Source of the DNA: Prochlorococcus sp. AG-347-I06
GTDB taxonomy: Bacteria > Cyanobacteriota > Cyanobacteriia > PCC-6307 > Cyanobiaceae
NCBI GenBank assembly: GCA_003281605.1
Contig: QCBM01000004.1
Span: forward strand, 62,001-126,000
DNA length: 64,000 bases
Direction: 5' to 3'
Shown here: positions 1-64,000 of the stretch, piece by piece
How the letters are laid out: each line of letters starts with the position of its first letter
Position numbering within the stretch: the first letter of the stretch is position 1
The notes under the pieces: generated by a model
The model's input: the letters and a program-made list of their open reading frames with translations, nothing else
Told to the model about the DNA's origin: nothing
Databases searched by the model: none
Translations under genes and position numbers: made by a program

Positions 1-95
1 GCTACGGCTTTAAACTTATCAGGCTGCTCACTAGCTATTTCGAGAGTTTGAGTCCCTATTGAACCAGTAGAACCGAGCACAGTAATGTATTTCAA
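1..95 (-). CDS. dxr: 1-deoxy-D-xylulose 5-phosphate reductoisomerase, N-terminal part (cut by window edge)
   Basis: Only the first about 31 codons are inside the window. They read [20 protein letters not shown], the NADPH-binding N-terminus of Dxr (IspC), which makes 2-C-methyl-D-erythritol 4-phosphate in the plastid-type isoprenoid pathway. An in-frame TAG lies six codons upstream, so TTG at 95 is the only plausible start. It is last in the minus-strand run HlyD-polA-cysS-dxr. The family call comes from the GSTGSIGTQ motif alone. Confidence 0.85.
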
Positions 96-177
96 TTTTC
101 TCTGATATTTCTAATATCTTCCCATTTAAAGGTGTATTTAAAAAACAAAAATTTCAAATTGGTTTTTTTCTTAAAAT

Positions 178-1647
178 TTAGACCCTTATCCATGTTGTTA
201 TTTCCTTTGATTGATCAATAAGTTCAATACCTTTTTCGTTTAACAAATTCCTTATTTCATCGGCCTTTGCATAATTCTTTTCCATTTTTGCTTTCAATCT
301 TTCATTAATAAGAGATGATATTTCTTCTTTTGTTATTTTACTTTCTTTTACTAAAAATTCTTTTTTAAGACCAAGTACCTCAGTCAACTTTGCAAGAGTT
401 TTAAAATTTTCAAGTAGAAAGAATTTTTGATTTAGGTCTATTTTAAAACCTTCAACCCTTTGAAATTGGTTTAAAAAGTTTTTTAATGGTTTCGCTAAAT
501 CGTAAATAATTGCAATAGCACCTGCTGTATTGAGGTCATTTCCAAGAGCCTCAGAAAATTTAAGCTTTTTTTGAGATAATTCAAAACTTATTTTCTCTTT
601 ATATTCTTCTTCGATAGATTCATCTTTATCAATAGATCCAAAACTACCTTTTGTAAGATCCATAAAAGAAAGGGCTATATTAATATTTTTCCAAGCTTCT
701 GAAGCACTCCTTAAAGCTTCTTCAGTAAAATCAAGTGGTTTTCTATAATTCACAGTCATAACAAAATATCGCAAAGTCATAGGGCTTATACCTGACTTAA
801 TTAGCTCTCTGATAGTTTTAAAATTTTTAAGGGATTTACTCATCTTTTGTCCATTTACATTGACCATCCCATTGTGTAACCAATAGTTCGCTAGCTTTTT
901 GCCATTGGCTGCTTCTGATTGGGCGATTTCATTCTCATGATGTGGAAAAATTAAATCAGAACCACCTAAATGGATATCGATAGTATCTCCTAATTCATCT
1001 TTAACCATTGCCGAACATTCAATATGCCATCCTGGCCTACCTTTACCCCATGGCGAATCAAAAAATGGTTCATCATCTTTGGCTTTTTTCCATAGCGCAA
1101 AATCTTGCGGATTAAGTTTTTTACTATTTTCCTCATTAACCATTCTTCCTTGCTGATTTATATTTTGTTCTTGTAAATTTTGATTACTTAGCTTTCCATA
1201 ATTTTTATTTTTAAAAACAGAATAATAAACATCTCCATCCCTAGAGTATGCATAACCTTTGTCCTCAAGGATTGTGATGAAGGAGCAGATATTGCATATA
1301 TGATTCGTTGCTCTTGGCATGCTATCCGGACGCATTATCCCTAAAGAATCCATATCTTTATGAAATTCAATGATATTCTTTTCAGATACTTCCTTCATTG
1401 AACTGCTTTCTTCTTTCGCTCTTTTTAAGATCTTGTCATCAATATCTGTAAAATTTTGAACATACTTCACTTTGAAATCACTGTAAATTAAAAATCTTCT
1501 CAATACATCCCAAGCGATATAACTTCTGGCATGACCAAGATGACATAAATCATAAACAGTTACCCCACAACAATAAATTTTTACTACATCATCAATAGGC
1601 TTAAAAACCTCAACTTTTTTGCTTAAAGTATTAAAAAGTTTAATCAT
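178..1647 (-). CDS. cysS: cysteinyl-tRNA synthetase
   Basis: Class I aminoacyl-tRNA synthetase that charges tRNA-Cys in the cytosol. The 489-residue protein has the expected length. The HIGH-type motif is HLGH at about residues 36-39, just after the first zinc Cys (YCCGVT). The second zinc Cys is in WHIECSAM, the remaining ligands in FPHHENE, and KMSKS lies near residue 270. The C-terminal helical domain is complete. It lies between polA (24 bp upstream) and dxr on the same strand and is probably co-transcribed with them. Confidence 0.97.
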   Translation of the reverse strand: MIKLFNTLSKKVEVFKPIDDVVKIYCCGVTVYDLCHLGHARSYIAWDVLRRFLIYSDFKVKYVQNFTDIDDKILKRAKEESSSMKEVSEKNIIEFHKDMDSLGIMRPDSMPRATNHICNICSFITILEDKGYAYSRDGDVYYSVFKNKNYGKLSNQNLQEQNINQQGRMVNEENSKKLNPQDFALWKKAKDDEPFFDSPWGKGRPGWHIECSAMVKDELGDTIDIHLGGSDLIFPHHENEIAQSEAANGKKLANYWLHNGMVNVNGQKMSKSLKNFKTIRELIKSGISPMTLRYFVMTVNYRKPLDFTEEALRSASEAWKNINIALSFMDLTKGSFGSIDKDESIEEEYKEKISFELSQKKLKFSEALGNDLNTAGAIAIIYDLAKPLKNFLNQFQRVEGFKIDLNQKFFLLENFKTLAKLTEVLGLKKEFLVKESKITKEEISSLINERLKAKMEKNYAKADEIRNLLNEKGIELIDQSKEITTWIRV

Positions 1648-1671
1648 CTTAAAATAAGTATTTCATAAGGT

Positions 1672-4602
1672 TTATTTTGTCTCCATCCAATTGTCTCCAA
1701 TTCCAATATCAACTAAAAGAGGCACATTTAATTTTACACAATCTTCCATAGTCTTCTTTACTAATTTCGTCGTAATTTCTAAAGAATCCGGTTCAACTTC
1801 AAACAATAATTCATCATGTACTTGTAAAAGCATTTTTGCTGGAACATTCATTTCTATGAGTTTTTTATTTAGTTGAACCATTGCAATTTTAATAATATCT
1901 GCACTTGAACCCTGAATTGGGGCATTGGCTGCGGCTCTTAGTGACTGTGCTTCCATGCCAGCTCTTCTTGCGGATTGCAAGTCAATTTCGTAAGGATCTT
2001 TTCCTTTTAATCTTCCAAGTCCATTTTTATCAAACTTAAATTCTCTCTTTCTACCAAAAATTGTTTTGACATAACCTTTTGATAAGGCAAGCCTTTCTTG
2101 AAGTTCAAGAAATTGGAAAATTTTTGAATATCTTTCTTTGTATTTTATTAGGAATTCTTTTGCTTCTGGAGTACTTACTCCTGTAGAACGTGCAAACTTT
2201 TTAATTCCCATACCATAGATAACTCCGAAATTTATTGTTTTCCCAACTCTCCTCTCATCAGAAGAAATTTCTTCTTTCTCAAAAATTAATCTTGCAGTCA
2301 AAGAATGAATGTCATCATTTTTATGAAATGCATTTATTAGAATTTCTTCATCCGCTAAGTGAGCGAGTATTCTTAATTCGATCTGAGAATAATCAGCTGA
2401 TAAAAGTTTCCAATTTTTTTCAGGCAAGAATGCTTTTCTGATTCTCCTACTAAATTCAGTTCTAACCGGGATATTTTGAAGATTAGGATTGCTACTACTT
2501 AGTCTCCCAGTTGCTGTAGCAGCTTGATTAAAGTTTGTATGAACTCTTCCTGTCTTTTTGTTAATAAGATTTGGAAGAGCATCAATATAGGTGCTAAGTA
2601 ATTTGCTAAGAGTTCTATGTTTTATTAAATGTTGGATTATTTCATGTTCGTCGACTAATCTTTCTAGGACTACTGCATCTGTACTCCATCCTGTTTTTGT
2701 TTTCCGTGATTTTTTCTTATCCAAATTTAATTTTTCAAACAAGATCTCACCAAGTTGTTTTGGTGAAGATAGATTGAAACTCTCCTCTGCTAACTCATAA
2801 ACTTTACTTTCAATATCTTTTAAGGTACTTTTTAATTCTTTTGAGAGTTTACCCAAATAAGGGATGTCGATGGTTATGCCATTCATTTCCATTTGGGACA
2901 ATACAGGCTCTAAAGGTAGCTCGATTTCTTCGAACAATTTGATTAATTCATCTTTTTCCTTTGAAAAACTTTCTTTAAAAATTTTGACAATCTTAAAAGT
3001 TAGAAAAACATCATAACCGCAGTAAATACTAGCTTCATCAATATCAACAAATGAAAAGTCTTTATTTTTTCCAACTGTCTCCTTAAATGAAGGCGGCTTA
3101 AATCCAAATAATCTAAAACTAATTTCACTTAACCCATGTTTCTCCTGATTATTAAGAAGGTAGTCTGCTAACAAGGTGTCAAAGGTTACGCCTTTAAGAT
3201 CAAGCCCATGATTAAAAAATATTTGCCTATCAAATTTAGAATTTTGGAGTACCTTTTCTTTTTTTGGATCTTCTATCCAATTTCTTAGCTTTGAGAATAC
3301 ATCTTCAATTGATAATTGATTGGGGGTCTCCTTTTTTGTTTGATGACCAAGAGGTATATAAAATAAATCATCATTTTCTTTTCCAAGACATAACCCTATC
3401 CCAACAAGTTCCGCATCGATTGGATTCAAACTATTGGTCTCTGTATCTAAAGAAACTATTTGATTAGTCTTGTCTAATCTTTGAATTAATTTATCCAGTA
3501 ATTCGAAATCATTTACAACAGTCACGTTGATTTTAGGGATTTTATTTTCACTATTTTCTAATTCATTATTGCCTGCAACTTTTGGGGCCTTCTCCTCCTC
3601 TTTAGCTACATTATTTTTGTCAAAACCACCTTTGCTGAAAGTTGAATTGAAAATATCAATTTGTCTCAGTAGTGTTGATAGTTCTAATTTTTTCAGTGAC
3701 TCTGAAAGTAGTTCTTGATTTATATTTTTTAATTCATAACCGTTACTTAAAATTAAAGGCACCTCAGTATTTATTTTTGCTAAATCCCTGGAAAGAAAAG
3801 CATTATGTTTATCGTTTCTAAGCTTTTCTATAACTGAACCTTTGATGAATCCTTTATATTTCTTATCGTTGTTCTGCTGAATCTTGTCCAAAGCCTGATA
3901 GATTCCATCAAGCGTATCGTTCTCTTTTAGTAGATTAATTGCAGTTTTTGGCCCTACTCCTTTAATACCTGGAATATTATCAGAACTATCACCAGTTAGG
4001 GCTTTCAGATCAACTACTCTTTCTGGCGCAACACCTAATTTTTCTTTTACTCCATTTTCATTCATAAGAGTTGGATTTCCACTTTTCGCATATGGACCAC
4101 CACCCATATAAAGTACATAAATATCTTTTTGATCATCTACTAATTGAAATAAGTCCCTATCTCCAGAAAGAATATTCACGCACCATCCTTTAGAAGAAGC
4201 ATCATTTGCAATTGTGCCCAGGAGATCATCTGCTTCGTATCCTGGAGATTTAAAAATTGGTAAATTAAGGCTTTCTTCCAAAATGATTTCTAGTTGTTCA
4301 ATATCCTGAAAAAAAACATCTGGTGCTAAATCTCTATTGGCCTTATAATTTGGATCTAATTCATGTCTGAAAGTAGGTTTTTCGGTATCAAAAGTAATAC
4401 AAACACCCTCAGGACTAATATTTTTACAATTATCCAGAAGGCTTTTTAGAAATCCATAAGTGACACTTGTTGGAAATCCCTCTTTGGTAGTTAAACCTCC
4501 ATCAATCCCTTTGCTAAATGCATAGAAGCTTCTAAAAGCAAGTGAGTGGCCATCGACTAAAAGTAAAATTGGTTTTTTAGAGTTTTCAGATTTTAAACTC
4601 AT
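1672..4602 (-). CDS. polA: DNA polymerase I
   Basis: Repair and Okazaki-fragment-processing polymerase. The 976-residue protein has all three domains. The N-terminal 5'-3' exonuclease begins LLLVDGHSLAFRSFYAF and has the helix-hairpin-helix GVGPKTAINLL. The 3'-5' exonuclease keeps the acidic residues in SLDTETNSLNP and a YCGYD motif, so proofreading is probably active. The polymerase has motif A DYSQIELRILAHL, motif B RRVGKTINFGVIYGM and motif C VHDELLFEV. Its ATG overlaps the stop of the upstream HlyD-type gene by 4 bp (ATGA), implying translational coupling. Confidence 0.97.
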   Translation of the reverse strand: MSLKSENSKKPILLLVDGHSLAFRSFYAFSKGIDGGLTTKEGFPTSVTYGFLKSLLDNCKNISPEGVCITFDTEKPTFRHELDPNYKANRDLAPDVFFQDIEQLEIILEESLNLPIFKSPGYEADDLLGTIANDASSKGWCVNILSGDRDLFQLVDDQKDIYVLYMGGGPYAKSGNPTLMNENGVKEKLGVAPERVVDLKALTGDSSDNIPGIKGVGPKTAINLLKENDTLDGIYQALDKIQQNNDKKYKGFIKGSVIEKLRNDKHNAFLSRDLAKINTEVPLILSNGYELKNINQELLSESLKKLELSTLLRQIDIFNSTFSKGGFDKNNVAKEEEKAPKVAGNNELENSENKIPKINVTVVNDFELLDKLIQRLDKTNQIVSLDTETNSLNPIDAELVGIGLCLGKENDDLFYIPLGHQTKKETPNQLSIEDVFSKLRNWIEDPKKEKVLQNSKFDRQIFFNHGLDLKGVTFDTLLADYLLNNQEKHGLSEISFRLFGFKPPSFKETVGKNKDFSFVDIDEASIYCGYDVFLTFKIVKIFKESFSKEKDELIKLFEEIELPLEPVLSQMEMNGITIDIPYLGKLSKELKSTLKDIESKVYELAEESFNLSSPKQLGEILFEKLNLDKKKSRKTKTGWSTDAVVLERLVDEHEIIQHLIKHRTLSKLLSTYIDALPNLINKKTGRVHTNFNQAATATGRLSSSNPNLQNIPVRTEFSRRIRKAFLPEKNWKLLSADYSQIELRILAHLADEEILINAFHKNDDIHSLTARLIFEKEEISSDERRVGKTINFGVIYGMGIKKFARSTGVSTPEAKEFLIKYKERYSKIFQFLELQERLALSKGYVKTIFGRKREFKFDKNGLGRLKGKDPYEIDLQSARRAGMEAQSLRAAANAPIQGSSADIIKIAMVQLNKKLIEMNVPAKMLLQVHDELLFEVEPDSLEITTKLVKKTMEDCVKLNVPLLVDIGIGDNWMETK

Positions 4603-5660
4603 TTTCTCTTCTTAGCCCAAGGTGGAATATCAATAAAGATTTGCTCTCCAGGTTCTAATCCATCAATTACTGAAGTTTTATTTCCACTACTAATACCAAT
4701 TTCGATTTTTTCAAATTTGGGAGAATTGTTTTTATCAACTTTCAAAATTCCTTTTTCACCTTTTTCAGTGACAATAGAAACTGTTGGTACTAAGATTTTT
4801 TCTTCATTACCTTCGACTCTAAATTCAAGATCTGCAGTCATCCCAATTTTAATTTCTTCAGAAATATCTTTAAAATTTAAAGTTACTTCGAATGAGGTTA
4901 CATTATTATCTTTTACAGCTCTTGTGGCTATTTTTTTAACTATGGCACTATATTTTTTTGAGGGATAAGCCTCAATTCTTACTGAGGCTTCTTGACCTAT
5001 TTTTATTCTGCCAATGTCACTCTCAGGAACTTTAGCAACAATTTCTAGGCCCTCTGATAGTTCAAAAATAAAGTTTTTGGTTTTAGGGTCTGAACTTAAG
5101 TTTGTACTTGGTGTGACATAAGATCCTATCTCAGCATATTTTGCAGTTATCTTTCCTCCATAAGGAGCTTTAATTAGATAGAAACTTTTTTCAGCTTTTG
5201 CATCATTAAGTTTTGCGCTACTAATGTTGTAGTTATTTTTATAACTTTCATAGTCTTCTTTACTTACTGCGCCTTCTTGATATAAATATTCCCTTCTCAA
5301 AAATTCAGATTTTTGTTTTTCTACATTTAATTCAAGTTCTTCAATTTTATAGATAAAATCTTCATCATCAAGAGAAGCTAAAACCTGATCTTTTTTTACA
5401 AGATCGCCCTCATCTACTTTGATTTCTTTTATTACGCCTTGCTTCCGAGGCCCAATATTGCTTGTCCTTATTGCTTTTACTTCACCACTAGTATTAATTG
5501 AATCTGAGAGGATTCCTTTTTCAACTTGAACTACAAAATCAGCAATATCTTTTGTCTTATTTTTCTTGAAGGAATTGGTTATAAAAACGAAAAATATAGC
5601 TAGAGAAAGCAATATAATTCCACTTCTTAGATTTATATTTTTTTTTATTAAATCAAACAT
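4599..5660 (-). CDS. HlyD-family efflux periplasmic adaptor
   Basis: Membrane-fusion (adaptor) protein, 353 residues. One N-terminal transmembrane anchor lies at about residues 13-30. A lipoyl-like domain (GVIKEIKVDEGDLVKKDQVL) is split by a coiled-coil hairpin rich in E, K and Q at about 110-165, followed by a beta-barrel domain. Such proteins link an inner-membrane ABC or RND pump to an outer-membrane channel; MacA and DevB are relatives. No pump gene is adjacent, so the partner and substrate are unknown. It is first in the run with polA, cysS and dxr and diverges from ychF. Confidence 0.85.
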   Translation of the reverse strand: MFDLIKKNINLRSGIILLSLAIFFVFITNSFKKNKTKDIADFVVQVEKGILSDSINTSGEVKAIRTSNIGPRKQGVIKEIKVDEGDLVKKDQVLASLDDEDFIYKIEELELNVEKQKSEFLRREYLYQEGAVSKEDYESYKNNYNISSAKLNDAKAEKSFYLIKAPYGGKITAKYAEIGSYVTPSTNLSSDPKTKNFIFELSEGLEIVAKVPESDIGRIKIGQEASVRIEAYPSKKYSAIVKKIATRAVKDNNVTSFEVTLNFKDISEEIKIGMTADLEFRVEGNEEKILVPTVSIVTEKGEKGILKVDKNNSPKFEKIEIGISSGNKTSVIDGLEPGEQIFIDIPPWAKKRK

Positions 5661-5804
5661 TTGTTTTTAAAAGCAGAAGTAGAGAATATTTAGGAACAAA
5701 ATAAATAATCAAGACGATTATAATTAACTTATCCAAGATTGGTTAAGTAAATACTATATTACTAGAAGATGTTTTCTTGATAATTTTTCCATAAGTTTTT
5801 TCAA

Positions 5805-6896
5805 ATGTTAAAAGCAGGTATTATTGGATTACCAAATGTTGGAAAATCAACTCTATTTAATGCACTTGTAGAAAATGCTAAGGCCCAAGCGGCTAATTTT
5901 CCCTTTTGTACTATAGAACCTAATAAAGGGATAGTTTCAGTCCCAGATCAAAGGTTGCAAGAGTTAGGTAATTTAAGTTCTAGCCAAAATATTATCCCAA
6001 CAAAAATTGAATTTGTAGATATCGCAGGACTAGTAAAAGGAGCTAGTAAAGGCGAAGGTTTGGGAAATAAATTTTTATCAAATATTAGGGAGGTTGATGC
6101 AATAGTTCATGTTGTAAGGTGCTTTGAAGATAGTGATGTAATTCATGTTTCTGGGAAAGTAGATCCCCTGGATGACATAGAGATAATTAATCTGGAATTG
6201 AATTTAGCTGATTTATCTCAACTCCAAAAAAGAAGAGAAAGAATTAAAAAACAGGTTAGAACTAGTAAAGAGGCAGCTAAAGAAGATACCTTACTAGAAA
6301 AAATTGAAGAAAAGCTAGAGAAAGGCATTTCAGTTAGATCAATATCTTTGAATGAAGAAGAAAATTTAATAATTAAGCAATTAGGCTTCCTTACTGCTAA
6401 ACCAATTATTTACGCAACTAATTTGAATGAAAATGATTTAGCTGAAGGTAATGATTTTTCATCAACAGTTCAGAGTTTTGCAAGCAATGAAAATACAGAA
6501 TGTATAAAAATATCAGCGCAAGTCGAATCTGAATTAATAGAGTTAGAACCAGAAGATAAAAAAGACTACCTTATTGGCTTAGGAGTAGAAGAAGGGGGAT
6601 TAAGTTCATTAATTAGATCAACATATAAATTATTGGGATTAAAAACTTATTTTACTACAGGCGAAAAGGAGACAAAAGCTTGGACAATAAAAGATGGGAT
6701 GACTGCGCCACAGGCAGCAGGAGTAATTCATACTGATTTTGAAAAAGGATTTATAAGAGCTCAGACTATTTCGTATCAAAATTTAATTGATTCAGGTTCA
6801 ATTGCCAATGCAAAAACTAAAGGTCTTTTAAGAAGTGAAGGAAAGGAATATATTGTTAACGAAGGTGATGTAATGGAGTTCTTATTTAACGTTTAG
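5805..6896 (+). CDS. ychF: YchF/OBG-type redox-regulated ATPase
   Basis: Universally conserved P-loop protein that binds ribosomes, 363 residues. G1 is GLPNVGKST near residue 8 and G3 is DIAGLVKGAS. The G4 position reads ATNLNE instead of NKxD, which in this family shifts preference from GTP to ATP. A coiled-coil insert sits at about 130-165 and the TGS domain closes the protein, ending in DVMEFLFNV. It is divergent from the HlyD-type gene and seems monocistronic. Confidence 0.96.
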   Translation: MLKAGIIGLPNVGKSTLFNALVENAKAQAANFPFCTIEPNKGIVSVPDQRLQELGNLSSSQNIIPTKIEFVDIAGLVKGASKGEGLGNKFLSNIREVDAIVHVVRCFEDSDVIHVSGKVDPLDDIEIINLELNLADLSQLQKRRERIKKQVRTSKEAAKEDTLLEKIEEKLEKGISVRSISLNEEENLIIKQLGFLTAKPIIYATNLNENDLAEGNDFSSTVQSFASNENTECIKISAQVESELIELEPEDKKDYLIGLGVEEGGLSSLIRSTYKLLGLKTYFTTGEKETKAWTIKDGMTAPQAAGVIHTDFEKGFIRAQTISYQNLIDSGSIANAKTKGLLRSEGKEYIVNEGDVMEFLFNV

Positions 6897-6904
6897 TAAG
6901 TCTC

Positions 6905-7063
6905 TTAATGCTTACTGTTTTGCTTTTTGAATTTAAATTCAAAAAATGAAATTAATAAAATTAAGATACATCCTAAGCAACTTCCTATTAACCCAAAAAT
7001 AATGGTTGTAAAGCCATCATCGTAGCCATATTGTAGTTGTGGTAAGTGAGGAGGTATTGGCAT
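6905..7063 (-). CDS. small one-TM protein, 52 residues
   Basis: An ORF absent from the supplied track. It begins MPIPPHLPQLQYGYDDGFTT, continues into one hydrophobic helix (about residues 20-41) and ends with a Lys-rich tail (KFKKQNSKH). Its ATG overlaps the stop of the next upstream minus-strand ORF as TAATG, which supports both as translated genes. Function unknown. The proline-rich N-terminus, one helix and basic tail suggest a small inner-membrane or thylakoid protein. Confidence 0.6.
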   Translation of the reverse strand: MPIPPHLPQLQYGYDDGFTTIIFGLIGSCLGCILILLISFFEFKFKKQNSKH

Positions 7064-7224
7064 TATTTTTCAACAGAATTTTCAATATCTTCCAGTAAAT
7101 GTTTAGTTGATCTACTAAAACCATTAGTTTTTAAATAGTTTTGAGCCTCTCTAAATTTTTCAGCTACTCTTTTTGCATAAGGAGTATTCATGGAATTTTG
7201 AGTCATGTTGAAAATGCGACTCAT
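7063..7224 (-). CDS. small basic hypothetical protein, 53 residues
   Basis: Short ORF beginning MSRIFNMTQNSMNTPYAKRV; starts at 7224 or 7206 are both possible. It is charged and soluble with a predicted helix (VAEKFREAQNYLK). Its stop overlaps the start of the 52-residue membrane protein (TAATG), so the two probably form a bicistronic unit. I do not recognise the family. Confidence 0.55.
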   Translation of the reverse strand: MSRIFNMTQNSMNTPYAKRVAEKFREAQNYLKTNGFSRSTKHLLEDIENSVEK

Positions 7225-7367
7225 TTTATAATCTGATTTAGGTAACCCCTTGATAAGTATTCAAAAATACAAGAATATAAAAATAGGATTTTTTACTTAC
7301 TAAGAAATTTATTGTGAAAAGTTCTTGATTCTCCAAATAAAGTTTTTTCAAATTAGAAAAATTGACA

Positions 7368-7652
7368 ATGACAAATATATTATTAATTCTTTTTTTTGTA
7401 CTTTTATTTGTATTACTTTTTTATTCAAAACGAAATAGAGGGTTAGCTCAAAAAACAACAATTAGTCCAACTTATGTACCTTTCTTAAAAGAACAAGAAT
7501 TTAATCCTTACATAAGTACTGATAATTGGGATTTACACAAACTTAGATTAGATAAATTTAAAAAATCACAATATAAGGGATTAACTTTCTTCGTAAGTTC
7601 AGAAAATAAAATTTACTATCTTTCTGAAGAAGGGGATAAGGTTTATTGCTAA
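7368..7652 (+). CDS. small membrane-anchored hypothetical protein
   Basis: The ORF track starts at a TTG (7362). The ATG two codons later gives 94 residues and is preferred. The N-terminus is a strong membrane helix (ILLILFFVLLFVLLFY), followed by a basic stretch and a soluble tail with aromatic residues (YKGLTFFVSSENKIYYLS). It heads three plus-strand small membrane proteins that end at a good terminator. Function unknown. Confidence 0.6.
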   Translation: MTNILLILFFVLLFVLLFYSKRNRGLAQKTTISPTYVPFLKEQEFNPYISTDNWDLHKLRLDKFKKSQYKGLTFFVSSENKIYYLSEEGDKVYC

Positions 7653-7705
7653 CAGGTGAAATTAATTTTATAAATAAGAAAAGCCGGTAGAAATTAATAA
7701 TATTA

Positions 7706-7957
7706 ATGAAGTATTTATTTTTATTATCAGAAAAGTTCTACAGGCTTATTCAATGGGAGTGGAATACCTTAAAAAATCTAAGAAGAACAAAAAGAAAGAA
7801 TTATTTTTTAAGAGGATCATTTGCTTTATTTAGTTTATTCTCTATTCTTTTTTTAATATTTTCGCCTCCTATTACTTTCGGAATATTATTTGGAGAGGGA
7901 TTGAAATTTAGTATTTTTTTTATTTGGATATGGATTTTAAATTTAAAGTTTTTTTGA
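7706..7957 (+). CDS. small basic membrane protein, 83 residues
   Basis: The N-terminal half is basic (LKNLRRTKRKNYFLRG) and is followed by two hydrophobic segments (residues about 33-55 and 62-82) that could form a hairpin in the membrane. There is no recognised domain. It lies 53 bp after the preceding small gene on the same strand. Confidence 0.5.
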   Translation: MKYLFLLSEKFYRLIQWEWNTLKNLRRTKRKNYFLRGSFALFSLFSILFLIFSPPITFGILFGEGLKFSIFFIWIWILNLKFF

Positions 7958-8015
7958 AAATGTATAATTAATTTAACGAAATTATTTAAAATTAAGAATC
8001 TAAAAAATTTACTTT

Positions 8016-8231
8016 ATGCCAAAAATATTCAAACAAAATAAGTTCGCTTTGTTGGGAGCAAATATATTAATAATTTTACTTTGGGTAACAATATCTTCTT
8101 TTTTGATGAATTTATTTCAAAGTGAAAATGCCCCATTTTATATATATAAAATTTCTTTTTTAATAAGATTTCTCCCTCCTATTTGGGTTACATGGTTCCT
8201 TTGGATAAGAAGAGGTGGTTTAAAAAGATAA
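8016..8231 (+). CDS. small two-TM hypothetical protein, 71 residues
   Basis: It begins MPKIFKQNKF, has a first helix (LLGANILIILLWVTISSFLM), then a second hydrophobic stretch (FLIRFLPPIWVTWFLWI), and a basic end (RRGGLKR). The layout fits a small inner-membrane protein with its C-terminus in the cytosol. It is the last gene before the terminator at about 8321. Function not recognised. Confidence 0.55.
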   Translation: MPKIFKQNKFALLGANILIILLWVTISSFLMNLFQSENAPFYIYKISFLIRFLPPIWVTWFLWIRRGGLKR

Positions 8232-8320
8232 TAAAAGCATTTTTGCGTATTTACTATAAAAATAAATCAGTTAAAATCTGTTAGCTTACTTGAAATTTTC
8301 ATTTAAGAATTAGGTAATTG

Positions 8321-8358
8321 AGAGATTGTTTTTAGCTAAGAAACAATCTCTTTTTTTT
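8321..8358 (+). terminator. intrinsic terminator after the 7.4-8.2 kb small genes
   Basis: GAGATTGTTT and AAACAATCTC form a perfect 10-bp stem with a 10-nt loop, followed directly by eight T. Confidence 0.85.
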
Positions 8359-8373
8359 AATTATTTTTTCTCA

Positions 8374-8407
8374 TAAAAAAGTATTTGTCAGTATCCCTAT
8401 TGACAAA
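8374..8407 (-). terminator. probable terminator of the hli transcript
   Basis: On the minus strand TTTGTCA and TGACAAA pair across a 10-nt loop and are followed by TACTTTTTT. It lies just past the stop of the last gene of the minus-strand hli cluster and faces the plus-strand terminator. Confidence 0.6.
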
Positions 8408-8433
8408 CACTCATGACGATCATGTTTTAAGAA

Positions 8434-8613
8434 TTAAATAGGTAATCGATTATCAATTTCCACTACTCCAGAATCCATAAGACGGCCGATTTTAATAACT
8501 AAAGCCATATCTAACCTTGAAAATTCAGATTGATGGTTAGTTATCCAATCAAGTTCAGAAAGAGTTATTACTCCTAAAGTATTTACTTTAAGAAAAAGTA
8601 AGCCTAGATTCAT
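8434..8613 (-). CDS. conserved small hypothetical protein in the hli cluster, 59 residues
   Basis: It begins MNLGLLFLKVNTLGVITLSE and ends DSGVVEIDNRLPI. It is soluble and mostly helical, with alternating charged and hydrophobic residues (LDWITNHQSEFSRLDMALV). Its ATG begins 2 bp after the stop of the adjacent hli gene, so it belongs to the same transcript. The position at the end of an Hli operon suggests a stress or photoprotection link, which is inference only. Confidence 0.65.
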   Translation of the reverse strand: MNLGLLFLKVNTLGVITLSELDWITNHQSEFSRLDMALVIKIGRLMDSGVVEIDNRLPI

Positions 8614-8615
8614 TT

Positions 8616-8744
8616 TTAAAAAATTCCTGGGATTATCCAGCCAAATAAGCCATAATTTACAACTAATGCAAATAAGCCCATCATTGCCATTCTTCCATTA
8701 GTTCTCTCGGCGTTTTGCCAATAAGTTGGTTTTGAATTTTCCAT
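8616..8744 (-). CDS. hli: high-light-inducible (Hli) protein, 42 residues
   Basis: Single-helix chlorophyll-binding-type protein. The Hli core is AERTNGRMAMMGLFALVVNY with the ExxNGRxAMxG signature, followed by GLFGWIIPGIF. Hli proteins sit in the thylakoid membrane, bind chlorophyll and carotenoid, and protect photosystems and chlorophyll synthesis under excess light. It is third of the minus-strand cluster. The N-terminus PTYWQNAER matches the short Hli class also seen in the 28.1 kb copy. Absent from the ORF track. Confidence 0.9.
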   Translation of the reverse strand: MENSKPTYWQNAERTNGRMAMMGLFALVVNYGLFGWIIPGIF

Positions 8745-8780
8745 TTTTTCTTATTTGTAGAATTGTTAAATAGTAAGTTT

Positions 8781-9041
8781 TTAAACGAAACCAGGAATTA
8801 TTTGACCTGTTGTTAGGTATGCTCCAACAGCAGCAATTAATCCAAGCATTGCGAATCTGCCGTTAAGAGTTTCAGCAACAACTTTTTCTTTTTCGATTGT
8901 TTTGACTTTTGTGTTTGTGTTTTTCATTTGATTAGAAGATGAATAGTTTAAATTTTCATTTTGAAATTGCTTGGTTAGATAAGCAACGAGGGTGGCTGTA
9001 AAGAATACAATTACGGCTAAAAAACCTGAAAGTGGACTCAT
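8781..9041 (-). CDS. hli: Hli protein with an extra N-terminal membrane helix, 86 residues
   Basis: The ORF track starts this at 9116, but that part lies out of frame inside the previous hli gene. The ATG at 9041 is the likely start: MSPLSGFLAVIVFFTATLVA. A first helix is followed by a charged linker (TNTKVKTIEKEKVVAE) and then the Hli core ETLNGRFAMLGLIAAVGAY and TTGQIIPGFV. The start codon overlaps the upstream hli stop (TAATG), indicating coupling. It is a two-helix variant of a normally one-helix family. Confidence 0.88.
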   Translation of the reverse strand: MSPLSGFLAVIVFFTATLVAYLTKQFQNENLNYSSSNQMKNTNTKVKTIEKEKVVAETLNGRFAMLGLIAAVGAYLTTGQIIPGFV

Positions 9042-9247
9042 TAAAAAATGCCAGGAATAATTTGTCCGGTTGAAACGTAAGCACCTACTAGTGCAACAAG
9101 ACCAATCATTGCCCAACGACCATTAACTTTTTCTGCATTTTGAGGGTAGCTGTCGTATGAAACAGACTCATCTATATAAGGACGTGTTTCAGTAGGAAAC
9201 ATGTTCTGTCTGCCGCCTGATTCAGTAGTAACGTTTGAATTAGCCAT
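9041..9247 (-). CDS. hli: high-light-inducible (Hli) protein, 68 residues
   Basis: First gene of the minus-strand hli cluster. A polar N-terminal region precedes the core AEKVNGRWAMIGLVALVGAY and STGQIIPGIF, the standard Hli helix with Glu and Asn chlorophyll ligands. A sigma70-like promoter with an HLR1-type RpaB site lies just upstream. The next hli start overlaps its stop. Confidence 0.93.
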   Translation of the reverse strand: MANSNVTTESGGRQNMFPTETRPYIDESVSYDSYPQNAEKVNGRWAMIGLVALVGAYVSTGQIIPGIF

Positions 9248-9269
9248 TGAAGTTATGTAATTGTTAACT

Positions 9270-9298
9270 AATGTAACACTACTATTAACAAATGTAAA
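9270..9298 (-). promoter_or_regulatory. hli: hli promoter with HLR1/RpaB-like site
   Basis: Minus-strand TTTACA (9293-9298) and TACATT (9270-9275) are spaced 17 bp and lie 23-51 bp before the hli start. The -35 box overlaps TTTACATT-TG-TTAATAGT, an imperfect match to the HLR1 direct repeat (G/T)TTACA(T/A)(T/A)-N2-repeat bound by RpaB in cyanobacteria. The hli promoter at 39.3 kb has the same layout. Confidence 0.55.
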
Positions 9299-9550
9299 GT
9301 ATTAAGCCGAAATAAAGTTATATTCAAGATATTTATTACATAATTGTAGCATAAACGTTACATAGTTTGTTAAATATTTGTTTTTGGGCTCGCTACGCTT
9401 TACAGATTGGTTCGCAAGCTTTTAAGAGTTCAATGCTGTTTTTAATTATTAATTATTAAATCTTTAGAAAGATATCAATTTGGTAGAAAAAACTACATCA
9501 ATCTGAAATTTGAATAGTTAGTTTTTAGATATAAACTATTTCACTTTATT
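9299..9550. other. divergent hli intergenic region
   Basis: No gene seen. It separates divergent hli genes and should hold both promoters. It contains GTTACATA (minus TSS-distal), a TTTACA box at about 9400 that could serve the plus-strand hli gene, and the GC-rich 9-mer gggctcgct (9386-9394), which recurs upstream of the hli gene at 39.3 kb. Confidence 0.4.
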
Positions 9551-9679
9551 ATGGAATTCGCAAAAAAAATCATGACCGAAAAAGCTGAAAAGCTTAATGG
9601 TAAAGCCGCAATGCTTGGAATGTTTGCTCTTGTAGGAGCTTATTATTTTACTGGTCAAATTCTTCCAGGTATTTTCTAG
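9551..9679 (+). CDS. hli: high-light-inducible (Hli) protein, 42 residues
   Basis: The core is AEKLNGKAAMLGMFALVGAY and FTGQILPGIF. The NGR of the signature is NGK here. It is encoded divergently from the three-gene hli cluster and followed within 30 bp by a strong terminator, so it is monocistronic. Too short for the ORF track. Confidence 0.9.
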   Translation: MEFAKKIMTEKAEKLNGKAAMLGMFALVGAYYFTGQILPGIF

Positions 9680-9705
9680 TAAAAATCCTTTTTAAATTTT
9701 TTTCA

Positions 9706-9727
9706 GGGCTTTATCAAGCCCTTTTTT
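9706..9727 (+). terminator. intrinsic terminator of the plus-strand hli gene
   Basis: GGGCTT-tatc-AAGCCC followed by TTTTTT, 27 bp after the stop codon. Confidence 0.88.
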
Positions 9728-9751
9728 ACTGGATGATTAATTATTCCCTTT

Positions 9752-10489
9752 TTAATTATCTAATAATTCAAATAATCTACTTATTAGAAGCTTTCTTTTT
9801 AAAAAAGTTTTATCAATATATTTTTTATTCTCTTCTTTTAAAATTTCCTGACCATTTGAGCCTAATCCCTCAAGGACAAACTCTTTATCTTCCTTAATCC
9901 AGTTATTTATCATTCTCCCCGTCGTCTCTATATGGAATTGTAATCCGTAAGCAAAATTACCAATCCTAAAAAACTGTTCCTTACAACGCACACTACTAGC
10001 AATGAGTACTGCTTTATCAGGTAATAAAATCCTATCTTCATGCCAATGCAGTACATGAAAAGGTTCTTCAAACAGTGCTTTAAAGTCTTTATTTGATTTA
10101 TTAATAAAAATTTGAGACCATCCAATTTCTGGTAATGCTTTTGGAGGTGATCCACATTTAAGAATTTCTACATCTCCTCCAGCCGCACTCGCAAGCAACT
10201 GAGCACCTAAGCAAACACCGATTATAGGTCTTTCATTTTCTAATTCTTTTTTTATAAAATCTCTTTCTAACTTAAGCCATGGATATCTTTCGCTTCCAAT
10301 ATCTTTAATTCCCATTGGCCCACCCATAATTAAAATTAAGTCACCTTTTTTTGTTTGCGGTAGAGCATTTTTGTTATCTAAACGAATAATTTCTATTTTT
10401 AAATCTCTTTCTTTAGCAAATTGTTCAAAAAGACCTGGCCCCTCTATTTCTAAATGCTGAAGAACTAATAGGCGTCTTATTTCCTTCAT
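9752..10489 (-). CDS. class I glutamine amidotransferase (GMP-synthase-like)
   Basis: Stand-alone GATase1 of 245 residues. The nucleophile Cys is in GVCLGAQLLA, the catalytic His and Glu in LQFHIET, and the oxyanion-strand glycines in LIMGGPMG. Such proteins hydrolyse glutamine or gamma-glutamyl compounds. With no synthetase partner next to it the substrate cannot be given. Its ATG overlaps the stop of the secreted small protein upstream by 4 bp (ATGA). Confidence 0.88.
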   Translation of the reverse strand: MKEIRRLLVLQHLEIEGPGLFEQFAKERDLKIEIIRLDNKNALPQTKKGDLILIMGGPMGIKDIGSERYPWLKLERDFIKKELENERPIIGVCLGAQLLASAAGGDVEILKCGSPPKALPEIGWSQIFINKSNKDFKALFEEPFHVLHWHEDRILLPDKAVLIASSVRCKEQFFRIGNFAYGLQFHIETTGRMINNWIKEDKEFVLEGLGSNGQEILKEENKKYIDKTFLKRKLLISRLFELLDN

Positions 10490-10782
10490 TCACTTTCCAT
10501 TATTTCAGCTGATTCAGAACAGACATTAACGCTAAACCACTTCATTGCCGACCAAGTATCTTCTTGGTAAGTACCTGCTGCAATACTTACAAAACAATCA
10601 TTTTCATACCAACTTCGATAACTGGGAGTTACTCCCGTTCCTTTTAAACTATTTTCTAAGCCTTTTCCATATTTTTTAATAACAAGATTTAAAGCTTCAT
10701 TCTCAATTTCTCTTTGCTTTTCATCAGCAAAACCTCCTAGTGGAACAAAAAAAAGAATTGATGCAATAAGTAAACGTATCAT
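10486..10782 (-). CDS. small secreted hypothetical protein
   Basis: The ORF track starts at 10815, inside the upstream gene. The ATG at 10782 gives a clean signal peptide, MIRLLIASILFFVPLGGFADE, so this start is preferred (98 residues). The mature part has two Cys (ENDCFVSIA and SVNVCSESAE) that could form a disulfide in the periplasm. It overlaps the amidotransferase gene by 4 bp and lies 13 bp after the gene upstream. Function unknown. Confidence 0.65.
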   Translation of the reverse strand: MIRLLIASILFFVPLGGFADEKQREIENEALNLVIKKYGKGLENSLKGTGVTPSYRSWYENDCFVSIAAGTYQEDTWSAMKWFSVNVCSESAEIMESE

Positions 10783-10795
10783 TGAGTCTTTTGGT

Positions 10796-11086
10796 TTATA
10801 TGTAGTTAATTTCATATCGATTAATTAATTTTTTAAAGTCATCAACTCTTTTTTGTCCATTCTTTAATGGTCTTGAGGAATCAAGAACGGCTGCACAACA
10901 TAATTGCCAACAAGAATTTTCATCTAGTCCTAATTTCTTACATATATTTTTTGGAGCTTTGATAACTGTATTTATTTCTGCAATATGTTGAGTAGTTTCC
11001 CATAATTCTCCTTCTAGAAAGTCAATTTCAATACTTGATAATAATTCTGTAGCGACGTAATCCTTAATTAGCTCAGTTAATTCCAC
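10796..11086 (-). CDS. small hypothetical protein, family shared with the gene at 16.8 kb
   Basis: 96 residues, soluble and acidic, with Cys residues in ENSCWQLCCAAVLD. It aligns over most of its length with the 99-residue protein at 16810-17109: APKNICKKLGL against APIHICEGLNL, then a W/C-containing helix, then LD..(R/K)P. The two are paralogues of one unnamed family. It probably starts the minus-strand unit with the secreted protein and the amidotransferase. Confidence 0.65.
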   Translation of the reverse strand: MELTELIKDYVATELLSSIEIDFLEGELWETTQHIAEINTVIKAPKNICKKLGLDENSCWQLCCAAVLDSSRPLKNGQKRVDDFKKLINRYEINYI

Positions 11087-11142
11087 GATATTTTATTAAA
11101 GCAGAGAAGTTAAATCATCTCTTAGTATTTGTATAGCAAGAT

Positions 11143-11182
11143 AAAAAAAAAGGAGCTAGTTTCTACCTCATCTTGAAGCTCC
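11143..11182 (-). terminator. intrinsic terminator
   Basis: On the minus strand AGGAGCT and AGCTCCT pair with a long loop and run into eight T. It lies 18 bp beyond the stop of the 45-residue gene at 11200. Confidence 0.75.
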
Positions 11183-11199
11183 TATCGATAATTAAGAAA

Positions 11200-11337
11200 C
11201 TACATCATTTCGTATTTATCAATTTTGGTTTTTAATTTTGTTGCTTGTCTAATTAATGACAAAGATTCTTTTCTGCCAGTTGAATTATTAGCCTGGACTA
11301 TAAGATCGGCGTATTTCTTTGCGATTTTTTTTTCCAT
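11200..11337 (-). CDS. small basic hypothetical protein, 45 residues
   Basis: MEKKIAKKYADLIVQANNST followed by GRKESLSLIRQATKL. It aligns with the 44-residue protein at 18729 (KKYYEIMRQADNAVGRKEVV), so this is a repeated microprotein family with the shared core KKY-x4-QA(N/D)N-x2-GRKE. It is predicted to be one or two helices. It has its own terminator. Confidence 0.65.
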   Translation of the reverse strand: MEKKIAKKYADLIVQANNSTGRKESLSLIRQATKLKTKIDKYEMM

Positions 11338-11599
11338 GATTTAAGTTATATAAATACCGTTTTTGAATCTTGAATCTAGCGAGTCAAAACTAGAAGTAGA
11401 TAAGGAGTCAACGGTTAAAACCTCAAAGTTAACAAATTGGAACGGGTTAACTCGTGCTTTTAATTTATAATCAATTAATAAAAAAGCTGTTGGTATCTAC
11501 GATTACATTGTTTTCAAACCCTGATTTAATTTGTAGTTGTACATGAATAGGATTGAAAGTTTTCAAATTAACAAAAATACTTTTTATTGGAGGGATCCC

Positions 11600-11869
11600 T
11601 TATCCGTAATTGTGCGATACTTCTGTCCATCCTTTTCGGTGAAGTTCGTGCCACTTTTTCCAAGCTGAATCTATGTTGAGTTTTTCAGAGGATTTGTACC
11701 CTCCTGGTTCTCCAAGGTGATTTGTGTAGAAAAGATGAGTATGAATTTTTAAATTAGGTTTAGGAGAATTTTTGCATTCTTCGAAAAAGATCATTCTGCT
11801 GCCTTCGGGATTTAGTAGACATCCGTTGGGTTTGCTAGTGCTACAACCAAATGAGTACTTAGGCTCCAT
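11600..11869 (-). CDS. small hypothetical protein with AW..W..L...GW tail, 89 residues
   Basis: Residues near the end read DSAWKKWHELHRKGWTEVS. This tail resembles that of the proteins at 23.9 kb and 26.7 kb and the DUF1651-type proteins of marine picocyanobacteria; the family name is from memory and unverified. The N-terminal half has four Cys, three of them in the first about 25 residues (YSFGCSTSKPNGCLLN). Monocistronic. Confidence 0.6.
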   Translation of the reverse strand: MEPKYSFGCSTSKPNGCLLNPEGSRMIFFEECKNSPKPNLKIHTHLFYTNHLGEPGGYKSSEKLNIDSAWKKWHELHRKGWTEVSHNYG

Positions 11870-12019
11870 AATTTATCTTATAATCGGCCGGTTAATTATT
11901 GATACGTTTGTACTATAAATTATATCCTCCTTGTTTTGCTGTCAATCCTTTTAAGGTTAAGTACTTATTTACTAATAATTATTTTGTTTTTTAATAAATA
12001 AGATAATTTCTTAAAGCTT

Positions 12020-12202
12020 ATGAATTACAGGGAAGATCTAGAAATCAAACTACAAAAAGTAACACTTGCAATGCAGGAAGTTGTAGATGATATCCACAAA
12101 ACTGATCCTGAGAAGCAAAGAATAATTTCTAAACTTATTGAATTTAAAGAAGCAATCATTTCAAAAGGAATTGAACTTAATATTGAATTAGAGGCAGCCT
12201 AG
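12020..12202 (+). CDS. small helical hypothetical protein, 60 residues
   Basis: Highly charged and fully helical by composition (REDLEIKLQKVTLAMQEVV), with no membrane segment. It is preceded by an AT-rich promoter-like gap. I do not recognise the family. Confidence 0.5.
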   Translation: MNYREDLEIKLQKVTLAMQEVVDDIHKTDPEKQRIISKLIEFKEAIISKGIELNIELEAA

Positions 12203-12275
12203 AAAAATTCCAAATCTCATGAATGTTTAATAACTTTTAGAATAATGTTATTAACAAAGAAGGGTTATTTATCAA

Positions 12276-12437
12276 ATGCAGCCTGGGACTTTTGAATTAT
12301 TGATCCTAGTATTTATCTTTTTAGGTCTTCAAGCCTGGTGGATTATCCCAATAGCTATTAAAAATAATAAATTAAATAAGAGAGGTAAGGATTTAAGAGA
12401 GGAAATTAAGCAATTAGAAAAGTTATATAAGAAATAA
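12276..12437 (+). CDS. small membrane protein with coiled-coil tail, 53 residues
   Basis: MQPGTFELLILVFIFLGLQA gives one helix, extended by WWIIPIAI, then a charged tail (KDLREEIKQLEKLYKK) that looks like a short coiled coil. It lies between the 60-residue ORF and the cupin gene on the same strand. Not in the ORF track because of length. Function unknown. Confidence 0.6.
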   Translation: MQPGTFELLILVFIFLGLQAWWIIPIAIKNNKLNKRGKDLREEIKQLEKLYKK

Positions 12438-12490
12438 ATTAGTTTATTATTTTTGCAAACTACCTATTATTAGTGAAACTTAAATATCTA

Positions 12491-12913
12491 ATGAAAATAA
12501 AAACATTTATTCCATGTTGTTTACTTTTTATTGGGACTTTAGCTTTACTACAACCTTCTCTTGCTGAAGAAAAGATTGAAGTTATACCTATTATTCAAAG
12601 TTCAAAAGGACTTAGTGGTAAAAATTTTAATTATCTCGAGGGTAAGCCTGAATTAAGACTCTTAAAAGTCAAGATTCCAGTTGGCTTGAAAACTCCAATT
12701 CATACTCATCCTTCCCCAATGTTGATTCATGTCACCAGAGGAAGATTAAAACATATTAGGGGTGAAGAAATTAATTTCTTTAAAGCGGGTGATGCATTTA
12801 TAGAGAGTAATAATGGGGCCCCCCACTATGTGAAAAATGTTGGAAAGAAGCCGGCCATACTTCATGTGGGAGTTGTATCAGTAGTTGGAATGCCTACGGC
12901 CATAAATGAATAA
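12491..12913 (+). CDS. secreted cupin-domain protein
   Basis: The track begins at a GTG (12473), but the ATG at 12491 gives a good signal peptide (MKIKTFIPCCLLFIGTLALL, cleavage after LAE). The mature protein is a single cupin barrel: motif 1 has the metal-type histidines PIHTHPSP, followed by RGRLKHI, and motif 2 ends GAPHYVKNVG. The fold commonly binds a metal in the periplasm. The substrate is unknown. Confidence 0.8.
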   Translation: MKIKTFIPCCLLFIGTLALLQPSLAEEKIEVIPIIQSSKGLSGKNFNYLEGKPELRLLKVKIPVGLKTPIHTHPSPMLIHVTRGRLKHIRGEEINFFKAGDAFIESNNGAPHYVKNVGKKPAILHVGVVSVVGMPTAINE

Positions 12914-12957
12914 AATTTTCTCTAAGTTATTCAATCCGCATTTTTAGGATTTACCTT

Positions 12958-14664
12958 TTACGAAGAACAACTGTAGTGAGATACTCCTCCATAGTTAAAA
13001 TACTGGCTTGGCTTTAGTAGGTTATATTTTTGATCTATTTCTGGGGATTGTTCTACATATGGATTGCTAAAGATATCCTGTAACTCTTTTATTTTCTTGT
13101 AATTTCCCTTTTCAGCTTCTTCATATGCAGGAACGACCATCCATTCGCGCCAAGTATAGACTGGATTAAGGGATTTCATTGATGCCGATTTTGCTTTAAT
13201 ATTTCCCTCTTTCTTCATCACTGATTGCCAGTTTTCAAGCCATACTTCCCACCTATTATTGAGCTCGTCATTAATTGGTAAATAGAAACAGTCTTTTAAA
13301 GAATCTAAGTTATCAGGGATTTCAGAGAGTTTACGGAACAAAATTGTATAGTCTGCTTTTGAAATGACCATGAGATTAAAAAATTCATTTATTAGAGTTT
13401 CGTTGTAATGTTCTAAACCAAGCTTGTTTGCCCACATTTTCATCAATTCCTTATTCATTAATTCAGAAAAGTCTTTTTCGATTTGATCTAACTTTTCTTG
13501 ATCTTGTTTGCTTTGTGAAAGTAACGGACTAAGAGAGGAACAGAATGTTTTAAAGTTGATTGCCGCTGCAGAAGGCTGGTTAAAAAATGAGAAATGTTCA
13601 CCTCCACCTGTCCATGGTTGAAATCTTGGATCAAATAATTCACAGAATCCAAAGGGGCCATAATCCAAGGTATAACCTCCAGCAGCACAATTATCACTAT
13701 TGAAATTACCCTGGCAATAACCAACTCTCATCCAGTTGGCGATAAGTGATATAAGTCTTGATCTGTATAAAGAAGCCAGTTTTATTACTTTACTTTCAAT
13801 TGAAATCTCATTTTCAATTTCATCTTTATAATTTCTATCAATTAGATGTTGAACTATCATCTTAAGTTCATTGAGGGCCTCATCATGCGCATTATCACGA
13901 ACTCGTCTTGCAAAAAGTTCAATCTGGCCTACACGTAAAAAAGATGGAGCGACTCTCGTAGTAATTGCCGCTTGATTATCAATCATGATATCAGGTTCAA
14001 AATATCTGGACCCTTTGGAATACCAAGGTCTTCTAACTATTTCTGAACGTGAGACATAAAGTGTTAAAGATCTTGAGGTAGGGATTCCTAAAGAATCCAT
14101 TAATTCCTGTGCGAGAAATTCTCGTACGCTAGACCTTAAGACGGCTCTGCCATCTGCTCCACGACAGTAGGGAGTTGGACCTCCACCTTTAAGTTGCATT
14201 TCCATTCTTTTCTCATTGAATAAACCTTCAAAAACAGAAATTGCTCTGCCATCACCATAACCATTGCCAGTGCCAAAGGGACATTGTTGGGTATATTCAG
14301 TTCCGTAAATTGATAATGCATAACCTGTTGCCCAGCCAACAGGACTCATTGGATAATTAGCAACAGAAATATCACCTGAGAAAAAACGACAAAAATTCTC
14401 GTCCTTAGTAAGGTCTGAGCTTAGCCTTAGTTCTTTAAAAAGTTTCTTGCTATGGGAAATATATTCTGGTTCTGGAATAGCAGTTGGAACAACTGGTACA
14501 TAATGACCTGAATATACTGAACGCGGCTTATGATCATTTCCATCTTTTGTTGATTGAGGATCTGCTTTAAGAGAATTCATAAAAGAATAGTCAGATAGTT
14601 GAGAAAATTCAGAAAAATTTTCTGTAAGCTTTACTTTTAATGAATCAGATTTGGTTGACATCAA
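12958..14664 (-). CDS. selO: protein adenylyltransferase SelO/YdiU
   Basis: SelO is a pseudokinase that transfers AMP from ATP to protein Ser, Thr or Tyr residues. The 568-residue protein has the usual length. Family hallmarks are QLKGGGPTPYCRGADGRAV (ATP-binding loop with the inverted nucleotide orientation), RVGYCQGNFNSDN, and the metal-binding LDYGPFGFCELFDP. The C-terminus ends with Cys (HYSCSS), as in many SelO proteins. It stands alone, 293 bp after a terminator-like hairpin. Confidence 0.93.
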   Translation of the reverse strand: MMSTKSDSLKVKLTENFSEFSQLSDYSFMNSLKADPQSTKDGNDHKPRSVYSGHYVPVVPTAIPEPEYISHSKKLFKELRLSSDLTKDENFCRFFSGDISVANYPMSPVGWATGYALSIYGTEYTQQCPFGTGNGYGDGRAISVFEGLFNEKRMEMQLKGGGPTPYCRGADGRAVLRSSVREFLAQELMDSLGIPTSRSLTLYVSRSEIVRRPWYSKGSRYFEPDIMIDNQAAITTRVAPSFLRVGQIELFARRVRDNAHDEALNELKMIVQHLIDRNYKDEIENEISIESKVIKLASLYRSRLISLIANWMRVGYCQGNFNSDNCAAGGYTLDYGPFGFCELFDPRFQPWTGGGEHFSFFNQPSAAAINFKTFCSSLSPLLSQSKQDQEKLDQIEKDFSELMNKELMKMWANKLGLEHYNETLINEFFNLMVISKADYTILFRKLSEIPDNLDSLKDCFYLPINDELNNRWEVWLENWQSVMKKEGNIKAKSASMKSLNPVYTWREWMVVPAYEEAEKGNYKKIKELQDIFSNPYVEQSPEIDQKYNLLKPSQYFNYGGVSHYSCSS

Positions 14665-15034
14665 ATTTGTTATCTATTCTTTGAGGTGCTCTAATTTCTT
14701 CAAATTAAACACCTAAATGTATCTTATATAGATTCTATTAGGGATGGTTTTTGGCGATACGTTTGAGATTAAAATATAAGTTAAAAGTTAATACTTAATT
14801 AAAAAAAAGGATCCGCGGCAAGACCTTTTTTTGGAAAAAATTTTTTGGCTTTTAAAAAATAAAAAAAACTCCTCCAATATATTAATTTTTAAACAAGAAC
14901 CAGTGCAAATACTATTAAATTGAAAATTCTTCCTAGATTGCTTTAATATAATTTTAAAAAAGTTTCAAAAATTAATTTATTGATCGACTTATACCACCCC
15001 CTTATTTCCGCATTATATTTCTTGTAAAAATTTT
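14665..15034. other. 370-bp intergenic region with a terminator-like hairpin
   Basis: No ORF with plausible coding content. AAAAAAAGG and CCTTTTTTT (14801-14832) form a 9-bp stem readable on both strands. On the minus strand it could end the transporter transcript before selO. The rest is AT-rich and probably holds the selO promoter. Confidence 0.55.
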
Positions 15035-16378
15035 CTAACTTACCCAGCCTTTCAGCAAATCAAACACACTAATAAATAGTCCAAAACCAATAATTGGAGG
15101 GGCAACCCATCTTGTCATGAATTTCAAATAACGTGTCGTTTTGATTCCAACTTTTGAATCACTAAGTTCTTCATTAAATTTTCCAGGGACCACCCATCCC
15201 ATAAAGAAAGTAACCAAGAATCCACCAAAGATCAGTAATACGCCACCAAAAATCGAATCAACTGTTCCAAGAATATTTAAATTTAATGCAGAAGGGATGC
15301 CTGCTAAGAAAAGGAAAAGAGTAATCAACCAAACTGATTTTTCTCTTTTAAAGCCGAATTTATCCATTAAAGAGGAAACTGGAACCTCTAATAATGAAAC
15401 AGATGAAGTTATGGCTGCGATATAAGCTAATGCAAAAAATGCAACAGCTACAATTCTACCTGCCGCACCATATGAACCTAGGCCTGTTGGAATTGAGATA
15501 AATAAAGCACCAACAGTGGATTCAGAAATAGCGTCACTTAAACCGAATGTTAAAACTATTGGGAAAGTTATAAATCCAGCCATTAGTCCAACCAAAGTAT
15601 CTAATGATGCAACTCCAACACTTAGTTTTGGAAGATTACTTTTTTTATTTAAATAGGATGCGTAGGTAACCATAATTCCAATCCCTAAACTTAATGAAAA
15701 GAATGCTTGTGTAAAAGCGTTTCTTATTGTTTGAGGATTTCTCAATTCATTAAAGTCAAACTTAAGTAGAAATGTTTTATATCCTTCCCATGCACCTGAA
15801 AGTGAAGTAGCCCAAATAGCAAGAATTACAATAATTATGAAAAGGATTGGCATGAAATATCTAGTAACCTTTTCTATACCTTTTTTTATACCTGATGAAA
15901 CTATTATTGCTGTAAGTACAAGACTTAATAGATGGCCCAATAAAACACTGCTGCCACTACTAATTGAGCCAAAGAAGGTTTCTGCTTCAGTTAAATTCTT
16001 TGGTAATCCAAAAAATAAAGAATGGAACAAGGTATCTGCAGTCCATCCCATTATCACTGAATAATATGATGCTATTCCTAGAGGAGCTATGAAGAAAAGA
16101 ATTCCTAATGGATACCAATTCTTCCCTGCCAGCTTTACAGGAGCAAGCAATGTGCTTGCCATTGCGTTTCTTCCTAGAGCCATTTCAGCAACAAATACCG
16201 GAAGACATACAATTAAAACGATCAATATATATAAGAGTACAAACGCCGCACCTCCACCTTGAGATGCTCTGTAAGCAAAACCCCAAAGGTTGCCTAGACC
16301 TACTGCACTACCAGCGGCTGCGAGAATGAATCCTAGCTTACTAGTCCATTGTTCTCTCTGAGAAATTTTTGAGTCCAA
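15035..16378 (-). CDS. sodium-dependent transporter, NSS (SNF) family
   Basis: Sodium symporter related to LeuT, 447 residues. The TM1 signature is AGSAVGLGNLWGFAYRASQG, where the unwound helix binds sodium and substrate. About 11 membrane helices follow, with TM6 at LSLGIGIMVTYASYL and TM8 at IAAITSSVSLLEVPVSSLMD. Family members import amino acids or related amines. The substrate cannot be read from sequence. Monocistronic on the minus strand. Confidence 0.93.
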   Translation of the reverse strand: MDSKISQREQWTSKLGFILAAAGSAVGLGNLWGFAYRASQGGGAAFVLLYILIVLIVCLPVFVAEMALGRNAMASTLLAPVKLAGKNWYPLGILFFIAPLGIASYYSVIMGWTADTLFHSLFFGLPKNLTEAETFFGSISSGSSVLLGHLLSLVLTAIIVSSGIKKGIEKVTRYFMPILFIIIVILAIWATSLSGAWEGYKTFLLKFDFNELRNPQTIRNAFTQAFFSLSLGIGIMVTYASYLNKKSNLPKLSVGVASLDTLVGLMAGFITFPIVLTFGLSDAISESTVGALFISIPTGLGSYGAAGRIVAVAFFALAYIAAITSSVSLLEVPVSSLMDKFGFKREKSVWLITLFLFLAGIPSALNLNILGTVDSIFGGVLLIFGGFLVTFFMGWVVPGKFNEELSDSKVGIKTTRYLKFMTRWVAPPIIGFGLFISVFDLLKGWVS

Positions 16379-16512
16379 AATTAAAATCGTTTTTTATAGT
16401 TGATTTATAACTCATAAATGAAAATTAGTTAACACTTTGCTTAATAAAAACTAATTTTTTTAGATTAATTATTTTGATAAAGATTTAGAATTAAAAAACT
16501 TAAATTATTCTT

Positions 16513-16794
16513 ATGACTATTGAAACAACTATTTTAGATTTTTAACTAAGTAATACCTATGGGGAGTATGAATCTTACATGAATGCTGAGGAACAGCAGT
16601 CGATGTTTAAAGAAATGGAAGTTAAAACATTTTATATTGGTATGTCATTAGATGATCCTCAAAAGACAACTGTAATTTTTCAAGGACCAGAAAATGTTCT
16701 ATACGATATTTTTATGAATCCTGAAACAAAACCTATTGTTGAAGCTTCAGGGCATATTTATGAGGATACAAAAATAACTCGATGGATTTCTTGA
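16513..16794 (+). pseudogene. DUF3764-type gene interrupted by an in-frame stop
   Basis: From ATG 16513 the frame reads MTIETTILDF, stop TAA (16543-16545), LSNTYGEYESY, then runs straight into the tracked ORF MNAEEQQSMFKEMEV. Family members, as I recall them, begin METxxFxFKLSxxFEEW, so the stop replaces a Lys codon (AAA to TAA). The C-terminal part is intact (SLDDPQKTTVIFQGPENVLY, GHIYEDTKITRW). It may be a one-base nonsense mutation, a sequencing error, or translation may restart at ATG 16579, giving 71 residues. Confidence 0.65.
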
Positions 16795-16809
16795 AAAAAT
16801 AAATCTTTT

Positions 16810-17109
16810 ATGAATTATCAACTTTTAATTGAATCATATTCCCTTGGGACAGCCCTTTCTGAGCAAGAAATAGAACTTTTAAGTCTGGAACTTGAAACTC
16901 AAATCATGAACATTAATATATCAACAGATTTTGGCTGTTTTAAATCAGCCCCCATCCATATTTGTGAAGGTCTAAATTTAAAAAAAGATACTTTTTGGAT
17001 TATGTGCCTTGCTGAAATATTAGATTTACATAAACCCCCCCAATTTGGGAAAACGAAAAGTGTGGAGGTTTTCGATTTACTTCTTGAAAAAGGACTTGTT
17101 ATTGGTTAA
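16810..17109 (+). CDS. small hypothetical protein, paralogue of the gene at 10.8 kb
   Basis: 99 residues, soluble. It shares the APxxIC..L.L and W..C.AE(I/V)LD..(K/R)P pattern with the minus-strand protein at 10796-11086. It begins 15 bp after the DUF3764 ORF and is likely co-transcribed with it. Function unknown. Confidence 0.65.
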   Translation: MNYQLLIESYSLGTALSEQEIELLSLELETQIMNINISTDFGCFKSAPIHICEGLNLKKDTFWIMCLAEILDLHKPPQFGKTKSVEVFDLLLEKGLVIG

Positions 17110-17189
17110 TTGTTTAATTATTTGAGTATTAAAAAAATAAGTTTTTTTTTCTTTATTCTGATAGCATTAACCTAGGCTCAGATGAATAA

Positions 17190-17546
17190 ATGAAAGATTC
17201 TAATGAATTGATATTGGGAAATATTATTAAGCTAACTAGATCAAGTGAAAAGAAGTTTAAACAAGGAAATTTTAAAGGGGCTATAGATGACAAAGTGAAG
17301 GCTAATGCAGTTTTGAAATCCAAATCTTGTGATGAAAAAATTATTGAAAAATATAGAAAAGAATTATCCAGATTGTATTACTCAAAATTTGATCTTATTT
17401 TCGATCATAAGCTGAAAATTGATGAAATAAAGAGAAATCAAATAGTAAAAATGCTGGAACAAAAAAGTAACGAAAAATTAAAAAGTCTTGATTATAAAGG
17501 AGCAGTAAAAGCCCTTAGGAGGGCAGAAAAATATTTTTCAAATTAA
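17190..17546 (+). CDS. helical basic hypothetical protein, 118 residues
   Basis: Lys-rich and helical, with two similar segments: FKQGNFKGAIDDKVKANAVL (about residues 24-43) and LKSLDYKGAVKALRRAEKYF (about 97-116). Each looks like one TPR-type helix pair, so this may be a minimal repeat protein. No membrane segment or signal peptide. Confidence 0.55.
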   Translation: MKDSNELILGNIIKLTRSSEKKFKQGNFKGAIDDKVKANAVLKSKSCDEKIIEKYRKELSRLYYSKFDLIFDHKLKIDEIKRNQIVKMLEQKSNEKLKSLDYKGAVKALRRAEKYFSN

Positions 17547-17675
17547 AATCAATCTAAATCTCAGAGATTTTATAAGATAAATTAAATTTATAAGTTTGAG
17601 AATAAAAAATGATGAAAGGGTTGATTTTTTGTCAGAATTCGTTTCTTTAAAGATATATCATTTTTGGTACTACTC

Positions 17676-17789
17676 ATGGTTATGCCCCAATCTACCTTGG
17701 AAAGCTTATTATTTTTTTTGATACTCTCTCTTCTTGCGACCTACATAGTTAATTTAAAGTATTCTTCGAAATTAAAAATACAGAAGTAG
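17676..17789 (+). CDS. possible small one-TM protein, 37 residues
   Basis: MVMPQSTLESLLFFLILSLL followed by ATYIVNLKYSSKLKIQK: one hydrophobic helix and a basic tail, typical of picocyanobacterial small membrane proteins. Starts at 17676 and 17682 are equally likely. Support is composition only. Confidence 0.4.
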   Translation: MVMPQSTLESLLFFLILSLLATYIVNLKYSSKLKIQK

Positions 17790-17818
17790 TTTTTTATTTA
17801 TCTTTTTCCTTATTAGAT

Positions 17819-18016
17819 TTATTTCTTTGGATCACTCCAAGTCTCTTTGTATAACCAGCTCAAAAAGGTAAGAGTAAGTATATTCCCAAATGCATAAGTT
17901 ATTCCTAATAATGGGTCGTAAATATTGGCAATAATCGTCGACATTATAAAGATTATTAACCCTGAAACAACCAAATCCTGAATAGGTAAATGGTTAAAAT
18001 TTACCGAATTTATCAT
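17819..18016 (-). CDS. small two-TM hypothetical protein, 65 residues
   Basis: Two hydrophobic segments (LVVSGLIIFIMSTIIANIY and ITYAFGNILTLTFLSWLY) around a short polar turn, ending EFTWSDPKK-like (KETWSDPKK). It converges with the 37-residue ORF. No family recognised. Confidence 0.55.
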   Translation of the reverse strand: MINSVNFNHLPIQDLVVSGLIIFIMSTIIANIYDPLLGITYAFGNILTLTFLSWLYKETWSDPKK

Positions 18017-18098
18017 TTGATAATTGTTTATAATAAATTAAATTAATTATAAAACCAATAAGTACCTTATTTTTTTATAAGGCAATTTCATTTAATGT

Positions 18099-18329
18099 AT
18101 GAATAATTTTAGGATTGCTAAAATAATTATAGTTTTTTCATCATTATCGTATTTGAGTGTTTCTTTTTTAAGAAATTATAATTCTCCAGAAAATATAGAA
18201 AAAAGGTGTATTCTTAAATTTGAAAAAGATTTTAAAAATAATTTAGAAACATCTCATGAAGAATGGAATCAAATTTTAGATTTAGCTGATAACAATTATT
18301 TAAAATGTATGGGAATACCTCAGTATTAA
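18099..18329 (+). CDS. small membrane-anchored hypothetical protein, 76 residues
   Basis: The N-terminal helix IAKIIIVFSSLSYLSVSFL may be an uncleaved anchor. It is followed by a charged helical domain with two Cys (KRCILKFEKD and YLKCMG). It is directly followed by a MGEAKRR-family gene 2 bp later. Function unknown. Confidence 0.5.
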   Translation: MNNFRIAKIIIVFSSLSYLSVSFLRNYNSPENIEKRCILKFEKDFKNNLETSHEEWNQILDLADNNYLKCMGIPQY

Positions 18330-18331
18330 TT

Positions 18332-18547
18332 ATGGGAGAGGCAAAGAGAAGAAAAAATTTAGGTATTCCGCCTAGAGAAAAAACTGAAGATATAAAGTTG
18401 CCTCAACTTGATAAAAAAGCCATACAACAAAAAGTAAGGTCTACATTGTATAAATATCCAATTATCCCTTTTATTTTTTATGGAGCTGCAATATTGATAC
18501 TAATCGGAGGTTTATTTTATGTTTTCAAATCCTTTAATATAGCTTAA
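18332..18547 (+). CDS. MGEAKRR-family small membrane protein, 71 residues
   Basis: The track starts inside the previous gene (18305). ATG 18332 is right because it yields the family N-terminus MGEAKRRKNLGIPPRE, shared with the protein at 20758. A polar linker leads to one membrane helix (PFIFYGAAILILIGGLFYVF). MGEAKRR-starting proteins are widespread in cyanobacteria (possibly DUF2839; unverified), with unknown function. Confidence 0.7.
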   Translation: MGEAKRRKNLGIPPREKTEDIKLPQLDKKAIQQKVRSTLYKYPIIPFIFYGAAILILIGGLFYVFKSFNIA

Positions 18548-18679
18548 TTAAAAGGATTATTAATTTTGATATTTATGATTTTTTGGCATCATCAATTAAA
18601 AAAACTTAAAGGATAATAAATAAACAATTTTTATTGTGCAAAAATAATCAAAGAAATAATATATGAGAATTATTTACAG

Positions 18680-18707
18680 TTGACACCATCATATGGTGTT
18701 GTAATTT
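18680..18707 (+). promoter_or_regulatory. promoter overlapped by a palindrome
   Basis: TTGACA (18680-18685) and TAATTT (18702-18707) are 16 bp apart and lie 21 bp before ATG 18729. ACACCAT-cat-ATGGTGT, a 7-bp inverted repeat, covers the end of the -35 box and the spacer, as an operator would. Confidence 0.5.
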
Positions 18708-18728
18708 TAGATCAAATAAAAACTATTT

Positions 18729-18863
18729 ATGAAAAAAATAAATAAAAAATATTATGAAATAATGCGTCAAGCTGATAATGCAGTTGGAAGAAAAGAAGTA
18801 GTTAGTTTATTAAAAAAAGCTGCAATAATTATGTCTAAATCTGAGGAAAACTTAGCTGCTTAA
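18729..18863 (+). CDS. small basic hypothetical protein, 44 residues
   Basis: MKKINKKYYEIMRQADNAVG followed by RKEVVSLLKKAAIIMSKSEE. It is a paralogue of the 45-residue protein at 11200, sharing the KKY..(I/L)..QA(D/N)N..GRKE core. It has a promoter with a palindromic operator-like site directly upstream. Function unknown. Confidence 0.65.
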   Translation: MKKINKKYYEIMRQADNAVGRKEVVSLLKKAAIIMSKSEENLAA

Positions 18864-18872
18864 ATTAAAAAA

Positions 18873-19055
18873 CTATTTTATTAGGATAAATAAAACACCA
18901 TAAAGAATGATTGATGAGGATGCAGCCATAATGATAAATGGTAGTATCATGCCTGAGTTTAACCATCTTAAAAGTCTAATTTTTTTGTTAATTACTCTTG
19001 GCACCTTTTCTGATTCTCTTAATTGAAACCTAACAAGTATATAAATGGTGTAAAT
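18873..19055 (-). CDS. possible small membrane protein without an evident start codon
   Basis: The frame is open for 60 codons and reads like a real protein: a charged region (QLRESEKVPRVINKKIRLLR) then one membrane helix (MILPFIIMAASSSIILYGVL). No ATG, GTG or TTG lies between the upstream stop and the coding-looking part; the first codons are ATC-ATT. It is either a gene using a rare start or a 5'-decayed remnant. Confidence 0.35.
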   Translation of the reverse strand: MYTIYILVRFQLRESEKVPRVINKKIRLLRWLNSGMILPFIIMAASSSIILYGVLFILIK

Positions 19056-19229
19056 GATTAATTAATCTTTTTAAATATCATTCTTTAGCTATTTTGGAAT
19101 TAAATTTTCTAAAGAAAATTATTTTAATTGCTTCTGGATTTTTTATCTTAAGAGAAATTTTTAGGTAATTAATACCTTGTATTCTTCAAATTTCTCATGC
19201 AAGATTTAGAAATATTAGATTTCTAAATA

Positions 19230-19505
19230 ATGATTGAAAATTTAAAAGAGAGCCCAGAAGAATTTAAAGATTATAATTCAGAATTGTTACTTAAGATTCT
19301 AAATAAGACATCACTGGATAATAAAAAAGGTGATGATAAAGAATTATTTGTAGATGAAAATTGGAAAATTAATTCAAAAAATATGAGTAATATAATTCCC
19401 TCAGATAATTCAAATTTAAAAAGAATATTATCAGATATTTTCCCTAATAAAAAAATAGTGATTCAGAATAATAATGATGGGTCGCAAACAATTTTCTTAT
19501 CCTAA
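19230..19505 (+). CDS. acidic small hypothetical protein, 91 residues
   Basis: Soluble and rich in Asn, Asp, Glu and Lys. The N-terminal part is helical (MIENLKESPEEFKDYNSELL). The end has a strand-like stretch, NKKIVIQNNNDGSQTIFLS. No known motif. It lies 98 bp before the riboswitch-like element. Confidence 0.5.
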   Translation: MIENLKESPEEFKDYNSELLLKILNKTSLDNKKGDDKELFVDENWKINSKNMSNIIPSDNSNLKRILSDIFPNKKIVIQNNNDGSQTIFLS

Positions 19506-19618
19506 TTTAGGAAATATTAAAACCTTATTTATACTATCTATATCAATAGTAATTTTTTTGAGAAAAATTTAGTAAAAATTACTCTCGCAGAATTTTTTCA
19601 AAGATGTTATTGTTCATT

Positions 19619-19672
19619 TACGTTCATCCAAGTTTATATCTCTGGACGCATGAAATGGGAGTAGGGAACGGG
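19619..19672 (+). ncRNA. glutamine riboswitch, Downstream-peptide motif type
   Basis: The segment has the layout of the glnA/Downstream-peptide aptamers of marine cyanobacteria. P1 is CGTTC (19621-19625) paired with GAACG (19666-19670). The conserved ATCC follows P1. An inner TCC/GGA stem closes a variable loop, and GGACGCATGAAATGGGAGTA is the purine-rich core. These aptamers bind L-glutamine and are found before glnA, gifB-type genes or short peptide genes. Here a 56-codon gene begins 24 nt after P1. Recognised from memory of the motif, without a covariance model. Confidence 0.7.
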
Positions 19673-19695
19673 ATTCTCATTAACTGCACAAGACC

Positions 19696-19866
19696 ATGAA
19701 TAACCTCTTACAAATAAGAGAAAAAATCAAAAAAGCCAATAGGCTACATGAAGCCCAACTTTTGGTTACTAAAAATGGAGAAGTTACTCCATACAGAAGA
19801 TCCGTCTTTGAAGAAAGAATCAGGAAAACACAAAAAGAAATGAAATTGAAAGATTCAAAAAATTAA
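19696..19866 (+). CDS. small basic protein downstream of the glutamine-riboswitch element, 56 residues
   Basis: MNNLLQIREKIKKANRLHEA, then QLLVTKNGEVTPYRRSVFEE and a Lys-rich end. It is soluble, strongly basic and helical. Its position just after a Downstream-peptide aptamer suggests nitrogen-status control, as with the small proteins that modulate glutamine synthetase; that role is inference. It has its own terminator 25 bp after the stop. Confidence 0.75.
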   Translation: MNNLLQIREKIKKANRLHEAQLLVTKNGEVTPYRRSVFEERIRKTQKEMKLKDSKN

Positions 19867-19890
19867 ATTCTTTTTTGAAACTGATCAATT

Positions 19891-19920
19891 AAGAGGGGGT
19901 TTTATCCCTCTTTTTTTTTC
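19891..19920 (+). terminator. intrinsic terminator of the riboswitch-controlled gene
   Basis: AAGAGGG and CCCTCTT pair across an 8-nt loop, followed by a run of T. Confidence 0.85.
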
Positions 19921-20058
19921 TTTTTATAAAAACAAAGTAATTATTAATTTATTTTTTTGATTATCGATTATTAAAAAGAAAATACTTTTGATGCTTTTAC
20001 TATTGATTTAAATTATTTAAATGGCAAATTTAATTCAGTAATTAAGAGGTAAATAAAT

Positions 20059-20349
20059 ATGTTTAAAAAGAAAAATAAACAAATTAATACCGCACCAAAT
20101 AAATCAAATTTAGATCAAGTTTTATGGTTTATAGAAAATTATTTGCCCCAAAAGAAAGATCGAGGTGTTCAAAAAAAATTGTATATGGATAATCTAGAAG
20201 TAGAGACTATTAAGATATTTTCTAAATTAGCCTCAACACGTTCTAAAACATTATTTCCAACTATAAAAAATACGACAATCTCTTTTACCTTTGGTAATTG
20301 GGCATTGCCTTACCTGAAATTGCTTAAGAAAATAGGAATAGCTAATTAA
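20059..20349 (+). CDS. basic hypothetical protein, 96 residues
   Basis: Soluble and Lys-rich, with a helix (LDQVLWFIENYLPQKKDRGV) and a more hydrophobic end (FTFGNWALPYLKLLKKIGIA). A possible ribosome-binding site, AAGAGGTAA, lies about 9 bp upstream. No family recognised. Confidence 0.55.
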   Translation: MFKKKNKQINTAPNKSNLDQVLWFIENYLPQKKDRGVQKKLYMDNLEVETIKIFSKLASTRSKTLFPTIKNTTISFTFGNWALPYLKLLKKIGIAN

Positions 20350-20504
20350 GAAAATTGTGATCGGCTAGAACTAGATTTATCCCGCAAATAAAAATAAATA
20401 AAGATTAAAAAGTCTCTGAATGTTCTTTTCGAAATTTAAGGAGGAATACTTACTTTACATAAAAAATACAATTGCTAAGTTAAAGATAAGAGATCTATTC
20501 ATTA

Positions 20505-20651
20505 ATGTTTCTAAATTATCTGCCTAGTGAAATGGTTGAAGTTGTTGGTTTGACAATGATTTTTTCATTTCTAGTTGGAACTATCTTAATTTTGTTATTT
20601 ACATCAGATCAGGCAAATACAAAGAATCTATATTTAAAAAAGGCTAAATAA
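20505..20651 (+). CDS. small one-TM protein, 48 residues
   Basis: MFLNYLPSEMVEVVGLTMIF continues a helix through SFLVGTILILLF and ends with a basic tail (NTKNLYLKKAK). It looks like a small thylakoid or inner-membrane protein. Absent from the ORF track. Confidence 0.55.
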   Translation: MFLNYLPSEMVEVVGLTMIFSFLVGTILILLFTSDQANTKNLYLKKAK

Positions 20652-20757
20652 ATATAAAATAATTTGTTTATCTACAAAGGACCTCTGTGTTTAATAAAGT
20701 TAACTCGCAGGTGTAGAACATAGTTTTTAATATTGATACATAAACAAATTTAAGATT

Positions 20758-20955
20758 ATGGGCGAAGCTAAAAGAAGAGAAGAATTAGGATTGCCACCTA
20801 GACAAAAAAATGAATTAAATAAATCTGATAGATACCTTTCATGGCTTCCAATTACTAAATCAAGAATTAAGAAATACCCTTATATGGGTGTAGCAACAAT
20901 GGGATTAGGAGCGATAATTTTCTTGGTCAGTGGGGGCGCAAACAGTATTAATTAG
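20758..20955 (+). CDS. MGEAKRR-family small membrane protein, 65 residues
   Basis: The N-terminus MGEAKRREELGLPPRQKNE is nearly the same as that of the protein at 18332. It is followed by a linker and one membrane helix (MGVATMGLGAIIFLVSGG). Second copy of this family within 2.5 kb. Function unknown. Confidence 0.7.
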   Translation: MGEAKRREELGLPPRQKNELNKSDRYLSWLPITKSRIKKYPYMGVATMGLGAIIFLVSGGANSIN

Positions 20956-20983
20956 TTAGATTTTGTTTTGGCTTAGAATATAT

Positions 20984-21244
20984 CTAAGATTTTTTTTGTA
21001 ATAGTTTAACGCCTGATATTATTGAGATTATTGAAGCTATACCAAGAAATATCGAGTAAAAAGGTTGCAAATTAATAATGCCAAAATTACCCGTATGCCA
21101 TTTTATTAGCCAAAAAGCATCTACTCCTAATGGTTGAAGAATACTATAAATAGTCCCAGATACAATAGTAATTAGTAAGGGGATTGCTGAAATTGCGGTT
21201 ATTTTTCTGTGAATTTTTCTTTGATTTGTTTTTAATTTTTCCAT
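20984..21244 (-). CDS. two-to-three-helix membrane protein, PepSY-associated type
   Basis: 86 residues. RKIHRKITAISAIPLLITIV resembles the first helix of PepSY-associated membrane proteins, and KWHTG followed by FYSIFLGIASIISIISGVKL resembles their later helices. It is the last gene of the seven-gene minus-strand DUF411 operon, and its ATG directly abuts the preceding stop. The resemblance is by eye. Confidence 0.6.
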   Translation of the reverse strand: MEKLKTNQRKIHRKITAISAIPLLITIVSGTIYSILQPLGVDAFWLIKWHTGNFGIINLQPFYSIFLGIASIISIISGVKLLQKKS

Positions 21245-21469
21245 CTATTTCCTCAAATAGATATGTAATTCTTTTTCGTTTTTGCATGGCATCCATTTAT
21301 CTTGATTCTTATGTATTCCTTCGCAACCAAGTTCTAAAGATCTATTTTCGGCTTCCTCTTCAGAAAGAAATGTCCCCCTCATATGAGCATACGAATAACT
21401 ATTGAAATTAAGAGATAAGGAAAATAAAAAAATAAAAAATTTAAAATTTCTAAGAATAATATCCATCAT
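21245..21469 (-). CDS. secreted DUF3721-type protein, 74 residues
   Basis: A signal peptide (FKFFIFLFSLSLNFNSYSYA) precedes a short domain with EEEAENRSLELGCEGIHKNQ and DKWMPC, the pattern I associate with DUF3721 of marine cyanobacteria. The two Cys and His could bind a metal or form a disulfide in the periplasm. It lies 9 bp after the DUF411 gene and directly before the PepSY-like gene. Confidence 0.7.
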   Translation of the reverse strand: MMDIILRNFKFFIFLFSLSLNFNSYSYAHMRGTFLSEEEAENRSLELGCEGIHKNQDKWMPCKNEKELHIYLRK

Positions 21470-21478
21470 TTCAAATAA

Positions 21479-22018
21479 TTATTTGTATTGTGAAGAGATT
21501 TTATCAAATATTTTTGTTTTGCCAGTTTTACTAAATGAAACTACTTTGTAGTTCTCATAATCATGAGAGTGCGATTCATGAGAATGCATTTCCATCCCTG
21601 GAGAGCCAAGTGGCATTCCTGGAACGGCTATCCCATTTATCTTTGGTTTTTCTTTAAAAAGTTTGTTGATTGATTCAATTGGGACATGTCCTTCAATTGT
21701 ATAGTTAGCTATTTGAGCAGAGTGACATGATCTCAGATTATTGGGAATTTGATATTGGTTTTTAATTAATGAAACATCTTCAACTATATTATCAACAACT
21801 TCTAATCCATTATCTCTTAAATGATTGATCCATTTTTTGCAACAACCACATGATGCTGATCTGTGAGAAATAACTTTTGGGATATCTATATTTTCTTGAG
21901 TTAAAGCAATACTCTTATTTGGATTAATTATATTTGCAAAAAGAATCCCAGAAAAAATTAGATAATTTAAAGATCCTCTTTTAATGAATATTTTATTAAG
22001 TGCCGTACTAATTACCAC
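21479..22018 (-). CDS. DUF411 periplasmic metal-binding-type protein
   Basis: 179 residues with an N-terminal hydrophobic signal or anchor (about residues 18-38). The DUF411 core carries SCGCCKKWINHLRDNG, then LRSCHSAQIANYTIEGHVPI and GIAVPGMPLGSPGMEM, the usual Cys, His and Met ligands. A His-rich HSHESHSHDYENYK segment follows. DUF411 proteins are often encoded with copper-handling genes. Here the operon partners are MauE-like, DUF3721 and PepSY-like proteins, suggesting periplasmic metal or thiol chemistry. Confidence 0.85.
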   Translation of the reverse strand: MVISTALNKIFIKRGSLNYLIFSGILFANIINPNKSIALTQENIDIPKVISHRSASCGCCKKWINHLRDNGLEVVDNIVEDVSLIKNQYQIPNNLRSCHSAQIANYTIEGHVPIESINKLFKEKPKINGIAVPGMPLGSPGMEMHSHESHSHDYENYKVVSFSKTGKTKIFDKISSQYK

Positions 22019-22067
22019 GATTAAATTTAATATTTAAATTAAACATAAATGAAAATTTATTAAACCG

Positions 22068-22520
22068 CTATTTAATCAAAATTAAAACACTCATAATTGC
22101 CATTAAAAGATTTTCGATAAAACTAATAATTCCCAAAGGAGTTTTTGCATATCCACCAATACATGCACAATTTAATTTTAATTTATCCAAATAAACAGCC
22201 TTAAATACTGAAATCATTCCAGAAATTCCTAAAACTAAAGCAATAAAAATAATTAGAGAAGGTGGAGAAGAATTAAGAAAACTTATTCCAATTAATAATT
22301 CGCAAAAAGGAAAAATATATATCCATCCATCAAATTTAGAGGATATTAAATCATATTTCTTATAACTTGTTCCAAAAGCTTCAATATCCATAAGCTTGAG
22401 CATTGCTAAAAGACAAATTGATATCCCCATAAAAATTTGGAAACTTTTGAGCAATGAAATGGTTATCAGAAATGAAGTACCAAAGACTGCAATTAAGGGA
22501 GAAAATGACTTAATCTTCAT
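22068..22520 (-). CDS. MauE/DoxX-like redox-associated membrane protein
   Basis: 150 residues with four membrane helices, a Pro/Gly pattern and a short loop with NCACIGG before KTPLGIISFIENLLMAIMSV. MauE-type proteins maintain thiol or disulfide state for periplasmic partners. Its gene lies 2 bp after the 76-residue gene and 49 bp before DUF411. The Cys-Ala-Cys motif is the likely redox or metal site. The subfamily assignment is by resemblance. Confidence 0.7.
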   Translation of the reverse strand: MKIKSFSPLIAVFGTSFLITISLLKSFQIFMGISICLLAMLKLMDIEAFGTSYKKYDLISSKFDGWIYIFPFCELLIGISFLNSSPPSLIIFIALVLGISGMISVFKAVYLDKLKLNCACIGGYAKTPLGIISFIENLLMAIMSVLILIK

Positions 22521-22522
22521 TT

Positions 22523-22753
22523 TTAACTTTTAAGGATAGAGTCACAAATACTAGATGGGTTTGCTTGTTTAATTATTTTTAGTCTTTTGATAAGTTTGTC
22601 TCGATCTATTTGATGTTTTAAATATTTAATACATAAATTTTTCTCCTTATATACCTGCGCTATTGGAGTAATCTTTAAAGCAATTGCAAAAGTACCAATA
22701 ACTAAAAGAATGTTTGTAGCAAGTCGAATGTTTGGCCGAAAATTAGATCTCAT
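22523..22753 (-). CDS. small membrane-anchored protein of the DUF411 operon, 76 residues
   Basis: One N-terminal helix (LATNILLVIGTFAIALKITP) then a basic domain with two Cys (EKNLCIKYLK and PSSICDSILKS), probably periplasmic. Its ATG overlaps the stop of the 38-residue ORF (ATGA) and its stop is 2 bp from the MauE-like gene, so it is tightly coupled. Unknown function. Confidence 0.65.
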   Translation of the reverse strand: MRSNFRPNIRLATNILLVIGTFAIALKITPIAQVYKEKNLCIKYLKHQIDRDKLIKRLKIIKQANPSSICDSILKS

Positions 22754-22866
22754 TCGTATTCTTTATCTCTGTCAATAACTTCCCTTAAATATATATCTTT
22801 TAGCTCGTCATTGTATCCGTTTTCTTTCGCAAATTTCTCTAATTCCTTCAACTCTTTTTCTGTCAT
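22750..22866 (-). CDS. acidic microprotein of the DUF411 operon, 38 residues
   Basis: MTEKELKELEKFAKENGYND followed by ELKDIYLREVIDRDKEYE. It is a single charged helix-turn-helix-like peptide. TAATG overlap with the upstream ORF and ATGA overlap with the downstream ORF strongly suggest translation. Not in the ORF track. Confidence 0.65.
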   Translation of the reverse strand: MTEKELKELEKFAKENGYNDELKDIYLREVIDRDKEYE

Positions 22867-23009
22867 TAAGCAGATTTGGATATATTGTTTTTCATATCTT
22901 CAATTTGGTTGATTAATTCATCTAACCATTCTGTATTATTTTCGGATCTTTTCTTAAGATATGTAATTTTAGGTTGATTTATTTCTAGTGTCTCATAATC
23001 TCCGCTCAT
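22866..23009 (-). CDS. first small gene of the DUF411 operon, 47 residues
   Basis: MSGDYETLEINQPKITYLKK, then RSENNTEWLDELINQIEDMK and NNISKSA. It is soluble and charged. Its stop overlaps the next start (TAATG). A pair of palindromic sites lies upstream in the divergent promoter region. Function unknown. Confidence 0.6.
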   Translation of the reverse strand: MSGDYETLEINQPKITYLKKRSENNTEWLDELINQIEDMKNNISKSA

Positions 23010-23023
23010 AAATTACCCCAAAT

Positions 23024-23103
23024 TTATACTCTGCATAATTTATCTAGAGAGATTAGGCACATCAATAGGTTCTATTACTTATTAGACATTTACTCTGAGT
23101 AAA
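23024..23103. promoter_or_regulatory. two operator-like palindromes between divergent genes
   Basis: TTTACTC-T-GAGTAAA (23089-23103) is a perfect 7-bp inverted repeat. TTATACTCTGCATAA (23024-23038) shares its TACTCTG centre and has 4-bp complementary ends. They lie 15 and 80 bp upstream of the 47-residue gene, in the gap shared with the gene at 23153, and could bind one dimeric regulator. Confidence 0.4.
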
Positions 23104-23152
23104 AAGTCGTTTTTTAATAGTATAAATATGAATGAATTTATCTTCATAAAAT

Positions 23153-23257
23153 ATGGCAACTAATGAAGAACTAGAAAAAAGAATTGAGACTTTAGAAAAA
23201 GAAGTACAACATTTAAAAGCTGTTCTGCAATATCAAATGAGAAATAAGAAAAAGTGA
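23153..23257 (+). CDS. coiled-coil microprotein, 34 residues
   Basis: MATNEELEKRIETLEKEVQH, then LKAVLQYQMRNKKK: a textbook heptad pattern (L, I, L, V, L, V at a/d positions). It lies divergently to the DUF411 operon and shares its operator region. It could dimerise or pair with another coiled coil. No family known to me. Confidence 0.55.
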   Translation: MATNEELEKRIETLEKEVQHLKAVLQYQMRNKKK

Positions 23258-23435
23258 TTCTTATTTCATAGCAATGACTTTTGTTCAGATAAGCATTTTC
23301 TCTTGGTTGTTTTAGGTACCTAATGAAAAAGCTAAATATTAAAAATTAGTCCATAATTAATTACTTTTGAAAAAAATAACTTTAGCCATTGATATTTAGA
23401 ATGTATTTGTTTTTATATATATAAAACTACCCGAT

Positions 23436-23552
23436 ATGATTAACTCAATAGCTATTACATTGTTACTATTAGGCTGTTTAGTTGCTTACAAAAGATTCAC
23501 AAGAAAGAAACGGCAATTTCACGCGCCACCTACAAATCAGCTTCCTAGTTGA
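23436..23552 (+). CDS. small one-TM protein, 38 residues
   Basis: MINSIAITLLLLGCLVAYKR gives one helix, then a basic stretch (FTRKKRQF) and a proline-containing tail. It converges with the 37-residue gene 3 bp away. Absent from the ORF track. Confidence 0.5.
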   Translation: MINSIAITLLLLGCLVAYKRFTRKKRQFHAPPTNQLPS

Positions 23553-23555
23553 AGA

Positions 23556-23669
23556 TTAAATTCCGTCTTCATCTTCTCCAAAAGGATTGTATCTAATATC
23601 CCAGATGAGAACTACTGCTATAGATAAAAGCAATAGACCAAAAATAACTTGAGGAGGTGGGAATAACAT
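23556..23669 (-). CDS. small one-TM protein with acidic tail, 37 residues
   Basis: MLFPPPQVIFGLLLLSIAVV, then LIWDIRYNPFGEDEDGI. One membrane helix with an acidic C-terminus, the PFG(E/D)DED type seen in small picocyanobacterial membrane proteins. Start ATG 23669. Function unknown. Confidence 0.6.
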   Translation of the reverse strand: MLFPPPQVIFGLLLLSIAVVLIWDIRYNPFGEDEDGI

Positions 23670-23702
23670 TAATGAAATATAACAATTATCAATAAGCTTT
23701 GC

Positions 23703-23903
23703 TTATGTAAATTTTAAAGGGTAATCGATATTGTTTGGTTCTAAATGTTTTACATAACATGTTGTTGTGCAATCTACTCCCTCACTATTGATGCTACAAG
23801 AAGTTATGCATTCAAAAAAACTTTCCAAAGCATCTGAATCTTTAATATTTGAATAAATGTCATTTTTCATGTTCAATCTTCCATTCTGAAGCTTATCTAG
23901 CAA
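23703..23903 (-). CDS. small Cys-rich conserved hypothetical protein
   Basis: 66 residues from 23903, or 55 from ATG 23870 (MKNDIYSN), which I favour slightly. The core FFECITSCSINSEGVDCTTT followed by CYVKHLE has four Cys in C-x3-C-x8-C-x4-C spacing, suggesting metal binding or two disulfides. The FxEC(V/I)T.CS pattern recurs in marine picocyanobacterial proteins. Function unknown. Confidence 0.65.
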   Translation of the reverse strand: MLDKLQNGRLNMKNDIYSNIKDSDALESFFECITSCSINSEGVDCTTTCYVKHLEPNNIDYPLKFT

Positions 23904-23939
23904 TTAATTTTTAATAATGTCAAATTTTAGGTAAAGTAC

Positions 23940-24203
23940 CTATTCACCATTTTTTTTAAAAAAACTATTGAATCTATAAGTTTTTACCCACCCTTCCTCT
24001 AAAAGTTTTTTATATTCGTTTCTTGCTTCTTCGATAGATTCAACCCTAGAGCCTTTCATAACTGGCTTACTTGATCGCTTAAAAACGCAACCATAAGAGA
24101 TTAAAATTGCATTAATCATAGAAGAGTTCTTAGAACTATCTTCAAAAGGTTCAAATACTTTAATCCTCGATCTGGCTTTATTGATTAAAGTAAATTTTTC
24201 CAT
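23940..24203 (-). CDS. small hypothetical protein with AR..Y..LL..GW tail, 87 residues
   Basis: The C-terminal region ESIEEARNEYKKLLEEGWVK matches the tails of the proteins at 11600 and 26718. The N-terminal part is basic and unlike them. A GC-rich hairpin with seven U sits between the leader and the ATG with no gap, so expression may be attenuated. Confidence 0.65.
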   Translation of the reverse strand: MEKFTLINKARSRIKVFEPFEDSSKNSSMINAILISYGCVFKRSSKPVMKGSRVESIEEARNEYKKLLEEGWVKTYRFNSFFKKNGE

Positions 24204-24228
24204 AAAAAAAGGGCGTTAGCTTCGCCCC
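24204..24228 (-). terminator. terminator-like hairpin directly before the start codon at 24203
   Basis: On the minus strand GGGCG-AAGCTAA-CGCCC is followed by seven T and then immediately by ATG. A second hairpin (AAAAAGC.GGG with CCC.GCTTTTT, 24234-24267) lies just upstream. This is either an attenuator or the end of a minus-strand small RNA. Confidence 0.6.
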
Positions 24229-24299
24229 AGTCAAAAAGCGGGATAATCCCCATCACCCAGCTTTTTAAAATCTTAGCACTACATATGGTGTTTGTAAGT

Positions 24300-24393
24300 A
24301 TTTAAAATTACCTATTGATGGGGTTGTTTGTTTCTCTTTAATTTGTCATTATAGGAGTCCCCATCACCTAGGCTCGTAAGAGTCTTTTTTTTT
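24300..24393 (+). ncRNA. candidate small RNA with intrinsic terminator
   Basis: TAAAAT near 24303 could be a -10 box. GATGGGG (24317-24323) pairs with CCCCATC (24359-24365). The transcript would end at GGCTC-GTAA-GAGTC plus nine T (24371-24393), a clear terminator with a GNRA-like loop and no ORF before it. The 11-mer TCCCCATCACC (24358-24368) also occurs at 24247-24257. The exact 5' end is unknown. Confidence 0.45.
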
Positions 24394-24495
24394 GCTATTT
24401 TCTCTTTTAGGCTTAAGCCCTTTTAATTAGTGTTTAAAGACTTTTCATTTAATTTTTAAATTCGATAATTAATAATTAAAAAAATAATTTTATTC

Positions 24496-24807
24496 ATGCA
24501 GACTTACATCGTTCACTGGCAATTTCCAGATCAAGAAAGTCATATGCAAGGGGCCGAAGCTTTTGCGGGTTTTGTTGAAGGAGGATGCGAAGGTGATGAA
24601 TTTGATGGATTTAAAGTTCTTAATCGCGTAGTAAATCCTGAGGGAGCTAATGGTTGGGCAATAGTTGAATCTTCAAACCATCAGAACATTTGGAAATGGA
24701 GTAGTATCTGGGTCGATAATTTCGGCGTAGAAATTGAAGTTACACCAGTTCTAACTGATAAAGAATTTCTTTCCGTCCATAAAGAAATTGCAGCAGCCTC
24801 TATCTAA
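24496..24807 (+). CDS. DUF3303-type protein, 103 residues
   Basis: Small alpha/beta (ferredoxin-like) protein: MQTYIVHWQFPDQESHMQGA, then NPEGANGWAIVESSNHQNIW and KWSSIWVDNFGVEIEVTPVL. The W...WSSIW...D.. pattern is that of DUF3303, common in marine cyanobacteria and some cyanophages. Biochemical role unknown. Monocistronic. Confidence 0.75.
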   Translation: MQTYIVHWQFPDQESHMQGAEAFAGFVEGGCEGDEFDGFKVLNRVVNPEGANGWAIVESSNHQNIWKWSSIWVDNFGVEIEVTPVLTDKEFLSVHKEIAAASI

Positions 24808-24867
24808 TAGTTAATCTTTTGTTTGTTTCACTGTTGATCTAGAATAAAAGGTTAGCACATATTTTTT

Positions 24868-25035
24868 ATGGGAAAATTTTCTTCTGAAGAAATTGAAAGT
24901 CAATATAATTTAATAAAAATGCTTTTAGCTGAACCTGAAAAGTATGGAGATGCCATTAATGCAATGAAAAAAGATATTGCGTATATGCCTATAGAGCTTA
25001 AAAAAAAACTTGAGCAAGAAAATATTTTCTTATGA
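24868..25035 (+). CDS. small hypothetical protein, 55 residues
   Basis: MGKFSSEEIESQYNLIKMLL followed by AEPEKYGDAINAMKKDIAYM: soluble and helical. It follows the DUF3303 gene by 60 bp on the same strand. No recognised motif. Not in the ORF track. Confidence 0.5.
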   Translation: MGKFSSEEIESQYNLIKMLLAEPEKYGDAINAMKKDIAYMPIELKKKLEQENIFL

Positions 25036-25102
25036 ATGAATCTCAAATAGCACAATCATGATCGTTAATTTTTTAAAATTGCTAAAAAGCAATTCTTGTA
25101 AG

Positions 25103-25267
25103 CTAACCAAGAGAGTCTAAATCTCTACGGTAGTGAACTGTATTTCCGTCATCATGTGGAACTTTCTGTTGATCCATTAAATCTGCAATTGTTGGAAAAT
25201 CTTTTGCATTATCAAGATCTCTTGCATTTTTATCTTGAATTGCAAATGGTGATCTTTTTAAATTCAT
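25103..25267 (-). CDS. small hypothetical protein, 54 residues
   Basis: MNLKRSPFAIQDKNARDLDN, then AKDFPTIADLMDQQKVPHDD and GNTVHYRRDLDSLG. It is polar and likely soluble. It lies 11 bp after the 61-residue gene upstream, probably co-transcribed. Function unknown. Confidence 0.55.
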   Translation of the reverse strand: MNLKRSPFAIQDKNARDLDNAKDFPTIADLMDQQKVPHDDGNTVHYRRDLDSLG

Positions 25268-25278
25268 AATTAATTCGC

Positions 25279-25464
25279 TCAAAATTTTTGTTGGATTCTG
25301 ATTACAGATCCTGGATTGTCATGTACGTAAGAGTGGAATTCTCTCGCAAGCATCAGGCAATCGTATGCATCGCGTGCATAGAAGCCAACTTCATGTGTCT
25401 TATTTGATGAATCTTTGTAACTCAACACGTACTTATTACATGATTTGATTGGTGTTGAAGGCAT
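25279..25464 (-). CDS. small conserved hypothetical protein, 61 residues
   Basis: Alpha/beta composition: KYVLSYKDSSNKTHEVGFYA, then RDAYDCLMLAREFHSYVHDN and SVIRIQQKF. The strand-helix-strand order with ARDAYDC suggests a compact fold. It precedes the 54-residue gene by 11 bp. Not assigned to a family with confidence. Confidence 0.6.
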   Translation of the reverse strand: MPSTPIKSCNKYVLSYKDSSNKTHEVGFYARDAYDCLMLAREFHSYVHDNPGSVIRIQQKF

Positions 25465-25708
25465 TTAATTTATTTTGTTAACTAAGTTCTAACTAGTCTC
25501 GCTCATCAACCGACTAATAAAAATGTACGGTTTAAGGCACAATCATATACGGATAGAGGACCAACAACTTAATTTAAAAATGAATATAATGACGTATGTT
25601 TTGATCTTGAAATAGATAATATTTCCTTTACTCCAATAAAATTATTTTGAAGTTAGCCTACTTCTCAAGCAACTTTATCCTAAAACTAATTCTTTAAAAA
25701 CAAATCAA

Positions 25709-25855
25709 TTATCTCGCTAGATTAGTATATTCGCGGTTATAAGTGTATTTTTCTCCATCATCATTGCCATCGTCATCATCATGAAAGGAAGAGATTAATA
25801 CATAAACTCCTCCAAGTCCCAGTAACATAGATAAATAGAGAATTGGATCTGTCAT
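25709..25855 (-). CDS. small one-TM protein with Asp-rich segment, 48 residues
   Basis: MTDPILYLSMLLGLGGVYVL gives one helix, followed by SSFHDDDDGNDDGEKYTYNR. The Asp/Gly stretch could bind a divalent cation, but no EF-hand pattern is present. Absent from the ORF track. Confidence 0.6.
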   Translation of the reverse strand: MTDPILYLSMLLGLGGVYVLISSFHDDDDGNDDGEKYTYNREYTNLAR

Positions 25856-26046
25856 AGATCAAGTTTGAAACATTCAAATTCAATTTGAGGGAGCTTTTCA
25901 ATATCTATATTTTCTTTTAATTATTTAGATGAAAAAATTTCTATGATCAAAAAATTGTTTTTTCATTTGTTTGAGAAAACTGATAGTGGATCTAAAATAA
26001 GGAAAATTTGCTTTTTTAAGTTAGTTTTAAAAGATTTTAAAAATCA

Positions 26047-26685
26047 ATGTGCGGAAGATTTGAGCTGAAAACTAAATTTGAGCATTTGCCAAAAATTTTG
26101 AAACAAGACTATCCAAGTGGACTTGATTCTAAATACGAGACTCAAAATATAATTAGACCTAATGATCCTGTGCTTGTAATTAAAAACGAAGGAAGAATTA
26201 AAACTACTTTTATGACATGGGGCTTTATTTCCCCATGGGCGAAAGACCCATTTGATAAAGAGAGACCAAGACCATTTAATGCAAGATCAGAAACCGTAGA
26301 AGAAAAAAAATTATTTAGTGGAAGTTGGAAACATAAAAGATGCCTAATACCTGCGAGTGGTTTTTTTGAAAAAAAATATCTTGTTCGAAAAGCAAATTAT
26401 GAGACTTTTTGGTTGGGAGGAATTTGGAGTAAGTGGACCTCTCCAGATGGCGCAGAACTTGAGAGTTGCTGCGTTTTGACAACTGAACCAAACGATTTAA
26501 TTAAACCTTTACATCACCGCATGCCTGTGATCGTGCCTAATGGATATGAAGAACAATGGACAGAGCAAATTAAAGATGCAGATGAATTAAAAGGATTATT
26601 TCCATTCATGATGAGTTGGTCACCTGATGGTTGGCTATTAGAAGATGTAAAGAAAAAAGAAACTGATCAAATGAGTTTGTTTTAA
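26047..26685 (+). CDS. SRAP-domain (HMCES/YedK-type) abasic-site protein
   Basis: SRAP proteins form a DNA-protein crosslink with abasic sites in single-stranded DNA through Cys2. This 212-residue protein starts MCGRFELKT with that Cys. NARSET, the conserved Asn, is at about residue 79, PASGFFEKK carries the Glu, and LHHRMPVIV the active-site His. All key residues are present, so it should be active. It is followed after 32 bp by a small unrelated gene. Confidence 0.95.
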   Translation: MCGRFELKTKFEHLPKILKQDYPSGLDSKYETQNIIRPNDPVLVIKNEGRIKTTFMTWGFISPWAKDPFDKERPRPFNARSETVEEKKLFSGSWKHKRCLIPASGFFEKKYLVRKANYETFWLGGIWSKWTSPDGAELESCCVLTTEPNDLIKPLHHRMPVIVPNGYEEQWTEQIKDADELKGLFPFMMSWSPDGWLLEDVKKKETDQMSLF

Positions 26686-26717
26686 ATGGAAAGCTTACTA
26701 AATCCAAGGTTAGATTA

Positions 26718-26975
26718 ATGGCTAAATCTTATTGGTTGATTAATTCGAATAGGTCAGAAGTTAAAAAATTTACGAAAAACGATAAGAGTGTTGATGGAGT
26801 TTTTGAGTATATGTTTATAGATACTGGAAAAATAGTTGGAGGATTAGGAAACGAACCCCCATTAATGACAAATACAGTTTCCGTTGAAATAGATTTAGCC
26901 AGAGAAATTTATGAAAGATTACTTTCACAGGGATGGAGTAAAATTGAAAAAGTTTGGACTAAGATGAAGAGTTAG
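26718..26975 (+). CDS. small hypothetical protein with AR..Y..LL..GW tail, 85 residues
   Basis: MAKSYWLINSNRSEVKKFTK at the start; the conserved end is IDLAREIYERLLSQGWSKIE. Third member of the group with the genes at 11600 and 23940. It lies just after the SRAP gene on the same strand. Function unknown. Confidence 0.65.
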   Translation: MAKSYWLINSNRSEVKKFTKNDKSVDGVFEYMFIDTGKIVGGLGNEPPLMTNTVSVEIDLAREIYERLLSQGWSKIEKVWTKMKS

Positions 26976-27113
26976 ATTTATGCGCCAAAATTTACTAATG
27001 AAAATAAACTGAAATTCAATAATGAGAATACTAACTAAATTGACAACCGATCTAAAATATGAGGAGATTAGTAAATTGTTTTATTTAGTGCAGATAGTAA
27101 TGAATTATCCAAA

Positions 27114-27836
27114 ATGGCTACCAGAATAAATAAATATTTAAGTGAAGTCGGTTATTGTTCTAGAAGAGAAGCAGATAAATTAATCCTAGAAGGGAAGGTA
27201 ACTATTAATGGCATAATTCCAGAAATTGGAACCAAAGTAAGAGATAGTGATCAAGTAGAAGTTAAAGGTCAAAGAATAGAAAAAACAAAGAGACAAAAAA
27301 ACATATACTTAGCCTTTAATAAACCCGTAGGAATTGTTTGTACAACAGATAGAAAATTAGAACCCAATAATGTCATAGATTTTATTAAATATCCTAAAAG
27401 AATTTTCCCCATCGGAAGATTAGATAAGCTCAGTGAGGGATTGATTTTTTTAACTAATGATGGAGATATCGTTAATAAAATACTCAGAGCAAGAAATAAT
27501 CATGAAAAAGAATATATTGTAAAAGTTAATCGTCCTATTAATAGCGACTTTATTAAATGCATGAGTAATGGAGTTGAAATATTAGACACAAAAACTAAAA
27601 ATTGTTTCGTAAAACAATTGGGTCCAAGAAATTTTAAAATAATACTCACACAGGGACTTAACCGCCAGATTAGAAGAATGTGTGAGGCCTTAGGATATAG
27701 AGTTCGATCATTAAAGCGTGTAAGAATTATGAATATTAAGTTAGACGTACCAACAGGAGAATATAGAGAACTTAGTAAAGAAGAACTCCAGGAATTAAAT
27801 GTATTACTCGAAAACTCCTCAAAAACATATGACTAA
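27114..27836 (+). CDS. rluF: 23S rRNA pseudouridine synthase RluF
   Basis: S4 domain at residues 1-50 (RINKYLSEVGYCSRREADKL), then an RsuA-type catalytic domain with the active Asp in PIGRLDKLSEGLIFLTNDGD. The later motif QGLNRQIRRMCEALGYRVRS followed by RIMN matches RluF rather than RsuA or RluB. It converts U2604 (E. coli numbering) of 23S rRNA. At 240 residues it lacks the basic C-terminal extension of the E. coli protein. Confidence 0.9.
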   Translation: MATRINKYLSEVGYCSRREADKLILEGKVTINGIIPEIGTKVRDSDQVEVKGQRIEKTKRQKNIYLAFNKPVGIVCTTDRKLEPNNVIDFIKYPKRIFPIGRLDKLSEGLIFLTNDGDIVNKILRARNNHEKEYIVKVNRPINSDFIKCMSNGVEILDTKTKNCFVKQLGPRNFKIILTQGLNRQIRRMCEALGYRVRSLKRVRIMNIKLDVPTGEYRELSKEELQELNVLLENSSKTYD

Positions 27837-27888
27837 TCAGAAACCAATAAAAGTAATTAGGAAGTTAAAGTAAATTGCCCATTACTTT

Positions 27889-28116
27889 TTAAGGATAAAA
27901 GTCAACTTTCCAACGCATCACACAATAACTTAATGGGTTATATCCATTACAATTCCAGAACTTGAATATTTTTACTGAGAAATGATGGAAATTGGAATCA
28001 TTGAAAAATGCCCAGCCAAAATAAATAGCAAATGCAGTTACAACAAACGCAGCATATTGAAGCCAATGTGTTCCTGACTTATCTACACCATTTTTGTCAA
28101 AATTAGAATTACTCAT
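27889..28116 (-). CDS. small membrane protein next to hli, 75 residues
   Basis: The N-terminal part (THWLQYAAFVVTAFAIYFGW) is one plausible helix. The rest is rich in His, Phe, Asn and Cys and looks unusual (FHHFSVKIFKFWNCNGYNPL), so a frameshift near residue 40 is possible. Its ATG directly follows the Hli stop (TAAATG). The C-terminal half should be treated with caution. Confidence 0.45.
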   Translation of the reverse strand: MSNSNFDKNGVDKSGTHWLQYAAFVVTAFAIYFGWAFFNDSNFHHFSVKIFKFWNCNGYNPLSYCVMRWKVDFYP

Positions 28117-28371
28117 TTAAAGGATTGGATAAGCTATCCATCCAAATAAGGTGTAATTTATAATGACAGCCATGAAACCTATCATTGCAAGCCTTCCATT
28201 TGTTCTTTCAGCAATAAACCAATAAGTATTTGGCCATTCAAAAATTTCCCTAATATTGGATTTTTGGTCTTCTGAAATTGGCTCCTCTTTGGGATTATTA
28301 TCTTGGTCAAGATAATAATTACTATCTGGGTAAAAGCTTTCGCTTGTAAAGTTATCTTTAAATTTACTCAT
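28117..28371 (-). CDS. hli: high-light-inducible (Hli) protein with long N-terminus, 84 residues
   Basis: A polar N-terminal region of about 45 residues precedes the Hli core IAERTNGRLAMIGFMAVIIN and TLFGWIAYPIL. The preceding PNTYWFIAER parallels the Hli at 8616 (PTYWQNAER), so both belong to one subgroup. It is adjacent to the 75-residue gene. No HLR1-like box was seen upstream. Confidence 0.88.
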   Translation of the reverse strand: MSKFKDNFTSESFYPDSNYYLDQDNNPKEEPISEDQKSNIREIFEWPNTYWFIAERTNGRLAMIGFMAVIINYTLFGWIAYPIL

Positions 28372-28432
28372 TTAATTAATTTTAAATTTTTATTTATCTT
28401 AAAAAATAAAAATGCTAAATAGGTTAAGGAAG

Positions 28433-28537
28433 TTATTTCATTAACTTGATTTTTTTATCTTTTTCAGGCCATTGGATGAAAACAAATCCACCAACTTCTG
28501 TCAAAGTACTTAACAGGGTAAGACCAGCAAGTGTTTT
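28433..28537 (-). pseudogene. possible 5'-truncated small membrane protein
   Basis: 34 open codons reading KTLAGLTLLSTLTEVGGFVF, then IQWPEKDKKIKLMK and a stop. The composition looks coding (helix then charged tail), but a TGA sits directly before it and no ATG, GTG or TTG precedes the coding-looking part. It may be the 3' remnant of a small membrane gene. The gap 28372-28714 holds nothing else convincing. Confidence 0.3.
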
Positions 28538-28714
28538 TCAATCTATTTCATTTTTTCTTAATTCTGTGAGGTTTTGCGTGAGATTTTATTTAATAGTCTA
28601 AATAACATAAAGGAATATACCCATCTTTTAAATTTCTATTAATACATTTCTCATAGTATTATTAGTTATTGCAGCCTATACAAATTTATATTTCACTTTA
28701 AAAAATAGGAGAAA

Positions 28715-28774
28715 ATGAAACGCTTACTACTCCCACTACTATCAGCAGTAGCTAATAGAGCTAAAAAAATTTAA
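28715..28774 (+). pseudogene. orphan signal-peptide remnant, 19 codons
   Basis: MKRLLLPLLSAVANRAKKI and a stop. MKRLLLPLL is a common start of Prochlorococcus secreted proteins, and GGAG lies at a good distance upstream of the ATG. No mature domain follows, so this looks like the 5' end of a lost gene or a very small peptide. Confidence 0.35.
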
Positions 28775-28786
28775 ACTTCACAATCA

Positions 28787-28900
28787 ATGGAATTTTTAAT
28801 TAATTTTTGGAATAATCAACCCACTACAGTTATGGGAATAGGTGTAGCAATATTTGTATCATTAGGAATTTATATATCTTTACTCCAAACATATCAATAA
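28787..28900 (+). CDS. small one-TM protein, 37 residues
   Basis: MEFLINFWNNQPTTVMGIGV, then AIFVSLGIYISLLQTYQ: one helix, short polar ends, typical of very small thylakoid or inner-membrane proteins. Not in the ORF track. Function unknown. Confidence 0.55.
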   Translation: MEFLINFWNNQPTTVMGIGVAIFVSLGIYISLLQTYQ

Positions 28901-28909
28901 ATTAGTTAA

Positions 28910-29218
28910 TTATTTTTTAATTTTTTCTAGATTCCATTTATCAAATATTAATTTCATTTCTCTTTCGTAGTATCTTACTTTCTTTGCAAAAGGAAGTTGT
29001 TGAATAATTATCCCTAAGGGAAATTTAAAAAAAGAAGAGACATAAACAACATAAAACTCGACAAATGAAGGTTTTGGTGGGATAGGTATATCTTTTATAT
29101 ATGCCCAATCAATGCAAGGTTTTAGTTGCTTATCACTAGCGATAATATTTTTTTTACATCTCCACCAAGAGAAAAGATAAATGCAAATAAAAATCGGTAA
29201 TGGAAGAAGTCTCAACAT
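28910..29218 (-). CDS. membrane-anchored hypothetical protein, 102 residues
   Basis: N-terminal helix (LRLLPLPIFICIYLFSWW), then a soluble region with PIPPKPS, an amphipathic aromatic stretch (VEFYVVYVSSFFKFPLGIII) and a basic end. It lies 11 bp after the 2OG-oxygenase gene on the same strand. No family recognised. Confidence 0.55.
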   Translation of the reverse strand: MLRLLPLPIFICIYLFSWWRCKKNIIASDKQLKPCIDWAYIKDIPIPPKPSFVEFYVVYVSSFFKFPLGIIIQQLPFAKKVRYYEREMKLIFDKWNLEKIKK

Positions 29219-29229
29219 AATTAAAATTT

Positions 29230-29859
29230 TCAGGGCAAAGATCTATTCAAAATAAAGTTAAATGAGAGACTTATACGGTCCTCATCAGATAAATTTGTCT
29301 CTACTGCATGAGGAACCCAAGAAGGGAAAACTAACAACATATTTTCTTTTGGGGGAATTGTGATAATCGGATAATCATAGGACTGCATTTTATAACCATC
29401 TTTAAATTGACCCATGAAAGCCATTGAATTTAATGCTGCATCATTAAAATTTTTATAAAAAAGAAATCTTCCTCCACTCATTTCTTTAGGTATTTTTATG
29501 AAAAAAACACCCGAATAATTATTGCCGGAATGTACATGAGGAGAATTAGAGGCTCCTTTACCACTAATATTTATCCAAAAATTAGCCAAATTAAGTTTCC
29601 CCTTTCTGCTGACTTGATGAATTGAATTAACACAATTAGCTATTTCAAACATCAACTTATTGATTTTTGGAATATTTTCAAAATTCCTTATATCTTTAGA
29701 GTGGTATCCATTTAAACCAGTATTACTTTTTATAATCCCTTCCTGATCGTTTTTCTTAACTATATATGACTCATTCTGCAATTCTTTTATATTTTCTTTT
29801 AATTCAACTTCCCAATACTGGGTAGGAAACAAAAATTTTGGATTAATTTTAATATTCAT
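29230..29859 (-). CDS. putative 2-oxoglutarate/Fe(II) oxygenase
   Basis: 209 residues with a double-stranded beta-helix pattern. NFWINISGKGASNSPHVHSG gives the first His pair, followed by GRFLFYKNF. LLVFPSWVPHAVE gives the distal His, and RISLSFNF the 2-oxoglutarate-binding Arg. This is the TIGR02466-like group, frequent in marine cyanobacteria and cyanophages, with unknown substrate. Probably co-transcribed with the 102-residue gene. Confidence 0.8.
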   Translation of the reverse strand: MNIKINPKFLFPTQYWEVELKENIKELQNESYIVKKNDQEGIIKSNTGLNGYHSKDIRNFENIPKINKLMFEIANCVNSIHQVSRKGKLNLANFWINISGKGASNSPHVHSGNNYSGVFFIKIPKEMSGGRFLFYKNFNDAALNSMAFMGQFKDGYKMQSYDYPIITIPPKENMLLVFPSWVPHAVETNLSDEDRISLSFNFILNRSLP

Positions 29860-29998
29860 AATTTTCCGTAAGCTAGATCAATAAATTAATTATGAAATTA
29901 TAAATCACTTTGCATAATTAGATACTGTTTTCGAGAAGTAAAATAGATACTAATTGTTATTACAACTTTTAAAAAGATTTTGACTCTGCCAAAATGAA

Positions 29999-30040
29999 AT
30001 TGACATCAAACTCGCAACAAGAGAGTGATGTCAATTTTTC
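29999..30040. terminator. strong hairpin with T-run next to the element boundary
   Basis: ATTGACATCA and TGATGTCAAT form a perfect 10-bp stem with a 17-nt loop, followed by TTTTT on the plus strand. No plus-strand gene ends within 1 kb upstream, so it may end an unseen RNA or mark the island junction. It lies 53 bp from the first tRNA-Pro fragment. The rest of 29860-30323 holds only the tRNA fragment and arm repeats. Confidence 0.5.
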
Positions 30041-30092
30041 TATTAAAAAAAGAGTCTGGCTAACTCGCTAGTCTAACTTTGTTTTAAAGAGT

Positions 30093-30140
30093 CAGGGCGC
30101 CAGGATTCGAATCTGCGACCTAGTGCTCCCAAAACACCGC
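30093..30140 (-). repeat. tRNA-Pro 3' fragment 1 (attachment-site remnant)
   Basis: It matches the 3' part (anticodon arm to acceptor end) of the intact tRNA-Pro at 35724, with about four differences, and then departs. Terminator-like sequence of the tRNA gene also persists on its low-coordinate side. It is the most diverged of three copies, hence probably the oldest junction. Confidence 0.85.
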
Positions 30141-30225
30141 ACACCCCATTAGCATCACTAGGTTTTTAAGCTATATTTAATTTCTTGATTGGTTCTGCGA
30201 AGTTTGTCACGACAAATAAAGCAAT

Positions 30226-30247
30226 ATTTGTCCGCAATTTGTCCGCA
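30226..30247 (+). repeat. arm-type direct repeat, GTCCGC class (element A, left)
   Basis: ATTTGTCCGCA occurs twice in a row with an exact 11-bp period. The same unit recurs at 32664-32685, just inside the other end of this segment. Confidence 0.8.
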
Positions 30248-30323
30248 AAATATTATTTAAGAAAAATTTGAATAGCATTTTATACAAGATATTGATCTAT
30301 TTAAATCAATAAAAATTTGAGAG

Positions 30324-30485
30324 ATGGAATATAGTTTTTGGGTATTACGAGCAAAAATTTTGGAATCATTTGATTACTTCGAATATCTAAATTCAATATC
30401 ATTTCATCCACCTGCAATGATAATTACTACATTAGTATTCTTTTATTTAAGAAGAAAAATATTATTAGCTGGCAAAAAAAATTAG
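30324..30485 (+). CDS. small one-TM hypothetical protein, 53 residues
   Basis: MEYSFWVLRAKILESFDYFE, then one helix (AMIITTLVFFYL) and a basic tail (RRKILLAGKKN). First gene of element A after the arm repeats. Not in the ORF track. Function unknown. Confidence 0.5.
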   Translation: MEYSFWVLRAKILESFDYFEYLNSISFHPPAMIITTLVFFYLRRKILLAGKKN

Positions 30486-30573
30486 CAATCTATTTAATAT
30501 TTATATTTTTGAATGAGTCAAAAATTAAATAAACAAAGCAAGTAATAAAAACAATCACATATATAGATTCCAT

Positions 30574-30942
30574 TTAACTTACCGTGGTTATTGAACTGCT
30601 TAATCCATAAGTGAGAAAAATAAAACTTGCAAAAGTAACTCCAATCATTACTGTTGTGTAGAGTTTATTTAATTTGAAATTATTACTTGCAGACGAGAAG
30701 TCTGCGATAACCATATTTTTCATTGAATATTTATCTCTATTTCTGAAATTGTTGCTGTTAACCAAACTGCCTAAAATTGGATTTGTTGAAACTTTTATTT
30801 CTTGATTCATAATAGAATTTAAACCTTTATCTTCATTGAAAAATCTGGGAAACATGTATGCATGCCATAAAGCTATTATTGCCACCCAAAAAACTACAGT
30901 AACTCCTGCAAAACCAAAAAGTAAGAATCTAAAAGTTTCCAT
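30574..30942 (-). CDS. two-TM hypothetical protein, 122 residues
   Basis: Helix 1 FLLFGFAGVTVVFWVAIIAL and helix 2 YTTVMIGVTFASFIFLTYGL flank a polar loop of about 65 residues rich in Asn and Ser. Probably a cytoplasmic or thylakoid membrane protein. It is the only minus-strand gene in element A. No family recognised. Confidence 0.6.
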   Translation of the reverse strand: METFRFLLFGFAGVTVVFWVAIIALWHAYMFPRFFNEDKGLNSIMNQEIKVSTNPILGSLVNSNNFRNRDKYSMKNMVIADFSSASNNFKLNKLYTTVMIGVTFASFIFLTYGLSSSITTVS

Positions 30943-31162
30943 ATTTGTTTTTAAATTAATTTAAATCTACATCAAATAAATATCTAAATATCTCAACTCA
31001 AAAAAATATACTTTAAATAAATTAATTAATCATTTCATGATGTTACTAATGATTAGAGACAATGTTATTAGGGGTTTTTCTTTAAATATAAGTTAATGAT
31101 CAAATCATTTATTTAACTAAAAAAGACAAAATAATAATCAAATTTATTATTACTTTTTAGAA

Positions 31163-31459
31163 ATGGATTTCAGGATTTTACTTGTTATTGTCCCAATAAT
31201 ATTCTCATGGATATTTACAGTCTTTTGGTTAGGTAGGTGGGATGTATTTAGATTAACGCCACTAGGATTACCAAAGAGGGGAGTAGCTCCTTTTAAAAAT
31301 TATCAAGTATGGGAAGATTCAGCATTAATTCCTGCTACTGGTAGACCAGCAAGAGGTTATCCAGTATTTACTGTAAGAACCGCAGCAGTCAATGCCCTAG
31401 GGATTCCAACCGTTTTTTTCCTTGGAGCAATATTGGCAATGCAGTTTAAAACTTATTAA
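31163..31459 (+). CDS. small membrane protein, 98 residues
   Basis: Helix 1 [20 protein letters not shown], a conserved-looking loop ([15 protein letters not shown] and [15 protein letters not shown]), and helix 2 [16 protein letters not shown]. The start MDFRILLV is shared with the next gene (MDIRFLIV). The style of the first helix recalls small photosystem II subunits, but I cannot assign it to one. Cargo of element A. Confidence 0.6.
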
Positions 31460-31471
31460 TAGGGAATTTTT

Positions 31472-31657
31472 ATGGATATTAGATTTTTAATTGTTGGAAC
31501 ACCATTTTTAATCGCATTTTTTTATACCTTATTTTGGCTAAAAAAATGGGGTGCTTTTAATTCTACGAATTATAATTTGAAAAAAAATATTTCTCTTAAA
31601 AATGAATCAATGGAACAAAGTTATATTTTAGAAAATATCTTTTTGACAAAAAATTAG
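31472..31657 (+). CDS. small membrane protein, partial paralogue of the upstream gene, 61 residues
   Basis: MDIRFLIVGTPFLIAFFYTL parallels the N-terminus of the 98-residue protein 12 bp upstream, including FWL(K/G)(K/R)W. The second half differs and lacks helix 2. Probably a diverged tandem duplicate that has lost its C-terminal part, co-transcribed with its neighbour. Confidence 0.55.
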   Translation: MDIRFLIVGTPFLIAFFYTLFWLKKWGAFNSTNYNLKKNISLKNESMEQSYILENIFLTKN

Positions 31658-31692
31658 TCAAATTATTCTTACCTTTATATCAATACCTTGTC

Positions 31693-31791
31693 ATGATTCC
31701 AATAGAACAGTATTTATTTTTTGCAGTTTCTCTTTATGTATTTTTTTATCTTTCAATAACTATAGTAAGTACATTAATTAACTTTTCCTAA
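31693..31791 (+). CDS. small one-TM protein, 32 residues
   Basis: MIPIEQYLFFAVSLYVFFYL, then SITIVSTLINFS. Almost entirely one membrane helix. It follows the two related membrane-protein genes by 35 bp. Too short for the ORF track; translation is inferred from composition. Confidence 0.45.
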   Translation: MIPIEQYLFFAVSLYVFFYLSITIVSTLINFS

Positions 31792-31874
31792 GCAATAATT
31801 TCATAAAATATTAAACACTTATTTGTATAAAATTAATCTTCCTGTATTTTAAAACTCATTATATAAATATATAA

Positions 31875-31993
31875 GTAGATATTAGGGCAATCTACTAACC
31901 GCTAGCTTTGATAAAGCGGGTCGTAATGAGAACCTCCCTTTGACCTCATTTTCTTTTTCGCAATCTTAGAAAATGAGGTTTAAATAATTTTTA
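31875..31993 (+). ncRNA. structured RNA 1 of a homologous tandem pair
   Basis: It begins GTAGATATT, then GGGCAATCT. AGGG (31884-31887) pairs with CCCT (31936-31939), enclosing a CCGC/GCGG hairpin and the sequence AATGAGAACCT. It ends with an 11-bp perfect stem, ACCTCATTTTC with GAAAATGAGGT (31943-31979), and a T-rich tail. There is no ORF. The layout and several blocks match RNA 2 at 32107. Confidence 0.65.
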
Positions 31994-32106
31994 ATAGTCA
32001 GGAATATTCAAGTTAATTTTCTATATAAATCCAGTCATTAAATTTTATTCATGATTATGTATATTATTTACTTTTAAAAAAAGAGTTTTTTATTTATAAA
32101 GAATAT

Positions 32107-32220
32107 GTAGATATTTGGCGAATCTGCAACGGTATAGATTCCGTCTTTATGAACCTAGCCAACGAAAATATTCTTAACTACGTTTTAGTTATTTTAGTAG
32201 TTAGGAATATTTTTATTTTA
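32107..32220 (+). ncRNA. structured RNA 2 of a homologous tandem pair (possible leader of the gene at 32245)
   Basis: It begins GTAGATATT, then GGCGAATCT as in RNA 1. TTGGC (32115-32119) pairs with GCCAA (32158-32162). Inside, ACGG/CCGT (32129-32144) competes with GAATCT/AGATTC (32120-32141), so two folds are mutually exclusive. ATGAACCT corresponds to ATGAGAACCT in RNA 1. A 15-bp stem with one G-U (32167-32211) followed by T-rich sequence ends it, 25 bp before ATG 32245. It could be a riboswitch or attenuator, or a stand-alone small RNA. Confidence 0.65.
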
Positions 32221-32244
32221 AGGTTAATTTTTTCTTAAAAATAA

Positions 32245-32658
32245 ATGATCAATAAATCACAAAAAGTATCCTCATTAGAAAATATCTACAACAATTTGGA
32301 ATCTGGCATGCCCGAGAATAATTCTATTAAAGACTATGCTCTACCTAATGCGAGACAGTGGTTAGGTGGAAGATATGTAGCCCTTTGGGTATTACCTATT
32401 TATTTAATTGGAAAAATTGCAAAATTCTTAGCCTCCTCTGCTTTTATAAAACCATATTCACCAATTAGTAATGGCCCTTCTTATAAAAGACCAGAAACTT
32501 TGTACACCTCTTTAAAAGGTGTTTTTAAAGGCGAAGACCATTTAAGATTTTTTGATCATAGGTTTATCGCTATTTGGGTATTGCCTATTGCTTTAACTGG
32601 AATTGTTTTTGAAGTGCTTTTTATATCGCCCACTAAGAATACTTTCCCTTTTAATTAA
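32245..32658 (+). CDS. membrane protein with an internal duplication, 137 residues
   Basis: Two similar segments, GRYVALWVLPIYLIGKIAKF (about residues 41-60) and HRFIAIWVLPIALTGIVFEV (about 104-123), each a membrane helix with WVLPI. The linker contains YKRPETLYTSLKGVFKGED. The duplication suggests a two-helix protein arisen from one unit. It directly follows structured RNA 2 and ends element A. Function unknown. Confidence 0.65.
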   Translation: MINKSQKVSSLENIYNNLESGMPENNSIKDYALPNARQWLGGRYVALWVLPIYLIGKIAKFLASSAFIKPYSPISNGPSYKRPETLYTSLKGVFKGEDHLRFFDHRFIAIWVLPIALTGIVFEVLFISPTKNTFPFN

Positions 32659-32663
32659 GCATC

Positions 32664-32685
32664 TTTTATCCGCAATTTGTCCGCA
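32664..32685 (+). repeat. arm-type direct repeat, GTCCGC class (element A, right)
   Basis: TTTTATCCGCA then ATTTGTCCGCA, 11-bp period, matching the pair at 30226-30247 in sequence and orientation. Confidence 0.75.
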
Positions 32686-32758
32686 TACATTGAGGACAGG
32701 ATTTAAGCAATAAAAAAGAAAGGCTGGGAAACCCTTCTATGACTCGGATTATTAGAGT

Positions 32759-32807
32759 CGGGGCGATAGGATTCGAACCTGCGACCTAGTGCTCCCAAAG
32801 CACCCGC
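32759..32807 (-). repeat. tRNA-Pro 3' fragment 2 (attachment-site remnant)
   Basis: 49 nt identical to the 3' part of the intact tRNA-Pro except for one base, extending through the anticodon stem-loop. A terminator-like hairpin with a T-run (minus strand) lies on its low-coordinate side, as after the intact tRNA. It joins elements A and B. Confidence 0.9.
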
Positions 32808-32994
32808 AAAAAAGATTTATTTTGGAAGATTTAATTAATTCAAGTTCTTTTGCTTAACCTGGTATTTCTAAATAGTTAGTAAGGAAGTTATTTTTGTGTG
32901 AATTTTTTCTCAGGTTTCAATTAAAAGTTTTGAATTTAATATCCGAAAATCCTATATTTTAAGAATACATATTTTAAAGTTTTATAAATTTGAG

Positions 32995-33858
32995 ATGATA
33001 AAATTTTTAAAAAATATTTTGAGAGAAATTACTTTTTTAAAAAAGCTTGTAAGGCTAGCAAGAAAATATTATTATTCAGACCCAAAATTTATATCCCTTC
33101 TTACAACATTTGAAAAATATGCTCCCAATTCAGGTGGCGAACCAAATTTAAAGTCAAAATTAACAAAAAATACAATTAATGGGATCTTTAAATCCATTAA
33201 TTTGTTATCTAAGGATTTAAAAAATTCTGAAACAATTGCTTTAAAGATAGAAGATTTAAAACTAAATAAAGATGAAGAAAATTCTATAAAAGATTTAGAA
33301 ATTCTTTTAAATAAATATGGAAGTGATAAAGCATATAAACATAAATATCATATTCTTTATGGTATGTTGTTAACTCCTCGAAAAGAAATTTCTAATATAT
33401 TAGAGATAGGTTTAGGAACCAATAACACAGACTTGGTTTCAAGTATGGGGACAGAAGGCAAACCAGGAGCTTCCTTGAGAGCTTTCCGCGACTTTTGTAT
33501 GAATGCAGAAGTAATTGGGGCTGATATTGATAAAAGGATTTTATTTAAAGAAGATAGAATTAAAACTTTTTATGTGGATCAAACTAGTAATAGTTCTCTA
33601 AATAATTTAAAGGATAAATTTACTAATAAATTTGATCTTATTATCGATGACGGTCTACATTCTCCTGATGCAAATATAAATACACTTCGAATCGCAACAA
33701 CCTTAATAAAAAAAGGAGGATCAATCGTAATTGAGGATATTAATATCAAAGCAATAGATATTTGGATGACCATGGCAAATTTATTGCCATCTAATATATT
33801 CAAGAGCCAAATTATTGAGGCAGAGGGAGCACTTTTGTTCTTAGTACAGAAATTTTAG
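32995..33858 (+). CDS. SAM-dependent methyltransferase-like protein (element B cargo)
   Basis: 287 residues. A helical N-terminal region of about 110 residues precedes a Rossmann-type domain: motif I is ILEIGLGTNNTD, an acidic loop ADIDKR follows strand 2, and FDLIIDDGLHSPDANINTLR is motif IV. The IIDDGLHS pattern resembles Methyltransf_24-type enzymes acting on sugars or small molecules. It is the only gene between fragments 2 and 3. No glycan genes are nearby to suggest a substrate. Confidence 0.75.
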   Translation: MIKFLKNILREITFLKKLVRLARKYYYSDPKFISLLTTFEKYAPNSGGEPNLKSKLTKNTINGIFKSINLLSKDLKNSETIALKIEDLKLNKDEENSIKDLEILLNKYGSDKAYKHKYHILYGMLLTPRKEISNILEIGLGTNNTDLVSSMGTEGKPGASLRAFRDFCMNAEVIGADIDKRILFKEDRIKTFYVDQTSNSSLNNLKDKFTNKFDLIIDDGLHSPDANINTLRIATTLIKKGGSIVIEDINIKAIDIWMTMANLLPSNIFKSQIIEAEGALLFLVQKF

Positions 33859-33939
33859 AAAATTTTTTAATCTTAAAAAATTCATCAAAAGACTAAATAA
33901 CCAAAAACTTTCAGCAAAATAATTAAAAGGTTTAAATTA

Positions 33940-33979
33940 CTTTTGCGTGAGTTTTGCGTGAAGCAATAATTTGCGTGAA
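33940..33979 (+). repeat. arm-type direct repeats, GCGTGA class (element B, right)
   Basis: CTTTTGCGTGA and GTTTTGCGTGA are in 11-bp register; a third TTTGCGTGA follows at 33970. A degenerate TTTTTGTGTGA lies near the opposite end of element B at 32891-32901. Confidence 0.75.
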
Positions 33980-34014
33980 ATATGTATTAGCTGAGACTTA
34001 CTGCTATAACTGAT

Positions 34015-34059
34015 CGGGGCGACAGGATTCGAACCTGCGACCTAGTGCTCCCAAAGCAC
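34015..34059 (-). repeat. tRNA-Pro 3' fragment 3 (attachment-site remnant)
   Basis: 45 nt with no mismatch to the intact tRNA-Pro, after which the sequence departs inside the anticodon stem. It joins elements B and C. Perfect identity makes it the youngest junction. The 33859-34180 gap holds only this fragment and arm repeats. Confidence 0.92.
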
Positions 34060-34147
34060 TTAACAACCCTAGTAGGGCACTATGTCTACAAGCCATGACT
34101 AAATAGTTGCGGGGTATTGTTTAATTTGACATGACAAACTAGGTGAT

Positions 34148-34169
34148 GATTGACGGCATATTGACGGCT
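34148..34169 (+). repeat. arm-type direct repeat, GACGGC class (element C, left)
   Basis: GATTGACGGCA then TATTGACGGCT, 11-bp period. The same unit recurs at the other end of this segment (35629-35650). Confidence 0.8.
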
Positions 34170-34180
34170 ATTTGAATTTG

Positions 34181-35560
34181 TTAATTGAACTTGTTGCCAC
34201 AAGAGTTTAACTTCATTTCTAAGGCGTCTAAACCTCCAGGTCTTCTCACTTTAAGTTGTTGCATTATATCAACTATTGAAACAGCAAAATTTAAACCTTC
34301 GCTAGAGGTTTTACCAAATGTATTTACTCCAATAACTTCTCCATTCTCGTTTAAAAGAGGCCCTCCACTATTACCGGGATTTATCGCAGCATCAGTTTGA
34401 ATTAAAGAAGAGCCACTCATAACAATTGAATCAAAGTCACTTCCTGATCTTCTCAAGGCGCTAACAATTCCCCTAGTAACTGTGTTTGACAAACCAAGTG
34501 GAGAGCCTAATGCAACCACATCTTCTCCTGCCATTGGATAATTTGAGTAGCAGATAGGCAAGGCTTTTGGAAGGTCAGTACCCTTGACATCAATGATCGC
34601 AAAATCATCTTCTCTACTTATATATGATACTTTTCCTTTATATTGTCTCCCTGAAACAGTATCAATAAGAATTTCTTTATTTGATGCTCCACTAACAACA
34701 TGCCTATTGGTAAGTAAAGTACCTCCGTCAGTAATAAAAAAACCAGTTCCTTGCCCACTCCCAGCTCTTATAGTAACCACACTAGGAAGAGAGCTTCCGG
34801 CTATTTCTTTAATTGAGGGATTCTTTTTTATGTTTTTTATGTTTATGGCAATCTTTGGTATTTCCCATTTTTTAATTGATTTCTTATAAAGAAGAGATAG
34901 CTTTTCAACAGTTTTTTCTCCTATAGGAACAACAGTGCGCTTTACTCTTATTGATAAACCATCATAGGTTTTTGCGTTTTTGATATCATTTACAAATCTA
35001 TTAGGAAGCATAAATTTGCCATCATCGCCATAAAGAGAATAAGTTTTCCCAGCAAATTTAACTTCTAAAGGGGAAGGTAAATCTCCACCATCTGTCTCAT
35101 AACCTGCAGTGCAAGCTATAAGACCACAACCTGCTTTTAAAGTCCAAATACCTCTTATATAATCTGATGACCACTTTGTAAAAACGGTGGATTCATATGG
35201 ATAACGAAATGTATAATTCCGATCATAAACAACATACTCAGTAGTCCCATCAAAACCAGATGTAGCTTTAACTATCTGACCATAAGGAACTCTGTTTCTT
35301 CTTGGGATTCTGTTCCATAATATGTCACTTTCCATCTCAACAACAGAAAGGCCCGTATCAGGATCAATTAGTTCTTTTCTCTTTGGTCGCCCATCTTTAT
35401 CAACACAATCCTTATGTCTACCTCTATGGACTGGAGATTCACAATTAATTTTCACTGCAAATGCACTTTCTGATAAAGGGGAGAAGGTGGATAGACCCAA
35501 AAAGCTCCCAAAAGAAATTATTGAGATTATTGATTTTTTAAAACGCATTAAAGAAAACAT
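34181..35560 (-). CDS. secreted trypsin-like serine protease, HtrA/S1C type (element C cargo)
   Basis: 459 residues. A signal peptide (FGSFLGLSTFSPLSESAFA) is followed by a Cys-containing N-terminal region of unknown fold (about 40-250) and a trypsin-like domain. The triad is His in TNRHVV, Asp in REDDFAIIDV and Ser in NPGNSGGPLLNENGEVIGVN. No PDZ domain follows, unlike DegP. It probably acts in the periplasm or outside the cell. It is the sole gene between fragment 3 and the intact tRNA-Pro, so it is mobile-element cargo. Confidence 0.85.
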   Translation of the reverse strand: MFSLMRFKKSIISIISFGSFLGLSTFSPLSESAFAVKINCESPVHRGRHKDCVDKDGRPKRKELIDPDTGLSVVEMESDILWNRIPRRNRVPYGQIVKATSGFDGTTEYVVYDRNYTFRYPYESTVFTKWSSDYIRGIWTLKAGCGLIACTAGYETDGGDLPSPLEVKFAGKTYSLYGDDGKFMLPNRFVNDIKNAKTYDGLSIRVKRTVVPIGEKTVEKLSLLYKKSIKKWEIPKIAINIKNIKKNPSIKEIAGSSLPSVVTIRAGSGQGTGFFITDGGTLLTNRHVVSGASNKEILIDTVSGRQYKGKVSYISREDDFAIIDVKGTDLPKALPICYSNYPMAGEDVVALGSPLGLSNTVTRGIVSALRRSGSDFDSIVMSGSSLIQTDAAINPGNSGGPLLNENGEVIGVNTFGKTSSEGLNFAVSIVDIMQQLKVRRPGGLDALEMKLNSCGNKFN

Positions 35561-35628
35561 CGTTGATAAATAATAATTTGATTGTTATATGATTTCCACT
35601 TTTTTTAAAAAAAGTTTTAATAAAATTG

Positions 35629-35664
35629 TTTTGACGGCATTTTGACGGCTTTCTCTGCCGTCAG
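35629..35664 (+). repeat. arm-type repeats, GACGGC class (element C, right)
   Basis: TTTTGACGGCA and TTTTGACGGCT with 11-bp period, then an inverted copy CTGCCGTCAG (35655-35664). They face the pair at 34148. Confidence 0.82.
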
Positions 35665-35674
35665 ATTTTTCAAT

Positions 35675-35700
35675 AAAAAAGCGAGTCTGGGCAACTCGCT
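35675..35700 (-). terminator. terminator of tRNA-Pro
   Basis: On the minus strand AGCGAGT and ACTCGCT pair across a 7-nt loop and run into TTTTTT, 23 nt after the tRNA 3' end. Related sequence flanks fragment 1. Confidence 0.8.
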
Positions 35701-35723
35701 ACTATAACTTGGTTTTTAAGAGT

Positions 35724-35796
35724 CGGGGCGACAGGATTCGAACCTGCGACCTAGTGCTCCCAAAGCACCCGCGCTACCAAGCTGCGCCACGCCCCG
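35724..35796 (-). tRNA. tRNA-Pro (anticodon TGG)
   Basis: A complete cloverleaf: acceptor stem CGGGGCG/CGCCCCG, D-arm GGCGCAGCTTGGTAGCGC, anticodon loop CTTTGGG and T-arm GGTTCGAATCC. CCA is not encoded. It is the integration target of the adjacent elements, whose remnants repeat its 3' part three times. Confidence 0.97.
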
Positions 35797-35892
35797 CCCA
35801 TATGATCTTAGTCCATAAAAGACATCTATAAAAGACCCAATTTCCAAATATTTTATAAAAAATCACTTTTGAGGCTGCAAAATTACTTTTAT

Positions 35893-35940
35893 GTTTTATT
35901 ACAAAGAAAAATTATGGTTTTATTAAAAAGAAAAATCATT
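35893..35940 (+). repeat. 24-bp tandem duplication
   Basis: GTTTTATTACAAAGAAAAAT and its extension to 24 bp is repeated once directly with 21 of 24 bases equal. It lies in the noncoding gap between tRNA-Pro and apt. It may be a slippage product. Confidence 0.6.
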
Positions 35941-36072
35941 GTTTTTCTCTTTACTTCACTAACAAATTTAGAATAATAATCTTTTATTTTAATATTTGTC
36001 ACCCAATAGAAATATCTGAGTATTAAATTCTATAGAGGAATTATTATCAAAATACTATTTGAATTTTGTTGG

Positions 36073-36585
36073 ATGGAAAAACTAGAGAGTTTGATTAAGA
36101 CGTATAATGATTTTCCTAAAAAAGGTATAGCTTTCAAAGACTTACTTGGAATAATTCAAGATTCGGAAATCTTTAGGGAACTTATTCTCAGAATGTCTTT
36201 AAATCATGTTATTAAAAATTCTGAGGCAATAATTTCAATAGAGGCTAGAGGATTTATTTTTGGTTCAGCAATTTCGTTTCAGGCCCGTAAACCAATGATT
36301 GTGGCTAGAAAACCTGGAAAACTCCCTGGTGAAATATTTCAAGAAAATTACGATTTAGAGTATGGAAGTAATTCACTTTCAATAGAAAAAGGGGCTCTTG
36401 AAAAATTTAATTCATATGCAATAGTTGATGATCTACTCGCTACAGGAGGAACTGTGGACTGTGTAACAAGAATAGTTAATAAAAGTGGTAAGAGAATTTC
36501 TGGCTTACTAACGGTTGTTGAATTGATTGAACTCAATGGGAGGTTAAGATTTGATTTTCCTGTGGAATCAATACTTTCGATCTGA
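36073..36585 (+). CDS. apt: adenine phosphoribosyltransferase
   Basis: Purine salvage: adenine plus PRPP to AMP. The 170-residue protein has the standard length. IEARGFIFGSAISFQARKPM and VARKPGKLPGE are family motifs, and the PRPP-binding loop is AIVDDLLATGGT. Monocistronic, after the island target tRNA. Confidence 0.96.
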   Translation: MEKLESLIKTYNDFPKKGIAFKDLLGIIQDSEIFRELILRMSLNHVIKNSEAIISIEARGFIFGSAISFQARKPMIVARKPGKLPGEIFQENYDLEYGSNSLSIEKGALEKFNSYAIVDDLLATGGTVDCVTRIVNKSGKRISGLLTVVELIELNGRLRFDFPVESILSI

Positions 36586-36650
36586 TAATTTGATACCTTG
36601 AATTCGAAATAATAAGTATTTACTAAATTTAAGAATCCCTTTCAACTAAT

Positions 36651-36755
36651 TTAAATTAAGCCCATCGAACCAGCTGTAAATCCAACTGCTAAAAAAAATG
36701 CAAATTCAGTCAAATCTCTCGGCAATGAATTAACAATAAGACTTATTTGAGTCAT
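36651..36755 (-). CDS. small one-TM protein, 34 residues
   Basis: MTQISLIVNSLPRDLTEFAF, then FLAVGFTAGSMGLI. One helix rich in small residues. Convergent to apt, with an AT-rich upstream gap. Too short for the track; composition suggests a real small membrane protein. Confidence 0.5.
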   Translation of the reverse strand: MTQISLIVNSLPRDLTEFAFFLAVGFTAGSMGLI

Positions 36756-36924
36756 TTTACCTTGTGCTCCTCAGGTTTATTTTTCAAAAAATATAACTAA
36801 TTATTTTTTTTGTTGAGGTAAATCAAAGATTTTTTTTCTTTTTTCTAAAGATTTCAAAAATATATATTTTTAATATTTATTCTATGGTTGATATACAAAT
36901 AATAAAAATTTATATTTTGATAGT

Positions 36925-37152
36925 TTGTATATTTTATGCTCTCTATTTTTTTTAAATGCTATATTTTATGTAATAAATAAAATTATGGATTATAAAAAGA
37001 AAACTTTGAGCAAATTAAAAAAAAATGAAAGCTATGAAGAAATAGATACAAGGTTGGCTTCTGGTTGGTATGTAGACGCATTAAACGGTAACAACAAAAA
37101 GAAATACAAAACAAAAGAGGTGGTTTTCAAAATTTCTAAGAAGTCAGAATAG
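36925..37152 (+). CDS. small basic hypothetical protein
   Basis: From TTG 36925 it has 75 residues with an N-terminal helix (MYILCSLFFLNAIFYVINKI). From ATG 36985 it has 55 residues and is purely soluble. The tail contains SYEEIDTRLASGWYVDALNG and is Lys-rich. The start cannot be decided by eye. Function unknown. Confidence 0.45.
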   Translation: MYILCSLFFLNAIFYVINKIMDYKKKTLSKLKKNESYEEIDTRLASGWYVDALNGNNKKKYKTKEVVFKISKKSE

Positions 37153-37387
37153 TTTAATTTTTATCTTCAAAACCAGAAATAGCACCTAAATAGTACACTT
37201 AATAATTTTAAAAAATTTCTAGGAAGAAAATTCAAACTAACTAAAATTTTTGACTAAATAAAAAAACACTAATGTATAGATCAAAAAACTGGCACATATT
37301 TTTTAAGAATGTAGCGGTTGCTACTTGATTTCGTATAGGTACATACACTATCCTAAGGTGTACTTTAAATTTCGTGTGAGGAAATTT

Positions 37388-38542
37388 ATGAAGCTTTTTA
37401 AAAGCTTGCTTGTAGCTCCTGCAACACTAGGACTTTTAGCTCCTGTAGCAGCTACAGCAAACGAAGTTACAATCAGTGACTTCTCACCTGCAGAACAACT
37501 TGCTATTACTAATAGCCGTGTAGACGGTCTAGAAGCAAGACTTAACAACTTTGAAGCTGGTAGCTTCTCAGAAACAACATCTGCTTCTTTCTCAGTTGAT
37601 TTCGCTATCGGTGCTGTTGATGGAAGAGGAATTGACACTGCAATTACTGATGGAGACGAAGACCTTCAGGCTACTTACGGTTTCCAGATTGACTTGAACA
37701 CTAGTTTCACTGGAGAAGATTCACTTGATATCTCTATTGACGCTGGTAATGCTAACGGCGCACTAGGTCAATTCGATCCTAACGGTCCTGCTGCTACTAA
37801 CGATGCTGATACAACTGTAACAGGTGCTGACATCCTAACTGTCGATGGTATTTCATATACTTTCCCTCTAGGTGGCATGACTGCTTTCGTTGGTGACAAT
37901 ACAGATGGAAGCATGCTATTTACTACAGCTTGTGCATATGGCGGACCATCTAACACACTTGATGATTGCGCTAACACAACTGCTGGAATCACAGGTGGTG
38001 GATTAGCTGCCGGAGCAGCATATGATTTCGATAACGGATTCTCAACTGCATTTGGTGTTCAATTCAGTGAAGATGGTATAGCTACTGATGAATCTGACGA
38101 TTCTTATGCATTAAACGCTGCATACACAGCTGACAGCTACGGTGTTTCTGTTACTTACGCAAACATCGAAGATGGTGACGCCAATGATACATACACAGCA
38201 TTTAATGGTTATTATTCATTTGATAACGGTTTAAGCATCAGTGCTGGTTATGAAATCGGTGATCTTGATGGTGAACCAGCAGTTGAAGACGAAGCAGAAG
38301 CTTTCTTCGTGGGAATCAATGGTGAAGTTGGACCAGGTGAATTAGGTGCTGCTTTAGGTACTTTCGGTTTACAGGAAGAAGCCGCTGGAGACATACCTGA
38401 CAGAATGATGTATGAAGTTTATTATTCATACGCAGTAAATGATGGAATGACAATCACTCCACTTATTTACACTGTAGAAGGTGTAGATGATGCTGATGAA
38501 GATGAAACTGGAATTATGGTTAAAACATCATTCAGCTTCTAA
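37388..38542 (+). CDS. outer-membrane porin
   Basis: The tracked start at 37325 is in the leader. ATG 37388 is preceded by GTGAGGAAATTT and gives a signal peptide ending APVAATA. The 384-residue protein alternates short polar and aromatic strands, is Gly-, Asp- and Thr-rich and ends in Phe (KTSFSF), the beta-barrel signature. The N-terminal SDFSPAEQLAITNSRVDGLE followed by ARLNNFEAG is the coiled-coil part of cyanobacterial porins. GC is higher than its neighbours, fitting high expression. A strong terminator follows. Confidence 0.88.
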   Translation: MKLFKSLLVAPATLGLLAPVAATANEVTISDFSPAEQLAITNSRVDGLEARLNNFEAGSFSETTSASFSVDFAIGAVDGRGIDTAITDGDEDLQATYGFQIDLNTSFTGEDSLDISIDAGNANGALGQFDPNGPAATNDADTTVTGADILTVDGISYTFPLGGMTAFVGDNTDGSMLFTTACAYGGPSNTLDDCANTTAGITGGGLAAGAAYDFDNGFSTAFGVQFSEDGIATDESDDSYALNAAYTADSYGVSVTYANIEDGDANDTYTAFNGYYSFDNGLSISAGYEIGDLDGEPAVEDEAEAFFVGINGEVGPGELGAALGTFGLQEEAAGDIPDRMMYEVYYSYAVNDGMTITPLIYTVEGVDDADEDETGIMVKTSFSF

Positions 38543-38576
38543 ATCTAAATTTAATTTAGAAATCTTACACACATTA

Positions 38577-38605
38577 AAAGACCTGCTATATGCAGGTCTT
38601 TTTTT
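38577..38605 (+). terminator. intrinsic terminator of the porin gene
   Basis: AAAGACCTGC-tatat-GCAGGTCTTT, 10-bp perfect stem, T-run. Confidence 0.92.
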
Positions 38606-38720
38606 GTTTTTAAATTATAAAAAAAGTTTGCTAAATAATTTGCTTTGAAATTAAAAATAATTGAAGCTTGAAACTATAAAAGTATTTATTATTAAATAAA
38701 CAACTAACTTTGAAAATATA

Positions 38721-38852
38721 GTGACACCCATATTTAAATGTTTAATTTGTCGCAAAGATATAGAAAGGTCAACTAAAACATTCTGGCTAAAGAAAGGACA
38801 TTTATTATGTTCTTCATGTTTAGATACTATCGAAAAAAAATCAACTAAATAA
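38721..38852 (+). CDS. small zinc-ribbon protein with GTG start, 43 residues
   Basis: VTPIFKCLICRKDIERSTKT, then FWLKKGHLLCSSCLDTIEKK: two CxxC pairs 18 residues apart form a zinc ribbon. A stop lies seven codons before GTG 38721 and no ATG is available, so GTG is the likely start. Small zinc ribbons often bind nucleic acid or a protein partner. The ORF track shows only a minus-strand shadow here. Confidence 0.6.
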   Translation: MTPIFKCLICRKDIERSTKTFWLKKGHLLCSSCLDTIEKKSTK

Positions 38853-39079
38853 ATACTTTTGAAGAATATAATCAATTCTCGAATAAAGATAATTTTTTCT
38901 GAATTTGAGTGATTTTAGTCTGGGAACTAAAGTCGTTATTAACAATTAAAAATATAATTTTTAATGGTGTTAAAATCTTTTCTTAGTTGTATGATTTTTT
39001 AGCTATTACCCAATAGATTTTTTATTAAAAGAATGAAGATTTTATAAAATTTAATTTATCAATTTTTTTATTTGATTGT

Positions 39080-39120
39080 AAAAAAAAAGAGTGAGATTCC
39101 TTAAGTTTAGGAACTCTCAC
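39080..39120 (-). terminator. intrinsic terminator of the 39.1 kb hli gene
   Basis: On the minus strand GTGAGAGTTCC and GGAATCTCAC pair over about 10 bp with an 8-nt loop, then TCTTTTTTTT. Confidence 0.85.
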
Positions 39121-39146
39121 GCTAATTACTTGAAAATTTGTTTGGT

Positions 39147-39254
39147 TTAGAACCAACCTGGGATGATTTGTCCAGTTGTTACATAAGCACCAACAGCTGC
39201 AACAAAACCTAACATTGCTGCCCAACCATTAAAACGTTCTGCTTCAGGAGTCAT
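39147..39254 (-). CDS. hli: short high-light-inducible (Hli) protein, 35 residues
   Basis: MTPEAERFNGWAAMLGFVAA followed by VGAYVTTGQIIPGWF. It is almost nothing but the Hli helix. The NGR of the core is NGW here, while the Glu, Asn and AMxG positions are kept. The ORF track reports an out-of-frame shadow (39025-39225) instead. Own promoter with an HLR1-like site and own terminator. Confidence 0.92.
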   Translation of the reverse strand: MTPEAERFNGWAAMLGFVAAVGAYVTTGQIIPGWF

Positions 39255-39281
39255 AATAATAAAAAGAGATTTATGTATATT

Positions 39282-39311
39282 ATTGTAACAGGTATTGTGA
39301 AGCTTTGTAAA
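39282..39311 (-). promoter_or_regulatory. hli: hli promoter with HLR1/RpaB-like site
   Basis: Minus-strand TTTACA (39306-39311) and TACAAT (39282-39287) are 18 bp apart, 28 bp before the start codon. The -35 box is part of TTTACAAA-GC-TTCACAAT, one base off the HLR1 direct-repeat consensus. The 9-mer AGCGAGCCC lies 22 bp further upstream, as in the region before the other hli cluster. Confidence 0.6.
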
Positions 39312-39342
39312 GTATTTTTGAAATATCTCGGCGGGGCTCGCT

Positions 39343-39772
39343 ATTGATTATTTTAAATATCACTAGTGTTACAAAATTGACTCATTAATGTGTGTTTATA
39401 CAAATTTTTAAATCAATTAAAGCTTGCATTTAGATTAATTATTAGTAAGTTTTTGTAAGTTTCATCAATTAAATGCTTAGATAGTATTGTGTTAACTTTT
39501 TTTAGTTTTGGGATTTCTGGAGAATTTAGGCTATACAAATTTTGTGTTAATTAAATTCTGGGTATTTGTAATATTGATTTTATTTATGCATAATGATTTT
39601 CGTTCTTTGCTTTTTAAGTTATAAAAGATTTCTTATGTTTTAAATAGTTATTATAGAAATAGAATATAAATATATATCTGCAAATAAAATCATAGAAGAA
39701 ATTAGTTTGGTTGTAGTTTATATTTCTTTAACTGATGAGATTCTAAATAATGGGCTCAATTTTAAGTAAATG
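39343..39772. other. 430-bp gap without a recognisable gene
   Basis: Strongly AT-rich. The longest ATG-initiated frames are trivial (for example 12 codons from MHNDFRS). I see no stable hairpin with a T-run, tRNA or repeat in it. Confidence 0.5.
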
Positions 39773-39845
39773 TGGGTCGCCTGAGATTCGAACTCAGGAC
39801 CAGCCGGTTAAAAGCCGGATGCTCTACCGCTGAGCTAGCGACCCA
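39773..39845 (-). tRNA. tRNA-Lys (anticodon TTT)
   Basis: Acceptor TGGGTCG/CGACCCA, D-arm GCTCAGCGGTAGAGC, anticodon loop CTTTTAA and T-arm GAGTTCGAATCTC. No CCA encoded. No partial copies of it were found in the window. Confidence 0.97.
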
Positions 39846-40021
39846 TTTTGTAAAATTGAGTACATATGGAATTATCCCTTTTTAAGGTAAAAAAAACAAC
39901 TTTTTATTTCAAGTTGAACAATTGAAAAACAATTCTTAACTTATTAAATAAAAAATTAAAATTTCTCTCTAAATTTACACTTAAAAGTTAAAATAATCTA
40001 ACCATCAATAGGATTTCTAAA

Positions 40022-40138
40022 ATGCTCAGAACAATCGTAGTTTTTGCCCCCATTATTGCAGCTTTAGCTTGGGTTATATTCAATATACAAAAACCCGCAA
40101 GAGAGCAATTTAATAGGGACTTTTTGGGCAAGGATTAA
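40022..40138 (+). CDS. psbY: photosystem II protein PsbY
   Basis: 38-residue single-helix PSII subunit: [20 protein letters not shown], then [18 protein letters not shown]. The helix followed by NIQKPAREQ matches PsbY of picocyanobacteria. PsbY lies at the edge of the PSII dimer near cytochrome b559. It is 6 bp upstream of trmFO and probably co-transcribed. Too short for the ORF track. Confidence 0.88.
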
Positions 40139-40144
40139 TCCAAT

Positions 40145-41557
40145 TTGTTAGATAAAGAAGTAATAGTTATTGGTGCTGGTCTTGCAGGATCAGAAGCTGC
40201 TTGGCAAGTAGCAAATTTTGGTGTACCAGTCAAACTAGTTGAAATGAGACCTATCAAATCAACTCCAGCTCATCATACGAGTGATTTTGGAGAATTGGTT
40301 TGTAGTAATAGTTTTGGAGCTTTAAGTCCTGATAGAGCTGCGGGTTTATTGCAAAAAGAACTAAGGTTTTTTAAATCGTTAATAGTTCAAACAGCTGATA
40401 AATTTGCTGTTCCAGCAGGGGGTGCTTTAGCGGTTGATAGATCTAAATTTAGTAATGCTTTGACTCAAGCCTTATCAAATCATCCATTAATCGAAATTAA
40501 TAGATTTGAACAATTAGATCTCCCAAGCGAAGAAAATATAACTATCCTTGCAACTGGGCCATTAACTGCCGATGATTTATCCTATAAAATTCAAGCTTTT
40601 ACTGGTATCGATGATTGTCATTTTTTTGATGCGGCTAGCCCTATAATTCATGGAGGTTCTATTGATCAAGAGATTGTATTTAAAGCTAGTAGATACGACA
40701 AAGGAGATCCGGCATATCTCAATTGCCCTATGAATAAAAATGATTACATCCATTTCAGAAACGCACTAATAGAAGGAGAACAAGCTAGCTTAAAAGACTT
40801 TGAGAAAGAATCAGCTAATTTCTTTGAGGCTTGCTTACCAATTGAAGAAATTGCAAGAAGAGGAGTTGATACTATGAGATATGGCCCCTTGAAAGCAATA
40901 GGGTTGTGGAATCCAAAATGGGGAGATTTATTCGATAAGGAAAATAGATTAAAAAAGAGACCTCATGCAATTGTCCAATTAAGGAAAGAAGATTTAGAAG
41001 GGAAACTACTAAATATGGTTGGTTTTCAAACTAATCTCAAATGGTCTGAGCAAAAAAGAATATTTAGGATGATTCCTGGTTTAGAAAAGGCTGATTTTGT
41101 ACGCTTTGGAGTAATGCATAGAAATACTTTTTTAGAATCTCCAAAATTACTTTTACCGACATTGCAATTTATGAAAAGAGAAAACCTTTTTGCTGCGGGG
41201 CAAATAACTGGGACGGAAGGTTATGCAGCAGCAGCTGCAGGAGGCTTGCTTGCAGGAATAAATGCATCCTTATTAGCTAAGGGTAAAAAACCAGTAAGTT
41301 TTCCTGATGTATCGATGATTGGTTCTCTAATGAATTTTATTAGTAACAAAAATCAAATATTATCTAATCAGAAAAAGAATAAATTCCAGCCAATGCCTGC
41401 TTCATTTGGTTTAGTTCCAGAACTATCTAAAAAAATAAAAGATAAAAGATTAAGGTACAAAGCTTATCAAGAAAGATCTACAGAAGCCTTGAATGACTTT
41501 AAAAATAAACTAAATTCTTGTTTTGATAAAGACCACTTACTCAGCAAAATTTACTAA
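40145..41557 (+). CDS. trmFO: methylenetetrahydrofolate-tRNA-(uracil-5-)-methyltransferase TrmFO
   Basis: Folate- and FAD-dependent enzyme that makes m5U54 in the tRNA T-loop. 470 residues from a TTG start; no ATG precedes the FAD motif [20 protein letters not shown]. Other hallmarks are [39 protein letters not shown] and the C-terminal [20 protein letters not shown]. It follows psbY closely. Confidence 0.95.
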
Positions 41558-41581
41558 GATTAATTATCAAGGATCCAAAAA

Positions 41582-43126
41582 ATGGAATTAAATAAGGAAA
41601 ACTTCGATGCAATTATTATTGGCTCAGGAATAGGAGGGTTAGTAACTGCTTCACAATTAGCAGCGAAAGGAGCTCAAGTATTAGTTCTTGAAAAATATAT
41701 TATTCCAGGCGGGAGTGGAGGCTCTTTTAAAAGAAAAGGCTATACCTTTGATGTAGGGGCTTCAATGATTTTTGGATTTGGAGAAAAAGGTTATACCAAT
41801 TTATTAACTCGTGCTTTGAAAGATGTGAATGAAAAATGCGAAACTATTCCGGATCCTGTTCAACTGGAATATCATTTACCACATAACTTTAATATTTCTG
41901 TAGATAAAAATTATGAGCAATTTATAAGCAAATTATCAGCTAGTTTCCCCAATGAAAAAAAAGGTATCAAGAAATTCTATGATACTTGTGCCAGTGTATT
42001 TAAGTGTTTAGATTCAATGCCTCTTTTATCAATAGAGGATCCAAGTTATCTTTTTAAAGTCTTCTTTAAATCTCCATTATCCTGTTTAGGGTTAGCTAGA
42101 TGGTTACCTGCAAATGCAGGAGATGTTGCAAGAAAGTTTATAAAAGACCCTGAACTTTTAAAATTTATCGATATCGAATGTTTTTGTTGGTCTGTAATGC
42201 CAGCTCTTAAAACTCCTATGATTAATGCGGGAATGGTATTCACAGATAGGCATGCTGGGGGGATAAATTATCCAAAAGGGGGAGTTGGAACGATAGCAGA
42301 GAAGTTTGTTTCTGGTATTGAAAAATTAGGAGGAAAAGTAAGATACAAAGCCAATGTGACTGAAATCCTATTGAAAGATGAGAAAGCGGTAGGAGTTAAG
42401 CTCTCAAATGGAGAAGAGATATATTCAAATATTGTTGTATCCAACTCCACTAGATGGGATACATTTGGATTAAAACATAATACTAAAGGATTAATTTCAA
42501 GTGAAAACGTGCCAAAAAGTGAATATAAGTGGTCAGAAACTTATAAACCCTCACCTTCTTTCGTTTCGATTCACCTTGGAGTAGAAAAAAATATAATACC
42601 CGATAATTTTAATTGCCATCATATAATCGTTGAAAATTGGGATGAATTAGAAAGCGAAAAGGGAGTTATTTTTGTTTCTATACCTACGTTGCTTGACTCG
42701 TCTTTGGCTCCTGAAGGAAAACATATCTTGCATGCATTTACTCCTTCATCGATGAGTGAATGGGAAGGCCTAACAAGGAAAGAATATTTGCAAAAGAAAG
42801 AAAAATATTTTACTTTCCTTGTTGAAAAAATATCAACAGTTCTTCCTAATCTTGAACAAAATATTGACCACATAGAAATTGGTACTCCTAAAACTCATAA
42901 AAAGTTTCTTGGTAGATATGAAGGTAGTTATGGGCCAATTCCTAGTAAAAAGTTGCTTGGACTTTTGCCAATGCCTTTCAACACTACAAAAATTCAAAAC
43001 CTTTATTGTGTAGGGGATTCATGCTTTCCTGGCCAAGGCCTAAATGCAGTTGCTTTTAGTGGATACGCATGCGCTCATAAAATAGGTGCAAAGTTAAACA
43101 TAAACAGTTTTAAATTGCCCGATTAA
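41582..43126 (+). CDS. crtH: carotenoid (prolycopene) isomerase
   Basis: FAD-dependent CRTISO-type enzyme, 514 residues, converting poly-cis lycopene to all-trans lycopene in thylakoid membranes. The dinucleotide motif is IIGSGIGGLVTASQLAAKGA and the C-terminal FAD motif GDSCFPGQGLNAVAFSGY. The length and KRKGYTFDVGASMIFGFGEK favour CrtH over phytoene desaturase CrtP or CrtQ. It lies 24 bp after trmFO, in the same transcript direction. Confidence 0.9.
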   Translation: MELNKENFDAIIIGSGIGGLVTASQLAAKGAQVLVLEKYIIPGGSGGSFKRKGYTFDVGASMIFGFGEKGYTNLLTRALKDVNEKCETIPDPVQLEYHLPHNFNISVDKNYEQFISKLSASFPNEKKGIKKFYDTCASVFKCLDSMPLLSIEDPSYLFKVFFKSPLSCLGLARWLPANAGDVARKFIKDPELLKFIDIECFCWSVMPALKTPMINAGMVFTDRHAGGINYPKGGVGTIAEKFVSGIEKLGGKVRYKANVTEILLKDEKAVGVKLSNGEEIYSNIVVSNSTRWDTFGLKHNTKGLISSENVPKSEYKWSETYKPSPSFVSIHLGVEKNIIPDNFNCHHIIVENWDELESEKGVIFVSIPTLLDSSLAPEGKHILHAFTPSSMSEWEGLTRKEYLQKKEKYFTFLVEKISTVLPNLEQNIDHIEIGTPKTHKKFLGRYEGSYGPIPSKKLLGLLPMPFNTTKIQNLYCVGDSCFPGQGLNAVAFSGYACAHKIGAKLNINSFKLPD

Positions 43127-43142
43127 ATGGATTTTTGCTGAA

Positions 43143-43649
43143 ATGATAGAAAAATTTAAAACTCTTTTTTTTGTAAAAAGTTCGTTAATTTCTCTTTATT
43201 TAGCGCTTACAATTCCTTTGCCATTTATTTCAATCGAAAAATTAAAAATCCCCTCTATTATAATTTTTGCCCTAGGACTTTATTTGATAATAAATATCAC
43301 TAGTGATTATGTAGAAACTTCTAATAATAAAATTTTATATAAAACAAGCTTTATTTCTAAATTCTTAGGAAAAAAAAATTGGGAGATTTCTTGGAAAGAT
43401 ATTAAGTTAATCAAATCTTTACCAACGAGTCAGGGTAGTAAAGTTTATTACTTTAATACGCATCAAGGTGAAAACTTTCTTGTCCCACAAAGAGTGGAAA
43501 AATTTGAAAAATTTTTATTAATTGTTTCCAGTAATACTGGGATTGATATTAATGAAATATCTTACATATCACCACTATGGACGTATAAATTCTTGACTTT
43601 ACTTTCAATAATGATGATTGCTGGGGAGATTTTTGCTTTTCTAAGCTAA
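43143..43649 (+). CDS. membrane protein with PH-like region, 168 residues
   Basis: Two N-terminal helices (SLISLYLALTIPLPFI and SIIIFALGLYLIINI), a beta-rich soluble part (SNNKILYKTSFISKFLGKKN, then WEISWKDIKLIKSLP) like bacterial PH domains, and one C-terminal helix. It lies 16 bp after crtH. Its stop overlaps the convergent response-regulator gene by 4 bp. Function unknown. Confidence 0.6.
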   Translation: MIEKFKTLFFVKSSLISLYLALTIPLPFISIEKLKIPSIIIFALGLYLIINITSDYVETSNNKILYKTSFISKFLGKKNWEISWKDIKLIKSLPTSQGSKVYYFNTHQGENFLVPQRVEKFEKFLLIVSSNTGIDINEISYISPLWTYKFLTLLSIMMIAGEIFAFLS

Positions 43650-44383
43650 ATATTATCAATACTGAATCTATAACCTTGTTGTCTAACAGTGGTTATACCA
43701 CCACCTTCTCCCAAGCCTGCCTGTTCTAATTTTCTCCGAAGAGTTAAAACCTGAGTATCTACAGACCTAGGACCCCCGCTGAAGGGTGGCCAGGCCATCC
43801 TCAGAAGCTCTTGCCGGCTCCTAACCATCCCAGGTGGCATTAAAAGGGCGCAAAGTAGTGCAAACTCTCTAGGGCTTAATTCTACGGGCTTCTCGCTAAG
43901 AGTTACCTGTCTTAAAAGAAGATGAACCTCTAGTGGGCCAACCTCAACTTTTTCTTGTAATCCAATTCTCCCTCTTTTTAAAAGGGTTCTACATCTAGCT
44001 GCAAGTTCTTCTAGGCCAAATGGTTTTCTAAGAACATCATCTGCCCCTTCATCTAACAAGTTAACTAATGCTTCAACACCTGATCTTGCCGTTAAAACTA
44101 TGACAGAGCACCCCAATTGTTGGGCGAGCCTCATTGCAGTATTCTGATCGAGGATTTCTGCGCTAACTAATAGGTCAGGTGACTGTTCTCTACATAAGTC
44201 AACGGCTTCTGTAGCTGTACCTACTGCCGCCGCTAAATGGCCATCTTGACGAAGCCTTTGCACAAGGACAGTTCTAAGTGTGGGGTGAGGTTCAACAACT
44301 AGAACTCTTGAAGGAGTTTGAGAGCTCTGAGGCAATTGTGAACTGCCAGGAGTTGAAGCTAAGATTTGCTCAGTTGATTGCAT
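43646..44383 (-). CDS. OmpR-family response regulator with atypical receiver
   Basis: 245 residues. Receiver (about 26-135) begins VLVVEPHPTLR: the usual acidic pair DD is EP. The phosphoacceptor position, PDLLVSAEI, has Ala75 where Asp is expected. VLTAR and the KPFG lysine are kept. The winged-helix DNA-binding domain (about 145-243) is normal (LSPREFALLCALLM, RSVDTQVLTLRRKLEQ, TVRQQGYRF). So it is probably a phosphorylation-independent transcription factor. GC content and Arg/Ala/Leu use are far above the neighbours. Confidence 0.88.
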   Translation of the reverse strand: MQSTEQILASTPGSSQLPQSSQTPSRVLVVEPHPTLRTVLVQRLRQDGHLAAAVGTATEAVDLCREQSPDLLVSAEILDQNTAMRLAQQLGCSVIVLTARSGVEALVNLLDEGADDVLRKPFGLEELAARCRTLLKRGRIGLQEKVEVGPLEVHLLLRQVTLSEKPVELSPREFALLCALLMPPGMVRSRQELLRMAWPPFSGGPRSVDTQVLTLRRKLEQAGLGEGGGITTVRQQGYRFSIDNI

Positions 44384-44468
44384 TCTTAATTACTGTTTGG
44401 CCGGGCATTTTTGATCATCCTTAATAAGGTATAACAAATGCTAAATAAAAATCAGAATCTATCGAATT

Positions 44469-44738
44469 ATGACATCTTTTGAAAATCCTAAAGCAATTCG
44501 CCATTTTCAATCAATTTGCGATAATCTCCAGGACCTAGTTACTCGTTTTCATACGCCATCTGATCTTAAATTATATAGTGATGGTTATCTTCAAGCCTTA
44601 AGAAATTGCAATGGTTTAGAGCAAAATGACCAAAAAAAATTAGAAAGATTAATTGAAAGATGGATTCTAGATCCGTCAAGTTTTATTGATCCAGAGGGGG
44701 ATGGAAATAAAGGCTTTTTTGATAAAAAAAGGATTTAA
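44469..44738 (+). CDS. conserved cyanobacterial small protein, 89 residues
   Basis: Soluble and helical: PKAIRHFQSICDNLQDLVTR, then LKLYSDGYLQALRNCNGLEQ and RLIERWILDPSSFIDPEGD. It reads like a widely conserved cyanobacterial protein of unknown function (possibly DUF6761; unverified). It is divergent from the response regulator, sharing an 85-bp promoter gap. Confidence 0.65.
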   Translation: MTSFENPKAIRHFQSICDNLQDLVTRFHTPSDLKLYSDGYLQALRNCNGLEQNDQKKLERLIERWILDPSSFIDPEGDGNKGFFDKKRI

Positions 44739-44786
44739 AATATTAATTTTTATTAATCAATTCAGTATTTATACTTACTAATTGTC

Positions 44787-45110
44787 TTAAGACGCTAATT
44801 CAATTTCTATTTTTTCTTTAAGAGATCCTGAGTTGTACATCTCAATAAGAATGTCTGAGCCTCCAAGAAACTCTCCTTTTAGGTAAACTTGCGGAATTGT
44901 TGGCCAATCTGAATATTCTTTAATACCTTCTCTTATAGCAAAATCACTTAAAACATCAAACGTCCCAAATTCTACTCCCAGGGAATTTAGTATTTGCACT
45001 ACATTGTTGGAAAACCCGCATTGAGGCATTAATTTTGTCCCTTTCATGAAAACCATTATTCGATGAGAATCGATCAGTTTTTGTATTTTATCTTTTGTTG
45101 TTTTGTCCAT
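44787..45110 (-). CDS. grxD: monothiol glutaredoxin (Grx4/GrxD type)
   Basis: 107 residues with the CGFS active site in [34 protein letters not shown] gives the TIPQ cis-Pro and GG motifs. CGFS glutaredoxins bind a [2Fe-2S] cluster with glutathione and cooperate with BolA. The bolA gene ends 3 bp upstream, which supports that pairing. Confidence 0.95.
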
Positions 45111-45113
45111 AAT

Positions 45114-45344
45114 TTAATTTGGAGTTTCTGTTTTTAATGCCAGTGCATGGATAGTCTCTGAAGCTAATTCTTCCTTCAAAGCAGAATAGACTAGCTGGTG
45201 TTGTTTAACTAATGATAATCCATTAAATTCAGATGCAATTACAGTTACTTGTAAATGATCATTTCCCTTAAGGTTTTCAACAAAAACTTTGGAACTTGGA
45301 ATTTTTTTAGTGATTAAATTAATGACCTCTGCTTTCGTAATCAT
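45114..45344 (-). CDS. bolA: BolA-family protein
   Basis: 76 residues of BolA/IbaG type: SSKVFVENLKGNDHLQVTVI, FNGLSLVKQHQLVYSALKEE, and the invariant His in IHALALKTETP. It is next to the CGFS glutaredoxin with a 3-bp gap; the two proteins form Fe-S-bridged heterodimers in other organisms. Confidence 0.92.
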   Translation of the reverse strand: MITKAEVINLITKKIPSSKVFVENLKGNDHLQVTVIASEFNGLSLVKQHQLVYSALKEELASETIHALALKTETPN

Positions 45345-45356
45345 AATTAATTTTAA

Positions 45357-45884
45357 TTAACCTTTGTATTTTGTCTCAACAAATCCTAGTTGGATCAACC
45401 TTTCATAAGCTTCTTTACCTTCTGGACTATTAGGTGACATTATTCTAATTGTCTCAACAAGTAAGGGTACAGCAACCTCAGGCTTTTCAGTTTTTATATA
45501 CATGGATGCTAATCTCTCATTTGATTCTGCCAATATTTGTAATGTTTCCTTACCTTTCCTTTGCATTTCATTTGGTATTCTGGCATCAACTCCTTTGAAG
45601 GATGAATTTAGATCAGAATAAAAAGACGCAAGTTGCTTTGCTAATTTTCTAGCATCTAAATAAAAATCCTTAGCTTTTTCAAAATCCCGGTTTTTAATAT
45701 ATTTATCACCTTCTTTTATAAAATATTCAACGTTTGAGATGGAAAGCTTTTTACTCTCATTTGAGAGTACTCTGAAGTCTTTTGGATCTTTTGTTTCTGC
45801 ATGAACTTCATATTTGTAGGGAAAATTCCCAAAAAATATAAATAAAATTGGGATTAATTTTAAGAATTTCATTTTCTTTTTCAT
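45357..45884 (-). CDS. secreted or lumenal helical-repeat protein, 175 residues
   Basis: A signal sequence (LKLIPILFIFFGNFPYKYEV) precedes TPR-like helices: EYFIKEGDKYIKNRDFEKAK, AESNERLASMYIKTEKPEVA and LLVETIRIMSPNSPEGKEAY. Conserved in cyanobacteria as far as I recall, with no known role. It lies 12 bp before bolA and is likely in one transcript with bolA-grxD. Confidence 0.65.
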   Translation of the reverse strand: MKKKMKFLKLIPILFIFFGNFPYKYEVHAETKDPKDFRVLSNESKKLSISNVEYFIKEGDKYIKNRDFEKAKDFYLDARKLAKQLASFYSDLNSSFKGVDARIPNEMQRKGKETLQILAESNERLASMYIKTEKPEVAVPLLVETIRIMSPNSPEGKEAYERLIQLGFVETKYKG

Positions 45885-45915
45885 TTATTAAAATTCATAG
45901 TAACTTATTGCAGAT

Positions 45916-46590
45916 TCATCTACCTACATTTTTTAATGCTTTTTTTTCCTCTTGAATCATTTTTTCATTTAGAAATTTATTAAAGTCCTTAATATTAAAG
46001 TTTGAGTAATCATTAATTGAGATTGGTTTTCCAAAGGATAAACAAAATTCGCCCCGGAAGTTCGGAGGTATTTTGCTATAAGCAATTCCAATTGGAATAA
46101 TAGTAACAGAGGTTGTTTTTTTGGTAGCTAATCTAGCTAATCTATAAAGCCCTTCTTTGAGAACTAATTTTTTTCCATATCTATTAATCTTTCCTTCGGG
46201 GAAAACAACTAGTTGTTCTCCTTTTTCTATAAGATCAATCGCATATCTTAAAGCTGAGAGGGAGGGCGATAATTGATTTATTGAAAAACATCCAAGTCTT
46301 TTTAAAAACCAACCTTGTATTCCTCTCATTTCGGATGTAGTAACCATAAATCTACAATCCTTTTTTGTTACCCTTCTACCCATCGCCATTGTGAGTACTA
46401 AGCCGTCCCATCTTGATCTGTGGGTTGGAGCTAGAATGATAGAGGAATTTATGGGAATCGAAAAACCATTTTTTAATATTTTCTTTTTTCTAAAAAAGAA
46501 TCTCAAAACAACGTCCTGAGTAACGAACATTGCAATAAATCCCAATACAGGGTTGATTTTATGCCAAATATTTAAGGAATTCTTCTTCAA
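45916..46590 (-). CDS. plsC: 1-acyl-sn-glycerol-3-phosphate acyltransferase
   Basis: Adds the second acyl chain in phosphatidic-acid synthesis. 224 residues; the HX4D motif is [11 protein letters not shown], followed by the substrate motif [13 protein letters not shown] and a conserved-Pro block III ([14 protein letters not shown]). Membrane-associated through the N-terminal hydrophobic region. It lies upstream of the TPR-like, bolA and grxD genes, divergent from pdxJ. Confidence 0.9.
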
Positions 46591-46690
46591 GTTCTATTTA
46601 CTATATATTAATAATTTAAGTGTTTGCCTTTTTTTATTAGCTATTATTGGGCGGTTACTAGATTGTCTAGAAACTAAGATTTTCAAAATT

Positions 46691-47407
46691 ATGGCTACTT
46701 TAGGAGTAAACATTGATCATATTGCAAATGTAAGGCAAGCAAGGAAAACTGTCGAACCTGACCCTGTGCAATTTGCTTTTTTAGCTGAATTAGGAGGGGC
46801 AGATTCCATAACGGTGCATCTCAGAGAAGATAGAAGACATATACAAGATAGGGACGTATTCCTTCTGAAAGAGACTATAAAAACAAAACTCAATTTAGAG
46901 ATGGCTGCTACAGGAGAAATGTTAGAAATTGCCAAAAAAATTCTTCCCGATTATGTAACGCTTGTACCTGAGAAAAGAGAGGAAGTTACTACTGAAGGAG
47001 GGTTAGATTTAAAAAGTAATGTGCAATACCTTAAGAAGGCTGTTGGGAATTTAAAGGATTCAAATATAGAAGTAAGCGCATTTATTGATCCTCTTAGTGA
47101 ACAGATAAATTATTCCAAAGAAATAGGCTTTGATTTTATAGAATTACATACTGGGAAATATGCTGAACTATCGGGATCTGAACAATATAAAGAGCTCCAA
47201 AGGATTATAGAGTCTACACATTTAGCAAATGACCTTGGATTAGTTGTTAATGCTGGTCATGGCCTGAACTACAATAATGTTAAAAAAATTGCATCAATTA
47301 ACAATATGAACGAGTTGAACATAGGTCATAGTATTGTTGCAAGGGCTTTAGCGATAGGATTAGAAAAGTCTGTACGTGAAATGAAGTCCCTTATCACATC
47401 AAATTAA
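46691..47407 (+). CDS. pdxJ: pyridoxine 5'-phosphate synthase
   Basis: TIM-barrel enzyme that closes the pyridoxine ring in DXP-dependent vitamin B6 synthesis. The track start at 46553 lies in the leader. ATG 46691 gives the standard 238 residues and the N-terminus [20 protein letters not shown]. Other motifs are [26 protein letters not shown]-like (HTGKYAE) and [13 protein letters not shown]. It precedes ycf54 by 8 bp. Confidence 0.97.
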
Positions 47408-47415
47408 ATTTCGAA

Positions 47416-47733
47416 ATGACAACATACTTTTTCGTTGCGGCAAGTGAAAAGTTTTTAACAGTTGAAGAACCACTTGATGAAATTTTGAAAGAGAGGATGA
47501 GGAACTATAAAGAAAATAATAAAGAAATAGATTTTTGGCTCTTAAAAAATCCATCATTTTTACAAACCTCCCAATTTGCTGATCTAAAAGCAAAAATTCC
47601 ATCTACCCCTGCAGTTGTTTTATCGACTGATAAAAAATTTATAACTTTCTTAAAGCTTCGTTTAGAGTATGTTGCTGTGGGGGAATTCGAATTTCCTAAT
47701 GCAGAAATAATTGATCCATTTAAAGTTGAGTAA
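47416..47733 (+). CDS. ycf54: Ycf54 (Mg-protoporphyrin IX monomethyl ester cyclase accessory protein)
   Basis: 105 residues of DUF2488: MTTYFFVAASEKFLTVEEPL, KENNKEIDFWLLKNPSFLQT, and FLKLRLEYVAVGEFEFP. Ycf54 is needed for assembly or activity of the aerobic cyclase that builds ring E of chlorophyll. It sits between pdxJ and recC, 8 and 17 bp away, in one direction. Confidence 0.92.
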   Translation: MTTYFFVAASEKFLTVEEPLDEILKERMRNYKENNKEIDFWLLKNPSFLQTSQFADLKAKIPSTPAVVLSTDKKFITFLKLRLEYVAVGEFEFPNAEIIDPFKVE

Positions 47734-47750
47734 TATAACCATCTAGTAAA

Positions 47751-50700
47751 TTGCTCAATCTTTATAAGTCAAATAAAATTGAATTAATTAGTGAGCTATT
47801 AGCAGAGGAATTAAAAATATGTCCTCCGCCTATTAATGAGAAATTAGAAATATTAGTCCCCAATTACTTTTTGGGGAATTGGTTACGTGAACAAATAACT
47901 ATAAAAAATAAAATAAGTGCTCTTTATGAATTAAAGACAATATCAACGTATACCGAATCTTTATTGACAAATTTTTTCCCTGCAATTGATATGAGCGCAT
48001 GGAATTTTGAGTCAATTAAATGGGGCATTATTGATTCCTTGGAGGAATTAAATAGCTTTAAAGAATCATTTCCGCTTAGAAATTGGATTAATAAATATTT
48101 GGATAAAAAAAAGACAATTGATGGAGACATATATAATCTTACAAAAAAGATTACGAATAATTTTATTGATTATCTGATTTTTAGACCTGAAATGATTGCT
48201 CAATGGAATAGATATGAAATAAATTCATCTAATCTATTTAAGAATTTAAACTCAGATCAATTTTGGCAACCTATTTTATATAAATTACTAGAGGAAAAGA
48301 TATCTGAAAAGCCATCATGTTTATACATGATTGAATTAATAAAGAATTTAAGAAAAATTAAAAACGTTCAATATCAAGTACCAAATCAAATTTATATTTT
48401 TTCAGATAATAACTTATCTAAAATGCATATTAATTTTTATTCTGAACTTTCAAAATATATTGAGGTAAATTTGTATTTATTATCTCCTGGAGAAGATTTA
48501 TGGAATAGAATAAATTGTCTTCAAGGTGAGTTGGAATTTGGTGATAATGATAGTAAATTGAACTTAAATAACACAAATATAGAGAAAATATTTGGTAAAT
48601 TTGGAGCAAACTTTCAGAAATTAATTGATGAAAATATTTATAAAGAAGGTATAAATTTAAAAAATAATCTTATTTATCTCGATCCAACAACTAATTTTCA
48701 TAATAAAAAAGATATTCCTCTTCTTAATCAAATACAAAAAAGACTAATTGATAATAATAGCGCTGATTTTATAGTAGGTGAAAGAGATGATTCAATATTA
48801 CTTTGTGAGCATTTTAATCAGAATAGTCAATTTGAATATTTAAGAAATAAAATTATAGAAATAATAAATTCTTGCGAGAATATTAAATATAGTGATATTG
48901 CTGTTTTATCTCCACAAACTAATTTAATTAAACCTTATCTAAGGTACATCTTTAATAATGAGTTAATTAATGGTGAAAAGATACCTTATTTTTTTATTGA
49001 TGAAGATAATCATGACTCTTCAGGCATTTATGAATTTCTTATTGACATAACTGAAATAGCAAGTGAGAAAATTACACTTGAAAAAATAGATTATATTCTT
49101 TCGAAAAAAGTAACTCAGAACATTTTTGATTTTAATATTTCTGAGAAGGATGAAATTATTTTCTTACTTACCCAAGCCGGTTTTCATTGGGGATTAGATG
49201 ATAAAGAAAGATTAGGTGAAGAGAAAAATACTCTAGATTGGTGTATAAATAGAATTACTTTAGGCTTAATTTATGACAAAGAAGTAAATTTAAGTACTTT
49301 TAATTTAAAACCATTTAGCTATAAAAATATAAGTTTGGATTTGAATAAATGGGTTAAAATATTAATTCACTTTAAAAAATATATTAATTTGATGAGGGGA
49401 TCTTTTTCTTACTCAAATTGGGTTGAAAAGATAAAGTTTATATTAAAAAGTATTTCTGATTCTAATGCAAATTTCAATTTAGAAATAAGTGAACTAAATA
49501 GAATTCTTGATAATCATGCAATACCTTTAATACCTCAAGATCCTATCTTGATAAAAGTTTTTAGAGAAATATTAATTTCTTACATAAATAAAGTTAAATA
49601 TCAAAGCAAATCACGAGTCAACAAGATCCTAGTAAGCGATATTGAGAATTCAAGGCATATTCCACATAAGGTTATCTTCCTGATAGACATGAATAGTGTT
49701 AATTATCCAAAATTACCAAAGAGTGAAAACATTAATTTATTGAATAATAAATATCACCTAGGTGATCCATCAGTTTTTGAAAGAGAGAAATATTCATTTC
49801 TTGAATTGTTAATTGCCTGCCGAGATAAATTTATAGTTAATTGGGTAAAAAAAGATAAAGACAATAATAAATTAGATGTTTCTTTTCCTATAAAAGAGTT
49901 AATTTCTTTTTTTGATAGTTTCTTAAATAAAAAGCAAAGAGAACTAATAATTAAAGATTATGATTTAAATAAAAATGAAATAATTGATCTTGATAAATCT
50001 AAGATTGTTAAAAGTAATTATTCTTTAATAGAAGATATAAATTGGAATGAAAAAAAATCTGATATTAAAAATTACAAATTGTCAGAATTGATTTATTGGT
50101 TCAAGACTCCACAAAAATATTGGCTTAATAAAAATAATATTTCTCCCAAGGAAATATTTATTCATCATCCAGACGAGGCGTATATAAGCAATCTGCAAAA
50201 GTCGCAACTCATTACAAAAATAATCCAGCAAGTAGAGATTGATAATCATAATATTATTGATGATTTAAATGAATTAAATATTAATGATCAATTGGTTGAA
50301 AATGGTATTATTATGCCCAAAAATAGTATTTTTATAAGAGAAAAAGAAATCAAAGACTTATTAGGCAGTCTATGTGCAAGTTTGAGTCAGCATAAAAAGA
50401 TTAATATAATTTATGTTAAATCAAATGCAAATAAAGAAGAATATTTAATTGCTGATGACACCGTAATTGAATTAATTAATGCGAATTTAAGTTTAAGTCG
50501 TTTGACTGAGGCTTGGATAAAATTACTCTTTATTTCTTCTTTAAAGACGAATATAAAAAGGACTAAAGTAATTTTTAGAACAGAAAATAATTATAAATCG
50601 CAGATTATTCAATCACCCGGGGCAAGTGAATCAAATCTAATTTTGGAGGAGTATATAAATATTTTTAAAAATTATTCTGAAAAATGTTTACCTCTTCCTC

Positions 50701-50933
50701 CAGAAAGTGCTTATAAATATGTAGAAGCAAAAATAAAATCAAAAAATGAAAAAAAAGCTTTTATAGATAAATGGATTGGTAATAAAAATTTTTCTAAAGG
50801 AGAAAGAGATAATATCGAAATGAAAATGTGTTTTGGTGATGAAAAAGAACCAGATTTCTTTCTTGGAAGTAATAATTTTGATCAATTATCATACAGATTA
50901 TATTGTCCTCTAATTAAAGCATTAAAGAAATAA
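47751..50933 (+). CDS. recC: exodeoxyribonuclease V gamma subunit RecC
   Basis: 1060 residues from a TTG start. Motifs of the RecC helicase-like fold are LVPNYFLGNWLREQ, KYSDIAVLSPQTNLIKPYLR and VIFLIDMNSVNYPKLPKSEN. RecC has no active ATPase and, with RecB and RecD, processes double-strand ends and reads Chi. The coding region is extremely AT-rich, with Asn/Lys/Ile dominating. It starts the operon recC, methyltransferase, recB, recD. Confidence 0.92.
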   Translation: MLNLYKSNKIELISELLAEELKICPPPINEKLEILVPNYFLGNWLREQITIKNKISALYELKTISTYTESLLTNFFPAIDMSAWNFESIKWGIIDSLEELNSFKESFPLRNWINKYLDKKKTIDGDIYNLTKKITNNFIDYLIFRPEMIAQWNRYEINSSNLFKNLNSDQFWQPILYKLLEEKISEKPSCLYMIELIKNLRKIKNVQYQVPNQIYIFSDNNLSKMHINFYSELSKYIEVNLYLLSPGEDLWNRINCLQGELEFGDNDSKLNLNNTNIEKIFGKFGANFQKLIDENIYKEGINLKNNLIYLDPTTNFHNKKDIPLLNQIQKRLIDNNSADFIVGERDDSILLCEHFNQNSQFEYLRNKIIEIINSCENIKYSDIAVLSPQTNLIKPYLRYIFNNELINGEKIPYFFIDEDNHDSSGIYEFLIDITEIASEKITLEKIDYILSKKVTQNIFDFNISEKDEIIFLLTQAGFHWGLDDKERLGEEKNTLDWCINRITLGLIYDKEVNLSTFNLKPFSYKNISLDLNKWVKILIHFKKYINLMRGSFSYSNWVEKIKFILKSISDSNANFNLEISELNRILDNHAIPLIPQDPILIKVFREILISYINKVKYQSKSRVNKILVSDIENSRHIPHKVIFLIDMNSVNYPKLPKSENINLLNNKYHLGDPSVFEREKYSFLELLIACRDKFIVNWVKKDKDNNKLDVSFPIKELISFFDSFLNKKQRELIIKDYDLNKNEIIDLDKSKIVKSNYSLIEDINWNEKKSDIKNYKLSELIYWFKTPQKYWLNKNNISPKEIFIHHPDEAYISNLQKSQLITKIIQQVEIDNHNIIDDLNELNINDQLVENGIIMPKNSIFIREKEIKDLLGSLCASLSQHKKINIIYVKSNANKEEYLIADDTVIELINANLSLSRLTEAWIKLLFISSLKTNIKRTKVIFRTENNYKSQIIQSPGASESNLILEEYINIFKNYSEKCLPLPPESAYKYVEAKIKSKNEKKAFIDKWIGNKNFSKGERDNIEMKMCFGDEKEPDFFLGSNNFDQLSYRLYCPLIKALKK

Positions 50934-50936
50934 AAA

Positions 50937-51410
50937 ATGTCTAAATTTCAGTTAAAAAATTTTTTTAAGGGTACTTATGATCTAATGCTTGTTTTTTTAC
51001 AGTTCTTTATTATTAGTCTTCATTTTTTTCAATGGGAATTTATTCCACAAAAACAAATTATTCAAGCAAGTCCTTTTTCTTATTTCCTGGGTATTTTAAT
51101 TATCATTATTGCTTCCATAATAATGTTATTTTCAATTAAAGACTTAGGTAGAAATTTATCTCCTTTCCCAAGACCTATAAACAATAGCAATCTAGTTACT
51201 ACAGGTATTTATCGATTTACGCGTCATCCTATGTACTATTCTTTAATATTTATTTCCATTGGAGTTTTTATAATAAAATTTTCTATTTATTATTTATTTT
51301 TGACAATAAGTTTAGCTTTAATAATTAAATTTAAGATTGCCTTGGAAGAGAAATATTTAATGAATAAATTTAAGAATTACTTACTTTATAAAAATGATGT
51401 CAAAGTTTAA
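50937..51410 (+). CDS. isoprenylcysteine carboxyl methyltransferase-like membrane protein
   Basis: 157 residues with four hydrophobic helices. The C-terminal motif GIYRFTRHPMYYSLIFISIG followed by ALEEKYL is that of the ICMT/PEMT/NnrU-type superfamily (SAM-binding RHP-Y and E-E). Such bacterial proteins methylate lipids or small molecules. It sits between recC and recB, 3 and 12 bp from them, so it is in the recombination operon with no obvious functional link. Confidence 0.82.
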   Translation: MSKFQLKNFFKGTYDLMLVFLQFFIISLHFFQWEFIPQKQIIQASPFSYFLGILIIIIASIIMLFSIKDLGRNLSPFPRPINNSNLVTTGIYRFTRHPMYYSLIFISIGVFIIKFSIYYLFLTISLALIIKFKIALEEKYLMNKFKNYLLYKNDVKV

Positions 51411-51422
51411 TTTAATAAAGAA

Positions 51423-54400
51423 ATGAATATTAATCAAATTAAATTAGATAATAAGTTTAAATTAGTAGAAGCAAGTGCAGGAACTGGTAAAAGTTTTACT
51501 TTGGCTCATATAGTTTTAAGAAATGTTTTGGAGAAAAAAGTTAAACCAGATGAGATACTCCTTCTAAGTTTTACAAAAAATACTTGTTCTGAATTAAAAG
51601 ATAAAATACTTTTTAGATTTAAGGATTTAAAATTATATTTGGAAAATCATAATGAAAGTAAGATAGATAATACTCTTAAGGATTGGTATCTAAAGTTTAA
51701 GGAGAAGGAAAAATCTAAGGAAATAACATTATCTGAAATTGATAATTTTATTAATGAAATTTATAAATTACAAGTAACTACATTCCATTCTTTTTGCAAT
51801 AATATTATTGATGAACATAGTATTGAAATAGGGATAACTCAAGATCCATGCATTGAAAATAATATAGATAATTTGTATCAAGATGTAATAGATAATTTGT
51901 GGATTGATGATTTTCTAAATCTTAATCCTGAGCTTATTTCAGCAGTAAACCAGAAAAAAATAAGTTCTAGATTTGGAAGTAGAATAAATAAGTCATTTTT
52001 TGTAGAAATTTTAAAAAATATAGATCAAGAAAATATTTGTAAATTTCAAATAAATAATAAATATAAGATTAGTGATTTAAATAAATATTTTAATGATTTT
52101 TTTTATTTAAATTGGAATGAGTTTTGTGTTGAATGGAATAAGCAAGGTAAGGAATTATTTGTACAACTTAAAGAGTTGGGAAAATTAATTAAGGAGAGTG
52201 GTGGAAAAAGTCAAATATATGCTGCAAAACCAAGAAATGATAAGTTTACTCAAATAATTTGTTGGATTGAAGAGATTAACAAAAGGGTTAATTCTAAAAA
52301 TTTTATTGATTTTATATATGATATTTCTAAGGATGATCTTTTATTTAAATATTTTTACATTGAAAATATATCTAAAGAAATTAATAAACATAATCTAAAA
52401 TTAGATTTTACCAAATTTAATTTATTACAAGATAAAATTTATAAAATAAAAGAAGGTTTCTTTACTGAATTTGTAAGAATATTTACCCAATTAGCTTATA
52501 TAAAATTAATTGAATTAAAGAAAAGTTTATCTATTTTCAACTTCAATGATCTTATAAAGACTGTAGAAAATACATTTGTAGATTCGGAAATTAGTAAAAG
52601 TAACACTATATCTAAAATTCAAAAAAGATTTAAATGTGTCTTAGTTGATGAGTTCCAAGATACAGATATTGCACAGTGGAATTTAATAAAAAAGTTCTTT
52701 AATACAAAAAATCATTTTTTACTTTGCGTAGGTGATCCAAAACAAGCGATTTACAAATTTAGAGGTGGAGATATTGAAACTTACTTAGATGCAAGATCTA
52801 ATGCAATTGAAGTTTTTAGTCTTACAGATAACTATAGATCCTCAAAAAAGTTAATCGATGTTCTTAATAAACTTTATAAGAATGGACTTAAACAATCAAA
52901 ACTAAATTATAGTAAATTAACTTCTAGAGTTAATGAAAATATTAAGCCTGAATTTAAATTTAAGGATGTATTTGAAATCGTAGAATTTTCAAAAAAAGAG
53001 ACTGATATAGAGGATCTTGTAACTCATTACATAGTTAACTTTATTTTAAATAATAAAGAAATTGATATTAATAAAATTGCGATTCTTACATTAAATAATT
53101 CGCAATGCTTAGATTTTAAAAAAAAATTAAATCAGTTTAACCTTCCATGCAAAATTCAAAATAAACAAAATATTTTTGATACAGAAGCAAGTTCTCTACT
53201 ATTTTTATTCATTGAATGTTTATTAAATCCGAGGTCTTTAAAAAATATAACTTTGCTTGCTAATTCAAAGTTTATAGAAATAAAATTAGAAGATTTACTT
53301 GATCATAGAATTAGTAATAATTTAGAAACTTTAATTAATAAATGCATTACTTGGTCCCAAGAACTAAGAGAAAAAGGCTTTTTAAATATTGTTAATGAAC
53401 TACTTATAAATTATAAGTCATCCTCGATTATTCTAGATTCAGATTTAAATTCAAATTTATTTCAACTTTCAGAAATTGTTGAAATAGAATTAATAAATAG
53501 TGATTTTGATCTCAATATAGTCTTCAACTGGTATAAAAATCAATTAGATCATATTTTAAGAATTTCTAATGGAGAAGATTTTTTTGCGAAAGATTATGAT
53601 CTTAAAAATGGAATTAATCTTTCTACCATTCATAGTAGTAAGGGCCTCGAATTTGAAATAGTCCTATGTCCATATCTCTCAATTATTTCAAACAAGTTAA
53701 ATAAAATTAAAGGACCTCTTTGGAAATCAAATATTGATAGAAATATATACATTAATATTTCTAATAATTACGCGAAGGTTGAAAAATTTAAATTAATAGA
53801 AGAAGAAGATTTATTTAAAGAGAGTGAGAGATTAATTTATGTGGCACTTACAAGGAGCAAATATAAACTTATTGTTTTTAATGATTTAGAGGATACAAAT
53901 AATATTTTAAATAATGATTTACTTAATAATTTGGAAAATATCAATATTTGTAAGTCTACTTTTGAAGTAAGAATAGATAAAGAGAAAATAAAAGAAATTT
54001 TTTCTAAGTTCCAAACCAATCGATTGAATAATAATCTCTGGAAAATCGATAATGTTAATAAAAAAATATCTAATGTATTTAATTCTGAAAAATTTATTTC
54101 TTATTCAAGTTATTCTTCATGGATACGTAAAGATAAAAATATTAATGCAGTCATTAATCAATATAGGGATTATGAAGATAATATATCAATTATCAAAGAT
54201 TCTAATATTAAGAATTCAAAAAATTATCCTAAATATTTTTCTTATCCAAATCCCTTAAGTGAATTTCCAAAAGGAACTATTGCTGGGACTTGCCTGCACA
54301 AAATAATAGAAAGATTCGAATTTAGAAACGATAATAATCAAGAATTAATTGATTTAATTATTGAGGAATTGAACTTTCATCAAATCGATAACTCTTTGGC

Positions 54401-55049
54401 TTTAAAAGTAAAAGATGCGATATTAAGAATCATAAATACATCTTTAGGAAGAGAATTACAAAATAAGAAACTAGTTGATATTCCAAATGAATACTTAATT
54501 AAGGAACTCAAATATGATTTAACCCTATCTTATGAAGGTAGAAATATTAATTCTCATGATATATCAAACTGCTTTTTTTTAGATCAGGAATATGAATTTG
54601 GTAAAGAATATGCAAATAAAATAAATGATCTTAAAATTATGAATAAAGGCTTTCATTCAGGATGTATTGATTGTGTTTTTCCTGTAGGAAATAAATTAGA
54701 AGATAGTAAATGGTGGGTAATTGATTGGAAAAGTAATTTGATTTCTGGTAGTGATAATAGTGATTGTTTACCAAGAAACTATAACTATGAAAACATGAGA
54801 AATGAAATGATTAAACATCATTATCCATTGCAATCTCATCTTTATTTATTAGCATTGCATAGATTATTAAAGTGGCGACTTAAAAATTATCAACCACATA
54901 AACATCTTGGAGGATATATTTATTTGTTTTTAAAGGGATTGCCAGATTTTGAATTATTTGAAAAATCTAAGTCTGAAGATATATCTCCAGGTATTTTTAT
55001 TAGCAAAGCACCTTTAAAAAGAATTAATTATTTAGATAACCTTTTTTAG
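51423..55049 (+). CDS. recB: exodeoxyribonuclease V beta subunit RecB
   Basis: 1208 residues. UvrD-type helicase with Walker A VEASAGTGKSFTLAHIV, motif II LVDEFQDTDIAQWNLI, motif III GDPKQAIYKFRGGD, motif V LSTIHSSKGLEFEIV and motif VI YVALTRSKYKL. The C-terminal nuclease keeps GTCLHKIIERFE, the metal Asp in GCIDCVF and VIDWKSN. It is the 3'-5' motor and only nuclease of RecBCD. recD begins 1 bp after its stop. Confidence 0.95.
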   Translation: MNINQIKLDNKFKLVEASAGTGKSFTLAHIVLRNVLEKKVKPDEILLLSFTKNTCSELKDKILFRFKDLKLYLENHNESKIDNTLKDWYLKFKEKEKSKEITLSEIDNFINEIYKLQVTTFHSFCNNIIDEHSIEIGITQDPCIENNIDNLYQDVIDNLWIDDFLNLNPELISAVNQKKISSRFGSRINKSFFVEILKNIDQENICKFQINNKYKISDLNKYFNDFFYLNWNEFCVEWNKQGKELFVQLKELGKLIKESGGKSQIYAAKPRNDKFTQIICWIEEINKRVNSKNFIDFIYDISKDDLLFKYFYIENISKEINKHNLKLDFTKFNLLQDKIYKIKEGFFTEFVRIFTQLAYIKLIELKKSLSIFNFNDLIKTVENTFVDSEISKSNTISKIQKRFKCVLVDEFQDTDIAQWNLIKKFFNTKNHFLLCVGDPKQAIYKFRGGDIETYLDARSNAIEVFSLTDNYRSSKKLIDVLNKLYKNGLKQSKLNYSKLTSRVNENIKPEFKFKDVFEIVEFSKKETDIEDLVTHYIVNFILNNKEIDINKIAILTLNNSQCLDFKKKLNQFNLPCKIQNKQNIFDTEASSLLFLFIECLLNPRSLKNITLLANSKFIEIKLEDLLDHRISNNLETLINKCITWSQELREKGFLNIVNELLINYKSSSIILDSDLNSNLFQLSEIVEIELINSDFDLNIVFNWYKNQLDHILRISNGEDFFAKDYDLKNGINLSTIHSSKGLEFEIVLCPYLSIISNKLNKIKGPLWKSNIDRNIYINISNNYAKVEKFKLIEEEDLFKESERLIYVALTRSKYKLIVFNDLEDTNNILNNDLLNNLENINICKSTFEVRIDKEKIKEIFSKFQTNRLNNNLWKIDNVNKKISNVFNSEKFISYSSYSSWIRKDKNINAVINQYRDYEDNISIIKDSNIKNSKNYPKYFSYPNPLSEFPKGTIAGTCLHKIIERFEFRNDNNQELIDLIIEELNFHQIDNSLALKVKDAILRIINTSLGRELQNKKLVDIPNEYLIKELKYDLTLSYEGRNINSHDISNCFFLDQEYEFGKEYANKINDLKIMNKGFHSGCIDCVFPVGNKLEDSKWWVIDWKSNLISGSDNSDCLPRNYNYENMRNEMIKHHYPLQSHLYLLALHRLLKWRLKNYQPHKHLGGYIYLFLKGLPDFELFEKSKSEDISPGIFISKAPLKRINYLDNLF

Positions 55050-55050
55050 A

Positions 55051-56754
55051 ATGACTAATACTACTACACATATTCAAAAGTTCCAATACGATCATATATT
55101 TAATTTAATCTTAGGTATTTTCAAATTTAGTGAAAAAAAATATGGAAATTTCGTCAAAGATGTAATAAATATTCTATTAGAGTTTGAAAAAAATGGTGAA
55201 ATTATTATTGATGTTGATAATAGTTTAATAAGCTTTGAATTATTAGAAGATGGCTGGCCCAATAAACATATAGATGTTCTAAAAAATATAGGTTTGATTG
55301 GTTCCCTTCATTCTCCATTCGTATTAGTAAATAGAAAATTATCCTTATCAAAATGGTCAAAAAAGATAGAAAGAGTTATTAATTCATTTCTAAAAAAAAT
55401 AGGTACCGATAATTTAATGAACTCAATAATTTATAAAGATGATAATAAAATTGACCAAATTAAAAATATATTTAAATATTCAAACTTAGTTTTCCTTCAA
55501 GGAGGACCAGGTACGGGTAAAACTACTTTAATAATAAAGTTAATACTAGAACTCCTTCAAATTGATAACTTTTTAAATATTGGTTTATCCGCTCCAACTG
55601 GTAAAGCTACAGCTCGTTTAAAAGAAGCTCTTAATGATAAAAAAAATGTTTCCTTTAGAAAATTTCTAGAACAAATAGAATTTCAAACTTTACATAGATG
55701 GATTTTAAATTCTCAAAATAAATCTCTTAAGTTGAAATTTAAACTTAAAGAGCTTGATATTTTCATAATTGATGAAATGTCAATGGTTAATGTTGATTTG
55801 ATTGAATCAGTTTTAAATTTGTTAGCAAAGGACTGTAAAATTATTTTAGTTGGAGATAAAAATCAATTGTCTCCAGTAAATAACTGTTCTATATGGAATT
55901 ATTTGTTTGAATATTCCGATAATAGTTCAATTAAATCTTGTTTAGTAAATTTAGAAAAAACTTATAGAAATAATGGTGATATAGCATTAATTAGTAGTTT
56001 AATATTTAATAATGATTTTTCTTTACTTAATCAAAAGATAAAAGAATTAGAAAAAGATAATAATTCAAAAGAAATTACTATTTCAAAAAGTAGAGAAAAA
56101 GATATTCCAAAAGATCTATTATTTTCGATTACAAGTCATCTAAAACAGTTAAATATTTCAACTTCAAATTTAAGTAAAAAAAAATATATATTTAATAAGA
56201 GTATTAATAATTTATTGCTTATTGAAAAAGAATTAGTAGATAAGATATTTCTGGATTTACAAAGTCACTTGATTTTATGTGAAAAAAATTCCGGAATATG
56301 GAGTGTTGAATATTTGAATGAAATTGTTTTTGGACAAAAAAAACCCTATGACCTTAAAACTCTTAATGAGGGTGTTCCGATCATGTGTACAAAAAATAAT
56401 AATGAACTTGGATTATCAAATGGGGATATCGGAGTACTCATAGGTTTAAAAAATAAAAGAAAATATCTTTTTAGAAAATTTAATGATAATAACGAAGAAA
56501 TTGTCGCATTAATTGATCCATCAAATTTAGAAAATGTTGTACCAGCAATAGCCATTACTATTCATAAATCTCAAGGAAGTGAATCTGAAAAAGTAAACAT
56601 TTTGTGGTCTCAAAATTATAGAAGAAATCAATATGCTCTTAAAGAAAAAAAAGATAAACAAAATATCTTTTGCAGAGATAATTTTGAAAGAAGGTTATTT
56701 TATACTGCTGTTACAAGAGCGAAAAAATCTTTAAATATATATTATTTAAATTAA
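55051..56754 (+). CDS. recD: exodeoxyribonuclease V alpha subunit RecD
   Basis: 5'-3' SF1B helicase subunit, 567 residues. Walker A is FLQGGPGTGKTTLIIKL, motif Ia SAPTGKATARLKEA, Walker B IIDEMSMVNVDLIES, then VGDKNQLSPVNN and the C-terminal ITIHKSQGSESEKVNI plus FYTAVTRAKKSL. Last gene of the rec operon. Confidence 0.95.
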   Translation: MTNTTTHIQKFQYDHIFNLILGIFKFSEKKYGNFVKDVINILLEFEKNGEIIIDVDNSLISFELLEDGWPNKHIDVLKNIGLIGSLHSPFVLVNRKLSLSKWSKKIERVINSFLKKIGTDNLMNSIIYKDDNKIDQIKNIFKYSNLVFLQGGPGTGKTTLIIKLILELLQIDNFLNIGLSAPTGKATARLKEALNDKKNVSFRKFLEQIEFQTLHRWILNSQNKSLKLKFKLKELDIFIIDEMSMVNVDLIESVLNLLAKDCKIILVGDKNQLSPVNNCSIWNYLFEYSDNSSIKSCLVNLEKTYRNNGDIALISSLIFNNDFSLLNQKIKELEKDNNSKEITISKSREKDIPKDLLFSITSHLKQLNISTSNLSKKKYIFNKSINNLLLIEKELVDKIFLDLQSHLILCEKNSGIWSVEYLNEIVFGQKKPYDLKTLNEGVPIMCTKNNNELGLSNGDIGVLIGLKNKRKYLFRKFNDNNEEIVALIDPSNLENVVPAIAITIHKSQGSESEKVNILWSQNYRRNQYALKEKKDKQNIFCRDNFERRLFYTAVTRAKKSLNIYYLN

Positions 56755-56861
56755 ATTTTATTTTTTAAGAAATTAGTAATATCTTAACCCCGAGATGTTA
56801 GATTAATGATTCGGCTCTGTAAGGCTAATCAACAATTTAAGTCAATTCAGATATTTGTTGG

Positions 56862-56888
56862 ATGCCTAATCAGAAGATTATTAGGCAT
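56862..56888 (+). promoter_or_regulatory. hairpin touching the deaD start region
   Basis: ATGCCTAAT (56862-56870) and ATTAGGCAT (56880-56888) form a perfect 9-bp stem with a 9-nt loop that ends 5 nt before the ATG, so it would occupy the ribosome-binding region. RNA-helicase mRNAs are often controlled by temperature or by their own product; such a role here is inference. Confidence 0.55.
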
Positions 56889-56893
56889 TTAAA

Positions 56894-58675
56894 ATGGCTT
56901 TTAAAAAAGATAGTAAATCTCTTGGTAGTGAGCAGGAAAAGTCTCAGAATGAAGATTCTTCCCTACTAGAGTTCAAGAACTTAGATAACAAAAAAGAAAT
57001 TGAATCTCAACTATTGGATGTATCGAAAGGAGATGATAATGAGAATGGATTTCTCGATTTTGGATTTAATCAATCGATCTTAAACTCGTTAAAAAATAAA
57101 GGATACAAAAATCCAACTCCCATCCAAAAAGCTGCAATTCCCGAACTAATGTTAGGCAGGGATTTACTAGGCCAAGCACAAACAGGAACAGGAAAGACTG
57201 CAGCTTTCGCATTACCATTAATAGAAAAACTAACAGATAATAAAGAATTAAATGCCAAGGTTTTAGTTATGACTCCTACGAGAGAATTAGCAACTCAAGT
57301 GGCAGAATCTTTTAAAAGTTATAGTTCTGAATCTAGCAATTTTAAGACTATTGCAATATATGGAGGTACCGACTATCGAAATCAAATTTCTGCATTAAAA
57401 AGAAAAGTTGACGTAGTAGTTGGGACCCCAGGGCGAATAATGGATCATATAAGGCAGGGGACTTTTAAAATTAAAGATATAAATTGTCTTGTTTTAGATG
57501 AGGCAGATGAAATGTTAAATATGGGTTTTCTTGAAGATATTGAATGGATAATAGATCAACTTCCAGAAAATAAGCAGATGGTATTGTTTTCAGCAACAAT
57601 GCCTAGTGAAATAAAAAATATAGCAAAAAAATATCTAAATGAACCAGCCGAAATATTAATCAAAAGTGTCAAAAAAGAAACTCAATTAATTTCGCAAAAA
57701 TTTCTATATGTACAAAGGCATCATAAGTTAGATGCTTTAAAAAGAATACTAGAACTTAATAACGAGGGTGTAATTATTTTTGTTAGGACAAAACTACTTA
57801 CTACTTCAATAGCTGAAGCTTTAGAGAATTCAGGTCATACTGTGGCAGTACTTAATGGAGATATACCTCAAAATCAAAGAGAAAATACTGTAGATAGATT
57901 GAAAAAAGGATTTATTAATATCCTTGTTGCAACTGATGTCGCAGCTAGAGGATTAGATGTTGAGAGGATAAAACTTGTTGTTAATTACGATTTTCCTTTT
58001 GACAAGGAAACATATACTCATAGAATTGGAAGAACTGGAAGGGCAGGCAGATCAGGAGAAGCAATTTTATTTGTTAATCAAAGAGAAAAACATTTTCTAA
58101 GAAACTTAGAAAACTCAACAAGAACCAAGATTGAAGAAATTAATATACCAAGTAATAAGATAATAAATGAAAAAAGGATGGAGAAACTTATAGACAATGT
58201 TAATGAGAGTTCTTTAGCTAAAGATGAAAATGAAGAAAATAAAGCTTTGATTATTGATGTACTTGATAATTTAAAAGAAAAATACTCTATGGATGACTCA
58301 AATATTGCAATGGCGGCTATTAATTTAGTAATAGGTAATAAATCATTTTTTGTTAATGACGATGATTCTTGGATTAATAAACAAAATAATACTGATCGCA
58401 ATAGATCAAATAGAAATAGTAATAATCGTATGAGAAATTCAAATAGAAGAAATAATTATCAAAATGATTCTTTTGAAACCTATAAATTTAACTTTGGTAA
58501 ATTTGATGGGGTTAGAGTTGCAAATATTATATCCTCAATCTGTAATTCAACTAATATAAATGGAAGATCCATAGGTAAGATACAGATTTTTAATGATTAC
58601 AGTTTGGTAGATTTACCAAGAGATCTGCATAGAGAAACTAAAAATAAATTAAAAAAAATTAAAGTTAGAAACTAG
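56894..58675 (+). CDS. deaD: DEAD-box RNA helicase (DeaD/CsdA type)
   Basis: 593 residues. Q motif GYKNPTPIQKAAIP, Walker A AQTGTGKTAAFALP, PTRELATQV, DEAD in LVLDEADEMLNMGF, SAT in FSATMP, and HRIGRTGRAGRSG. The C-terminal part has a basic Asn/Arg-rich stretch (RNRSNRNSNNRMRNSNRRNN) and a DbpA-type RNA-binding domain. It unwinds structured RNA during ribosome assembly and cold or light stress. A hairpin abuts its start codon. Confidence 0.95.
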   Translation: MAFKKDSKSLGSEQEKSQNEDSSLLEFKNLDNKKEIESQLLDVSKGDDNENGFLDFGFNQSILNSLKNKGYKNPTPIQKAAIPELMLGRDLLGQAQTGTGKTAAFALPLIEKLTDNKELNAKVLVMTPTRELATQVAESFKSYSSESSNFKTIAIYGGTDYRNQISALKRKVDVVVGTPGRIMDHIRQGTFKIKDINCLVLDEADEMLNMGFLEDIEWIIDQLPENKQMVLFSATMPSEIKNIAKKYLNEPAEILIKSVKKETQLISQKFLYVQRHHKLDALKRILELNNEGVIIFVRTKLLTTSIAEALENSGHTVAVLNGDIPQNQRENTVDRLKKGFINILVATDVAARGLDVERIKLVVNYDFPFDKETYTHRIGRTGRAGRSGEAILFVNQREKHFLRNLENSTRTKIEEINIPSNKIINEKRMEKLIDNVNESSLAKDENEENKALIIDVLDNLKEKYSMDDSNIAMAAINLVIGNKSFFVNDDDSWINKQNNTDRNRSNRNSNNRMRNSNRRNNYQNDSFETYKFNFGKFDGVRVANIISSICNSTNINGRSIGKIQIFNDYSLVDLPRDLHRETKNKLKKIKVRN

Positions 58676-58684
58676 TGATAGAGA

Positions 58685-58978
58685 ATGAAAGCTAGCGAAT
58701 ATAGATTCTTTATTTTTGTGAATTTGATAATCCTATTCAACTCTTTTAATAGTTATTATTTAGCTCAAACTAAACAAAATTCAATCATTAAATTATTTTG
58801 TCTTCAGAGTGTCAAAGAGGAGATGTTGAAATCAGAAATAGTATATAGTGAGGAAATTGCTAAAGAAACTTGTGATTGTTACTACGAAGAATTTACACAA
58901 ACTGCAAGTCATCAAGATGCAAAAACAAAATGTAAATTAGAAACTAAAGAAAATTTAAATCATAATAGAAAAATTTAA
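58685..58978 (+). CDS. small secreted or anchored Cys-containing protein, 97 residues
   Basis: N-terminal hydrophobic segment (FFIFVNLIILFNSFNSYYLA), probably a signal peptide. The mature part has CLQSVKEEMLKSE, the cluster TCDCYYEEFTQTASHQDAKT and a later Cys (KCKLE). Cys pairs may form disulfides. It lies between deaD and an ABC transporter on the same strand, 9 and 10 bp away. Function unknown. Confidence 0.6.
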   Translation: MKASEYRFFIFVNLIILFNSFNSYYLAQTKQNSIIKLFCLQSVKEEMLKSEIVYSEEIAKETCDCYYEEFTQTASHQDAKTKCKLETKENLNHNRKI

Positions 58979-58988
58979 TTGTTATTTT

Positions 58989-60761
58989 ATGAGGTCTAAG
59001 AACAACCAAAATCCAATAATTAGACTTTATTTAAACCTTATTGAAGAAAGAAGGTTACTATTTTTTGCTTTTCTTAGTTCCATAATTAATAAAATATTAG
59101 ATTTAGCTCCCCCTGTAATAATTGGTCTTGCAGTTGATATCGTTGTAAAAGAACAGAATTCATGGATTGCTGGTTTTGGGATAAAAGAAGTTCCAGCACA
59201 ATTGATTTTTCTTGCATTTGCTTCAGGAATAGTTTGGTCTGGAGAATCCTCCTTTGAATATTTATATTCGATTTTATGGAGAAATTTGGCTCAGCTATCG
59301 CAACATAAATTAAGAATAAAAGCTTATGAGCATATCCAAGAATTAGATATGGATTTTTTTGAAAATGATAATACTGGAAGGCTATTATCTATTTTGAATG
59401 ATGATATAAATCAACTCGAGAGATTTCTAGACCAAGGGGCTAATCAGATTATTCAGTTGTTTATAACTGTTTTAATAATTGGGGGCACAATGATTTTTGT
59501 CGCTCCAAAAATTGCTTTATTTGCTTTCTTTCCTATTCCAATAATATTTTTAGGATCAATTAAATTTCAAAGGAAGCTTGCTCCAAAATACAGAGATGTT
59601 AGAAATAAAGCTGGACTGTTGGCATCAAGACTTAATAATAATTTAAGTGGAATTCTAACCATAAAAAGTTTTACTAAAGAAAAATGGGAACTAAATAGAT
59701 TAAATAAAGAAAGTCTCGATTATCAAAGAAGTAATAAGGCTGCAATAAAATTATCTTCTGCTTTTATCCCTCTTATAAGATTTGCAATCTTATTTGCTTT
59801 TATAGCTATTCTATTAATTGGAGGTTTCCAAACTTGGAACAATAAACTTGATGTAGGAACTTATAGTTTTTTAGTGTTTATTACACAAAGACTATTATGG
59901 CCTTTAACTACTTTGGGGCATGTTTTAGATGATTTTCAGAGATCTATGGCTTCAATAGATAGAGTAATTGATCTCATAGATACGCCTATAAAAATAAAAG
60001 ATGGAAAAATAAAAATTGAACCTAAAGATATCAAAGGAGAAATTATTTTTAATAATGTAAATTTCAATTATCCTGGAAGAGATTCAACTTTAAAAAACAT
60101 AAATTTCAAAGTTGAAAAAAACTCAACATTAGGAATTGTTGGTTTAACAGGTTCCGGGAAAAGTACAATAATAAAATTACTCCTTAGGATTTATGATAGT
60201 AAAAATGGGTCAATTACCTTGGACGGGGTTTCAATTAAAGAAATAAATTTGAAGGATTTAAGAAAGTGTATTTCTTTAGTAAGTCAAGAAACTTATTTGT
60301 TTCATGGCAGTGTACAAGAAAATATTGCTTATGGCTCAATCAACCCAAGTCTTAAAGATATCATTAAAGCTTCAAAGATTGCGGAAGCTCATAAATTTAT
60401 TGAACAATTACCAGATGGTTATAAAACTATAGTTGGGGAGAGGGGCCAAAGGCTCTCAGGCGGACAACGTCAAAGAATTGCTTTTGCGAGAGCTGTTTTA
60501 AAGGATGCTCCAATATTAATATTAGATGAAGCTACAGCCTCAGTTGATAATGAAACAGAGGCTTTAATTCAAAAATCATTATCTAAAATCACCAAAGAAA
60601 GAACAACAATAGTAATAGCTCATAGATTAAGCACCATTAAAAATGCGGATAATATTGTTGTTATTGATAAAGGTAAAATAGTTGAAAGCGGAAAACATGA
60701 AAATCTATTAGATCAGAATAAAATATATGCCGATTTATGGAACGTTCAAGTAGGAATTTAG
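58989..60761 (+). CDS. ABC transporter, fused permease and ATPase (MsbA-like exporter)
   Basis: 590-residue half-transporter. Six membrane helices span about residues 18-310, then an ATPase with Walker A GLTGSGKSTIIKLLLR, signature RLSGGQRQRIAFARAV, Walker B ILILDEATASVDNE and switch His in IVIAHRLSTI. It works as a homodimer or heterodimer exporting lipids, peptides or drugs. No partner half is adjacent, so a homodimer is likely. Confidence 0.92.
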   Translation: MRSKNNQNPIIRLYLNLIEERRLLFFAFLSSIINKILDLAPPVIIGLAVDIVVKEQNSWIAGFGIKEVPAQLIFLAFASGIVWSGESSFEYLYSILWRNLAQLSQHKLRIKAYEHIQELDMDFFENDNTGRLLSILNDDINQLERFLDQGANQIIQLFITVLIIGGTMIFVAPKIALFAFFPIPIIFLGSIKFQRKLAPKYRDVRNKAGLLASRLNNNLSGILTIKSFTKEKWELNRLNKESLDYQRSNKAAIKLSSAFIPLIRFAILFAFIAILLIGGFQTWNNKLDVGTYSFLVFITQRLLWPLTTLGHVLDDFQRSMASIDRVIDLIDTPIKIKDGKIKIEPKDIKGEIIFNNVNFNYPGRDSTLKNINFKVEKNSTLGIVGLTGSGKSTIIKLLLRIYDSKNGSITLDGVSIKEINLKDLRKCISLVSQETYLFHGSVQENIAYGSINPSLKDIIKASKIAEAHKFIEQLPDGYKTIVGERGQRLSGGQRQRIAFARAVLKDAPILILDEATASVDNETEALIQKSLSKITKERTTIVIAHRLSTIKNADNIVVIDKGKIVESGKHENLLDQNKIYADLWNVQVGI

Positions 60762-60776
60762 TATGAAATTTCTAAA

Positions 60777-61334
60777 CTATATTAAAAAGTTAAATGATTC
60801 AATTACATTGCTAAACATACCGTCAACTTTATTCCATCTCTCTTCATTTGTTCCCACAGCGAAAGTGTAAAGTGTTCCTCTATCAATTACTACAGTAGCT
60901 AATTCGTGTCTGGCCTGTTCATTTAAATTTAATTCATATTCTAAATCATAGAAAATATGATTGGATGCCTCCCTTTTATTGGCATTTATGAGTTTTACCT
61001 CTCTACCTGAACCTTCGGGAGCAATAACTTTATCTATTAATGTTTGACCTACTTCACTTGGGCTTCCTAATTGCTCTAATTGAATCTCTTTATTTACATC
61101 AGAGATAACTAAACTTAAGGTCTCATTACTGTTTATTAGATCATGATAAATAATTTCAGGACCTCCATCGACTTTTACTCTAGTCCATCCTGTTGGATAC
61201 AAAAAGGCATATCTTCCATCTGGACTTTGATAAGCTTCTAATCCCGCATTTAGTCCGCCACTACAAGCACTCAGTGTTAAACACAAAAAAATCAAAAATA
61301 AATATTTGAAAGGATTAAATTTAATATTTTTCAT
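60777..61334 (-). CDS. psbP: PsbP-like photosystem II lipoprotein (CyanoP)
   Basis: 185 residues. Lipoprotein signal with lipobox LTLSAC, then the PsbP fold: LEAYQSPDGRYAFLYPTGWT, VDGGPEIIYHDLINSNETLS and the end GMFSNVIESFNFLI. CyanoP is a lumenal lipoprotein that aids early PSII assembly rather than water oxidation directly. Convergent with the ABC transporter and divergent from recR. Confidence 0.92.
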   Translation of the reverse strand: MKNIKFNPFKYLFLIFLCLTLSACSGGLNAGLEAYQSPDGRYAFLYPTGWTRVKVDGGPEIIYHDLINSNETLSLVISDVNKEIQLEQLGSPSEVGQTLIDKVIAPEGSGREVKLINANKREASNHIFYDLEYELNLNEQARHELATVVIDRGTLYTFAVGTNEERWNKVDGMFSNVIESFNFLI

Positions 61335-61416
61335 TTTGTTTGAAATTACTAATTAAAAACATAATAAGACATTAAAAGCAAACAATTATGGCATTTCAGA
61401 ATTTTGCGTCTAAATT

Positions 61417-62037
61417 ATGCCTAGAAATAGTTTAATTTTGATTACTTATACCAAACCGCTTTCAAAATTAATTGGTCATTTTGAGAAATTCCCAGGGATT
61501 GGTCCAAGAACAGCCCAACGATTAGCCCTGTTTATTTTGAAACAACCTGAAAATACAATAAGAGATTTTTCAAAAGCTCTGTTAGAAGCACATAGTAATG
61601 TTGGTCGTTGCAAAAAATGTTTCAATTTGACTTCAGAAGATGAATGTGAAATTTGTAAAAATACTGAAAGAAATCAAAAACTAATCTGTGTAGTAGCAGA
61701 AACTAAAGATTTGCTTGCTTTGGAGCGCGCTAGAGAATTTAAAGGTGTTTACCATGTTATTGGTGGTTTAATATCCCCAATGGATTCTGTTGGCCCCGAA
61801 CTCTTGGAAATAAGAAGCTTGGTAGAAAGAGTTAGTAAATCTGAAATAGATGAGATCATATTGGCATTGACCCCCAGTGTTGAGGGAGATACAACAAGTC
61901 TTTATATTGGAAAATTGTTAGCTCCTTTTACTAAAGTTACGAGGATTGCATATGGCCTCCCAATGGGCAGTGAACTTGAATATGTGGATGAAGTTACACT
62001 TGCAAGGGCGTTAGAAGGAAGAACAAAACTAAATTAG
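61417..62037 (+). CDS. recR: recombination mediator protein RecR
   Basis: 206 residues: helix-hairpin-helix [18 protein letters not shown], zinc finger [16 protein letters not shown], and Toprim domain with [20 protein letters not shown] and [16 protein letters not shown]. It helps load RecA on gapped DNA with RecO and RecF. It is followed 3 bp later by lipA. Confidence 0.96.
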
Positions 62038-62040
62038 ATA

Positions 62041-62940
62041 ATGAGAGAAAAAAATCTAATAAAGAAAGAAAAAATTTTAAGACTTCCCTCTTGGATAAAA
62101 TTTCCTATTAGTAAAGCTTCAGAATTCGAAAGAATACAAACACTTATCAAAAAATCAAATATTCATACTATTTGCGAAGAAGCAAGATGTCCAAATAGAG
62201 CAGAATGTTATGCCTCAGGAACAGCCACTTTCTTGCTGGGTGGATCGATATGTTCTCGTTCATGTGCTTTTTGTCAGGTAAATAAAGGTAGACCTAGTTC
62301 TATCAATATCAATGAATGCACTCAGGTAGCTGAAGCAGTGAAAGTACTAAATTTGAAATATGTTGTTTTAACATCCGTAGCTAGAGACGATCTCCCTGAT
62401 CATGGTGCAAATTTATTTATATCTACAATTGATGAGATTAGAAAAATTGATTCAACAATTAAAATAGAAGTTTTAACTCCTGATTTATGGGGTGGGGGCA
62501 AAAATTTTGATGAAACTAATAACCTTCAGACTCAGAGATTGAAGATGATTTTAGAAAAAGATCCAATATGCTTTAATCATAATCTTGAAACTGTTGAAAG
62601 ACTGCAAAAAGAAGTTAGGAGGGGTGCAAATTACAAAAAATCACTTAGTTTACTAAAAAAGTCAAAAGATATTGCTCCTCATATTCAAACTAAATCAGGC
62701 ATTATGTTAGGTCTTGGGGAAACATTGGATGAAATAAAAAATACAATTTATGATCTTAAAAAAATAGATTGTGATCAAATAACAATTGGCCAATATTTAA
62801 GGCCCTCATTCAATCATTTGGCAGTTAAGAAATATTGGGATCCATCAGAGTTTGAATATTTACATCGCTTCTCTAAGGATTTAGGATTCAAAAAAGTATC
62901 TTCTGGCCCTTTAGTTAGAAGTAGTTATCATGCGGGTTGA
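62041..62940 (+). CDS. lipA: lipoyl synthase
   Basis: Radical-SAM enzyme that inserts two sulfurs into octanoyl groups on lipoyl domains. 299 residues. The auxiliary cluster motif is CEEARCPNRAEC, the radical-SAM cluster CSRSCAFCQV, and the C-terminal RSSYH serine ligand is present (VRSSYHAG). It directly follows recR. Confidence 0.96.
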   Translation: MREKNLIKKEKILRLPSWIKFPISKASEFERIQTLIKKSNIHTICEEARCPNRAECYASGTATFLLGGSICSRSCAFCQVNKGRPSSININECTQVAEAVKVLNLKYVVLTSVARDDLPDHGANLFISTIDEIRKIDSTIKIEVLTPDLWGGGKNFDETNNLQTQRLKMILEKDPICFNHNLETVERLQKEVRRGANYKKSLSLLKKSKDIAPHIQTKSGIMLGLGETLDEIKNTIYDLKKIDCDQITIGQYLRPSFNHLAVKKYWDPSEFEYLHRFSKDLGFKKVSSGPLVRSSYHAG

Positions 62941-62945
62941 CTTTC

Positions 62946-63437
62946 TTAAATTAAAGAGAGTTTTTTTTCAAGTTTTTTCAATATAGAAATACTTTCCCCG
63001 TTCATAAGTGTACCTGCACCTCCCCAAACCAATCTTAATAATAGATCTACTGGGCTAGAACCAACTTCTTTTACAATTTTAAATCCTATTAACTTGAAAT
63101 ATCTTACAAGTTTTTTACTATATCCTTCACTATCAAAAATAGCTAAAAGTCTTACTTTGTTGCTGGATTTTTTTTCAATTGCCCAAGCCATAGTTGTTGC
63201 CCATATTAATTCCGAAACAAAAGCAGGAGCTTTACTAAGGATTCTTAAAGTATCAAGCTGAATACCTTGTTTGTTTAAGTAAGTCCAACCTTTCATTTCG
63301 GCCCAAATTTTAATTATGTTATCTTTCTGTTCTGCTATTACGATTCTAAAAAAACATAAACCGAGAGTTTCTCTAACTTGAATTTTAATTAATAATCCAA
63401 TTTTACCCGCTAATTTTTCTAATTCTTCAACCTTCAT
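62946..63437 (-). CDS. conserved hypothetical protein, 163 residues
   Basis: Alpha/beta, soluble. Segments that look conserved are AEMKGWTYLNKQGIQLDTLR, AFVSELIWATTMAWAIEKKS and LVRYFKLIGFKIVKEVGSSP. The last has the helix-strand look of an acetyltransferase (GNAT) end, but no acetyl-CoA motif is clear, so I leave it unassigned. It begins 11 bp after the trhO stop on the same strand. Confidence 0.6.
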   Translation of the reverse strand: MKVEELEKLAGKIGLLIKIQVRETLGLCFFRIVIAEQKDNIIKIWAEMKGWTYLNKQGIQLDTLRILSKAPAFVSELIWATTMAWAIEKKSSNKVRLLAIFDSEGYSKKLVRYFKLIGFKIVKEVGSSPVDLLLRLVWGGAGTLMNGESISILKKLEKKLSLI

Positions 63438-63448
63438 AATTTTGAAAA

Positions 63449-64000
63449 TTATTCCTTATGGATTTTATGATTTTCCACTTTTAATCTATCGATCTGTTTT
63501 TGTCTTTCTTCAAACCTTTTCCGATCATCATCACTGAATTGATCTATGCAGAAATGGCATTGGATACCCTTTCTATATTCTTTTCTTTCTTGATCTTGAA
63601 TTGAAACTGGCATTCCACATGCATGACAAATCGAATAGGAGCCTTTTTCTAATTCTTGATCTAAAGCAACTCTTTTATCAAAAACATAACATTCACCTTC
63701 AAATAAGTTCTCTTCTTTTGATATATCATCAAGGTATTGAAGAATGCCCCCTTGTAGGTGATATATATTTTTATAACCTTTCTTCTTAAGCAAAGAAGTA
63801 GCTTTTTCACATCTTATTCCTCCGGTACAAAACATTGCTATATTTGCAGACTCTTTATTTTCTAAATGGGTATCTAAATGATCATCCACCCACTTGGGGA
63901 ATTCGCTAAAGTTTTTTGTATTTGGATTAATAGAGTTCTGAAATGTACCTATAGACACCTCATAATGATTTCTAGTATCAATGACTATTGTATCTTTATT
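63449..64000 (-). CDS. trhO: tRNA uridine-34 hydroxylase TrhO (rhodanese-like), N-terminus beyond the window
   Basis: The frame is open to the window edge ([18 protein letters not shown]), so the tracked M at 63958 is an internal GTG codon. The rhodanese domain has the active Cys in [16 protein letters not shown]. The C-terminal zinc-type motif is CHACGMPVS and QCHFCIDQF. TrhO (YceA) makes 5-hydroxyuridine at tRNA position 34 using oxygen. Confidence 0.93.

Follow-up and report, generated by a model that had tools for sequence, protein, structure and literature searches.

Between positions 20984 and 23009 of the window, i.e., the 64,000-nucleotide stretch of Prochlorococcus sp. AG-347-I06 contig QCBM01000004.1 analysed here, seven minus-strand genes read from the sequence as open reading frames (A to G, Table 1) fill the DNA. 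They raise the question whether they form a single functional unit and, if so, which substrate it handles. An initial annotation had proposed an operon for a small dedicated periplasmic metal or thiol system, with the first genes joined by TAATG and ATGA overlaps and a 2-bp gap. The ORF coordinates agree with this architecture, and short gaps separate E, F and G. Purifying selection acts on all seven genes. Since dN/dS lies between 0.17 and 0.36, all of them, including the ORFs of 38 and 47 aa, can be taken as real genes rather than chance ORFs.

Table 1. The seven genes of the operon with their window coordinates (dN/dS from 49-81 Prochlorococcus loci)
Gene	Position	Strand	Length (aa)	dN/dS	Junction	Product and remarks
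A	22866-23009	-	47	0.17 (77 loci)		predicted cytosolic; clade-local
B	22750-22866	-	38	0.24	TAATG with A	clade-local; frameshifted in some loci
C	22523-22753	-	76	0.25	ATGA with B	one N-terminal membrane helix; Cys C41 and C70
D	22068-22520	-	150	0.17	2-bp gap after C	MauE-family membrane protein
E	21479-22018	-	179	0.36		putative CopG (DUF411); signal peptide
F	21245-21469	-	74	0.31		secreted DUF3721 protein
G	20984-21244	-	86	0.18		two-helix PepSY_TM-like membrane protein

As had been anticipated, five products look secreted or membrane-bound: judged by eye, each of C, D, E, F and G carries a signal peptide or membrane helices. The family names first given to D (MauE), E (DUF411) and F (DUF3721) stand in Pfam, but PepSY for G falls below the cut-off and is better worded as PepSY_TM-like. 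Gene A has no family above the Pfam cut-off and none in NCBIfam or PHROGs, and a scan for promoters and terminators gave sites no more numerous than in shuffled sequences. At 22006-22004 the window reads ACG where CopG of relatives has its ATG start, and a C-to-G change within 22004-22020 creates a GTG (22018) four codons upstream of the lost ATG. Because the relatives' start codon is missing, E probably starts at this GTG. Upstream of the operon, 23703-23903 encodes a small protein that contains the CX3C pattern twice (ECITSC...DCTTTC); it is conserved next to the operon in most related loci.

It is highly improbable that the seven are unrelated island genes lying side by side with no common function. 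A and B are indeed clade-local, and the site of the module varies, but the genes overlap or are tightly spaced and are under purifying selection, and D, E, F and G recur together across the family. A phage origin was also considered and rejected, as viral contigs contain no relative of CopG and no gene of the operon has a PHROG match. The sole viral-contig match for G (L216) carries an integrase-like gene, a DUF305 gene, F and G, and may be more like a mobile bacterial copper island than a phage.

The substrate is best approached through gene E. Its product matches Pfam DUF411 with an E-value of 9.6e-25 and, over residues 51-170, the solved copper protein CopG (6WIS/6WJE; phmmer, 9.2e-29). It displays the motifs CGCC (57-60), SCHS, EGHVP and GMPLGSPGMEM; the CGCC and GMPxGSPGMEM motifs align with 6WIS/6WJE, and the CxCC cysteines are conserved at 98-100 % in 55 CopG copies. 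By homology, the product of E is a CopG with the predicted copper-cluster CxCC and Met motifs. According to later papers, CopG holds a tetranuclear Cu cluster through CxCC and two Met, contributes to copper resistance and has been proposed to oxidise and transfer Cu(I) (PMC7558416, PMC8456105). In Rhodobacter, oxidase maturation proved not to depend on the CopG homologue CutG (PMC8456105).

DUF411 occurs in 48 of 151 genomes of the same family, from which 40 DUF411 loci were read together with 17 from relatives. Among the loci of the family picked by DUF411, the 35 from outside Prochlorococcus contain genes for a multicopper oxidase (MCO, 16 loci), DUF305 (16), MerR (15), a P-type ATPase (11), G (14), F (13, each with G) and D (8). 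In marine Synechococcus (L096, L099) the gene order is two-component system, CopG, glutaredoxin-MauE fusion, MCO, MerR, DUF305, F, G and CopG, and RND pump or P-type ATPase genes are found in several Synechococcus copper clusters. In such clusters DUF411 genes neighbour copper genes; on the other side, in about half of the CopG loci from Synechococcus the stretch read shows no further copper gene. Two CopG clades coexist inside one copper cluster in L096, L099 and L102, one linked to MauE and the oxidase, the other convergent with F-G.

The CopG tree places the Prochlorococcus proteins, with a support of 1.0, inside the clade of MCO/MauE-linked CopG. Because of this position and the shared D, E, F and G, the Prochlorococcus operon looks like a condensed descendant of a Synechococcus-type cluster. 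A multicopper oxidase was found neither in the operon nor in any of 87 Prochlorococcus genomes, DUF305 in none of 19, and the operon includes no MerR, two-component system or pump. The lack of a metal pump had been noticed from the start; the genome's one P1B-type copper ATPase, with GMKCGGC and CPC motifs, is located on another contig.

Since E is a CopG by sequence and homologues of D, E, F and G reside in Synechococcus copper clusters, the most likely reading is that of a streamlined, oxidase-free copper operon. It is probably a periplasmic unit for copper redox or detoxification, derived from a marine Synechococcus copper-resistance cluster. Homology and context point strongly to copper as the substrate, which supports the idea of a dedicated periplasmic metal or thiol unit and narrows it to copper. 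Alternatively, the operon might encode a set of chaperones that supply plastocyanin or cytochrome oxidase with copper where the water is poor in it. CopG has indeed also been proposed to transfer copper to cuproproteins (PMC7558416), and in Prochlorococcus there is no multicopper oxidase that would have to be protected or fed. However, such a delivery role is unlikely given that CopG is absent from 44 of 87 near-complete genomes, all of which should need plastocyanin and the oxidase, and that the relatives' genes sit in resistance clusters with pumps and an oxidase.

The genes of the operon differ widely in their constancy. Among 80 named Prochlorococcus loci picked by G (mostly single-cell genomes, with one isolate, MIT 9314), all seven genes are intact as one block in 43. 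Another 20 show the arrangement ABC--FG, 18 of them having C fused immediately ahead of the F start, and others either miss C and D or have a frameshift in B, C or D. C-D and D-E have been lost repeatedly; MauE and CopG disappeared on several occasions from loci that retained F-G, and in a tree built from the adjoining DNA CopG loss needs at least 4-5 changes. A and B occur in Prochlorococcus only, and there in just a part of the genus. When true G is defined by an E-value below 1e-20 and the weaker paralogue is ignored, it is found in 73 of 87 near-complete Prochlorococcus genomes and CopG in 43. G occurs without CopG in 30 of these genomes, and CopG is always accompanied by G (43/43; Fisher p 3.6e-5, a value that ignores relatedness). 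Because the 80 loci were chosen by G, the constancy of F-G is also drawn from the loci selected by DUF411: there, every Prochlorococcus copy comes with both genes. One genome (G024) holds both arrangements, ABC--FG (L223:4167-5128) and, at another site, CDEFG (L030:6001-7762).

Since MauE and CopG were repeatedly lost, A and B are clade-local and CopG is never found without G, the constant core is F-G, a strict gene pair, and not an indivisible seven-gene system; CopG/MauE is an add-on. The view that the seven genes stay together, which the initial annotation would have given up had they separated in other genomes, thus holds for F-G and only in part for the full set. The loss of members weakens the seven-gene claim in part and leaves the copper reading untouched. 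The dN/dS of E is the highest of the seven, and D and E are frequently lost or broken, which suggests that the benefit of D/E is conditional.

D scores 39.8 bits against Pfam MauE (6.7e-10; curated cut-off 27) and is 43-51 % identical to Synechococcus glutaredoxin-MauE fusions over their membrane part, and its NCAC motif (C118, C120) is invariant in the alignment. By sequence, D is the membrane part of such a fusion, the Prochlorococcus protein having lost the glutaredoxin domain. C precedes MauE in nearly all MauE-bearing Prochlorococcus loci, and both of its cysteines are conserved in 14 of 15 alignment rows, the exception being a truncated copy. The AF2 model of D is of moderate quality (pLDDT 75.6) and retrieved no significant match in a fold search of the PDB, with VKOR-like entries among the top ones (E>1). 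A literature search gave nothing relevant on MauE with glutaredoxin and copper. MauE and the glutaredoxin fusion are redox families, and the Cys pairs conserved in C, D, E and F would also suit a general periplasmic MauE-type thiol/disulfide system that folds small Cys proteins, copper being incidental. This is quite unlikely, as no copper-cluster motif is missing from E, copper genes surround the homologues in Synechococcus, and F-G remain where MauE or CopG is gone.

F matches the whole 33-residue Pfam model of DUF3721 (3.1e-16, 59.3 bits, curated cut-off 27). In 31 of 32 copies, a His directly follows the predicted cleavage site (SHA/H, SYA/H, WS/H), judged by eye with the -3/-1 rule, and a conserved CxxxH...WMPC comes after it. 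Copper ligands of the N-terminal His type are known, for example from CopC and LPMO. G reaches only 17.1 bits against PepSY_TM (E 0.005; curated cut-off 28.8), but a distant homologue (L033:6771-7070) passes the cut-off with 31.5 bits (2.1e-7). R9, H12, W45, H50 and N58 of G are invariant in the alignment, and its AF2 model (pLDDT 85.7; helices 2-39, 44-50 and 60-83) comprises two membrane helices and a short amphipathic connecting helix. A fold search of the PDB with G yielded non-significant matches only, and a profile search of PDB sequences nothing useful. The literature searches found no paper on DUF3721, nothing relevant on PepSY with copper in cyanobacteria, and nothing on the F-G pair. 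The N-terminal His and CxxxH...WMPC of F and the two His of G are candidate ligands.

That F and G constitute a ferric or haem-type reductase pair, an iron system incidentally linked to copper genes, is improbable. G does resemble PepSY_TM, and F-G are independent of CopG in many genomes, but the Synechococcus pair adjoins copper genes, and a cyanobacterium from a different family has G beside CopG and MCO (L033) or near MCO and CopB (L031). Tentatively, F-G could instead be a new minimal two-protein copper module of picocyanobacteria which, with or without CopG, handles periplasmic copper without a multicopper oxidase.

Several relatives of the two genes lie elsewhere. The window's genome encodes a distant 102-aa paralogue of G with the same His pattern next to gltX and the gene for ribosomal protein L19 (L217:5189-5497). 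It corresponds to the second, weaker match in most Prochlorococcus genomes searched and is probably a core mini-PepSY gene. A second DUF3721 protein of the same genome (L218:5076-5498; 140 aa, glycine/valine repeats) is found beside hisS, without G. In addition, an inverted partial copy of about 90 bp covering the F end and G start (L027:13253-13342) lies 3.5 kb from an intact operon.

How might the streamlined copper unit work? CopG would capture Cu(I) on its CxCC/Met cluster and oxidise or hold it, in place of the missing oxidase. MauE, together with C, whose Cys pair would stand in for the lost glutaredoxin domain, could exchange thiol electrons with CopG. F would bind copper outside the inner membrane via its N-terminal His, Cys/His and Met-Pro-Cys, and G, possibly a small b-haem protein, may anchor F or pass electrons to or from it through the two invariant His. 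Cu(I) would thus be taken by CopG and F, with electrons running via the MauE/C Cys pairs and the His pair of G. F-G could also work without CopG/MauE, an add-on that some lineages lost.

Prochlorococcus was the most copper-sensitive of three picophytoplankton groups compared (PMC13374865), and the operon is a concrete candidate for strain-level differences towards copper: CopG is present in about half of the near-complete genomes and F-G in most, and several lineages amount to natural MauE+CopG deletions. Moreover, the operon joins three poorly known families to copper, namely DUF3721, the mini-PepSY_TM proteins and glutaredoxin-MauE.

Compared with known systems, the operon is closest in kind to the CopG copper-resistance clusters. 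Like cutFOG of Rhodobacter and the Synechococcus-type CopG-MCO clusters, it places CopG next to genes found with copper functions, and the latter clusters also hold homologues of D, E, F and G; however, it lacks their MCO, MerR, DUF305, two-component system and pumps. E aligns with CopG/CutG (DUF411, PF04214; 6WIS, 6WJE) and keeps both motifs, but belongs to a genome without multicopper oxidase, where its linked genes are those for MauE, DUF3721 and a mini-PepSY protein rather than cutF/cutO. D corresponds to MauE (PF07291) and the membrane part of the glutaredoxin-MauE fusions, NCAC included; the glutaredoxin domain of the Synechococcus proteins is missing, and a separate Cys-pair gene, C, precedes D instead. 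F fits the full DUF3721 model (PF12518) and adds the conserved His at its predicted mature N-terminus. G shares with PepSY_TM (PF03929) the His at the start of TM1 and the His-x-Gly motif before TM2, but has 86 aa, two helices and no PepSY domains. The uncharacterised F-G pair is the most interesting part of this otherwise known kind of cluster.

Follow-up and report, generated by a model that had tools for sequence, protein, structure and literature searches.

A candidate new family of tandem, terminator-ended pseudoknot RNAs preceding a membrane-protein gene in high-light-adapted Prochlorococcus

Two related RNA units that precede a gene for a 137-residue membrane protein were analyzed in a window of 64,000 nucleotides from the 1.52-Mb genome of Prochlorococcus sp. 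AG-347-I06. The reading we favor, with a probability of about one-half, is that they belong to a new, tandemly arranged family of structured small RNAs, in which the last unit (RNA2) would be the leader of the gene and the upstream copies would be paralogous sRNAs. Protein regulators are very few in Prochlorococcus, and the catalogue of its regulatory RNAs comes mainly from strain MED4. If the reading is true, a tandem RNA family that is tied to one gene and present in roughly half of the high-light genomes sampled would constitute a new regulatory unit in a phototroph that ranks among the most abundant.

Organization of the Array

The initial annotation of this locus described a tandem pair of related RNAs that end in terminators, and this was confirmed by the coordinates of the two units (Table 1) and by covariance models that detect each other. 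Both units open with GTAGATATT. A model built from RNA2 only detects RNA1 in its own genome with an E-value of 0.0011 (36.2 bits), and across 100 loci the RNA1 and RNA2 models match each other, with best E-values of 9e-5 and 7e-5. No ORF lies between the tandem paralogues. The upstream neighbors are an ORF of 122 residues on the opposite strand, a long-form paralogue of cytochrome b559 beta, and an ORF of 61 residues.

Table 1. Features of the RNA array and the gene that follows it (window coordinates)
Feature	Position	Strand	Basis or remark
RNA1, terminator-ended extent	31875-31995	+	
RNA1 promoter-upstream element TTGTATAAAATTAATCTTCC, form common to RNA0 and RNA2	31824-31842	+	column conservation, 87 distinct upstream sequences
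RNA1 putative -10-like TATAAA	31862-31867	+	kept in nearly all homologues
RNA1 hairpin P1, GTAGAT[ATTAGGGCA]ATCTAC	31875-31895	+	homologue alignment
RNA1 pseudoknot 5' strand AGGG, in the P1 loop	31884-31887	+	pairs with 31936-31939
RNA1 hairpin P2, ACCGC..GCGG(G)	31898-31920	+	two-sided changes at three of five pairs
RNA1 conserved linker AATGAGAACCT	31925-31935	+	aligned homologues
RNA1 pseudoknot 3' strand CCCT	31936-31939	+	covariation with the P1-loop strand
RNA1 intrinsic terminator, ACCTCATTTTC/GAAAATGAGGT then T-rich tail	31943-31995	+	homologue alignment
RNA2, terminator-ended extent	32107-32220	+	
RNA2 promoter-upstream element TGTATATTATTTACTTT	32058-32074	+	column conservation
RNA2 putative -10-like TATAAA	32095-32100	+	conservation among homologues
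RNA2 hairpin P1, GTAGAT[ATTTGGCGA]ATCTGC	32107-32127	+	100% of cells paired
RNA2 pseudoknot 5' strand TTGGC	32115-32119	+	TTGGC/GCCAA changes to TCGGC/GCCGA
RNA2 hairpin P2, ACGG..CCGT	32129-32144	+	ACCG..CGGT in basal clades, compensatory
RNA2 conserved linker TTTATGAACCTA	32146-32157	+	aligned homologues
RNA2 pseudoknot 3' strand GCCAA	32158-32162	+	covariation with TTGGC
RNA2 intrinsic terminator with a stem of 16 bp and a T-rich tail	32166-32220	+	all pairs kept, one changed on both sides
Unnamed gene, 137-residue two-segment membrane protein	32245-32658	+	constant partner of the array

A third unit of the same plan with its own terminator, RNA0, is found about 200 nt farther upstream in eight genomes, all of them divergent members of the genus from basal clades. 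Given these carriers, the three-unit array may be the older state. In seven loci the RNA0 terminator reads ACCTCCTTTA[CTTGGCATAGA]TAAAGGAGGT or a near variant; its arms resemble an anti-Shine-Dalgarno/Shine-Dalgarno pair, and its loop is almost invariant, which is unusual for a plain terminator.

The three unit types share a promoter-like region with the pattern TGTATAA..TT..CTT at about -50 to -33 relative to GTAGA, followed by TATAAA or TATATA near -13. When 93 distinct loci are compared in pairs, identity reaches 0.90 for RNA1 and 0.91 for RNA2, and 0.81-0.85 for the promoter-like regions. Identity falls to 0.56 in the RNA1-RNA2 spacer and is lowest, at 0.43, in the gap that separates terminator 2 from the gene. 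In one genome (G008) an insertion of 1.4 kb separates RNA1 from RNA2, and both units are intact (L034/L165). The insertion (L165 12214-13099, G008 contig 29) contains an ORF for a Crp/Fnr-like regulator and a second ORF.

Common Fold and Covariation

The core of each unit is a predicted H-type pseudoknot, in which the loop of hairpin P1 pairs with a strand 3' of hairpin P2. In the aligned homologues the plan consists of P1 (GUAGAU[...GGG...]AUCUAC), a P2 hairpin that is variable in both length and sequence and sits inside the long loop of the pseudoknot, a linker, and a closing strand that can pair with the P1 loop. The initial annotation had drawn an outer stem around a small GC hairpin. This pairing corresponds to the pseudoknot helix, which joins the P1 loop to the 3' strand, and it looks like an enclosing stem because a simple fold of a single sequence cannot draw P1 at the same time. 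Each unit is about 110 nt long, and the pseudoknot is separated from the terminator by 3-6 nt in every unit, without overlap.

The linker is conserved across the units in the generalized form GAGAA(CC)U, with GAGAACCU in RNA1, GAGAAUAU in RNA0, and UUUAUGAACCU, UUUGAGAACCU, or UUUGAUAACCU in RNA2. The motif ATGA(GA)ACCT that had been noticed before the closing strand is present in both RNA1 and RNA2. A small ORF in RNA2 beginning with ATGAACCTAGCC was considered and rejected; its ATG is present in 40 of 50 distinct cores and is missing from basal and intermediate sequences, which have, for example, GATAACC or GAGAACC. The changes in RNA2 also track stem pairing, which counts against a coding function.

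The evidence for the fold comes from paired changes among the homologues. In the combined alignment of RNA0 and RNA1, 90.3% of cells are paired compared with 85.1% in shuffled alignments, there are 28 two-sided changes compared with 10.1, and the covariation score is 0.228 compared with 0.140. On each of these three measures the structure outscored all 500 shuffles, a control that ignores shared ancestry. When the structure is slid along this alignment, pairing drops to 41-56%. P2 of RNA0 and RNA1 shows two-sided changes at three pairs, and the last P2 pair of RNA1 is broken in the window genome. The RNA1 pseudoknot AGGG/CCCU is replaced among homologues by AGAG/CUCU, AGGGC/GCCCU, or GGGC/GCCC, and the RNA1 terminator arms become ACCTCACTCC/GGAGTGAGGT in divergent relatives.

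The RNA2 alignment is 100% paired, with two-sided changes in the pseudoknot and in the terminator. Its P1 appears as GTGGGT/ATCTGC in relatives, and its pseudoknot is GGGC/GCCC in basal clades. The long intrinsic terminators described initially are real, and the RNA2 stem carries changes in which A-U is replaced by G-C and U-G by C-G. Covarying stems, which the initial annotation had named as a sign of a genuine RNA class, were thus found in P2, the pseudoknot, and the terminators.

Single-sequence folding of the cores showed no gain over shuffles (z of -0.11 and 0.03), and the low folding energies stem from the terminators and not the cores. The evidence for the core is therefore comparative and not thermodynamic. 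The folding result, together with the confinement of all homologues to one genus-level group, is what would be expected of ordinary terminators embedded in a repeated intergenic sequence that has no RNA function and is kept by close relatedness. This explanation is very improbable in view of the compensatory changes in P2, pseudoknot, and terminators, and of units that are 0.90-0.91 identical versus 0.43-0.56 for the spacers.

Relation of the Core to Termination

A search for alternative pairing between core and terminator found none that is conserved in the three unit types and none beyond shuffles (mean z of 0.04, -0.22, and 0.48); the best core-terminator duplexes differ between the unit types. 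A candidate antiterminator in RNA1, AATGAG/CTCATT, was rejected, as it is lost in the basal clade and shows no excess over shuffles. The switch that the initial annotation proposed for RNA2, in which the helices ACGG/CCGT and GAATCT/AGATTC exclude each other, did not hold up across the family: of 50 distinct homologues, only 9 can form GAATCT/AGATTC. The lack of a conserved alternative pairing speaks against a riboswitch of the classical antiterminator type and favors self-contained RNAs whose end is the terminator.

These results bear on the suggestion, also made initially, that the units form a new riboswitch class, with the H-type pseudoknot serving as a small-molecule aptamer that regulates termination ahead of the membrane-protein gene. 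Several known aptamers, for example preQ1-II, are H-type pseudoknots whose long loop contains a hairpin. The aptamer-like part of the suggestion stands, since the units have such a pseudoknot and a conserved single-stranded linker, and RNA2 does precede a membrane-protein gene. The switching part finds no support, because neither an antiterminator nor the switch helix is conserved. In addition, only one downstream gene is served, the distribution is narrow, the upstream copies control no gene, and every unit has its own conserved promoter-like region and terminator, which is unusual for tandem riboswitches. We consider this explanation unlikely.

Association with the 137-Residue Protein Gene

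The initial annotation placed the RNA2 terminator 25 bp before a membrane-protein gene and asked for repeated placement before similar genes; the terminator does end about 25 nt 5' of the gene, and the same gene follows the array nearly always. A survey of 151 genomes from the genus found the gene in 73 and RNA2 in 72, nearly always together, with RNA2 located 30-110 nt 5' of the gene where both occur. Two exceptions lie at contig ends, one is a pseudogene without the RNA (G408), one is a remnant of 63 nt that lacks the gene (G053), and one has a divergent RNA2 that was found by hand (G413). Another genome (G050) carries a second complete copy of RNA1, RNA2, and the gene elsewhere, duplicated as a pair. 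The array is therefore co-inherited almost one-to-one with the gene.

The 137-residue protein showed no relative in searches of Pfam, NCBIfam, and the Protein Data Bank, and an identity as a PsaJ-like protein was rejected because the searches gave no support for it. The long-form PsbF paralogue upstream (31163-31459, 98 residues, NCBIfam NF002720) is additional to the normal psbF. It has an asparagine at the position that we take to be that of the haem-ligand histidine, and it is absent from the array-less genomes tested, including MED4. It was rejected as a constant partner of the array, as it is missing in one array-bearing genome (G513) and lies elsewhere in three (G477, G479, and G450).

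Low-light relatives have homologues of the gene, 34-43% identical (L083-L086), without any array, so the gene does not need the array. In one damaged array (G409, L178) the 5' half of RNA1 is replaced, P2 of RNA2 is mismatched, and terminator 2 is absent; the gene is intact. The short and poorly conserved gap between terminator 2 and the gene leaves little room for a conserved separate promoter. In several clades the gap is 90-110 nt, which is room for a separate promoter. These wider gaps, the array-free homologues, the damaged array, and the missing antiterminator all count against the leader reading. In the clade of the window the distance to the start codon is only about 25 nt, so read-through from RNA2 would be the simplest route to expression of the gene there. 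From this placement we infer that the last unit doubles as the leader of the gene.

In the mechanism that we propose, each unit would have a promoter of its own, and one shared activator site would govern transcription. RNA2 would form the 5' leader, and the gene would be expressed only by read-through of terminator 2, with the terminator limiting that read-through. The upstream units would be released as sRNAs, and, since they carry the same pseudoknot, they could compete for the partner of RNA2, be it a protein, an RNA, or a ligand. Such competition would determine how much terminated RNA is made relative to the mRNA of the gene.

The same array could instead encode a family of trans-acting sRNAs, in which every unit, RNA2 included, would be a free RNA that uses its linker and pseudoknot to act on a protein or on other mRNAs, and the gene would be a linked neighbor or a co-transcribed passenger. 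That each unit has its own promoter-like region and terminator would fit this, as would the tandem paralogues without an intervening ORF, the missing antiterminator, the survival of both units on either side of the 1.4-kb insertion, and the tandem sRNA precedents Yfr11/Yfr16 discussed in PMC2518516. The near-strict co-occurrence with one gene and the short, poorly conserved gap after terminator 2 speak against it, and we regard it as possible but on balance somewhat doubtful. A more far-reaching version of the leader model, which we hold to be improbable, is that the array represents a new natural class of H-type pseudoknot sensors in two or three copies, where RNA2 would gate a photosynthesis-linked membrane protein in cis and the upstream copies would be dedicated trans decoys of the same partner.

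Comparison with Known RNA Systems

In the preQ1-II, SAM-II/V, and glutamine-II riboswitches, the P1 loop pairs 3' of a second hairpin, and nucleotides of the long loop are conserved. The array units pair their P1 loop in the same manner. They differ in that each copy has a promoter-like region and a terminator and shows no conserved alternative pairing. They also have no Rfam match to such a class at E-values up to 10, although a glutamine-II riboswitch was detected elsewhere in the window.

A scan of the window with Rfam 15 at the gathering cut-off identified Yfr19, two tRNAs, and this glutamine-II riboswitch (19618-19680), and nothing at the array. A permissive scan of the locus to an E-value of 10 gave only unrelated sub-threshold matches, and the divergent arrays had no match at the gathering cut-off. 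The initial remark that neither RNA was recognized as a known cyanobacterial class agrees with Rfam at both thresholds.

Type III toxin-antitoxin arrays (ToxIN, CptIN, and TenpIN) also combine tandem pseudoknot RNAs, a terminator, and one protein gene. Here, however, the units are about 110 nt long with a terminator each and are not short repeats within one transcript, and the gene encodes a membrane protein with no endoribonuclease match in Pfam, NCBIfam, or the Protein Data Bank.

The Yfr sRNAs (Yfr11/Yfr16, Yfr10/Yfr2, and Yfr19) resemble the array in being short, clade-specific, terminator-ended RNAs of intergenic regions or islands, with some members present as related or neighboring copies (PMC2518516). 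They were found in MED4, which has no array, and no Rfam Yfr model matches the units. Within the open-access literature without supplements, Table 1 of PMC2518516 lists no MED4 RNA that fits the locus, and none with the placement or distribution of the array. Yfr103, an RNA of 290-328 nt that occurs in multiple copies in picocyanobacteria, has a conserved sequence at about -58 to -29; it is reported from marine Synechococcus and low-light Prochlorococcus, not from high-light strains (PMC5069720). The array likewise has a conserved upstream sequence in multiple copies, but its units are about 110 nt long and occur only in high-light strains, so that it differs from Yfr103 in length and reported distribution, the two features compared.

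The array raises the question of what purpose is served by repeated, self-terminating pseudoknots with promoter-like regions of their own. It is small enough to be studied in vitro and in a Synechococcus host.

Distribution and Genomic Context

Of 266 genomes from the genus, 128 have homologues of RNA1; among the 87 good genomes the count is 56. In the named collection RNA1 occurs in 73 stretches, each labeled Prochlorococcus or uncultured Synechococcaceae. Outside the genus, models R1, R2, and R3 gave no convincing match among 300 genomes of the family. The best candidate there (E = 0.022 among the 300 genomes) lies 5' of leuA and has no linker, and two others were rejected because they lie inside ORFs. 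As judged from these searches, the family is restricted to the genus-level group that holds high-light-adapted Prochlorococcus.

The MED4 genome was recognized by Yfr19 at complement 1086081-1086162, which is identical to the entry in Table 1 of PMC2518516. RNA1, RNA2, and the 137-residue protein gene are all absent from MED4, so screens based on this strain would miss them.

Partial copies of tRNA-Pro(TGG) are found in the window at 30062-30138, 32754-32807, and 34014-34059, in line with the intact gene at 35722-35796; the first two remnants bracket the RNA array and its gene. Pieces of tRNA-Pro flank the cassette on both sides in at least 21 of 70 named loci, which are short stretches. Such remnants are a likely signature of repeated integration of a mobile element that targets the tRNA gene. 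The array fits the cargo of a tRNA-targeting mobile island, which would explain its patchy distribution. A phage origin was also considered and rejected, as an exact-pattern search of viral contigs gave no match. MED4 (L201) also has several tRNA-Pro pieces. Amid the remnants in the window lies an ORF for a trypsin-like serine protease of 459 residues (34181-35560), and related protease ORFs are found at similar places in two other loci (L163 and L164).
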